Positions 1 to 29,820 of a stretch of DNA of 29,820 bases are shown here, piece by piece. The position numbers and the translations under genes were made by a program. Each line of letters starts with the position of its first letter. Within the stretch, counting starts at the first letter, position 1. The notes under the pieces are model-generated. The model was given only the letters and a program-made list of their open reading frames with translations. It was not told the DNA's origin and made no database searches. Source of the stretch: a virus; IMG/VR virus record IMGVR_UViG_3300011114_000701, positions 1-29,820 of that record, one strand, 5' to 3'.

Positions 1-359
1 CGGCGCAGGCTCAGGCTTTCGGTCTTCGCCCAAGCCTGACTCAAAACACCACGGCAACGCAGCTTGGAAACGACACCGGCGATGTCGCCTACGTGAGCAC
101 GGGGAGTGTCTTCGTCAGCGCCGTAGAAGTCGCAAGCGGTCTCACGGCATTGGTGCAGGGGGATAAGCTCACCGTCATTTATGTGGTGGCGCTCGGCACC
201 GTCGCGTTTCTGCTGAACGGGGTCCCCCTCTACACCGCCTCTGGGATCGCCGGAGACATGACGCCGGCTTGTCAGGGAAGAAACGCCAATACCCACAGCA
301 TCCGGGTTAGCACGGCTTCGTCTTATCCTCTTCCGGGCGGCACTCTGTATTGGCGATGA
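1..359 (+). CDS. Phage tail-type protein, C-terminal part (5' end outside window)
   Basis: The third forward frame is open from the first base of the window to the TGA at 357-359, so only the last 118 or so residues of a longer protein are present. The internal GTG at 93 is unlikely to be the true start because the frame is open and protein-like upstream of it. The visible part alternates short beta-type stretches and contains a segment reading GDKLTVIYVVALGTVAFLLN followed by a GVPLYTASG turn, which resembles the SPRY/concanavalin-like domains found in phage tail and receptor-binding proteins. That resemblance is an inference from pattern only. The position just before the head-tail adaptor gene fits a virion protein. 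Its last 53 bases overlap a gene on the opposite strand. Confidence 0.6.
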   Translation, partial: AQAQAFGLRPSLTQNTTATQLGNDTGDVAYVSTGSVFVSAVEVASGLTALVQGDKLTVIYVVALGTVAFLLNGVPLYTASGIAGDMTPACQGRNANTHSIRVSTASSYPLPGGTLYWR

Positions 360-498
360 CATTTCCGATGACCACGGCGTTTTCCGCAATGAATCTCACC
401 GACTTCCCGTCGATGAAGATCTCGACCTCATGCGCCCCCTCCTTAAGGGTGATGACGGCGGTTCGTGCGCGGGTCGCCTCAATCTCGGCGGTTGCCAT
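307..498 (-). CDS. Small hypothetical protein encoded against the late operon
   Basis: A 63-residue product that I cannot assign to a family. The start ATG is preceded by AGGAGAG about seven bases upstream, a strong ribosome binding site on the minus strand and the main evidence that this is a real gene. The protein has an Ala/Thr-rich first segment and then a short beta-like region with EVEIFIDGKSVRFIAENAVV, and ends in a charged tail with two cysteines. The competing plus-strand frame over the same interval is Ser/Thr/Met-rich and lacks a ribosome site, as expected of a shadow. The gene is convergent with, and overlaps, the preceding tail gene and lies just upstream of the adaptor gene. An isolated reverse gene inside a late operon is typical of a 'moron' insertion. 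I saw no convincing promoter. Confidence 0.6.
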   Translation of the reverse strand: MATAEIEATRARTAVITLKEGAHEVEIFIDGKSVRFIAENAVVIGNVIANTECRPEEDKTKPC

Positions 499-565
499 GG
501 CGTCTCTCCTCTCAATTGGGACGCGAATCCTGCCACACGCCCCGGCTGTAGGGAAGGGGGCCTAA

Positions 566-1219
566 ATGCCCACCTACAATTACGATCTCCTCGTTGCGGA
601 TGCGCAATCGTGGATGATGAACGAGGCGCCGGAGTTCGTGGCGCAGGTTCCGACCATGATCGGGAATGCGGAGACGCGGATCTTCCGCGATCTCACCGTG
701 CCGCAATTCGAGTCCGTGACCACGGGGTCGCTGACGGCGCTCTCTGCGTATTTCTCGCGCCCGTCCGACCTGATCACGCTCCGCTATCTCTCGCTCCAGG
801 CGAACAACCAGCAGCAGGCGCCGCTGATCCTGATCCAGAAGGCGCTCGGCGACACCTTCTATCCGGGGCTCTCGACCACGGGCCTGCCGGGCTACTACGC
901 CGTCTACGACGCGACCCGCTACAAGCTCTATCCGACGCCGGCCTCGAACTACCCCTATGAGTTCGCCTACAAGAAGAAGCTGGCGCCGCTGTCGACGACG
1001 AACCAGACCAACTTCCTCACCGATCAGTTCTACGACGGCCTCCTTGCCGCCGTGCTCTGCGAGGCGTGCCGCTTCGTCCTCGACGATCGCCAGCAGCCGC
1101 TCCTGAACATTCAGGAAGCGAAATACGCGAACGCGGTGACCGCCCTCAATGCCCAGGAAGGCAAGCCGGACGGCCTGGACGATTACGTCGTGCCCTATGT
1201 GAAGGGAGCCGCCGCATGA
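566..1219 (+). CDS. Probable head-tail adaptor protein
   Basis: A 217-residue protein that begins with a short helical N-terminus (PTYNYDLLVADAQSWMMNEA), has a compact beta-rich centre (YYAVYDATRYKLYPTPASN) and ends with helical segments rich in Ala and Glu. This size and layout match the phage adaptor family that sits between the portal and the nozzle in short-tailed phages (SU10-type adaptor). It would bind below the portal ring and close the head after DNA packaging. The start is supported by the AAGGGGG stretch seven bases before ATG 566. It is the first gene of a run with overlapping junctions: its TGA overlaps the ATG of the tail fibre gene. The family call is from recognition of the fold pattern, not from a search. 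Confidence 0.75.
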   Translation: MPTYNYDLLVADAQSWMMNEAPEFVAQVPTMIGNAETRIFRDLTVPQFESVTTGSLTALSAYFSRPSDLITLRYLSLQANNQQQAPLILIQKALGDTFYPGLSTTGLPGYYAVYDATRYKLYPTPASNYPYEFAYKKKLAPLSTTNQTNFLTDQFYDGLLAAVLCEACRFVLDDRQQPLLNIQEAKYANAVTALNAQEGKPDGLDDYVVPYVKGAAA

Positions 1220-2046
1220 CCGGTTCAGCCGACTCCCTGCTTGGCATCCTGCTCCAGCCCTATGGCGGCAACCCCGACGCCTGGGGTGGCCTGCTCAATA
1301 CCGATGCACTCACCCTGATCGGACAGGCGGTGAAGGGCACGGCGACGATCTCGTCTGCCGGCGGCTCCTACACGATCTCGAACACCGACTTCGTCACCAA
1401 CCAGTCGCGCATGGCGGTGTGGCGGAACGTCGGCACGCAGACCAGCGACCTCACCTTGGTTGCGCCTCCCCGGCAGTTCGTCTCCTGGGTCGACAATGCC
1501 GGGACCTCCGGCGGCTTCACCTGCTCTGTTGGAATCTCCGGCGGGTTGCTCGTCTCTCTCCCCTATGGGCGGGTGACGCCGGTCTATTCGCCGGACGGGG
1601 TGAACACCTATACGCTGGGCCAGCGGCTCGACAAGATCGACGTGCCGACCGCCTTCCTCAACATGAACAGCCAGAACATCTCCGGGCTTCTGGCGCCGAC
1701 CGTTTCGGGACATGCGGCGAGCAAGGGCTATGTCGACGCCATCGCCTCGCCGACGCTGAACACCGTGGGGGCGCCGACCGGCAATGTCAGCATGGCGACC
1801 TACCGCCTCATCAACCTTGGCAGCCCGATTGACGCCAACGATGCGGTGAACCTTCAGGCGCTGAACGGCGCCATCGCCGCTGCTTCGCTTTCCGGCGTCT
1901 CCACCTTGAGCGCCGCGCCGAACACGGTCCTTGCGGGACCGGCTTCCGGTTCGGCCTCGTCCACGCCGGTCTTTCGCGCGCTCGTCGTCGCCGACATTCC
2001 GCAGGACGCGACGGTGCTCGCCGGCCAGATCTTCGGGCCGAGCTGA
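1216..2046 (+). CDS. Tail fibre protein with collagen-free beta repeats
   Basis: A 276-residue virion protein. The start ATG at 1216 overlaps the adaptor stop (ATGA); an upstream GTG/ATG extension into the adaptor gene is rejected. The N-terminal 120 residues look like a beta-rich attachment domain (VTPVYSPDGVNTYTLGQRLD ends it). From residue 150 come two consecutive fibre repeats of the form 'MN.QNI.GL..PT....A..K.YVDA' (from residue 150) and 'MATYRLINLGSPIDANDAVN' (from residue 193), the classical trimeric tail-fibre repeat that alternates a beta-turn with a short helix. The C-terminus is Ala/Ser/Val rich. The role is probably host receptor contact or attachment of a receptor-binding tip. 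It is short for a complete fibre, so a separate tip protein may exist outside the window. Confidence 0.82.
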   Translation: MTGSADSLLGILLQPYGGNPDAWGGLLNTDALTLIGQAVKGTATISSAGGSYTISNTDFVTNQSRMAVWRNVGTQTSDLTLVAPPRQFVSWVDNAGTSGGFTCSVGISGGLLVSLPYGRVTPVYSPDGVNTYTLGQRLDKIDVPTAFLNMNSQNISGLLAPTVSGHAASKGYVDAIASPTLNTVGAPTGNVSMATYRLINLGSPIDANDAVNLQALNGAIAAASLSGVSTLSAAPNTVLAGPASGSASSTPVFRALVVADIPQDATVLAGQIFGPS

Positions 2047-2663
2047 TGGGCGATCCGATGCTCTCTGGCGGCGACCAGCTCCCGCAATCGATCCCCGGGC
2101 TCGACGGGCTTACGGCCGCACGACGGGTCGACGACAATTATCAACTCCAGCCCTTCGAGTATTTCCGCAACGAAGGCGGCTTCCGCTATGCGCAGAACGC
2201 GCTGACGAACCCGAACGAGGGCCAGCCTCCCGTCTCTGCACCCGGCGGGGTACCTCCGGCGGCGACCGGCTCGTATCAGTCGGCGACGGGCCAAGCCTAT
2301 CCGCAGCAACAGCAGGGCCAGGGCGGCATCGGCGCCGTGGGCGGCGGGATGCCTCAGTTCCTGCAGATGCTGAAGATGCTGTCGGGCGGCATCGGCTGGG
2401 ATGGACAGGACCCCTATGGAAGCCCCGGCTACGGGCAGGCCAACAACGTGCCGAATGTCTATGGCGGCGGCATGGGCATCGGCTATCAACAGTCGCCGCG
2501 TGGTTATGGCGGCCAGCGTCCGCAGCGCAATATCGGCGCCTTTGCCGGGCAGGACCGCATGGCCCGGCCCTCCGGCATCGGCTCTCCCAACGCCTACGCA
2601 TCGACCTTGTCGGGCGGCATCAACCGGGGAGGTTTCACCTTCCGTCGCGGGGGCCGGGTGTAA
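2046..2663 (+). CDS. Gly/Gln-rich hypothetical virion-region protein
   Basis: A 205-residue product of no recognised family. The ATG overlaps the TGA of the fibre gene by one base (TGATG), and its own TAA overlaps the ATG of the next gene, so it is translated as part of the operon. After about 70 ordinary residues (VDDNYQLQPFEYFRNEGGFR is a distinctive segment) the sequence becomes disordered: a Gln run (YPQQQQGQGG), repeated Tyr-Gly pairs (GSPGYGQ, NVYGGGMGIGYQQ, RGYGGQ) and a C-terminal FTFRRGGRV. The composition resembles the Gly-rich proteins further downstream (5048-6616), and a common 'YAS' plus Gly motif occurs in both. It may be a minor structural or assembly protein; the function is unknown. 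Confidence 0.75.
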   Translation: MGDPMLSGGDQLPQSIPGLDGLTAARRVDDNYQLQPFEYFRNEGGFRYAQNALTNPNEGQPPVSAPGGVPPAATGSYQSATGQAYPQQQQGQGGIGAVGGGMPQFLQMLKMLSGGIGWDGQDPYGSPGYGQANNVPNVYGGGMGIGYQQSPRGYGGQRPQRNIGAFAGQDRMARPSGIGSPNAYASTLSGGINRGGFTFRRGGRV

Positions 2664-4723
2664 TGGCGCTTCGCGCGATCCCCTACCGTCCTGGCGTCGT
2701 CACCGACGACACCGCCTATGCGGCGGAAGGGTATGCCGTTTCCTCGGACAAGATCCGCTGGGTCAACAGCCGCGCCCAGTCCCTTGGTGGATGGGTGCAG
2801 CTTGCGCTCGACGTCGTTCCCGGCGTTCCCCGTGCGTTGCTGCCCTATGTCACGAACTCCGGCGTGGCGCAGATGCTGATCGGGACGTCGCGCAAGGAAC
2901 TCGTCTTCCGCAGCCCGCGTGTCTACAACATCACGCCCGAGCGCAGCCACGGTGCCTTCGGCGCCAGCCCCTTCACCACGGTCACCAGCTCCACCACGGT
3001 CACGGTGTCGCAGACGGCGCATGGCGCGCTGCTCAGCGATACGGTCTATATCTCGAACGCGACCTCGGTCGGTGGAATCGTCATCGGGGGAACATCGGGC
3101 ACGCTGACCAATGCGTTCTCGACGGTGTCGGGCTCGCGCATGGTGGCGGTGACGCAGTCCGGCCATAACATGCCGATCTGGTCGCAGGCGACGTTCTCCG
3201 GTGCTTCTGCCATCGCCGGCATCACCATCTCCGGCGTCTATCTCGCATATCCGATCTCGACGACGCAGTACCTGATCGAGGCGACGGTCTCGGCCAATGC
3301 CACGGTGTCTGCCGGAGGAGGAACCCCGACCTATTGGTTCGGCTTCCCCTATACGGTGACGGGAAGCGTCAGCGCCAACTCCTATCAGATCACGGTGTCT
3401 TCGGCGGCGACCTCGGCGGCGACGGGAGGAGGAACGCCTTCCTTCCTCTACGAGATCAACAGCGGGCGGATCAACTCGGTCGCCGGACAGGGTTACGGCA
3501 CGGGCGGCTACGGTGTCGGACCCTATGGAACGAGCGTGCCTTCGACGACGCCGAACCAGGCGCGGACGATTGCCCAGGACGCCTATGGCGAAATCGGGAT
3601 GTTCAACAATCTCGGCGGCGTCATCAACGAGTGGAACAACAACGTATCCCAGCGTGGCGTCCCGGTGACCAATGCTCCGGCCCGGGTGCTGTGGATGCTG
3701 GTTACCGCCGAGCGGGCGCTGATGGCGTTCGGCTGCACCGCGGTCGACGGCATCTTCGATCCGATGCTGATCCGCTGGTCCGATCTCACCGACCGCACCA
3801 TCTGGACGCCGGGCAACGACAATACCGCAGGGGATACTCGGCTCGGCATCGGCAGCTACATCGTCGCGGCAAGACATACGCGGGACGGCATCCTGGTGTG
3901 GACCGACCTCGCGCTCTACTTCGTCCGCTATACCGGCGATGTCGATGTGCTCTACGACGCGACGCCGGTCGGCACCAACTGCGGGTTGATCGGTCCGATG
4001 GCGGCGATCGAGCAGGACGGCCTTGCCTACTGGATCACCCCGCAACTCGCCTTCTACACCTTCAACGGCGGCACCCCTCGGGCGATGGCGTGCCCGGTGC
4101 GTGAAGTCGCGTTTGCGGACATCATCGATCCGCTCCAGGTGTGGAAGTGCGTCGGCTCCTACGACTCTTCCTTCACCGCGCTCTACTTCTTCTTCCCGAC
4201 GTCTCCGACCCAGGAAATCGCGCGTTATGTCCGCTGCGACCTGATCGAGGCGGCGAACGACCCCCGTTCGGGATGGTCGATCGGCACTTTCGACCGCACG
4301 GCCTGGATCGACGACAACGTGCTGCATGGGTCCAGCCCCACCGCCGCGTCCTCCTCCGGCATCCTCTACAGCCAGGAGACGGGCCTGGGGGATAACGGTG
4401 CTGCGCTCACCCGCTATGTCGAGTGGGCGCCGATCGATCTCTCCAAGGACGGGGTGGACGGCGACCATGTGCTGAACATGCGTCGGATCGTGCTGGATGC
4501 GCGGATCGACTCCGGCACGCTGGCGGTGACGCTGAAGCTGCGCCGCTGGCCGCAGGCTCCCCTGGTGACCCGTGGCCCCTACACCTTCTCCGGCGGAACG
4601 CAGTACATCGACGTCCGGGGACAGGGGCGTCAGGTCGGGCAGTTGATCCAAAGCACGGGCGCGACCGATGACTGGCGCCTGGGTGAAATCAGGCTGGATA
4701 TCTCGGAAGGGCCGCTCCGGTGA
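2663..4723 (+). CDS. Tail nozzle / DNA-stabilisation-type protein
   Basis: A 686-residue protein that starts at ATG 2663 inside the preceding TAA; a much longer in-frame extension upstream to 1931 overlaps two real genes and is rejected. The first 100 residues and residues after about 260 have the layout of the large beta-propeller-like proteins that form the nozzle of short tails or plug packaged DNA (P22 gp10-type): 'GTGGYGVGPYG', 'MLIRWSDLTDRTIWTPG', a long series of beta strands, and the closing 'WRLGEIRLDISEGPLR', a C-terminal signature I know from this protein type. Residues about 103-258 are a Thr/Ser/Val/Gly-rich insert made of two Ig-like beta units (VTVSQTAHGALLSDTVYIS and TVTGSVSANSYQITVSSAAT), probably surface decoration. 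It would lie below the adaptor. The exact family is inferred. Confidence 0.75.
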   Translation: MALRAIPYRPGVVTDDTAYAAEGYAVSSDKIRWVNSRAQSLGGWVQLALDVVPGVPRALLPYVTNSGVAQMLIGTSRKELVFRSPRVYNITPERSHGAFGASPFTTVTSSTTVTVSQTAHGALLSDTVYISNATSVGGIVIGGTSGTLTNAFSTVSGSRMVAVTQSGHNMPIWSQATFSGASAIAGITISGVYLAYPISTTQYLIEATVSANATVSAGGGTPTYWFGFPYTVTGSVSANSYQITVSSAATSAATGGGTPSFLYEINSGRINSVAGQGYGTGGYGVGPYGTSVPSTTPNQARTIAQDAYGEIGMFNNLGGVINEWNNNVSQRGVPVTNAPARVLWMLVTAERALMAFGCTAVDGIFDPMLIRWSDLTDRTIWTPGNDNTAGDTRLGIGSYIVAARHTRDGILVWTDLALYFVRYTGDVDVLYDATPVGTNCGLIGPMAAIEQDGLAYWITPQLAFYTFNGGTPRAMACPVREVAFADIIDPLQVWKCVGSYDSSFTALYFFFPTSPTQEIARYVRCDLIEAANDPRSGWSIGTFDRTAWIDDNVLHGSSPTAASSSGILYSQETGLGDNGAALTRYVEWAPIDLSKDGVDGDHVLNMRRIVLDARIDSGTLAVTLKLRRWPQAPLVTRGPYTFSGGTQYIDVRGQGRQVGQLIQSTGATDDWRLGEIRLDISEGPLR

Positions 4724-5031
4724 CGGGAGTAACTCCTCTCCCGCTCCCCCCCGTGGGTAGCAGCGAGCCCTGGGCGGTGCATAACCGCGAGCTCGCCGGC
4801 TATGCGCAGCGGTTCCTGACGGTCCTCATTCAGGGGATGCAGCGGATCGGCCAGCCGGTGCAACTGCCCTTGGCGACCGTTTCCCAGCTTACCGGAAATC
4901 CATCCGTATACAGACCTGTCCAGGGGCGGACGGCCTATTGCACCGACATGGCCGGCACGTCGGCCGGGGCGCCGGTATGGGCAGACGGGTCTGTATGGCG
5001 AATTTACGGTAGCAATGGTACTGTGAGCTAG
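4720..5031 (+). CDS. Small tail-linked hypothetical protein
   Basis: A 103-residue protein that starts with GTG at 4720 overlapping the TGA of the nozzle-type gene (GTGA). The first 60 residues are mainly helical (NRELAGYAQRFLTVLIQGMQ). The C-terminus, GAPVWADGSVWRIYGSNGTV, follows the pattern 'P.++DG..W+R..' that ends many small phage proteins placed next to tail fibre or nozzle genes. I do not recognise a named function; a role as a minor tail component or fibre-attachment factor is inferred from position. The next gene begins 17 bases later with its own ribosome binding site. Confidence 0.75.
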   Translation: MTGVTPLPLPPVGSSEPWAVHNRELAGYAQRFLTVLIQGMQRIGQPVQLPLATVSQLTGNPSVYRPVQGRTAYCTDMAGTSAGAPVWADGSVWRIYGSNGTVS

Positions 5032-5047
5032 GGCTTAGGAGGCTCTG

Positions 5048-6616
5048 ATGACCGGATATGGCAGCTCGATGTTCCGGGGTTCCGGGTGGGGTGGACAGGG
5101 TCGTCAATCCCAGCGTGGGATGGGGCGGATGCGTCCGGCCGTGGGCATCGGAGGCGGAGATTCCTACGCATCGATGACGGGCAAGCCCTTCCCCTCGACG
5201 AAGAACACCATGGACCGGTCGGGCATCGGCGGCTTTGGGCTGCCGCAGATCGAACCGCCGCGCATGGGTGGTGGAGAGCCCTATCCGGCCGAACTCGGCC
5301 CGGGCGGTCCCGGCAGTGGACCCGGGTCACGGATGATGCCGCAGACCGGCGGCGGCGAGCCCTATCCCGGCGGCGGCCGGGGCATGGGCTCGATGCAGCT
5401 GGGCATGGGCCGGCGCGGGATGATGCCGCAGACGGGAGGTGGGGAGCCGTATGGGTGGGGCTTTGAGACGGGGCAGTCCCGCTATCAGGAGCGGCCAATG
5501 GAACCGGGCGGTTCGGGCTTCGGCCGGCTGAACAATCCGGGCTATGGGCGGTCTCAAGGCTACGGGCGTTCGCCGAGTCCTCAGTCGCGCTATGCGCCCG
5601 GCGGACAGTTCGGCGACTTCGACATGTCGTCGATCTTCCGGGGCATCGGCAATCCCTATGGCGGCGATCCCTACAACTACGGTTCCGGTCCAGAGACCGA
5701 CTACGAGATGCCGTGGGAGCAGGAAGGCGGGGGCGGTGAAGAGGAAGGCGGCGGCGGTTCCGGCGTCGTCGATCACGGCACCTGGCAGCAGCAGAACGGC
5801 GGCCCCGATGGCGGCCAGAACGGCATGGATGCCTGGGGCGGCGGCGGTCGCGGGCGTGAAGTCGGGTCCTTCGGCGGCTGGGCCGGCCAGATGGGCAACA
5901 TGGCGCGCGACCTGTGGAGCGGCGACTACAGCCGCGATGGCGACTACGCCACCGGCAACCAGTCGACGCCAGGATCGCAGGAAGCGGCGCAGGCGCAGGC
6001 CGAGGCGACGCAAGGCCCCGACTTCCAGGCCAATGGCGGCGTGCCGCGCATTCGTCGCTTTGAAGGCGGCGGCGGCGCCGATGGCGCGGACATCGGCGAC
6101 ATGCGCGGACAGGGTCGCGACCAGGCGGCCGATCCGAGCTGGAACGATTTCTCCGGCGACTGGGGCAAGGTGATCGACATGGCGACGGTCTCGCCGTCGC
6201 GTGGCTTTGCCGAGGTGACCGGGCTCGCCGACAAGATCCGCGACGGCATCGGCTGGGGCGGGTCGGGTAATGACATGGGGCCGCAGGGCGCCGGGGCCGG
6301 CTATGGCGGTGGCCGTGAAAGCGGCGAGATGGGCGCCGGCATGAATGCGCGCGGCGGGCCTATCCGCCGGAGCATGGGCGGCATCGGCTATGCCGAGGGC
6401 GGCGACGATCGCGCGGTGCGCGGCGAGGGCGACGGGCGTTCCGACGAGATCCCGGCGCTGCTCTCCAATGGCGAGCACGTCATCCCGGCCGACGTGGTCG
6501 CGGCGATGGGGCGCGGCTCGACCGATGCCGGGCACAAGGCGCTGAACGAGTTGATCCTGAAGAAGCGCGCTCAGTTCAGGAAGGCGCTCGGCAAGCTGCC
6601 GCCGCCGAAGGGGTAA
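5048..6616 (+). CDS. Gly-rich low-complexity virion-region protein
   Basis: A 522-residue protein preceded by a perfect AGGAGG seven bases before the ATG. Most of it is disordered Gly/Pro/Met/Gln-rich sequence. An 11-residue unit MMPQTGGGEPY occurs twice (bases 5333-5365 and 5420-5452) with a shortened copy MGGGEPY at 5264-5284. Acidic and Gly runs follow (EQEGGGGEEEGGGG). The last 100 residues are ordered and contain the widely shared phage motif 'D.IPALLSNGEHVIPADVV' followed by helices, a domain found at the ends of tape-measure and ejection-associated proteins. It sits directly before the two large ejection-type genes, so a role in the ejection apparatus or as a virion scaffold is plausible but unproven. 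It resembles the product of 2046-2663 in composition. Confidence 0.75.
   Translation: MTGYGSSMFRGSGWGGQGRQSQRGMGRMRPAVGIGGGDSYASMTGKPFPSTKNTMDRSGIGGFGLPQIEPPRMGGGEPYPAELGPGGPGSGPGSRMMPQTGGGEPYPGGGRGMGSMQLGMGRRGMMPQTGGGEPYGWGFETGQSRYQERPMEPGGSGFGRLNNPGYGRSQGYGRSPSPQSRYAPGGQFGDFDMSSIFRGIGNPYGGDPYNYGSGPETDYEMPWEQEGGGGEEEGGGGSGVVDHGTWQQQNGGPDGGQNGMDAWGGGGRGREVGSFGGWAGQMGNMARDLWSGDYSRDGDYATGNQSTPGSQEAAQAQAEATQGPDFQANGGVPRIRRFEGGGGADGADIGDMRGQGRDQAADPSWNDFSGDWGKVIDMATVSPSRGFAEVTGLADKIRDGIGWGGSGNDMGPQGAGAGYGGGRESGEMGAGMNARGGPIRRSMGGIGYAEGGDDRAVRGEGDGRSDEIPALLSNGEHVIPADVVAAMGRGSTDAGHKALNELILKKRAQFRKALGKLPPPKG
5264..5452 (+). repeat. Degenerate in-frame repeat encoding GGGEPY units
   Basis: Copies start at 5264 (short form), 5333 and 5420. 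The second and third encode the identical peptide MMPQTGGGEPY but differ at several third positions, so the repeat is kept at protein level rather than being a recent DNA duplication. Confidence 0.7.
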
Positions 6617-6620
6617 AACC

Positions 6621-9386
6621 ATGGGTCTTCTCAGCGGCCTGTTCGGGGCCTCCGAAAACGTCACGCGCACCCGTCCCCAGGTGATGGAGGGGCTGGAGCC
6701 GCTTGTCCCGGAACTCACCAAGCGGGCGCTGCAGGGCTACACCCGGCCCTACCAGGCCTATCAGAACCCGCGCATTGCAGGATTTTCCGGCTCGCAGCAG
6801 GCGGGAATGAATGCGATCCGCGGCATCGCTTCGGACCCTTCATATCAGCGCGGCATGGGACAGGCGGGCGAGGCCATCGGCTCGTCGATGGAGGACCAGA
6901 ACCTTCAGTCGATGATCCAGTCGCTCGGTCGTTCGATCAAGCCGGAGCGGACGCAGGCGGGGCGGACGCGTGCCGGATCAACCTCGGTGCAGCGCTGGAA
7001 CTCGCCCGGCGTCGCCGACTCCTACATGTCGCCCTACAAGTCCCAGGTCATCGACCAGTACCTCAACCGTGAGGACAAGCGGACAGGCGAGCGCCGGGCT
7101 GGGCTGGATGCCAAGCTCGCGGGCAAGCGCGCCTTCGGCTCGCGCGGCGATCTCGCACGCACCAATTTCGAGTCGGACGAGGAGGACCGGAAGTCCGAAG
7201 CCATCGCCAAGCTGATGGACCAGGGCTACGAGTCGGGCGCCAGCCGCTTCGCGACGGACGAGGATCGCGGTCTCCGCTCCAGCACCGGCAATGTCGACCG
7301 CGATCTCACGTCGCAGACCGGCAATGTCGAGCGCGAACTGACGAGCGGCACCCGCAACGCCGACCGTGGACTAGAAGCCGAGCGGCTGCGGACCACGGGC
7401 ATCGGACAGGGCATCACCGGAGAGAACACGCGCCTCGCCGGCCGCCGCGCCGCCGGCAACGATCTCTCCTCGCTCTCCGAGCGCTACCGCACCGGCAATC
7501 TCGACAGCGCGCGGGCGCTGATGAACGTCGGCAACATGGAGCAGCAGCAGGGCCAGAAGAACCTGGATCTCGGCTATGAGGACTGGAACCGCCAGCAGCG
7601 CCTCCCGGAAGAGCAGGCGCAGGGCCTTTCCCGCATCGTCTATGGCGCTCCGACCGGCTCGACGCAGACATCTCCGGGACCGTCCGTTGGTTCGCAGATC
7701 CTCGGCGCTGGCATCGGCATTGCCGGGCTTGGCGGCAAGGGTGGCTTCGGCTGGTGGGCGGATGGCGGCGCCATCCATCGTCGTGGCGGCGGCCCGGTTC
7801 GTCTGGCCGGCGGCGGCGACCCGCTCTCCGAGATCTCCGACTTCGAGGCGCTGAAGGCGCTAGACCCGCGTGAAGCGGCGTTCCTCCGCACGGCTGCGCC
7901 GCATGTGCAGAAGTCCCGCATCAACGACATGAAGCGGACGATCTACCTCAACCGCTACAAGCACGGCGCCCCCACGGGCGGGAAGTTTCAGCGCCAGCCG
8001 TCCGCGCCGACGCCTGAAGAAGACTTCATTGACCTGACCCCTGGCTCCTTCGGCGGTGCGGCGGACCCGAAGATCGCCTCGCTTATGGATCAGGCGCAGT
8101 CGGGCGGAATGCCCCCGACCAGCATCGACCTTGAAGCGAACGACGAGACGCAGCCGGGGCGAGGCGCCCCCCGCCCGGGTTATCGCAGCGTGCCCATCGG
8201 CATTGGTGGCGATGCGGACAGCGGCATGGGCTTCCCTGGCGAAATGGGCGACGAAGGTCCGTTTCCCCCATTCCCGCCTGAGAAGCCGGAACCGCCCATG
8301 GGCATTGGCGCCGAGCCATACGGCAGCAGCGCCCCCGCCGGCCCGATGACACCCGACATGCGGATGGGTCGCGAGGACGCGATGCCTCCGCCGCCCCCTC
8401 CGCGACCGCCCGTGGCCGCAGGAGCGCCGCCGTCTCCTCCCGTCTCTCCTCCGGGCGGGGACGGCGGTTCCGACCCCTACAGCAGCCTTCTCGCGAAGCT
8501 GGTCGAGGCGCAGGACCCCAAGGCCAGCCGGGGGATGATCCTCGCCAAGCTGGGCGCTGCCATGGCGTCCTCGCGCCAGCCCGGGTTCCTCGGACCCGTG
8601 GGCGAGGGCATCGGGGCGGCGGCACGCGGCATGGAAGACGAGAAGGCCCGGAGCCTCCGTGCCCTCGGGCAGGCGGCGAACATCGAGGAGCGCCGGCAGT
8701 CCGGGAAGGAGCGGGCCGAGAACACGAAGCTGACCCAGGAGCGGTTGAGGAAGGCGGACGAAGAGCGGGCCGATGACCGGAAGGCGGGCCACGCTCTCAA
8801 GGAGCAGCAGCTTGCCGCGGCGCAACAGCGTGTCGAGGCGCTGATTGCCCGCCAGAATGACCAGACGCTGAATGCGCAGGCTAGGCTGGAGCTCTCCCGT
8901 CAGATCGCCGAGGCGCGCGAGGCGGCGGCGGCTGCTAAGCAGATGCTTGCCCAGGAGAAGGAGGACGCGGCTGGCTTCGTCACGCCCGCAAAGATTCAGA
9001 CGGAAGAAAACAAAGCCATCCTGGCGCAGCACAAAGTGCTTTCAGAGAATAACTTATTTGCCACCAAAAAGCTGAGCGATGAAGAAATCATGGCGAAGGC
9101 TGAGGCATTTGGCCGGCAGGTTCGCGAGAGAATGGAAGCCAATCTCGCGCCGCGATACCGGCAGTCCCAACCCACAACCCCGGCACCGAAACCGCCCGTA
9201 GCTTCACAATCAGGTGAAACTCCGAATGCAGTTTCGCCGCCGATGGCCGCGCCTCCGGGTGGGGCCGGCAAGCGCCCGACCGCGGCGGCCGTCGAATTGC
9301 TCAAGAAGAACCCGACGCCGCAGGCCCGGAAACAGTACGACGCCGTCTTTGGCGCGGGGGCGGCGGCACAGGCGCTCGGCGGATAA
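6621..9386 (+). CDS. Probable DNA ejection / internal virion protein, coiled-coil rich
   Basis: A 921-residue product beginning five bases after the previous stop. Residues 1-200 are helical and include 'YQAYQNPRIAGFSGSQQAGM', a start seen in many podoviral proteins of this position. Residues 215-258 are four tandem 11-residue repeats. A glycine-rich patch around 375-395 (WWADGGAIHRRGGG) is followed by a long Pro/Gly-rich linker (to about residue 620, with a PPPPPPRPP run). Then 'GMILAKLGAAMASSRQPGF' and 'GPVGEGIGAAARG', a motif shared by phage ejection proteins, leads into a long charged coiled coil (about 665-780). The end, 'LLKKNPTPQARKQYDAVFGA', also matches that protein type. The gene abuts the transglycosylase gene. 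I infer a component of the ejectosome that carries DNA across the envelope. Confidence 0.7.
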   Translation: MGLLSGLFGASENVTRTRPQVMEGLEPLVPELTKRALQGYTRPYQAYQNPRIAGFSGSQQAGMNAIRGIASDPSYQRGMGQAGEAIGSSMEDQNLQSMIQSLGRSIKPERTQAGRTRAGSTSVQRWNSPGVADSYMSPYKSQVIDQYLNREDKRTGERRAGLDAKLAGKRAFGSRGDLARTNFESDEEDRKSEAIAKLMDQGYESGASRFATDEDRGLRSSTGNVDRDLTSQTGNVERELTSGTRNADRGLEAERLRTTGIGQGITGENTRLAGRRAAGNDLSSLSERYRTGNLDSARALMNVGNMEQQQGQKNLDLGYEDWNRQQRLPEEQAQGLSRIVYGAPTGSTQTSPGPSVGSQILGAGIGIAGLGGKGGFGWWADGGAIHRRGGGPVRLAGGGDPLSEISDFEALKALDPREAAFLRTAAPHVQKSRINDMKRTIYLNRYKHGAPTGGKFQRQPSAPTPEEDFIDLTPGSFGGAADPKIASLMDQAQSGGMPPTSIDLEANDETQPGRGAPRPGYRSVPIGIGGDADSGMGFPGEMGDEGPFPPFPPEKPEPPMGIGAEPYGSSAPAGPMTPDMRMGREDAMPPPPPPRPPVAAGAPPSPPVSPPGGDGGSDPYSSLLAKLVEAQDPKASRGMILAKLGAAMASSRQPGFLGPVGEGIGAAARGMEDEKARSLRALGQAANIEERRQSGKERAENTKLTQERLRKADEERADDRKAGHALKEQQLAAAQQRVEALIARQNDQTLNAQARLELSRQIAEAREAAAAAKQMLAQEKEDAAGFVTPAKIQTEENKAILAQHKVLSENNLFATKKLSDEEIMAKAEAFGRQVRERMEANLAPRYRQSQPTTPAPKPPVASQSGETPNAVSPPMAAPPGGAGKRPTAAAVELLKKNPTPQARKQYDAVFGAGAAAQALGG
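7263..7394 (+). repeat. Four tandem 33-bp units (11-residue hendecads)
   Basis: Units at 7263-7295, 7296-7328, 7329-7361 and 7362-7394 encode DRGLRSSTGNV, DRDLTSQTGNV, ERELTSGTRNA and DRGLEAERLRT. The strict 11-residue period with charged residues at positions 1-3 and Leu at 4 suits a right-handed coiled coil. Confidence 0.8.
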
Positions 9387-12300
9387 ATGACCGGCAATCC
9401 CTTCGCATCGTTGGCGGAGCCGGATGACGCGCAGGTAAACGCCGTGATGATGACGGAATCCGGCGGCCGTCCCGATGCCGTCTCGCCGAAGGGCGCCATG
9501 GGGCCGATGCAGTTGATGCCCGGCACCGCCCGGGACCTTGGCGTCGACCCGGCCAACCCCTTCGCCAACATCGAAGGGGGCGCCCGCTATCTCGACCAGA
9601 TGATGCAGAAGTACGGCGACGAGCAGACCGCTCTGATGGCCTACAACTGGGGGCCGAGAAATGTCGACCGCTGGATTGCCGGCGGCCGGAAAGGGCCGGT
9701 TCCGACCGAGACGAAAAACTACGTCCAGCGCGTGCCCTCCCGGCGCAATCCCGTGGGGACAGCCCAAGCCGCCGAGCCTGAGAACCCGTTTGAAGGGCTA
9801 GCTGCTGAGAGCAATCCTTTCGAGGCTTTGGCCGAGGCCAATCCGTTTGAGGAGTTGGCCGCGCCTCGCAAGTCCATCCTCAACACCGGCTGGGATGCGC
9901 TGACTTCGGGCGTGAAGGCAGGCGTCTCCGAGACCGGCGACACGTTGACGGGGCCGTTCGCCGAGGGTGCGCCGCACCGGGAGGAGGGCTATCTCGGCGA
10001 GTTGTTGCAAACCCCGATTTCCAAGGGCGCGCTTGATCCTCACTGGTGGGTCGCGAACATCATGTACGGCGCGGCCAAATCGTCGCCCTCGTTCGCCACG
10101 GGTATTGCCGGGACGATTGCGGGCGCTGCCTCGCCGATTCCTGGCGGAGCCTTGATCGGTGGTGCGGCCGGCTTTGGGGTTGGGGCCATGGCTCAGACCT
10201 TGGCGGCGGCCTACAAGGAAGCGCGTGCCCGCAATCTCGACCATGACCAGGCCGTCAACGAGGCGATGACGAAGGCCGGGATTGCCGGTCTCTTCGGCGC
10301 GGCTTCGGGTGCGGCGCCGGGAATGGCGATCTTCGGCAAGGTCGCCGCCGGGGTGAATGCGGAGGGCCAGATCGTCCAGGCCCTGAAGAAGCCGATCAGC
10401 GAAGCGCTGGCCCAAATCTTCGGGGTGCAGCCGGGTATCGGCGCCGCTCAGCAAATGACGGAAGGCGTGGCAGAGGGGCGTGTCGTTTCGCCCGAAGAGT
10501 TACTGCAAGGCTATGCGCTGAATGTAGGGCAGGGGGCGCCGCCTGTGGCCGTCCATGCCGGAGCGAGGGCGGTCGCGCAGTCCGGTCGACGTGTCGGCAC
10601 TCCCCCGCCTTCAGCGCCGCCCCCTGGCACGGAAGGCCCCGAGCCGGGCACGCGCGTCGTGCTGGGCCTTGAGGAGCAGGTTGCCGACCCGGAGACCGGA
10701 GGGGTGACAAAATCTGTCACCCCCGCCGACGTGACGATCCAAGGCTACGACCCGGAAACCGGCATGGTCACGCTCACCCGCGACGCGGACGGGGTGCCGC
10801 TCGGGCCGATGCCGCTTGAGGACTTCAACGCGCTGCGTCGACCAGAGGAGCCGGGGCCGCTGCGTCCGTCCGACGATCTGGAACCGGCGCCGAGCCTGAC
10901 CGAGGCCGACGTGCTGGCGCGTGACCAAGCCCTCGACGTGGCGCAGGACAGGGGATTTGCCGAGGACCCGTTCCACCGCCCGATGAAGCCGATCCCGACT
11001 GAGCCTGACGTGGCGGGTGAGGTTCCGTTCGCTCCCGGCCTCCCGGAGGAGCGAGGCAAGCGGCCGTTCATGCAGCGCGATCCGCGCCCGACGACGCCGG
11101 AACTTCCGGGCATGGAAGACGCCGAGCAGCGCATGGCCTTCGAGATGGACGTGGCCGAGGAGGCGGATCGCCGGGCGCCCTCGACCGGGAAGGCGCCGCC
11201 GCAGGATCTGGTTTCCTTCCTTGCCGACAATGGCGGCATGAGGGACGAGGGCGGCGAACTTCGGTCGATGGACCTGGACCGGCAGATACGCCCGGGCCAG
11301 ACCAAGCTGATCCGGGAAGACGGGGCCTATCAGGACGCCGCGCTCGAACGCGCCATCGAAGGGGGGTATCTCCCGGAAGACGCGACCGTGCGCGACCTTC
11401 TGGATGCGATTGACGACACCGCAAGAGGGCGTCCGGTCTATTCGCAGATCGACATGGGCGACGTGAATGCCCGTAGAGAAGCGGCCGAAGCCAAGGCACA
11501 GCGAAGCGAGGAACTGCGCGCCCGTGCGGCCGAGCTGGGGATCGACCCGAAGAACTTCAGCGACCGCGATCTCCGCCGACAGGTGAAAGAATTTGAGGAC
11601 GCGGACAGGGGAGAGGCGCCCGTGGCCGAGCGGAAGCCGGCTGCGCGCGCACAGGAGTCGAGCGCGCAGCCGAGCAAGCAAGAGATCGAGTTCTTTAAGA
11701 ACCTGACCGGGGCCGATGTCGACTTCACGCGCCTGGACCAGTACGACCGGGGCGAGGTCATCAACTCCGTGGATGCTCAGTCTGCATCGGCGCGCACGCC
11801 CGCATCGGTGAAGTTTTGGGAGCGGCAGAAGGAGATCGCCAACTACGTCCTCGGCGAGGAGGTGTACCCGCCGAGAGAGACACGCGCCGAGCGCGTCGAG
11901 CCGTCGAAGGCTGATCCGCCGAAAGCCGAAATCACCAAGACACCCATCACCGAACCGGCCGCAGGCGAGACATTCACAACGGCTAAAGGATCGACCTACG
12001 AAGTCCACGAAGACGGGTCGACCACGCGCAACAAGATGTTCCGGCCGGAGCACGGCGAGAAAGAGCAGGGGCCGCAACCACGCTCGGAGGCGACTTTCTA
12101 CGTCGACCGGGAAGGCGCGGACGCGCTCGGCCTCTTCCAGGCAACAAACCCGGACGGCAGCAAGATGGAGGTGGCGCCGCTCGGCGATGGTCGCTGGGGT
12201 GTCCGCTACGTCGATGGGCCGAATGCCGGGAAGTTCGCGCGGACGAGCGTGGTGACGCCGCAGACGAAGCCGGCCGTTGGCCTCACTCCGATTGAGATAT

Positions 12301-15300
12301 GGAAGGGCGGCCGTCGCGTCCACTTCGGCAATGAGATCACCGAGGTCAAGCGCGGCGGCGCGGACATCACCAAGACACCCGAAGGCGCCTATGCGCTGAA
12401 GGACACGGACGGCGAACCGCTCGGCGCCTACTCATCGAAGAAGAAGGCCCAGGATGCGCTGAACGACAAGCGCGCGACCAACGATGCCGTCGAGGGCATG
12501 ACTCTCCGTCGCGAAGCGGAGATCGAGGCGGCAGCCAAGGCGGCAACCGAAAGCCACAAGGGGAAGGGGCCGCCGAAGGACATCGAACGCCAGACGGCAT
12601 TGCTCGACACGCCCCCTCCGTCCCGCGTCAGGATGAAGGACCTTGGCGCGGTCGAGGCCAAAGCGATTTTCCCCCGCACGCTGGCGATGCTGGATCGTTC
12701 GTTCGCCAAGCTGTTCAAGCCGGTGCAGAAGCGGGAGGAGGCGCAGACCCGCAACTACCGCGACTTCTTCTGGCAGGCAAAGCCGCTGGGGGAACTGACC
12801 AAGCCGTCGCGGGATCAGGTCTACAAGGCAGCGGTGATCGCTCGTCTCGCCAACCGCAACATCGTCCCCACGGGTGCGCGGCTGGTGATCAAGAACGGCG
12901 ACAGGGTGGTCCCTGGCGACGACGGCAAGACGTGGCTGGCTCCGGGCGAGACGATCAAGCTGACGAAGGAGGAGACCGACGCCTACTTCGCCCTCAAGTC
13001 CACCATGCAGAACGTGTGGCGCCGGCATACCGAGGCGGTGGTCCGCAATCTCGGCTACGACGGCGACATGAAGGCGCTCCGGGATGCGGCTGCGTCCAAG
13101 TCCGATGCCGCCAAGACGAAGTTCCTGGAGGAGGCGAAGAAGCCCGAGGCGGCGCGGACGGCGATGGACCTGATGAGCGGGCTGCTTGAGCAGGAGAAGG
13201 CCGGATATATCCCATTCCAGCGCCGCGGCGACGTGATGATCACGGTTAAGTCGAAGACTATCAAGAAGGACGAGGAGAGTGGAAAACAGGTCGGCGTCAA
13301 AGAGGGCGAGACCGACAAAGGTGTTCTCGGCGGCGAGTACGCCAGCCTGCATTCCGAACTGGTCGACTCGGGCACCCTGCGAAAGGGCATGTTCGGGCGC
13401 AAGTTCGAGAAGGGCGACTACGGCAAGGCGGTCGCGGCCAAGGTCAAGGAACTGCGCGAACGCTACAAGGACGACGGCCAAGAGCCGATGGTCCAGTACA
13501 TCTCCGAGATGCGCCAGGAAGACTTGCCGCTGAACGCGCTGGAGCGGTTGGTTTCCGGCATCTCACATGAAAACCCGGATCTTCGCAAAGCCCTGATGGA
13601 CGGCTTCATGAAGGATGTCGTCGCCAGCGCCAAGTCGGGGTTCAGGAAAAAGTCCGACGACATCGCCGGTTTCTCGACCGACTTCGATCGCATGGTGACG
13701 GAGTACTTGCACCACACTGCCCGCGTCCTTCCCATGATCGAATTCCGGAACGAAATCGCCGGGGCGCGCGATGTCCTCATGGGCGGGAAGGACAGCAAGG
13801 GAAAGGCCATCCCACCCGAAGGCTCACAGTCCGTCCGCCGCTATGCCGACAAGTGGCTGCGCTCGGTTGACGATCCGGGCGGAGACTTCGCGGGATTGCG
13901 AAAGCTCGGGTTCGCGTGGTGGATCTTGGGGTCTCCTGCACCTGCGCTGGCAAATCTTTCGCAGACCCACATGATCACTATCCCCGTGATCGGTAAATGG
14001 GCGGGCCATGGGCGCTCGTTCATGGAAGCCAACAAGGTGCTTGGTCAGGTTCTCCGTCCCGACAAGATGATGTTCGGCAAGAAGCAGTGGGGTGCGGAAG
14101 GCGGACAGATCGTACTTAAAATAGAGAACACTAACTTTTCGGAGAATGAGAAGACGCTTCTAAAGAGTCGTGAGCGGAACGGTCTTCTGCAAGCTCAGGT
14201 CACGTCCGACATGCTGGGCAACAACATTGGGAAATCCCCAGCCTATCGGCCGATAGCGAAAATGATGGAGAGAGTTTACTCATCTCTTGCCTCTATGTTT
14301 GGCGCGGCCGAGGTAACAAACCGTGTCGTTTCGTGGGTTGCCGCTTATCGCCTCGCTCATCAGCCGGGAGCACTCAAGAAGGCGGCTGAGGTCTACAAGA
14401 ACAATCAGCTTTTCCAAGAAGAGTTGGGTGGCAAGAAACTGACGCCTGAGTTTCTGGCCGATTGGGAAACGCGCGGTACGCAATTCGATCCGGGTCGGGC
14501 GAATACTCCTGAGCTTATGCGCGGCGTCGGCGCTCCCATAACCCAGTTCAAGAAGTATCCCGCGAACTACATCTCCCTGCTCAATCGTCAGTTCAGGCAT
14601 GAGGGGCCAGCGGGGAAGATAGCCTCCACGATGATGCTTGCGTCCCTTGTCGCCGCTGCCGGCATCAAGGGGCTGCCGTTCGCTGAAGATACGGCCGACG
14701 CGGTTGATTGGGCGACCACGTTGGTCACGAAGATTGATCCTGCCATTGAGATGAATCTTCGGCACTGGCTCCGAGACGGGCTGGAAAAAGTGGGCGGCAA
14801 GCACTGGGGCGACATCGCCGCCGAGATGCTGATGAGCGGCCCGTCGCGGTATCTGACGGGTACGGACTCAGGCCAAAGGTTCGGGATGGGGCGGCAGGCT
14901 CCTCACAATGTTGCGGAGATGTTCGGGCCGCTGGCCGGCGCCATCTCTCAAGGTGCGACAGCGGGTGATCTCTACAGCAAGGGGCAGAACTATCAGGCGA
15001 CATCGAAACTGCTGCCCAAGGCGCTCGGCAATATAGTCAGCGCCGTTGGCCTGCAAGAAGAGGGAACCAAAACGGCTGCGGGCAACCCGGTGATGGCGGC
15101 GTCCGAGTACCCCAACGCCGATGTAGGCAAGCAGTTGCTCGGTCTCGTTCCGGCAGAGAGGGCTCGGCGCTACGAGAACATCTTCGACCTTTCCAAGATC
15201 GACGCGGACGCACGGCGGGCAACGGCGGGATTCTACCGCGAGCTGGCAATTTCATTTAATCAGGCAATAGATGCGGAAAAGACGGGGGACACCAAGCGCG

Positions 15301-15551
15301 CCGCTGCATTCATGGACCGTTTCCAGGCCACCCTTGACCAGTATCGCAAGAACATCGAAGACCCGAACCGGCCGGAATGGGTGAAGTTTAAGCTGAGCCG
15401 CGAAAGCCTGAAGCGCGAGATCGCCAACGCGATGGACTGGTCCCGTAGGTTCACGAAGGGCAGCCCGAAGCAGGCGCGGCCCGAGATCATGCGGATGACG
15501 GAACGTATGGCGAAGTCGGTCGGTGAATCGACGTCGTTGGACGAGGACTAG
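9387..15551 (+). CDS. Giant ejection protein with N-terminal lytic transglycosylase
   Basis: A 2054-residue protein whose ATG follows the previous stop immediately. Residues about 15-110 form a soluble lytic transglycosylase (SLT/GEWL-like) domain: catalytic Glu24 in 'MTESGG', then GAMGPMQLMPGTA and 'ALMAYNWGPRNVDRW'. This would cleave peptidoglycan to let the ejection channel cross the wall. A cluster of NPF-x2-LA motifs follows (residues 132-162, with a first copy at residue 4). Residues about 200-300 have Gly/Ala-rich hydrophobic helices (ATGIAGTIAGAASPIPGGAL, GAAGFGVGAMAQTLAAA), possible membrane-inserting segments. The centre is acidic and linker-rich; the last 800 residues are helical with 'LGSPAPALANLSQTHMITIP' and 'GAPITQFKKYPANYISLLNR', a pattern typical of large polyvalent phage proteins. 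It is the counterpart of T7 gp16-type ejection proteins. Bases around 14100-14420 are less GC-rich than the rest. Confidence 0.85.
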   Translation: MTGNPFASLAEPDDAQVNAVMMTESGGRPDAVSPKGAMGPMQLMPGTARDLGVDPANPFANIEGGARYLDQMMQKYGDEQTALMAYNWGPRNVDRWIAGGRKGPVPTETKNYVQRVPSRRNPVGTAQAAEPENPFEGLAAESNPFEALAEANPFEELAAPRKSILNTGWDALTSGVKAGVSETGDTLTGPFAEGAPHREEGYLGELLQTPISKGALDPHWWVANIMYGAAKSSPSFATGIAGTIAGAASPIPGGALIGGAAGFGVGAMAQTLAAAYKEARARNLDHDQAVNEAMTKAGIAGLFGAASGAAPGMAIFGKVAAGVNAEGQIVQALKKPISEALAQIFGVQPGIGAAQQMTEGVAEGRVVSPEELLQGYALNVGQGAPPVAVHAGARAVAQSGRRVGTPPPSAPPPGTEGPEPGTRVVLGLEEQVADPETGGVTKSVTPADVTIQGYDPETGMVTLTRDADGVPLGPMPLEDFNALRRPEEPGPLRPSDDLEPAPSLTEADVLARDQALDVAQDRGFAEDPFHRPMKPIPTEPDVAGEVPFAPGLPEERGKRPFMQRDPRPTTPELPGMEDAEQRMAFEMDVAEEADRRAPSTGKAPPQDLVSFLADNGGMRDEGGELRSMDLDRQIRPGQTKLIREDGAYQDAALERAIEGGYLPEDATVRDLLDAIDDTARGRPVYSQIDMGDVNARREAAEAKAQRSEELRARAAELGIDPKNFSDRDLRRQVKEFEDADRGEAPVAERKPAARAQESSAQPSKQEIEFFKNLTGADVDFTRLDQYDRGEVINSVDAQSASARTPASVKFWERQKEIANYVLGEEVYPPRETRAERVEPSKADPPKAEITKTPITEPAAGETFTTAKGSTYEVHEDGSTTRNKMFRPEHGEKEQGPQPRSEATFYVDREGADALGLFQATNPDGSKMEVAPLGDGRWGVRYVDGPNAGKFARTSVVTPQTKPAVGLTPIEIWKGGRRVHFGNEITEVKRGGADITKTPEGAYALKDTDGEPLGAYSSKKKAQDALNDKRATNDAVEGMTLRREAEIEAAAKAATESHKGKGPPKDIERQTALLDTPPPSRVRMKDLGAVEAKAIFPRTLAMLDRSFAKLFKPVQKREEAQTRNYRDFFWQAKPLGELTKPSRDQVYKAAVIARLANRNIVPTGARLVIKNGDRVVPGDDGKTWLAPGETIKLTKEETDAYFALKSTMQNVWRRHTEAVVRNLGYDGDMKALRDAAASKSDAAKTKFLEEAKKPEAARTAMDLMSGLLEQEKAGYIPFQRRGDVMITVKSKTIKKDEESGKQVGVKEGETDKGVLGGEYASLHSELVDSGTLRKGMFGRKFEKGDYGKAVAAKVKELRERYKDDGQEPMVQYISEMRQEDLPLNALERLVSGISHENPDLRKALMDGFMKDVVASAKSGFRKKSDDIAGFSTDFDRMVTEYLHHTARVLPMIEFRNEIAGARDVLMGGKDSKGKAIPPEGSQSVRRYADKWLRSVDDPGGDFAGLRKLGFAWWILGSPAPALANLSQTHMITIPVIGKWAGHGRSFMEANKVLGQVLRPDKMMFGKKQWGAEGGQIVLKIENTNFSENEKTLLKSRERNGLLQAQVTSDMLGNNIGKSPAYRPIAKMMERVYSSLASMFGAAEVTNRVVSWVAAYRLAHQPGALKKAAEVYKNNQLFQEELGGKKLTPEFLADWETRGTQFDPGRANTPELMRGVGAPITQFKKYPANYISLLNRQFRHEGPAGKIASTMMLASLVAAAGIKGLPFAEDTADAVDWATTLVTKIDPAIEMNLRHWLRDGLEKVGGKHWGDIAAEMLMSGPSRYLTGTDSGQRFGMGRQAPHNVAEMFGPLAGAISQGATAGDLYSKGQNYQATSKLLPKALGNIVSAVGLQEEGTKTAAGNPVMAASEYPNADVGKQLLGLVPAERARRYENIFDLSKIDADARRATAGFYRELAISFNQAIDAEKTGDTKRAAAFMDRFQATLDQYRKNIEDPNRPEWVKFKLSRESLKREIANAMDWSRRFTKGSPKQARPEIMRMTERMAKSVGESTSLDED

Positions 15552-15689
15552 ATGAGCGCCCGAGCCGCAAAGCTGGGCGCAAAAATGCGTTGTCCGCGCT
15601 ACCTTAAAACACGCTTTGGCTGTATCATGCCGAGGCGTCGCACATGCGAGCGGCCGAGCCGGCTCCTTGCACGAACCGGCCCGGGCTGA
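15552..15689 (+). CDS. Possible 45-residue basic ORF (doubtful)
   Basis: The 160-base gap between the ejection gene and the lysis genes holds an ORF whose ATG directly follows the TAG at 15549-15551, with GAGG five bases before it. The product is very basic with three cysteines (MRCPRYLKT, FGCIMPRRR, TCERP). There is no family match I recognise, and codon use gives no clear support, so it could be chance. No clear promoter or terminator is visible in the gap. Confidence 0.2.
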   Translation: MSARAAKLGAKMRCPRYLKTRFGCIMPRRRTCERPSRLLARTGPG

Positions 15690-15711
15690 CCTTCGACAGG
15701 AGTATGAGTCC

Positions 15712-16062
15712 ATGTCTTGGGCTGTCTTGACGCTACACCGATTCCTGGGCACGAGTCTGAGCGCTTTTTCGCTCATTCTTGCGCTGTCCCTCCCGGCTCA
15801 GGCGCATGAGGACTATGCGTGGGTCCGCGATCCGGTCTTCAAGACCGCGACGGGGGCTCATTGTTGCAGTGAGCAGCATTGCCAGCCGGCGGCGGTTGGC
15901 GAGCTGACCCCGATCCCCGGCGGGTGGCGGCACGTCCCTACCCGGACAGAGATCAAGGATACCGAGCCGGGCATCTACGCGACCCGCGACCCTGCCGGCC
16001 GGCTGTTCCGCTGCGTCATGGGCGGGAAGCTGGTCTGCGTCATGGAAGGAATGGGCACATGA
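15712..16062 (+). CDS. Exported Cys-rich small phage protein
   Basis: A 116-residue protein with a signal peptide: a hydrophobic stretch (FSLILALSLPAQA) ends in AQA followed by HEDY, a good signal peptidase I site. The mature part has 'GAHCCSEQHC' and two later cysteines (LFRCVMGG, LVCVMEG), consistent with disulfides in the periplasm. This arrangement, signal peptide then 'HCC....C' and a WRC-type end, recurs in lysis regions of rhizobial phages, where the function is unknown. The ATG at 15712 is chosen because AGGAG lies nine bases upstream at 15698-15702; a start at 15616 would put non-signal sequence before the signal peptide. It opens the lysis cassette, and its TGA overlaps the next ATG. 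It may act on the periplasm or outer membrane, but this is inference. Confidence 0.8.
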   Translation: MSWAVLTLHRFLGTSLSAFSLILALSLPAQAHEDYAWVRDPVFKTATGAHCCSEQHCQPAAVGELTPIPGGWRHVPTRTEIKDTEPGIYATRDPAGRLFRCVMGGKLVCVMEGMGT

Positions 16063-16349
16063 AACCCCTCCTCCTGATCGCCCTCCTGATGGTGGCGGCA
16101 TCGGACGTGGCGGCGCAACAGCAGCCGCCCTGCGGACCGCTCGCGCTCATGCTTGAAAAGTTCGCGGCGCTCGGTGAAGTCCCGGTCGCTGCCGGGCTCG
16201 TGACTGGCGGCAGCCTGCTGGAAATTCTCGCGGCGCCGGACGGCTCATGGACGCTCTTTATCGTGACCCCGAACAAAATCGCCTGCATGACGGCGACGGG
16301 CGACGGCTGGCGTACTTTAGAGCCGGCCACGCCGGGGAAGGGGGCGTGA
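16059..16349 (+). CDS. Exported small phage protein, lysis cassette
   Basis: A 96-residue product whose ATG overlaps the preceding stop (ATGA). The N-terminus MKPLLLIALLMVAASDVAAQ is a standard signal peptide with a likely cut after VAA or AAQ. The mature domain contains 'GSWTLFIVTPNKIACMTATG', a pattern I associate with small periplasmic proteins found in rhizobial phages and plasmids. Two cysteines (CGPL and IACM) could pair. No catalytic motif is visible. Next to another exported protein and the holin/endolysin genes, it probably acts at the envelope, but the function is unknown. Confidence 0.78.
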   Translation: MKPLLLIALLMVAASDVAAQQQPPCGPLALMLEKFAALGEVPVAAGLVTGGSLLEILAAPDGSWTLFIVTPNKIACMTATGDGWRTLEPATPGKGA

Positions 16350-16350
16350 A

Positions 16351-16602
16351 ATGGTTATCGGCGGAGGCGACGACGTGCAACGCGACCTGGGCCGCGCCGA
16401 GGGCCGGCTAAACGGCTTCGAGCGCAGCCTGGACGAGATCAAGGAAACCCTTTTCCGCAATGGCGACCGGCTCGCGCGGATCGAGGAAAAGCTGTCGGAA
16501 ACGAAGGGCGCATGGCGAATGCTCGCGGGCGTCGGCGCGGTCGCAGGCGCGGTAGGCGCGACGATTGCCAAGGCGCTGCCGGCGCTGGCGGTGTTTCGGT
16601 GA
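16351..16602 (+). CDS. Coiled-coil protein with C-terminal membrane helix (holin-like?)
   Basis: An 83-residue protein. Residues 10-52 form a charged amphipathic coiled coil (GRLNGFERSLDEIKETLFR), followed by one hydrophobic segment MLAGVGAVAGAVGATIAKAL near the C-terminus. This coil-plus-tail-anchor shape resembles XhlA-type proteins that sit with holins in lysis cassettes. It lies between the exported small proteins and the endolysin, and its TGA overlaps the endolysin GTG. It could be an antiholin or accessory holin; the sequence alone does not decide. Confidence 0.75.
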   Translation: MVIGGGDDVQRDLGRAEGRLNGFERSLDEIKETLFRNGDRLARIEEKLSETKGAWRMLAGVGAVAGAVGATIAKALPALAVFR

Positions 16603-17009
16603 ACCGCGACGCGATGCTCTCCCTCCTGATCGCCGACGAGGGGCTGAGGCTCAAGCCCTACAAGGACACGGTCGGCAAGCTGACCATCGGCATAGGCCGG
16701 AACCTTGACGACGTGGGGATCACCGAGGCCGAGGCGAAGTACCTCTGCCTGAATGACATCGCCGGCGTCGAGCGCGACCTTGACCGCGCGCTTCCGTGGT
16801 GGCGGCAGCTATCCGAGAAGCGCCAGCTCGTCGTCGCCTCCATGGCATTCCAGATGGGGGCGGGCGGGTTGCAGGGCTTCCCGAAGTTCCTCTCGGCCCT
16901 CAAGCGGGAGGACTGGCCGGGAGCGGCGGCCGAAATGGCGGACAGCCTATGGGCCGCGCAGACGCCGGCACGGTGCGGGCGGCTGGCGAAGATGATGACG
17001 GAGGGTTGA
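16599..17009 (+). CDS. Endolysin, T4-type lysozyme (GH24)
   Basis: A 136-residue muramidase that hydrolyses the beta-1,4 bond between MurNAc and GlcNAc in peptidoglycan at the end of infection. The GH24 catalytic triad is present with exact spacing: Glu14, eight residues, Asp23, five residues, Thr29 (DEGLRLKPYKD followed by TVGKLTIGIG). 'MAFQMGAGGLQGF' and a C-terminal 'CGRLAKMM' complete the usual fold, although the protein is shorter than T4 lysozyme. The GTG at 16599 overlaps the TGA of the previous gene and gives the right N-terminus; an upstream ATG at 16512 would overlap that gene by 90 bases. There is no signal peptide or SAR segment, so it should depend on a holin for release. Confidence 0.92.
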   Translation: MNRDAMLSLLIADEGLRLKPYKDTVGKLTIGIGRNLDDVGITEAEAKYLCLNDIAGVERDLDRALPWWRQLSEKRQLVVASMAFQMGAGGLQGFPKFLSALKREDWPGAAAEMADSLWAAQTPARCGRLAKMMTEG

Positions 17010-17010
17010 G

Positions 17011-17424
17011 ATGACAGGCATTCTCGGGATGCTCCTGCCGGGCTTGACGCCCGTGGTGCAGAAACTCGTTGACCTGATCCCCGACCCGAACGCGCGGGCC
17101 AAGGCGGCGGCGGAGGCGCAGGAACGGCTACTCACCGTCCTGTCGCAGGCCGACCTGGCGCAGCTCGAGGTCAACAAGGCCGAGGCGCAGTCCGGGAGCC
17201 TGTTCGTCGCCGGCTGGCGCCCCGCAATCGGCTGGGTATGCGCCGCCGCTCTCGCCTACCAGTACATCTTCCGCCCGGCAGCAACGGGCCTGTTCGACGT
17301 GCTCGGCCTCACCCACGCCCCGGTCCTGATCGGACTGGACGAGAACCTGTGGCAGCTCATGCTGGCGATGCTCGGCATGGGCGGGCTGCGGTCATGGGAG
17401 AAGATGAAGGGCGTCGCCCGCTGA
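17011..17424 (+). CDS. Holin of the 3-TM (gene-transfer-agent) type
   Basis: A 137-residue membrane protein. It begins with an amphipathic hydrophobic segment (MTGILGMLLPGLTPVVQKL), continues with a charged helical part (ARAKAAAEAQERLLTVLSQA), then 'GWRPAIGWVCAAALAYQYIF' and a final hydrophobic helix 'LWQLMLAMLGMGGLRSWEK'. The 'WRP..GW' and 'LGMGGLRSWEK' signatures are characteristic of the 3-TM holin family first described for alphaproteobacterial gene transfer agents. It would form the inner-membrane pores that release the endolysin. The order endolysin-holin is inverted relative to lambda. The gene starts one base after the endolysin stop region and is followed closely by a 51-residue membrane protein. 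Confidence 0.88.
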   Translation: MTGILGMLLPGLTPVVQKLVDLIPDPNARAKAAAEAQERLLTVLSQADLAQLEVNKAEAQSGSLFVAGWRPAIGWVCAAALAYQYIFRPAATGLFDVLGLTHAPVLIGLDENLWQLMLAMLGMGGLRSWEKMKGVAR

Positions 17425-17425
17425 C

Positions 17426-17581
17426 ATGCTCTCCAAGCTCGCCCCGGCCCTCGTTGGCGCCCTCCTGACGGTCGGCGCGGGCCTGTTTGCGTTCGGCCGA
17501 GACCTCGGCGAGGCGCAGGCGCGGGCCGAATACTGGCGTGAGTATGCCGAGGGCGTAAGCAAGCTGCCGGCGTGCCGCTAA
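17426..17581 (+). CDS. Small 51-residue membrane protein at end of lysis cassette
   Basis: The ATG at 17426 lies one base after the holin stop and the frame ends with TAA at 17579-17581. The product has one hydrophobic helix (KLAPALVGALLTVGAGLFAF) followed by a charged segment (GEAQARAEYWREYAEG) and ends in 'LPACR'. A short N-terminal membrane anchor with a periplasmic or cytoplasmic helix is what an inner-membrane spanin (Rz) looks like, but this is far shorter than normal, so it may be a reduced spanin or another accessory lysis protein. It is the last gene of the late operon. Confidence 0.7.
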   Translation: MLSKLAPALVGALLTVGAGLFAFGRDLGEAQARAEYWREYAEGVSKLPACR

Positions 17582-17620
17582 CCCGTCGAAGTGAAGGCAT
17601 CCCTTCCTAAGCAGGCGGGA
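17582..17620. terminator. Convergent operon junction with a weak hairpin
   Basis: The late plus-strand operon and early minus-strand operon meet here with 39 bases between their stop codons. GAAGG at 17593-17597 and CCTTC at 17602-17606 can form a five-base-pair stem with a four-base loop, usable in both directions, but no T-tract follows. A weak bidirectional terminator is possible. Confidence 0.3.
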
Positions 17621-17641
17621 CTACGTGTCGGGACAAGCCCG
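17620..17641 (+). repeat. 22-bp near-identical direct repeat, copy 1
   Basis: Matches 26004-26025 at 21 of 22 positions (the G at 17627 corresponds to A at 26011). Its right half, TCGGG-acaag-CCCGA (17628-17642), is a small palindrome. It also encodes the C-terminal residues of the minus-strand gene ending at 17621. Confidence 0.75.
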
Positions 17642-17803
17642 AGGCGCATAGGCGTATCGCCCCGCACGCTCGACCAGCCAGAGCCCGAGCCAATCGGGCC
17701 AAGCTGGCGTCCACAGGTTCACGAAGATCCAGAAGGCGATGCGGTCGCCGGCCTTCTGCCAGAGCGTCAGGTCGGCGCCGACGATGGTCTCAGGGGCGGT
17801 CAT
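17621..17803 (-). CDS. Small Trp-rich protein, end of early leftward operon
   Basis: A 60-residue product rich in aromatic residues, with a hydrophobic core (DRIAFWIFVNLWTPAWPDWL) that could be a membrane or interfacial segment. I recognise no family. The ATG at 17803 has GAGG seven bases upstream. The same frame remains open for 19 codons upstream, up to the TGA of the preceding ABA-sandwich gene, and those codons read like protein, so the N-terminus may be longer than given if a non-standard start is used. It is the last gene of the minus-strand operon. Confidence 0.55.
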   Translation of the reverse strand: MTAPETIVGADLTLWQKAGDRIAFWIFVNLWTPAWPDWLGLWLVERAGRYAYAPRACPDT

Positions 17804-17860
17804 GCGGACCTCGCTTGCGATATCCGGTGGGACGCGGAGTCCGATTGCCGCGATGGTCCG

Positions 17861-18304
17861 TCACCCCTCCTCTCCCCCTGTAGGGATGGTCGCTGAACGA
17901 GCCTTCAGGGAGGCGATGCAGAGGGCGAGGGCGGGATTGCGCCAGATGATCGTGCCATCAACCGTTGCCGGGCACTTGTGCTGCCGCCAGCGCGTGATGC
18001 GGCAGCCGTTCTCCATGCTGACCAGCGGTTCGGTGACGACGGCCTCGGATACGCGACCGCCGGGACCGACATGAAGATCGCACCCCATCCCGCTCGGCAC
18101 GAGGGTAAGGGCGGCGTCTACGGACTCCGTGAAATAGAGAGACGACGACTCGCGAAGACCATCGGGCCGCAGCCACGCATAAGATACGTGAGTATCGGCG
18201 GGTCTAGTCCATCCTGCGGCGAGCGCGATTTGGTCGTCTAGCTTCCGGCTCGGCCCCGGCGCAGCGCCCAAAGCCTCAATGAGATGGGTCAGATGTGCGT
18301 CCAT
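17861..18304 (-). CDS. Phage ABA-sandwich domain protein
   Basis: A 147-residue protein of a family common in early regions of rhizobial phages. Diagnostic pieces are 'LDDQIALAAGW' near the N-terminus, 'YFTESVDAALTLVPSG' in the centre and 'NPALALCIASLKARS' near the C-terminus, the alpha-beta-alpha pattern called the phage ABA sandwich domain. The molecular function is unknown. I chose the ATG at 18304, with AAGG about six bases upstream, over a TTG at 18319 that gives a slightly longer product. Its start overlaps the last 16 bases of the HNH endonuclease gene. Confidence 0.8.
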   Translation of the reverse strand: MDAHLTHLIEALGAAPGPSRKLDDQIALAAGWTRPADTHVSYAWLRPDGLRESSSLYFTESVDAALTLVPSGMGCDLHVGPGGRVSEAVVTEPLVSMENGCRITRWRQHKCPATVDGTIIWRNPALALCIASLKARSATIPTGGEEG

Positions 18305-18861
18305 ATGCGCCTTCTGCAAATCAAGCTGATGAGCGACTGGTCGACGCCAAACTCATTCGCCAGCGGGGCAAGGCGCTCCCCATTGCTGCGGCGCCGGCGA
18401 ATATCGAGAACCTGTGGCGTGGTCAGCTTTGCGAGGCTGGCGCGTTCGCCGCGGGCAACGCGATGAGGCTTTGTTTTGCTGCCATTCTTGCTGCCGCAAG
18501 CCCAGAGCCCGCTTGCTATCGCGTGCAGGATGTTTTGTTTGTTTGTCACGGCCTCAAGATTGCCCGGCGCGTTGTTGCGCTTGTTCCCGTCCAAATGATT
18601 AATTTGGAGGCCGACCGGCACTGGGCCAAACCACGCCTCATAAATCGCGCGATGAACCCGAACGGTCTTGCGCCGATAGTTTTCCTGAAACGTTACCTTC
18701 TCGTACCCCCGGTCAGTGACGGATGGCAGCAAGAGCCTCCGCGTTGTTCCGTTGCGCAGCCGCCCGGCGTCAGAGGCTTCGTACCCCCACCCAGGAACGG
18801 AGCGCCATTCCTCGCTTTTCTCCAGCTTCTCGATCAGTTCCTCGATCCCCATGCTCCTCAC
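18289..18861 (-). CDS. Free-standing HNH endonuclease with NUMOD4 domain
   Basis: A 190-residue (187 if started at ATG 18852) DNA endonuclease. Domains in order: NUMOD4 motif (EEWRSVPGWGYEASDAGRLR, about residues 17-36); an HNH nuclease core (VHRAIYEAWFG then INHLDGNKRNNAPGNLEAVT, about 69-108), with the His-Asn-type metal site; and a C-terminal helix-turn-helix (LTTPQVLDIRRRRSNGE, about 146-185) for DNA binding. This is the typical build of free-standing homing endonucleases that spread between phage genomes by cutting alleles lacking them. The region 18470-18720 is visibly less GC-rich than neighbouring genes, consistent with horizontal arrival. The start is uncertain: GTG 18861 has AAGGG directly adjacent; ATG 18852 has AGGAG only one base away. 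Confidence 0.85.
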   Translation of the reverse strand: MRSMGIEELIEKLEKSEEWRSVPGWGYEASDAGRLRNGTTRRLLLPSVTDRGYEKVTFQENYRRKTVRVHRAIYEAWFGPVPVGLQINHLDGNKRNNAPGNLEAVTNKQNILHAIASGLWACGSKNGSKTKPHRVARGERASLAKLTTPQVLDIRRRRSNGERLAPLANEFGVDQSLISLICRRRIWTHI

Positions 18862-18926
18862 CCCTTGTCCGTGGTCGTGGCGGTAGTCTTATCCGCGCTG
18901 AACTCCTGCTCAGAAGAAGCGGTCGG

Positions 18927-19166
18927 TCATGGCTTGGGCTCCCACAGCTTGCCTTCAGGGCCGCATTCGGACCTGGGGAACCGGTGGATGGCTGCACTTC
19001 TGAGATACCGATATGCGGGACGACGCTCGCCATCCACCGGATCAGTTCGCGCCGGGATCTCGATATAGTTCTTGGCACAATCGCCGAAGATGTAGCCGCC
19101 GAAGAGCCTGTCTATCCACGGCAGCCGGAAGTGCTCGCAGTCCTTGCATAGCTTCGTCTCGCTCAT
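18927..19166 (-). CDS. Small four-cysteine putative zinc-binding protein
   Basis: A 79-residue product with a CKDC pair at the N-terminus, a third cysteine in GDCAK and a fourth in SECGPEGKLWEPK, consistent with one zinc site. Proteins of this size ending in 'CGPEGKLWEPK' are frequent in alphaproteobacterial phages and are of unknown function; a regulatory or adaptor role is common for such zinc ribbons. The ATG overlaps the stop of the upstream DUF551-like gene (ATGA). A 66-base stretch separates it from the HNH gene. Confidence 0.78.
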   Translation of the reverse strand: MSETKLCKDCEHFRLPWIDRLFGGYIFGDCAKNYIEIPARTDPVDGERRPAYRYLRSAAIHRFPRSECGPEGKLWEPKP

Positions 19167-19516
19167 CCCTCACTCCCCGGGGTAACGGGAGCGGCGGGTA
19201 GGGGCTGCCAGTGGGTTGGCGATGAAACGCCCTTGGATGTCTCGTCTTTACCGTTGTATGGCTTCCAATCGAAGTCGTTGTCGTCCTCCTCGATCAACTC
19301 GATGCTGCCATTGTTGTAATGAACCAAGATGCTCACGTCCTTCGGCGCCGTTTCAATCGGCCTCCACCCTACCGGCGCCGCCTTGGTGAGGTAGGCGCGG
19401 ATGGCGGCTTCTATCATTCGGCTTCCGCCGTCGCCCTCGTCGAAGTGGAGGCCATATGCGGCGCAAGCCAGCTTCGCCGCCTTCAGTCCTCCCGCGTCCA
19501 GCTTCAGTTCAGCCAT
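19163..19516 (-). CDS. DUF551-like protein, leftward-arm copy
   Basis: A 117-residue protein. Residues 1-48 are helical (LDAGGLKAAKLACAAYGLHF); the second half carries the DUF551-type signature 'GWRPIETAPKD' and ends with 'PTHWQPLPAAPVTP'. The function of DUF551 is unknown, though it is widespread in phages. A second copy of this domain occurs in the rightward operon at 25715-25960. The ATG at 19516 has AGGAG eight bases upstream, while longer in-frame extensions overlap another gene. Its stop overlaps the start of the zinc-type gene. Confidence 0.82.
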   Translation of the reverse strand: MAELKLDAGGLKAAKLACAAYGLHFDEGDGGSRMIEAAIRAYLTKAAPVGWRPIETAPKDVSILVHYNNGSIELIEEDDNDFDWKPYNGKDETSKGVSSPTHWQPLPAAPVTPGSEG

Positions 19517-19899
19517 TGTTTGTCTCCTGAGAGAGCGCGGCGAGCGGCGAGGACGAGGGCGCAGTCGGGGCGCTTGGCGTCGGCTTCCTCGTATCGCCAC
19601 GCTGCCGTCGATGCGGTTCCTTTGGGCGACTGGACCGTTGCGGTCGCTCCGTCGTCGTTCACGATGACGCGCCAGTAGAAACCTGCGGGCAGCATCAGCA
19701 CGCCGACGCCGATCCAGCCGGCGGACGGCCCGTCGAGCAATCGCCACGCTTTAAGGCAACACTCAGCCTGCACAGCACCCTCGGTCGTAGTCCAGTCGCG
19801 TTTCGGCCCCGGCAACCATTCGTTCAGTGCGTCGCCAAGAGCTTTGTGCGCCTCCTCGTTCGTCACCGCCCCCGCCAGCCTCGCATCTACGCCGTCCAT
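19504..19899 (-). CDS. Hypothetical early phage protein
   Basis: A 131-residue protein of no named family. The ATG at 19899 has GGGAGG six bases upstream; an upstream ATG at 19956 is rejected because it lies inside the preceding gene and lacks a ribosome site. The centre 'GVLMLPAGFYWRVIVNDDGA' is beta-rich and similar in layout to small proteins found in phage early regions; the C-terminus ends in a helical 'CALVLAARRALSGDK'. Its last bases overlap the start of the DUF551-like gene by 13 bases. Confidence 0.72.
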   Translation of the reverse strand: MDGVDARLAGAVTNEEAHKALGDALNEWLPGPKRDWTTTEGAVQAECCLKAWRLLDGPSAGWIGVGVLMLPAGFYWRVIVNDDGATATVQSPKGTASTAAWRYEEADAKRPDCALVLAARRALSGDKQWLN

Positions 19900-19900
19900 C

Positions 19901-20293
19901 TCAGCCTCCCTCGGTCTTGCCCGCGAGGGCGGCGCGAGCGGTCGCCAGTTCGGCAACGTAGGTCGGCCCTCGATACGGGCCTACGTGTAGCTGGCTGACC
20001 GTCCAGACGGATTGATAGGCGGGGTCGTCGTGGATGGCGTCCAGCCGAGAAACCAACCCGCGCAGGGCGCCCTCGATCCTCTCCCTCGCCCCCCGCTCGG
20101 CAACAAGCGCGGCCTCGGCTGCTTCGGCGCGGGCAAGAAGTTCGTTCATGCCGGTGTTGCGTGCTTCAGCAAGAGCATCTGATGCAGCGAGGTCGGCGAG
20201 GGTGGCGCGCAATAGATCGGCCGCGTCTACCGTGACGACGGTGTTGATGCGACGGAGGCTCGCGATCAGCCTATCTGCATCCTCAGTCGTCAT
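19901..20293 (-). CDS. Coiled-coil early protein (Ead/Ea22-like layout)
   Basis: A 130-residue protein with a helical, Ala/Glu/Arg-rich coiled coil over residues 40-85 and a C-terminal 'AIHDDPAYQSVWTVSQLHVG' segment followed by 'YRGPTYVAELATARAAL'. That combination is a recurrent one in early operons of phages infecting Proteobacteria, broadly like the lambda Ead/Ea22 type, and has no known function. AGGAG lies eight bases before the ATG at 20293. Its start overlaps the TAA of the tiny membrane-protein gene upstream, which suggests translational coupling. Confidence 0.75.
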   Translation of the reverse strand: MTTEDADRLIASLRRINTVVTVDAADLLRATLADLAASDALAEARNTGMNELLARAEAAEAALVAERGARERIEGALRGLVSRLDAIHDDPAYQSVWTVSQLHVGPYRGPTYVAELATARAALAGKTEGG

Positions 20294-20415
20294 TACCTTT
20301 TCTCCTGTTCAATCCAAGGGATGATTAAGAATGCTATGCCTAAATAAACAGGCACAGCAATAACCAAACCAAGCGCAAGGCCGAACCACACATCATAACT
20401 GGTACATACGTTCAT
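20293..20415 (-). CDS. 40-residue single-span membrane protein
   Basis: A gene too short for usual ORF calling. ATG at 20415, TAA at 20293-20295. The product has one long hydrophobic helix (FGLALGLVIAVPVYLGIAFL) after a short Cys/Tyr N-terminus and ends with EQEKR. Two junctions support it: its ATG overlaps the TGA of the upstream gene (ATGA) and its stop overlaps the ATG of the downstream gene. AAAGGA precedes it by nine bases. The stretch is more AT-rich than its neighbours. The function is unknown; early-expressed small membrane proteins in phages often affect the host envelope or block superinfection. Confidence 0.65.
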   Translation of the reverse strand: MNVCTSYDVWFGLALGLVIAVPVYLGIAFLIIPWIEQEKR

Positions 20416-20738
20416 GACTGCGCGTCCTTTCTCGCTCGGGCGGCGGCCCGGTCCAGGCGCTCAATCTTGGCGAGGATCAGCTCCACCTTGGCACCCATGA
20501 ACGCCATCCATGACAGCGTCACGTCTTCATTGAAATCTAGTTTAGGCGCGTCATCCATGAATTTGCGAAGCTGTGCTAACGCCTCCCGTATCGATGCGTT
20601 CTGCGCCATCAGGCGGTCGATCGCGTCGGCGGCTTCGCGGTGAAATTCTTCGGCCGTGCGCGCGCCGTCTCGACCTGAAATGTAGCTGGCGCGGTCGCGC
20701 AGCCTCTTGCTCAGGTCCGTTGGTATCGTTGCGGTCAT
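20412..20738 (-). CDS. Hypothetical early protein, helical
   Basis: A 108-residue product. The N-terminal third (LSKRLRDRASYISGRDGART) leads to 'AADAIDRLMAQNASIREAL', a pattern seen in many small phage proteins with an Ead-like N-terminus; the remainder is helical. The ATG at 20738 is preferred to an upstream start because it overlaps the HNH-like gene's TGA (ATGA) and has AAGG about ten bases upstream. No catalytic motif is seen. Confidence 0.72.
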   Translation of the reverse strand: MTATIPTDLSKRLRDRASYISGRDGARTAEEFHREAADAIDRLMAQNASIREALAQLRKFMDDAPKLDFNEDVTLSWMAFMGAKVELILAKIERLDRAAARARKDAQS

Positions 20739-21079
20739 CGGTTCTCTGCCTTGTATCTGTGCGGGCTGGCCTTCCAGTGCTCGGCAGCGGACTTGTCGAG
20801 ATTGCACACGTAGTCGCGCTGGAACGTCAGATGGCCGGCGTCATGCAGGATCTTGTGGTGGAGAGCGCAGAGCGGAACGGCCGCGTCGTCTCCCGGCTTC
20901 AACCCCGTGCCGGCGTTGTGAGCGTGCCGAACGTGGTGAGCCTCCATCTTGCCCAGGCACTCCTCCGGGCCTCCGGTGCCAAGGCAGGCGCGGGTGCGGA
21001 CCCAGGCGAGGTGAGATGGTGAGTTGATCCGCGTAGGCTGGCGGACGCCCATCTTGGGACGGGTGCGGGCGCGGATCAT
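20735..21079 (-). CDS. HNH-like nuclease / DUF968-type protein
   Basis: A 114-residue protein with two cysteines (ACLGTG and EECLGK), then 'MEAHHVRHAHNAGTG', 'AAVPLCALHHKILHDAGH'. The HH...N...C..HH..LH arrangement is that of compact HNH-type nucleases with a bound zinc, as in DUF968-type phage recombination proteins. It would cut DNA, possibly in recombination or in degradation of host DNA. Start ATG 21079; longer in-frame starts overlap the neighbouring gene. Its end overlaps the next ATG. It is encoded close to the Gp157-like and annealing-like genes, which supports a role in DNA metabolism. Confidence 0.78.
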   Translation of the reverse strand: MIRARTRPKMGVRQPTRINSPSHLAWVRTRACLGTGGPEECLGKMEAHHVRHAHNAGTGLKPGDDAAVPLCALHHKILHDAGHLTFQRDYVCNLDKSAAEHWKASPHRYKAENR

Positions 21080-21591
21080 CGCCGCCGCTCCGCCATGCGT
21101 CCGGTCGCCTGCTCGTAGTCGACCATGAGCGCGTGCCATTTCGTTGCCGCCTCGGTGCCCGGCTTGATGTCCGCCCGCGTCTCGACGCCGCAGATGGCGC
21201 GCACCAGCGGGCCTACCGTATCCTTGTTGACCTCCGTGCCGTTGTACCGGGCCGAAAGCCACTTCTGGAAATCCGGGTCCGCGCACGTCATCCCGATACG
21301 GTTGGCGAGCGTGTATTCCTTTCGGTCTCCCACCGAGGCGACAGGCTGCTTCGGTTCTGCGGGGGTGCTGCCTGTGGCGACGGATTGGGGCGTCGCCTGA
21401 TCCAACGCCTCGGGGGAGATTTGTGCGACCGCAACCCACCGCGCGATGTCCGGCCGAGGAATGCCGCCAAGCGCCAAGAGTGCGTGGTCAGCTTCCTCTA
21501 TCGGGACCTCGACAACGATCTGAGCGACCTTCCGGCCCTTGACGAGGCGGAAGTCTGAGAACGTCGCTTTGAAGGCGGCGGGGGCGGTCAT
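21076..21591 (-). CDS. Hypothetical protein of the recombination region
   Basis: A 171-residue product found next to recombination genes. The N-terminal domain (FSDFRLVKGRKVAQIVVEVP, then ALLALGGIPRPDIARWVAVA) is a beta-alpha unit that I have seen repeatedly in rhizobial phage early regions; a linker of Pro/Thr follows; the C-terminal helical domain contains 'DPDFQKWLSARY' and ends in 'DYEQATGRMAERRR'. No enzymatic motif is visible. There is no clear ribosome site before the ATG at 21591, but the upstream gene stops three bases earlier, so coupling is likely. Confidence 0.72.
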   Translation of the reverse strand: MTAPAAFKATFSDFRLVKGRKVAQIVVEVPIEEADHALLALGGIPRPDIARWVAVAQISPEALDQATPQSVATGSTPAEPKQPVASVGDRKEYTLANRIGMTCADPDFQKWLSARYNGTEVNKDTVGPLVRAICGVETRADIKPGTEAATKWHALMVDYEQATGRMAERRR

Positions 21592-21593
21592 GG

Positions 21594-21848
21594 TCAGAAT
21601 GGATCAAGCGCGGCGGCGATAGGAGCCGGCGTCTCGGTCTCGCGCCGCTGCTCATCGCTCATCTTCAGCGACAGGAACTTCGCCTTCCCGTTCTCGCCGC
21701 CCTTCCGCCAGCCGGCAAGGCGCAGCTTCTCGCCGGCCTTGATGTCCCGGTGCGCGGTGATGTAGCCGGTATGCGAGGGCGACTTGTCGCTAGTGCCCTT
21801 GGTGTTCTGGAAAAGCACGCCGTCGCCGGGTTTCTCTTGGTAGGCCAT
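21594..21848 (-). CDS. Small DNA-metabolism protein with SSB-like C-terminal tip
   Basis: An 84-residue protein beginning 'GDGVLFQNTKGTSDKSPSHT' and with 'KLRLAGWRKGG' and 'AKFLSLKMSDEQ', a beta-rich unit common among phage and plasmid proteins of the 'VLFKN....HPDYTG' type, for which no activity is known to me. The last residues, IAAALDPF, resemble the acidic-hydrophobic tip of single-stranded DNA binding proteins (DDDIPF), although only one acidic residue is present. AGGA lies eight bases before the ATG. It sits next to the annealing-like protein, fitting a helper role, but this is inference. Confidence 0.72.
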   Translation of the reverse strand: MAYQEKPGDGVLFQNTKGTSDKSPSHTGYITAHRDIKAGEKLRLAGWRKGGENGKAKFLSLKMSDEQRRETETPAPIAAALDPF

Positions 21849-21857
21849 CGTCGTTTC

Positions 21858-22586
21858 CTATGCTGCGAGTACGGTGAGCCGCTTGCGGGCGGCGGAGAGG
21901 GCGGTCTGGACCTTCTGCCACTCGGACGCCGAGCCGTTCTTGATGGCTGCCAGGTGGTCGGCGTTGTCGTCCTCGAACTTCAGGAGGGCGTCCGGGTGGG
22001 GGCAGGTTGCAGCGGCCTTCACGAACTTGACGGCGAAGGTCAGGAGATCGTTGCCGGGGAGTTCGTAGCTGGTGCCCTTCCAGAAGCGGGTGATGGCGTC
22101 CTCAGCGGCCGGCTTGGGCGATACCGCCGGCATCATGCCCCCGCCTACCAGCGCCTCGGCTCCCTTCGCGAGCGGCTTCGTCTCCGCCTCGACGGCGCCC
22201 TTCGGCTTGTCCTTGAAGTCGTCGGCCTCTTCCTCGCTGTGGATGTAGGCCGACAAGCCGGCAAGCTTCAGGATCACGCGATCCTTGGCCCGTTTCTCGG
22301 CCATTGCGTAGGGGTAGGCGTTCTTGTTGTTGCCGGGCGCCGCCTCGCCGATGGACCACTCTGAGCGGTCTCCCATGCGGCCTACGGCACAGATGGCGAC
22401 GATCTTGTCACCCGACCGTGCCTCGATGATCTGCGGCGGGTCGAAGGTGATGCCAGCCTTGGCGGCGATCAGTTCGCAGGTCTTGTGGTAGATCACCAGC
22501 GTCCCGTGGCAATCCCATAGCGCCTCGTCCGGCTTCAGGTCGTAGCGCGCCAGGATCTCCGCCAGTTCCTTCTTGACCTTCGCCAT
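21858..22586 (-). CDS. Putative single-strand-annealing-like early protein
   Basis: A 242-residue protein. The N-terminal 120 residues include 'YDLKPDEALWDCHGTLVIYH', 'VAICAVGRMGDRSEWSIGEA' and 'AYPYAMAEKRAKDRVILKL'. The last stretch, a helix with an AEKRAKDR core after beta strands, is like the helix of Rad52/Erf-type annealing proteins ('AET.A..RA'), and the gene lies beside the Gp157-like gene as such proteins often do. The C-terminal part is a Lys/Ala/Glu linker plus a helical domain (DAITRFWKGTSY, ATCPHPDALLKFEDDNADHL). I infer a role in recombination or replication-coupled repair, but the assignment is tentative; no catalytic motif proves it. Confidence 0.75.
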   Translation of the reverse strand: MAKVKKELAEILARYDLKPDEALWDCHGTLVIYHKTCELIAAKAGITFDPPQIIEARSGDKIVAICAVGRMGDRSEWSIGEAAPGNNKNAYPYAMAEKRAKDRVILKLAGLSAYIHSEEEADDFKDKPKGAVEAETKPLAKGAEALVGGGMMPAVSPKPAAEDAITRFWKGTSYELPGNDLLTFAVKFVKAAATCPHPDALLKFEDDNADHLAAIKNGSASEWQKVQTALSAARKRLTVLAA

Positions 22587-22588
22587 GG

Positions 22589-23116
22589 CTATTTCTTCCT
22601 CACGCTAAGAGAGACGCCGCCATTCGACAGGACGCAGCCCGGAATCTCGGTATTCGCCTTCAGTGCGTCGGCGATCTTCTTCTTGTCTGGCTTCGGTGTC
22701 GGCGGCTCGGGCGTGTTCATGTAGGCGGCGGGGATCAGGGCTTCGTCAGTGACGACAATCTTGGACGGGGCCTGACGCAGCGACAGGGTGAAATCGGCAG
22801 CCTCGATCCGCGACATGTTTGCCCGCTCCATCACCCGGCAGACGATCTCCCGCTTGGCCTCGATCCGCCGCGCCAGCCGCTCGCCCCGCTCCGATAGCTC
22901 GGCAAGCCGTTCCTTGATCCCCGTCACCAGCATGGCGTCGTCTTCGGTCGATCGCATGACGGCGACGAGCATCTGGTCGAGGTTGCTTTCGCCCTCAAGG
23001 GTGTCGGCCAAGGTCTGTTCGTCCGCGTCTGGAAACTGCACCCGGAGCTGGTCCCGCAGGTACTCGTGGTTGGTGAGCGCGGCGACGACCTGGTGGACGG
23101 TCGGGTCAGGCTGCAT
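22589..23116 (-). CDS. Gp157-family phage protein
   Basis: A 175-residue protein with the Gp157 layout: 'LADTLEGESNLDQMLVAVMR' near the N-terminus, a long coiled coil with Arg/Glu (ERGERLARRIEAKREIVCRV), 'AADFTLSLRQAPSKIVVTDE', 'IPAAYM', 'KKKIADALKANTEIPGC'. The family is widespread in phage recombination or replication clusters; in streptococci it was linked to phage resistance, but its biochemical activity is not known. GGAG stands seven bases before the ATG at 23116. The gene's start overlaps the end of the next upstream gene by 11 bases. Confidence 0.85.
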   Translation of the reverse strand: MQPDPTVHQVVAALTNHEYLRDQLRVQFPDADEQTLADTLEGESNLDQMLVAVMRSTEDDAMLVTGIKERLAELSERGERLARRIEAKREIVCRVMERANMSRIEAADFTLSLRQAPSKIVVTDEALIPAAYMNTPEPPTPKPDKKKIADALKANTEIPGCVLSNGGVSLSVRKK

Positions 23117-23333
23117 CTTTCATCTCCACCGCCCTAGCGCCGCCGGTCAGGTGCCCCTTTGTCGGTGAGCACAGGTCCGTCAGCCGCTTCGCCAGTTCCG
23201 CCAGCTCGGCAGCGTTCCCGGTGAGGCAATGCCCCGTCGCCTCATGCTCGATGCTCAGAAGCGAACTCCTGATCCGGTCAAGGTGATAGCGGACGTTGCC
23301 CAGGTTCAGGGGGGGCACAAGGGACATGCTCAT
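23106..23333 (-). CDS. Small helical early protein
   Basis: A 75-residue product (MSMSLVPPLN at the start, then NVRYHLDRIRSSLLSIEHEA and 'NAAELAELAKRLTDLCSPTK'). It is probably a helical bundle; no family recognised. The ATG at 23333 forms an ATGA overlap with the upstream 58-residue gene; the longer in-frame version up to 23663 has no support and overlaps two real genes. Confidence 0.7.
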   Translation of the reverse strand: MSMSLVPPLNLGNVRYHLDRIRSSLLSIEHEATGHCLTGNAAELAELAKRLTDLCSPTKGHLTGGARAVEMKDAA

Positions 23334-23506
23334 GACCGCACCTGCGCCTGGCTCTCCATCTCGATCTTGCCCGCGACTCGGGCGGAGTGCGCCAGCGCCG
23401 CGTCGGCCTGTTCCTTCGCCGGCTTGAACTGCGGGACGTTCGCCTTCAGCCACTCGATCTGCTTGGGGCCGAGGTCTTTCCGCGCGGGAACGGATAGGGT
23501 CAGCAT
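23330..23506 (-). CDS. 58-residue early protein
   Basis: A short gene with ATG at 23506 and TGA at 23330-23332. AGGAG lies eight bases upstream and both ends overlap neighbours by four bases or fewer (ATGA junctions), so it is very likely real. The sequence begins 'MLTLSVPARKDLGPKQIEWL' and continues as one charged helix (KEQADAALAHSARVAGKIE). No function can be proposed from it; a small helical protein-binding factor would fit. Confidence 0.7.
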   Translation of the reverse strand: MLTLSVPARKDLGPKQIEWLKANVPQFKPAKEQADAALAHSARVAGKIEMESQAQVRS

Positions 23507-23754
23507 CAGACGATCTCCTTTTGTGGCTTCGCCGGTTGGGACTGCGCTTCGTTCTGGGGCTTCGGTGGGTCCCCGCCGTCGAGGATGCGGATGATGTTGC
23601 GGAGAGCGGCGCCACGGACGAATAGAGCCTCGGGATCGATAGTGGGATCGGCCACCAGTCCATCCCGTGCCAGCCTCAGCACCACATCTCGCAAGGCTTC
23701 CGCCTCACTTCTCGGGGCATGGCGTTCGAGGCATGGCGATCCTGCTGTGGTCAT
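23506..23754 (-). CDS. Hypothetical early protein
   Basis: An 82-residue protein with a helical core (EAEALRDVVLRLARDGLV, AALRNIIRILDGG) and a disordered Pro/Gln/Lys tail. No family recognised. ATG at 23754 overlaps the TGA of the upstream gene, and its own stop overlaps the ATG of the 58-residue gene; it is therefore placed in a coupled chain. Confidence 0.7.
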   Translation of the reverse strand: MTTAGSPCLERHAPRSEAEALRDVVLRLARDGLVADPTIDPEALFVRGAALRNIIRILDGGDPPKPQNEAQSQPAKPQKEIV

Positions 23755-24119
23755 GCGCGGTCTCCGAGGGCGCGGCGGATGTCATTGATCGACACGCGCT
23801 CATCCCCAACTTCCAAGCGCCCATCGGGGCGCCGGTTGGCGTGTGCCGATCTCGGCAGCGCCTCGATCACCTCAAGCACGGCCGCGCGGTCGGCATCGAG
23901 GACGGCTTGCATGTCACGCACTGCCGACATGGAGGGGCTTTTCCAAAAGATGTTGACGGCAGCGTCGGCGGTCAGGAGCTTGGGGCGAAGCGCCTCGTCC
24001 TTCGCCTCGAAAGCGCGGGCCAACAGATCGAGCGGACCAGCCAGCGGCTCGTTCATGCGCCGAGCCTCCTTCACGTTGAAGGCCGCCTTGACGATCTCTT
24101 TATCGAAGTCTGTGGTCAT
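23751..24119 (-). CDS. Hypothetical early protein
   Basis: A 122-residue product starting MTTDFDKEIVKAAFNVKEAR. The rest is helical ('LAGPLDLLARAFEAKDEAL', 'AVLDADRAAVLEVIEALPR') and ends 'VSINDIRRALGDRA', suggesting a small all-alpha protein. The ATG at 24119 is chosen over an upstream ATG at 24173, because it overlaps the TGA of a tiny membrane-protein gene and has GGAG nine bases upstream. No named family. Confidence 0.7.
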   Translation of the reverse strand: MTTDFDKEIVKAAFNVKEARRMNEPLAGPLDLLARAFEAKDEALRPKLLTADAAVNIFWKSPSMSAVRDMQAVLDADRAAVLEVIEALPRSAHANRRPDGRLEVGDERVSINDIRRALGDRA

Positions 24120-24217
24120 GACTGCAAACTCCACTTCGCCAGGAGCAGCCCAATGGCGATTCCTGCCAAGCAACCGCTCGCAAGACCCATCGAAAATAGG
24201 AACACATTGAGACTCAC
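24116..24217 (-). CDS. 33-residue single-span membrane peptide (GTG start)
   Basis: GTG at 24217, TGA at 24116-24118. The product is a single hydrophobic helix (FLFSMGLASGCLAGIAIGLL) with a short N-terminus and a 'AKWSLQS' tail. Support: GGAGA eight bases before the GTG, and the stop overlaps the ATG of the next gene (ATGA). It is the second hydrophobic micro-gene in this operon, after 20293-20415, though the sequences are not alike. Too short to classify; a phage envelope effector or holin-like peptide is possible. Confidence 0.5.
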   Translation of the reverse strand: MSLNVFLFSMGLASGCLAGIAIGLLLAKWSLQS

Positions 24218-24265
24218 TTATTCTCTCCCATGCTCGTCATCAAAGCCTCTCCATGCCTTGCCCAA
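24218..24265 (-). CDS. Possible 15-residue ORF after an amber stop
   Basis: After the TAG that ends the next gene (24272-24274) the same frame continues for 17 codons to TAA at 24218-24220 and reads AWLGKAWRGFDDEHGRE. A TTG at 24265 could start a 15-residue peptide. The segment looks protein-like, so it could be a micro-gene or the cut-off tail of the 59-residue protein. Weak evidence. Confidence 0.2.
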   Translation of the reverse strand: MGKAWRGFDDEHGRE

Positions 24266-24271
24266 CCACGC

Positions 24272-24451
24272 CTAACCCCGACTGTCCTCGTCGTTAGTCC
24301 GTTGCCTCGGGATCTCGATCACGCGCGGGCTGTACCCGTCCTCTACCGCCCTCTGGTACTTGGCCTTCCGCAGGGCCTCGGCAACGGCATCGGTGAGGCT
24401 TTCGACACGGAGGGGAGGCCGGGGGCGGAGAGGGATGATTTGCGCGGTCAT
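24272..24451 (-). CDS. 59-residue early protein
   Basis: Product begins 'MTAQIIPLRPRPPLRVESLT', continues with a helix (DAVAEALRKAKYQRAVEDGY) and ends 'PRVIEIPRQRTNDEDSRG' at TAG. The proline-arginine N-terminus followed by one helix suggests a small binding protein. GAGG precedes the ATG at 24451 by nine bases; the long in-frame extension to 24589 overlaps a real gene. The frame stays open past the TAG for 17 more codons. Confidence 0.62.
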   Translation of the reverse strand: MTAQIIPLRPRPPLRVESLTDAVAEALRKAKYQRAVEDGYSPRVIEIPRQRTNDEDSRG

Positions 24452-24452
24452 G

Positions 24453-24617
24453 CTAGTCGACCTCGTGCGTCTTGCTGACGATGCGTTCACAGACCTCGCA
24501 GTACTCGTAGACGCCGATCCCGCCGCCAGCGAGGCCATAGCTTTTCTCGAACTGGGGCGGGCAATCGGCGCGGGCGCACCGCTCCGCAAGGCCGACAGGG
24601 GGGAGCGTCTCAGCCAT
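24453..24617 (-). CDS. 54-residue four-cysteine putative zinc-ribbon protein
   Basis: ATG at 24617, TAG at 24453-24455, with GGAG nine bases upstream. The product has ERCARADC (Cys14, Cys19) and 'YEYCEVCERIVSK' (Cys40, Cys43), a spacing that fits one zinc-binding ribbon. Small zinc ribbons in phage early operons commonly bind nucleic acid or host transcription proteins; here that remains inference. The gene is too short for common gene-calling limits. It stands between two coupled genes, leaving three bases to the upstream stop. Confidence 0.65.
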   Translation of the reverse strand: MAETLPPVGLAERCARADCPPQFEKSYGLAGGGIGVYEYCEVCERIVSKTHEVD

Positions 24618-24620
24618 CGT

Positions 24621-25019
24621 CTATTCTCCCGCCTGTGGCCGCCGCTCGATCCTGTCGAGCATGTCGTCGTCCCGCCGCGCCTCTGCCCTGCGCTCCATCG
24701 CGTCGTCGCGCCCGCCCCGCCAGTGATCGAGGGCCAACGCTTCCAACTGTTCGGTCAGCGGCTCGACCATCCACTCAGGGAGAGGGTGGCGGGCGTCCAG
24801 CGTCTTCACGCCACGGACGATGGACTCGGCGAGGATGTAGACCGACCCAATCTCGACGTGCTCGGGCTCGGGCGGATCGATGGGCGCGTACTCGCCGCGT
24901 GGCGTGTAGGCCGGCGAGCCCTTGTGATAGGCGTACTCGACCACCAGCCGCTTCCACTCGTGTTCCGCATCCCCAGGACCGATCGAGAGGAGGAGGGCGC
25001 ATTCGTACTTGTGCATCAT
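24621..25019 (-). CDS. Hypothetical early protein
   Basis: A 132-residue protein (131 if the second Met is used). It starts 'MMHKYECALLLSIGPGDAEH', has 'RGEYAPIDPPEPEHVEIG' in the middle, and ends with a helical Arg/Glu/Asp-rich tail. No family named, although this 'HEW.R..VEY..H.G....PRGEYAPIDPPE' type recurs in alphaproteobacterial phages. The upstream AGGAG is three bases from the first ATG (25019) but six from the second (25016), so the second is the more likely start. Confidence 0.75.
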   Translation of the reverse strand: MMHKYECALLLSIGPGDAEHEWKRLVVEYAYHKGSPAYTPRGEYAPIDPPEPEHVEIGSVYILAESIVRGVKTLDARHPLPEWMVEPLTEQLEALALDHWRGGRDDAMERRAEARRDDDMLDRIERRPQAGE

Positions 25020-25102
25020 AATCTCCTGTTGTCAGTCGTCTGCCTGCTGCTCACTCGGGGGAGCCCGTCCCGGGTGAGCCGAAGGAAGGCGGGGGAGGTC
25101 AT
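25016..25102 (-). CDS. 28-residue coupled micro-ORF
   Basis: An ORF that exactly fills the gap between two genes: its ATG at 25102 overlaps the TGA of the gene ending at 25099 (ATGA), and its TGA (25016-25018) overlaps the start codons of the next gene. The product MTSPAFLRLTRDGLPRVSSR plus eight residues is basic and has no known relative. Overlap on both sides is its only strong support; it may serve to carry ribosomes to the next gene rather than to make a functional peptide. Confidence 0.4.
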   Translation of the reverse strand: MTSPAFLRLTRDGLPRVSSRQTTDNRRL

Positions 25103-25425
25103 GACGCGGAACCGGACTTAGCGAGGGCAGCGCGACACTTTTCGATGGCGCGGATGCAGCGGTCGTCGGCCGCCTCGCTCTCATCGTAGGCATCGGTGGC
25201 CGCAACGACTTCCACCATTGCCCCGTAGAGAGCGCCAACCCCGCGCTCCTCAACGGCCTTGAGCGCGTCGAGATAGCCGCGGTCGTGTCCGGCGCCGTAG
25301 CTGCTCACCGCCTCGACGCGGCTTTCCTTCGCGTTCTCAGCGGCGAGCTCGATTTCTTCGGCCAGCCACTCCGCGAACGATTGTTCGCCCGGCGTATGCT
25401 TGAGGTCTTCTGCGGCTGTGGGCAT
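25099..25425 (-). CDS. First gene of the leftward early operon, hypothetical
   Basis: A 108-residue acidic, helical protein (FAEWLAEEIELAAENAKESR; AGHDRGYLDALKAVEERGVG; DRCIRAIEKCRAALAK). No named family. GAGGAG stands eight bases before the ATG at 25425, and a promoter candidate with a perfect TTGACA lies upstream within the operator array. As the promoter-proximal gene it should be the earliest and most strongly expressed product of this arm. It may be a host-takeover or regulatory factor, but nothing in the sequence proves this. Confidence 0.72.
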   Translation of the reverse strand: MPTAAEDLKHTPGEQSFAEWLAEEIELAAENAKESRVEAVSSYGAGHDRGYLDALKAVEERGVGALYGAMVEVVAATDAYDESEAADDRCIRAIEKCRAALAKSGSAS

Positions 25426-25450
25426 CGGGGTCTCCTCTGTGGTGAGGGGA

Positions 25451-25480
25451 ACAATGCGCCCGCTTGCGACAGTCTGTCAA
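25451..25480 (-). promoter_or_regulatory. Leftward promoter candidate
   Basis: On the minus strand TTGACA (25475-25480) and CATTGT (25451-25456) are separated by 18 bases. The -35 element is a perfect consensus and the -10 matches at three positions. The -35 overlaps the right half of operator site 1, so a bound repressor would block it. It would drive the operon starting at 25425. Confidence 0.55.
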
Positions 25481-25511
25481 GCGACATTTTGTCATTGACC
25501 GACATTATGCC
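25468..25511. promoter_or_regulatory. Three operator-like sites of the form GACA-N3-TGTC
   Basis: Site 1 GACAGTCTGTC (25468-25478) and site 2 GACATTTTGTC (25483-25493) are 11-base palindromes with the same half-sites; site 3 GACATTATGCC (25501-25511) keeps the left half-site and a weaker right. Spacing is 15 and 18 bases start to start. The array lies between divergent early operons, next to a small HTH gene. Confidence 0.65.
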
Positions 25512-25524
25512 TCCATGCTATTCC
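25495..25524 (+). promoter_or_regulatory. Rightward promoter candidate
   Basis: TTGACC at 25495-25500, between operator sites 2 and 3, with a weak -10 (TATTCC, 25519-25524) after 18 bases. Transcription would start near 25530, only a few bases from ATG 25533, so the first mRNA could be leaderless. This fits the lack of a ribosome site before that gene. The -10 is poor, so confidence is limited. Confidence 0.4.
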
Positions 25525-25532
25525 ATCGGGCC

Positions 25533-25718
25533 ATGACTGGGAAACAATTTTCCGCCCTCTTGGATCGGCTTTACGGCCCAGACAAGACCGCAATCAAGGC
25601 CGCCGAGGCTCTGGAATGCTCAAAGCGCACGATTGAGCGATACCGCGCCAGGCGCAAAGTCCCGCCGCTGGTCGCGCGTGCGCTGGCGGAGATAGCGGCC
25701 ACGATGAGGGCCGCATGA
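25533..25718 (+). CDS. Small helix-turn-helix regulator (Cro/CII-like role)
   Basis: A 61-residue basic protein. Residues 17-43 form a helix-turn-helix: DKTAIKAAEALECSKRTIER followed by YRARRKVPPLVARALAEI. The pattern 'IKAAEALECSKRTIERYRA' is that of phage XRE-like or antirepressor-type DNA-binding proteins. It is the first gene right of the operator array and is therefore the best candidate for the protein that binds those sites. The ATG at 25533 is preferred; an in-frame ATG at 25515 adds six residues. Neither has a clear ribosome site, which is consistent with leaderless translation. Its stop overlaps the next ATG. Confidence 0.75.
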   Translation: MTGKQFSALLDRLYGPDKTAIKAAEALECSKRTIERYRARRKVPPLVARALAEIAATMRAA

Positions 25719-25960
25719 CCACCTCCCCGCAAGGCTGGATGCCGATAGAGACGGCGCCGAAGGATGGGACGCGCGTTGATCTCTGGTATCCGCGCATCGG
25801 TCGGAGGATCGACTGCTATTTCCGCGGCGCCCCTTTCAACTGCTGGGGATGGGATGAGCCGGACCCGGAGGGCGTTGACGGCGAGACGTACTTCGTCGTG
25901 CTCGGGAGTGTTGAACCTACCCACTGGCAGCCTCTCCCCGCTCCCCCGGTGTCCGCATGA
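25715..25960 (+). CDS. DUF551-like protein, rightward-arm copy
   Basis: An 81-residue protein that is almost entirely the DUF551-type unit: 'GWMPIETAPKDGTRVDLWYP' at the N-terminus and 'EPTHWQPLPAPPVS' at the C-terminus. It is paralogous to the second half of the protein at 19163-19516. The function of the family is unknown. ATG overlaps the stop of the HTH gene (ATGA), and its own stop overlaps a 28-residue ORF. Confidence 0.82.
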   Translation: MTTSPQGWMPIETAPKDGTRVDLWYPRIGRRIDCYFRGAPFNCWGWDEPDPEGVDGETYFVVLGSVEPTHWQPLPAPPVSA

Positions 25961-26043
25961 CCCATTCCCTCTGCGCTGAACGTCTGCCTTCGCGTCCGTC
26001 GCCACTACGTATCGGGACAAGCCCGGAGGAGGGGGGAGAGTGA
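25957..26043 (+). CDS. 28-residue coupled micro-ORF
   Basis: ATG at 25957 overlaps the TGA of the DUF551-like gene, and its TGA (26041-26043) overlaps the GTG of the next gene. The 28-residue product (MTHSLCAERLPSRPSPLRIG then TSPEEGGE) has no known relative. It contains the second copy of the 22-bp repeat. Coupling is the only support. Confidence 0.35.
   Translation: MTHSLCAERLPSRPSPLRIGTSPEEGGE
26004..26025 (+). repeat. 22-bp near-identical direct repeat, copy 2
   Basis: Same orientation and 21 of 22 identical bases with 17620-17641. The CGGG-acaag-CCCG core is shared. It lies in the short stretch before the XF1762-like gene. Confidence 0.75.
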
Positions 26044-26483
26044 AACTGTCTCTCTGCCCCGTCACCCTGGCCGAGGCGAACGCCTACGTTCGCCTGCATC
26101 ATCGCCATCACAAGCCGGTCGTCGGGCACAAGTTCTCGCTCGGCGCCGTTCTCGACGGGGCGTTGGTCGGCGTCGCCATCGTTGGTCGGCCTGTCGCTCG
26201 GATGCGTGATGACGGCTCGACGCTGGAAGTGACGCGGCTTTGCACGGACGGCACGCGGAACGCTTGCTCGTTTCTGTATGGAGCGTGCGCGCGAGCTGCT
26301 TTTGCCCTCGGGTTCAAGCGGATCGGAACCTACGTCTTTGCCTCTGAGACGGGCGGGAGCGTGTCGGCTGCCGGCTGGCGGATGATCGGCGAGACGAAGG
26401 GCGGCTCCTGGTCTCGCGCTGATCGCGCCCGCGTTGACAAGCATCCGACCGAGCCGAAGCTGCTTTTCGAGTGCGCCGCATGA
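26040..26483 (+). CDS. XF1762-family (GNAT-like) phage protein
   Basis: A 147-residue protein with the highly conserved pieces of the XF1762 family: 'PVTLAEANAYVRLHHRHHKP', 'GHKFSLGAVLDGALVGVAIV', 'LEVTRLCTDGTRNACSFLYG' and 'ARAAFALGFKRIGTYVFASE'. The layout (beta-alpha with a central acetyl-CoA-like turn) places it near GNAT-fold acetyltransferases; the substrate is unknown. The GTG at 26040 follows a long GGAGGAGGGGGG stretch, an unusually strong ribosome site. Its stop overlaps the methyltransferase ATG. It is frequent in phages of Proteobacteria. Confidence 0.85.
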   Translation: MKLSLCPVTLAEANAYVRLHHRHHKPVVGHKFSLGAVLDGALVGVAIVGRPVARMRDDGSTLEVTRLCTDGTRNACSFLYGACARAAFALGFKRIGTYVFASETGGSVSAAGWRMIGETKGGSWSRADRARVDKHPTEPKLLFECAA

Positions 26484-27403
26484 GCTCACTTCGCCAATCT
26501 CCTGACGATGCGCTTAGCCAGGGCGCCGATGGGCTGCCAACAATCCGGCGTCCGCTCGCCATCGATCTGTTCTGCGGCCTTGGCGGTTGGACCGAAGGCT
26601 TGCTTGCCGCCGGGTATGACGTGATCGGCTTCGACATCGAGCGGCACGTCTACGGCGAGCATCGCTATCCCGGCATTCTCGCCATTCAGGACGTGCTCAC
26701 GCTTCACGGCTCGCAGTTCAAGGACGCCGCGCTGATCGTCGCCTCGCCGCCCTGCCAGGCATACAGCTACCGGGCGATGCCATGGAAGAAGGCGAAGGCG
26801 CTGCCGCCCCCGGACAACGCGCTTTTCGAGGCTTGCTTCCGTATCCAGCGGGAGGCTTGCGAGGCGGCCGGCCGGCATATCCCGATGGTCGTCGAGAACG
26901 TGCGCGGCGCTCAGAAATGGGTCGGGCGAGCGCGGTGGTCGTTCGGCAGCTTTTACCTTTGGGGTGATGTGCCCGCGCTGATGCCGATGACAAGGCGCGA
27001 ATTCAAGGTTGGTGGGACAAAACTGTCCTCCGTTGGATTCAACGTCGCCTGCGTCAGAAAGTTCGCACACGGCGACCCCAACGTCACGATGGCGGACGGG
27101 CGAAAGAACGGGAACGACTGGTTCGGTGCCGGTGCCGATTGCTCGTTGCAACGGCGGCACGGCTCCAAGTCCACCGGCCGCAAGTTCGCCTCCGCCATGA
27201 TCGCCAAGATCCCGCGCCCGCTCTCCGAGCACATCGCTCGCGCGTGGTTCCCTGTCCATTTCGGCCGCGCCATCGCTATCCCCACTCCCTGCGATGACGC
27301 GAAGACTGAGGGGAGGGCCTGCATCAGCATGCTCCGGCCCTCCCCTCCTTTCTCGTCGATTAGCTCGCCAGAGGAAAGCACAAGGCGCCATGACGGCACA
27401 TGA
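26480..27403 (+). CDS. DNA (cytosine-5) methyltransferase
   Basis: A 307-residue S-adenosylmethionine-dependent enzyme that methylates cytosine at carbon 5. Motif I 'DLFCGLGGWTEG' (29-40) binds the cofactor, motif IV 'SPPCQAYSYR' (89-98) holds catalytic Cys92, and motif VI 'VVENVRG' (137-143) holds the Glu that protonates the base. The target-recognition region follows and is short. The C-terminal 40 residues (after HFGRAIAIPTP) are low-complexity Ser/Pro-rich and are unlike the family; the coding DNA there contains a strong hairpin, so the real functional end may be near residue 270. ATG at 26480 overlaps the preceding stop. It may protect phage DNA from host restriction. Confidence 0.88.
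   Translation: MSSLRQSPDDALSQGADGLPTIRRPLAIDLFCGLGGWTEGLLAAGYDVIGFDIERHVYGEHRYPGILAIQDVLTLHGSQFKDAALIVASPPCQAYSYRAMPWKKAKALPPPDNALFEACFRIQREACEAAGRHIPMVVENVRGAQKWVGRARWSFGSFYLWGDVPALMPMTRREFKVGGTKLSSVGFNVACVRKFAHGDPNVTMADGRKNGNDWFGAGADCSLQRRHGSKSTGRKFASAMIAKIPRPLSEHIARAWFPVHFGRAIAIPTPCDDAKTEGRACISMLRPSPPFSSISSPEESTRRHDGT
27308..27351 (+). terminator. Terminator-like hairpin inside the methyltransferase 3' end
   Basis: GAGGGGAGGGCC (27308-27319) pairs perfectly over 12 bases with GGCCCTCCCCTC (27336-27347). The 16-base loop contains a further GCAT/ATGC stem. A short T-run (CTTTCT) follows. It stands 68 bases before the next gene. Factor-independent termination or attenuation is plausible; the T-tract is short, so strength is uncertain. 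Confidence 0.6.
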
Positions 27404-27422
27404 GACACGAAGGAGACGATGA
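27390..27422 (+). CDS. Possible 10-residue leader peptide MTAHETRRRR (doubtful)
   Basis: ATG at 27390 with AAGG upstream, TGA at 27420-27422, overlapping the ATG at 27419. Four consecutive Arg codons (CGA AGG AGA CGA) include the ribosome site AGGAG of the next gene. It also overlaps the end of the methyltransferase gene. It is very short and may be chance. Confidence 0.15.
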   Translation: MTAHETRRRR

Positions 27423-28297
27423 GAATGACAGCCCTTAGAGACATCAATCCCCAGCGACACGCGGAAATGTGGCTAGCCAATCAGATTGCCCGCGGCAGAC
27501 GAGAGGTGTTTTCCGTCGTCGCGCCCCTGACGCCGGAGTTGGCCGCCCTCCTTCTGAAAAACAACGATCACAACCGGGCGCCGAAGTCGATCATTCATCA
27601 ATTCAAGACGGACATGATTGAGGGGCGGTGGGAGCTGAACGGCGAGTCCATCGTCATCGCATCGACCGGCGAGGTAAACAACGGGCAACACCGACTGCGC
27701 GCAGTAGCCGAGACCGGCTGCACTATTCAAACGGTCATCACTTTCGGGGTTTCGCGGGACACCCGGTTTTCAACGGATACGGGAACGGTCAAGTCGCCGG
27801 GCGACCTGCTGACGATGAGGGAATACACCGACGGCAACAATCTCGCCGCGGTCGCCTCATACCTGTGGCAGATCGATACCCGCGGTCGAATCCCTGTCGT
27901 TTCGCATTCGCCGCAGAACCGGCCGACGAAACAGCAAGTGCAGGCTACGGTTGCCATCTACGCCGACAAGATCCAGGACGCCTTCCGGAAAATCCAGAAG
28001 TCGACCAAGGTTTGCAGCTATTCGCTCTCCATCACGGCCTACCTCTACATCGGCGCCATTACCGGCGATGAAGATGCCGCGGGGGCCTACATCAACCAGT
28101 TGGCGAAGGGCGCCAATCTGGATGAGAACGACCCCATCTTCGTTGCCCGCGAGCGGATGCTGGATGAAAAGCGCCGCCGCTCTCTTTGGCCGGCGAAGGC
28201 GATGGAGATCATCCTTCGCGGTTGGAATTTTCATCGCCGCGGGGAGCGTCCGACGCGAATCCAGCTCATGGGCGAGTGGCCGAAGGTCGTTCGGTGA
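27419..28297 (+). CDS. ParB/DGQHR-like phage protein
   Basis: A 292-residue protein (290 if ATG 27425 is used). Residues about 35-95 carry the ParB/sulfiredoxin-like core: 'LTPELAALLLKNNDHNRAPK', 'MIEGRWELNGESIVIASTGE', 'VNNGQHRLRAVAETG'. The NGQHRL motif corresponds to the (D/N)GQHR signature, as in DndB-type and phage ParB-like proteins. The rest is helical, ending 'ERPTRIQLMGEWPKVVR'. The family occurs widely in phages, and its role is not firmly known; DNA binding or nucleotide hydrolysis is likely. AGGAG at 27411-27415 is three bases before the first ATG and nine before the second. It follows the hairpin and so may be separately transcribed. Confidence 0.75.
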   Translation: MRMTALRDINPQRHAEMWLANQIARGRREVFSVVAPLTPELAALLLKNNDHNRAPKSIIHQFKTDMIEGRWELNGESIVIASTGEVNNGQHRLRAVAETGCTIQTVITFGVSRDTRFSTDTGTVKSPGDLLTMREYTDGNNLAAVASYLWQIDTRGRIPVVSHSPQNRPTKQQVQATVAIYADKIQDAFRKIQKSTKVCSYSLSITAYLYIGAITGDEDAAGAYINQLAKGANLDENDPIFVARERMLDEKRRRSLWPAKAMEIILRGWNFHRRGERPTRIQLMGEWPKVVR

Positions 28298-28725
28298 CCA
28301 CTCCCGTGACCATCACCTTGCTCGGCGAGCCCAGGGGGAAGGGGCGGGGGCGCGCAACCGTGTCGAAGAAGACCGGCCGCGCTTTCGTCTTCACCCCCGA
28401 GGCGACCAAGAACTACGAGGGCATGCTTCGCGACGCGGCGGGCAAGGAGATGGCCGGGCGCGTTCCTTTCGAGGGCGCCGTCGAGGTTGTGATGCTGGCT
28501 CAGTTCATGCCGGCCGCGTCGTGGTCGAAGAAGAAGCAGGCGGCGGCTTTGCGTGGCGAGGTCATGCCGACGAAGAAGCCGGACGCCGACAACCTCCTGA
28601 AGTGCCTGGACGCCCTCAATCAGATCGTCTGGCGCGACGATGCCCAGGTGGTCACGGCGACCGTGCGGAAGCGATACGGCACGTCGGCCGCGCTCATCAT
28701 CACGGCGAAGGAGATCGGAGCATGA
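28294..28725 (+). CDS. rusA: RusA-family Holliday junction resolvase
   Basis: A 143-residue endodeoxyribonuclease that cuts four-way DNA junctions made in replication and recombination. Key signatures are 'LLGEPRGKGRGRATVS' at the N-terminus and 'KKPDADNLLKCLDALNQIVW' with Asp97, Asp99 and Asp106, then 'RDDAQV' with Asp115 and Asp116, the metal-binding acidic set of RusA. Length matches the family (about 120-140). The GTG at 28294 overlaps the preceding TGA; longer in-frame versions overlap that gene. Its TGA overlaps the ATG of the next gene. It probably resolves branched phage DNA before packaging. Confidence 0.9.
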   Translation: MTTPVTITLLGEPRGKGRGRATVSKKTGRAFVFTPEATKNYEGMLRDAAGKEMAGRVPFEGAVEVVMLAQFMPAASWSKKKQAAALRGEVMPTKKPDADNLLKCLDALNQIVWRDDAQVVTATVRKRYGTSAALIITAKEIGA

Positions 28726-28982
28726 CCCTTCCCACGCAAGCCGACCAGATCTTAGCCCACCTAGAGAGCGGGCAGACGATCACGCCCATAGAGGCGCTGG
28801 AGCTGTACCGCTGCTTCAGGCTCGCGGCGCGCATCGCCGACCTCAAAGCCCTCGGGCACAACATCCTGACGGAGATGGTGGAGAGCCCTGAAGGCAAACG
28901 GTACGCCCGCTATCAGCTTATCCCTCCCGTCCCCTTCAGGGAGCCGGTGCAGATCGCGCTGTTCGACATGGCGGAGGCATAG
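28722..28982 (+). CDS. Helix-turn-helix protein (HTH_39-like)
   Basis: An 86-residue product. 'QADQILAHLESGQTITPIEA' and 'LELYRCFRLAARIADLKALG' form a small winged-helix type fold typical of HTH_39 proteins in phages, with the recognition helix at about residues 30-45 and a wing ('RYARYQLIP') near 65. It would be a DNA-binding regulator of unknown target. ATG at 28722 overlaps the stop of the resolvase gene. Confidence 0.78.
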   Translation: MTLPTQADQILAHLESGQTITPIEALELYRCFRLAARIADLKALGHNILTEMVESPEGKRYARYQLIPPVPFREPVQIALFDMAEA

Positions 28983-28985
28983 CCC

Positions 28986-29453
28986 ATGGACACCCTCCCT
29001 ACACCCAACCCGACAGAGGGACGCGAGGTTGCGCGGATACTCTGGACGCCCGAGTACGACGCTATCTTGCGCGAGGAGTGGTCCAAGGGCACCGCCGCCC
29101 GTGACATCGCCGCCATCCTGACGGCCGCGGGCTTCTCTCAGACGCGGAACGGCATCCTCGGCCGGGCGCACCGGAAGGGCTTGGCGAGGCACATCAACGC
29201 GAACACGAAGGGCCGCCCTCCCAAGCCTCGCCCCGCCATCATCCGGCCCGACTTCTCCAAGCCGCTCGCCCCGACCGGCTGCCGCTACATCCACGGCGAC
29301 GCGGCGGGATGGCAGTCGAAGTGGTGCGACGCGCCGCTGGCCGATCCTGACGGCTCATGGTGCGCCCGGCATCGGGCCATCGTCTTCAGGCCGCAGAACA
29401 TCGCCGAGACGGCAGCGGCGGCCGGAACATACAAGAACAAGAGGGCGGCATGA
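28986..29453 (+). CDS. gcrA: GcrA-type cell-cycle regulator homologue
   Basis: A 155-residue protein. The N-terminal domain reads 'WTPEYDAILREEWSKGTAAR' (20-39), 'DIAAILTAAGFSQTRNGILG' (40-59) and 'RAHRKGLARH', the helix-turn-helix of GcrA that binds DNA near CcrM-methylated GANTC sites and recruits sigma70 RNA polymerase. A linker (GRPPKPRPAI) leads to a C-terminal domain with cysteines in 'GCRYIHGD', 'SKWCDAPL' and 'WCARHRAIV', as in GcrA's sigma-binding region. Host GcrA controls replication and division genes in Alphaproteobacteria, so the phage copy may redirect them or use host methylation signals. ATG 28986 follows the previous stop by three bases. Confidence 0.85.
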   Translation: MDTLPTPNPTEGREVARILWTPEYDAILREEWSKGTAARDIAAILTAAGFSQTRNGILGRAHRKGLARHINANTKGRPPKPRPAIIRPDFSKPLAPTGCRYIHGDAAGWQSKWCDAPLADPDGSWCARHRAIVFRPQNIAETAAAAGTYKNKRAA

Positions 29454-29820
29454 TGCGCGACCCCTTCCTCATCGAAGGACCAGCGCTGATCTCCTTTAGC
29501 GGCGGGCGCACGTCCGCCTACATGCTGCGGCGCATCCTCGACGCCTACGAGGGCGAGCTTCCGCCCGACGTGCATGTGACCTTCGCGAATACGGGGAAGG
29601 AGCGGGAGGAGACGCTTGAGTTTGTCGCCGAGTGTGGGCGGCGGTGGAATACGGGAATCGTATGGCTGGAGCGCGTCGAGGGCGGATTCCGCAAGGTTAG
29701 CTTCGGCACCGCATCGAGAAACGGAGAGCCCTTCAAGGCGCTGATTGATGCGAGCAACATGCTACCCAGGGGGCACATTCGCTTTTGTACGGATAAACTC
29801 AAGGTCCGCGTGTTGCGGGA
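29450..29820 (+). CDS. PAPS-reductase-like ATP-binding protein, N-terminal part (runs off window)
   Basis: The frame is open from ATG 29450 (ATGA overlap with the GcrA stop; a second ATG at 29453) to the last base, giving 123 residues of a longer protein. The P-loop is 'ALISFSGGRTSAYML' (12-26), with SGGRTS as the PP-loop of adenine-nucleotide alpha hydrolases. 'DVHVTFANTGKEREETLEFV' and 'RFCTDKLKV' continue the PAPS/APS reductase fold. Members in phages include proteins related to the DndC sulfur-transfer family; others are of unknown use. It probably activates a substrate with ATP; whether that is DNA sulfur modification cannot be decided from this part. Confidence 0.85.
   Translation, partial: MMRDPFLIEGPALISFSGGRTSAYMLRRILDAYEGELPPDVHVTFANTGKEREETLEFVAECGRRWNTGIVWLERVEGGFRKVSFGTASRNGEPFKALIDASNMLPRGHIRFCTDKLKVRVLR

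Follow-up and report, generated by a model that had tools for sequence, protein, structure and literature searches.

The DNA analysed here, called the window throughout, is the complete linear IMG/VR virus record IMGVR_UViG_3300011114_000701, with a length of 29,820 bases. It carries tail, lysis, and early genes; genes for terminase, portal, and capsid proteins were not recognised in those 29,820 bases, and the record is probably a genome fragment. The early genes form two diverging operons, one running leftward (25425 to ~18289) and the other rightward (25533 to ~29453). They are separated by one 107-base gap without a gene, the sole divergent gap of the window, and this gap houses a cluster of operator-like sites (Table 1).

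Table 1. Features in and around the divergent early control region, in window positions.
Feature	Position	Strand	Description
Remaining leftward early operon	18289..25019	-	Gp157-like, recombination protein, HNH
First leftward-operon gene	25099..25425	-	Function unknown; homologues in L001 (74%) and L002 (58%), leftward of C repressors
Shine-Dalgarno of first leftward gene	25432..25437	-	GAGGAG, from the sequence
Putative leftward -10	25451..25456	-	CATTGT, from the sequence; 18-nt spacer; weak
Site 1	25468..25478		GACAGTCTGTC; exact GACA-N3-TGTC; perfect 11-bp palindrome with central T; overlaps leftward -35
Leftward -35 (PL)	25475..25480	-	TTGACA, from the sequence; overlaps site 1
Site 2	25483..25493		GACATTTTGTC; exact GACA-N3-TGTC; between both -35s; 15 bp from site 1
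Rightward -35 (PR)	25495..25500	+	TTGACC, from the sequence and aligned with relatives; between sites 2 and 3
Site 3	25501..25511		GACATTATGCC; one mismatch, TGCC for TGTC; in rightward spacer; 18 bp from site 2
Putative rightward extended -10	25516..25524	+	TGCTATTCC, from comparison with relatives; 18-nt spacer to TATTCC; upstream TG
61-aa XRE/Cro-type HTH protein	25533..25718	+	First gene of the rightward operon; fold predicted; ATG 8 nt past -10
Remaining rightward operon	25715..29453	+	DUF551, Mom-like, C5-methylase-like, phrog_5931, RusA, HTH_39, GcrA-like

The label of the leftward recombination protein derives from the annotation of its homologue in phage Pam5. In the rightward operon, the gene for a Mom-like DNA modification protein overlaps that of the C5-methylase-like protein (26040-27403), and the two are likely to form a DNA-modification pair. 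No viral relative turned up in a search with the phrog_5931 protein. The GcrA-like cell-cycle regulator encoded at 28986-29453 would fit a host among the Alphaproteobacteria.

The site cluster is real. An initial annotation had described three GACA-N3-TGTC sites between the two early operons, and both their placement in the divergent gap and their span of 44 bases (25468-25511) are correct. Sites 1 and 2 conform exactly to the motif, whereas site 3 is imperfect. The search of the full record suggested in that annotation found no exact GACA-N3-TGTC site beyond these two. One-mismatch matches across the whole window numbered 11, against 8.4 +/- 2.7 expected, which is the level of chance. Simulated windows held 0.13 triple clusters per 29.8 kb when any 4-base inverted half-site with a spacer of 0-8 was counted, and two exact sites plus a near one arose in none of 20,000 local Markov sequences, a count that applies to a motif picked after the fact. 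The exact sites are confined to the early promoters and flank TTGAC, which places them in the GACA-N3-TGTC (GGAC-N5-GTCC) operator class. Two known motifs do not fit and were set aside. The mycobacteriophage L5 stoperator is asymmetric (GGTGGMTGTCAAG) and dispersed through the genome; site 1 is symmetric, the exact sites occupy one gap only, and the GGTGG part is absent there. PHO boxes are CTGTCAT direct repeats with an 11-bp period, and the TGTCA repeats of the window lie 15 bp apart.

Both -35 hexamers were recovered where the initial annotation had put them, the leftward one over site 1 and the rightward one between sites 2 and 3. Its back-to-back promoters hold in respect of these -35s and of PR, which fits the relatives described below, but both -10s are weak. 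A promoter consensus scan lifted neither PL nor PR over its threshold because both -10 hexamers (CATTGT and TATTCC) are poor. PR is also supported by its position relative to the ATG of the HTH gene: at only 0.1% of random positions does a -35/-10 pair as good as this one end 5-9 nt away. The pair is the best among 32 gene starts, tied by one GTG start (26471).

Relatives were reached through two leftward genes. The first leftward gene led to two IMG/VR contigs, L001 and L002, and the recombination gene led to 69 viral loci, Rhizobium phage RHph_Y1_10 (MN988487), Pseudanabaena phage Pam5 (ON014757), and a Chelativorans xinjiangense prophage (L153). RHph_Y1_10 and Pam5 share with the window the homologous recombination gene, the gene order around the control region with a Cro-like gene first, and a GcrA gene; in RHph_Y1_10, DUF551 likewise follows directly after the Cro-like gene, and RusA is also present. 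Unlike the window, each also encodes an integrase and a divergently oriented C repressor. In L001, L002, and L153, too, the control region includes an HTH gene or a pair of ORFs in divergent orientation. In L001, the C and Cro labels come from position and from a weak HTH_3 match there, and neither protein matched Pfam.

A common plan underlies PL and PR in these relatives, namely an operator, a TTGAC-type -35, a second operator in the spacer, and the -10. The operator sequence differs among L001, L002, RHph_Y1_10, Pam5, and L153, and the plan is kept. Their leftward promoters read TAGCATTTTTCCTA - TTGACG - TAGCAATCATCCTA - TATTAT (L001), GATACAGATTGTAC - TTGCGC - GATACGGAGCGTAC - TACTAT (L002), GTCACATCGGGTGTAACA - TTGACG - GTCACATGGGGTGCTACA - TACAAC (RHph_Y1_10), GTTGCGAGATGCGCA - TTGCAT - GTTGCGAGTTGCGCA - AACTGT (Pam5), and AGGACATTTCGTCCT - TTGACA - AGGACAAACGGTCCT - TACATT (L153), the last operator sometimes reaching into the start of the -10. 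The operators of RHph_Y1_10 are TGTNAC-type and those of Pam5 TTGCGCA-type, unlike those of the window; the promoter/operator layout is the same. PR of the window reads site 2 - TTGACC - site 3 - TATTCC, and PL reads site 2 - TTGACA (overlapping site 1) - CATTGT. Site 2 lies upstream of PR at the position of the first operator (OA) in the relatives. The order of elements therefore follows the plan of the relatives, with the middle operator shared between the two promoters. An automated layout scan, run with -10 and identity thresholds that proved too strict, recovered the promoters of L001 and L153 and missed those of the window and L002, which were read by eye. As the same layout recurs in the relatives, the comparison of sequences supports the view that the gap controls the early genes through operators placed over its two divergent promoters.

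A lambda-type lysis/lysogeny immunity region would be expected to have repeated dyad operators that overlap its divergent early promoters, a small Cro-type HTH gene at the head of the rightward operon, and, between PL and PR, a gene for a CI/C repressor; an integrase or another lysogeny function would also be expected. The first is found in the window, and so is the second on the strength of a predicted fold. The third is absent from the 107-base gap. Moreover, 19 of 21 related records match HTH_3 (PF01381) and 11 of 21 (10 over the cut-off) match the integrase family (PF00589), whereas the window, in itself a fragmentary record, matches neither. The places that the repressor and the integrase occupy in the relatives both fall inside the window, without either gene. 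Either gene could still be encoded beyond the ends of the record. The "classic genetic switch" of the initial annotation is not borne out by this gene content.

The small HTH open reading frame to the right of the sites is present as first described. Searches with its product found no homologue in phage or plasmid records (E<=0.01), in viral contigs or genomes (E<=1e-3), or in 297 genomes of one order. Matches to curated families stayed below cut-off (best Pfam HTH_17, 17.2 bits against 27), and no sequence match was found in the PDB. A single-sequence AlphaFold model was poor (pLDDT 68.6). The model built with an alignment of six sequences, five of them HTH proteins of the related loci, reached a pLDDT of 86.5 and a pTM of 0.68, with C and Cro proteins mixed in that alignment at 16-28% identity. 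Four helices are predicted (residues 3-14, 19-27, 31-39, and 45-60), and the model has the four- to five-helix fold of the XRE/Cro-CI superfamily, with the HTH at helices 2-3. Its structural neighbours belong to the XRE family: NE0471, Aca2, HigA2, Aca1, 434 repressor, and N15 Cro. Top hits gave query TM-scores of ~0.5-0.75, and Foldseek E-values against the PDB were all >0.1, which is not unusual for a chain of 61 residues. The best pairwise similarities are to the HTH protein of L220 (z 3.8), the L204 repressor (z 3.7), and the Cro-like protein of L002 (z 3.6). The first two adjoin GACA-N3-TGTC sites, and the operators of L002 are GTAC-type. That two of the three best matches are encoded beside such sites is only suggestive.

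The ATG of the HTH gene lies 8 bases after TATTCC, inside the range of 5-9 bases that separates the PR -10 from the Cro-like ATG in L001, L002, RHph_Y1_10, Pam5, L153, L198, L204, and L207. Hence, a leaderless or near-leaderless cro-like mRNA is predicted for the window and these eight phages. By locus, the Cro-like genes predicted to be leaderless are those of L001, L002, L072, L074, L153, L198, L204, and L207. Such transcripts have precedents: in the immB region of PY54, the cro and cI mRNAs were shown to be leaderless (PMC4488713), and cryptic prophage CP-933P has a leaderless CI analogue, paaR2, with YdaS acting as Cro (PMC8630535).

The half-site had been described as unfamiliar for a phage repressor, which proves too strong, as it marks PL and PR in at least five other phage contigs, usually in the form GGACA-N3-TGTCC. 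A scan for site - TTGAC - site returned L198, L204, L207, and L222, each with two outward-facing copies; the opposite second pair was outside the search condition. In the stretches examined, L198, L204, L207, L217, and L222 have exactly four exact sites each, arranged as two pairs, one at PL and one at PR. These five IMG/VR contigs resemble the window in the GACA-N3-TGTC core around TTGAC and in the restriction of exact sites to PL and PR. They differ in that the sites of a pair are 23 bp apart and 0.4-1.7 kb lies between the pairs. In L198, L204, and L207, for which genes were listed, an XRE repressor gene stands between the pairs, unlike in the window, and a Cro-like gene follows directly after PR, leaderless by prediction where checked. 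L220 comes closest in register. It has at least six GACA-N3-TGTC sites upstream of an XRE gene, mostly CGACA-N3-TGTCG, and C rather than G likewise precedes GACA in the window sites. One pair of L220 matches the site 2/site 3 register of PR: its sites are offset by 18 bp and enclose TTGAC, and TATACT stands exactly where the window has TATTCC. A further near-site lies 16 bp upstream of the pair, against 15 in the window. A GAC-N5-GTC operator class thus appears, from these sequence comparisons, to recur in otherwise different phages, and the window seems to hold a compact, repressor-less version of a familiar type of control region, with a half-site that is not unique among phages.

Taken together, we consider it probable (roughly 60%) that the gap is a compacted PL/PR region of the lambda type in a phage of the alphaproteobacterial kind, repressor-less and lytic, in which a Cro-like autorepressor limits early gene expression. 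Upon infection, the host RNA polymerase would start both early operons, and the 61-aa protein would be made from the near-leaderless PR mRNA. As a dimer, it would fill the three sites: site 1 covers the leftward -35, so that its occupation would block PL; site 3 fills the rightward spacer, and its occupation would block PR; site 2, lying between both -35s, would be shared between the promoters. Build-up of the protein would repress both early operons through Cro-like negative feedback, and the promoters would be turned down as the phage moves on to replication and late gene expression. This would amount to the lytic role of lambda Cro without CI. Since the C repressor gene is absent between PL and PR, the region is read as a brake on early genes and not as a switch between lysis and lysogeny. 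The phage itself is probably obligately lytic, with temperate ancestry. Several points count against this reading. The half-site centres are only 7 bp apart, which is short for a classical HTH dimer, and the HTH protein is equally similar (z 3.6) to the Cro-like protein of L002, with its GTAC-type operators. The weak -10s, the fragmentary record, the failure of the sequence searches to find a homologue of the HTH protein, the mixed alignment behind its better model, and the high Foldseek E-values weigh against it as well.

A more specific proposal, to which we would give slightly less than even odds, is that the region constitutes a natural "Cro-only" unit of the GAC-N5-GTC class, in which PL and PR are fused back to back around a shared central operator and the leaderless 61-aa protein runs the early programme. 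If so, what remained of a lambda-type switch after loss of the repressor would be the Cro loop and its operators, condensed into 44 bases. The role of Cro without CI would then be directly testable with a 100-bp reporter. The GACA-N3-TGTC class and the predicted leaderless cro-like mRNAs, linked across several phages by this comparison, could aid the annotation of early control regions in metagenomic contigs.

Compared with PL-PR of lambda and P22 (OL/OR, CI, Cro), the window likewise has operators that flank the -35 and fill the spacer of the early promoters, a Cro-like gene at the head of the rightward operon, and a leftward recombination operon. It departs from them in that the stretch between the promoters lacks both PRM and a CI/C gene, in the single cluster of three 11-bp sites, 15 and 18 bp apart, for both promoters, and in its near-leaderless cro-like gene. 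A small Cro-type protein and divergent promoters are also found in the immB region of telomere phage PY54 (PMC4488713) and in CP-933P (PMC8630535); unlike the window, both have a CI-type repressor, and their operators are unrelated.

A true lysis/lysogeny switch, in which the sites are bound by the HTH protein acting as immunity repressor or by a C repressor whose gene lies beyond the record, is unlikely in our estimate. It draws on the XRE repressors of phages with GACA-N3-TGTC operators (L198, L204, and L207), on the integrases in the L204, L207, and L217 records, and on the window protein being about as similar to the L204 repressor (z 3.7) as to any Cro; the fragmentary nature of the contig also leaves room for it. 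However, the place of the relatives' repressor between PL and PR is empty, the leftward operon lacks the integrase found in RHph_Y1_10 and Pam5, the window has no further HTH_3 match, and 61 residues are too few for an oligomerisation domain of the CI type.

Less probable still is that the sites serve a host regulator or an autorepressor of the Aca/HigA type instead of a Cro equivalent. Aca2, Aca1, and HigA2, the nearest solved folds, are likewise XRE autorepressors, and the L220 gene adjoining the same sites is MqsA-antitoxin-like. Against this, the exact sites are restricted to the PL/PR gap, the HTH gene heads its operon like the Cro-like genes of the relatives, and no neighbouring toxin or anti-CRISPR candidate was recognised. 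Coincidence, in which the half-sites are by-products of two outward-facing TTGACA-like -35s, is very improbable. Parts of the half-site are indeed contained in TGTCAA and TTGAC, and site 3 is imperfect, but neither site 2 nor the outer half of site 1 or site 3 is explained by the -35s; only 0.13 triple clusters are expected per window, and independent phages repeat the layout.

The wider scans also yielded material outside the control region. A pattern scan for tandem sites returned 72 viral loci, which were rejected as relatives given that a control pattern of the same composition gave 36; about half of the 72 are background, and many others belong to one marine phage group with dispersed dyads. 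The hits of an exact scan for the leftward half were marine and coding, and were likewise discarded as relatives. Dispersed CGACA-N3-TGTCG-like dyads characterise 15 marine-type low-GC phage contigs (L087, L088, L102, L103, L104, L108, L109, L120, L127, L131, L137, L138, L142, L148, and L150), with 3-18 dyads per contig against <0.2 expected. Many of these dyads lie outside ORFs, with tandem pairs 15 bp apart adjoining TTGAC, and they are possibly a stoperator-like or multi-promoter regulatory motif. In six phage contigs (L097, L110, L123, L145, L146, and L151), CTGACA-N3-TGTCAG-like arrays with a 15-bp period occur mostly inside open frames. Eight further loci (L226, L227, L229, L231, L233, L239, L240, and L243) carry a conserved noncoding element composed of GACA-N3-TGTC, GC, and TTGACA-N17-TATAAC, in which the spacing from site to -35 is the same as at PL of the window. 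Lastly, a leftward gene product in L204 (7166-8158) and L198 (1054-1740) contains a run of AASSTGxxG repeats that differs in copy number between the two.
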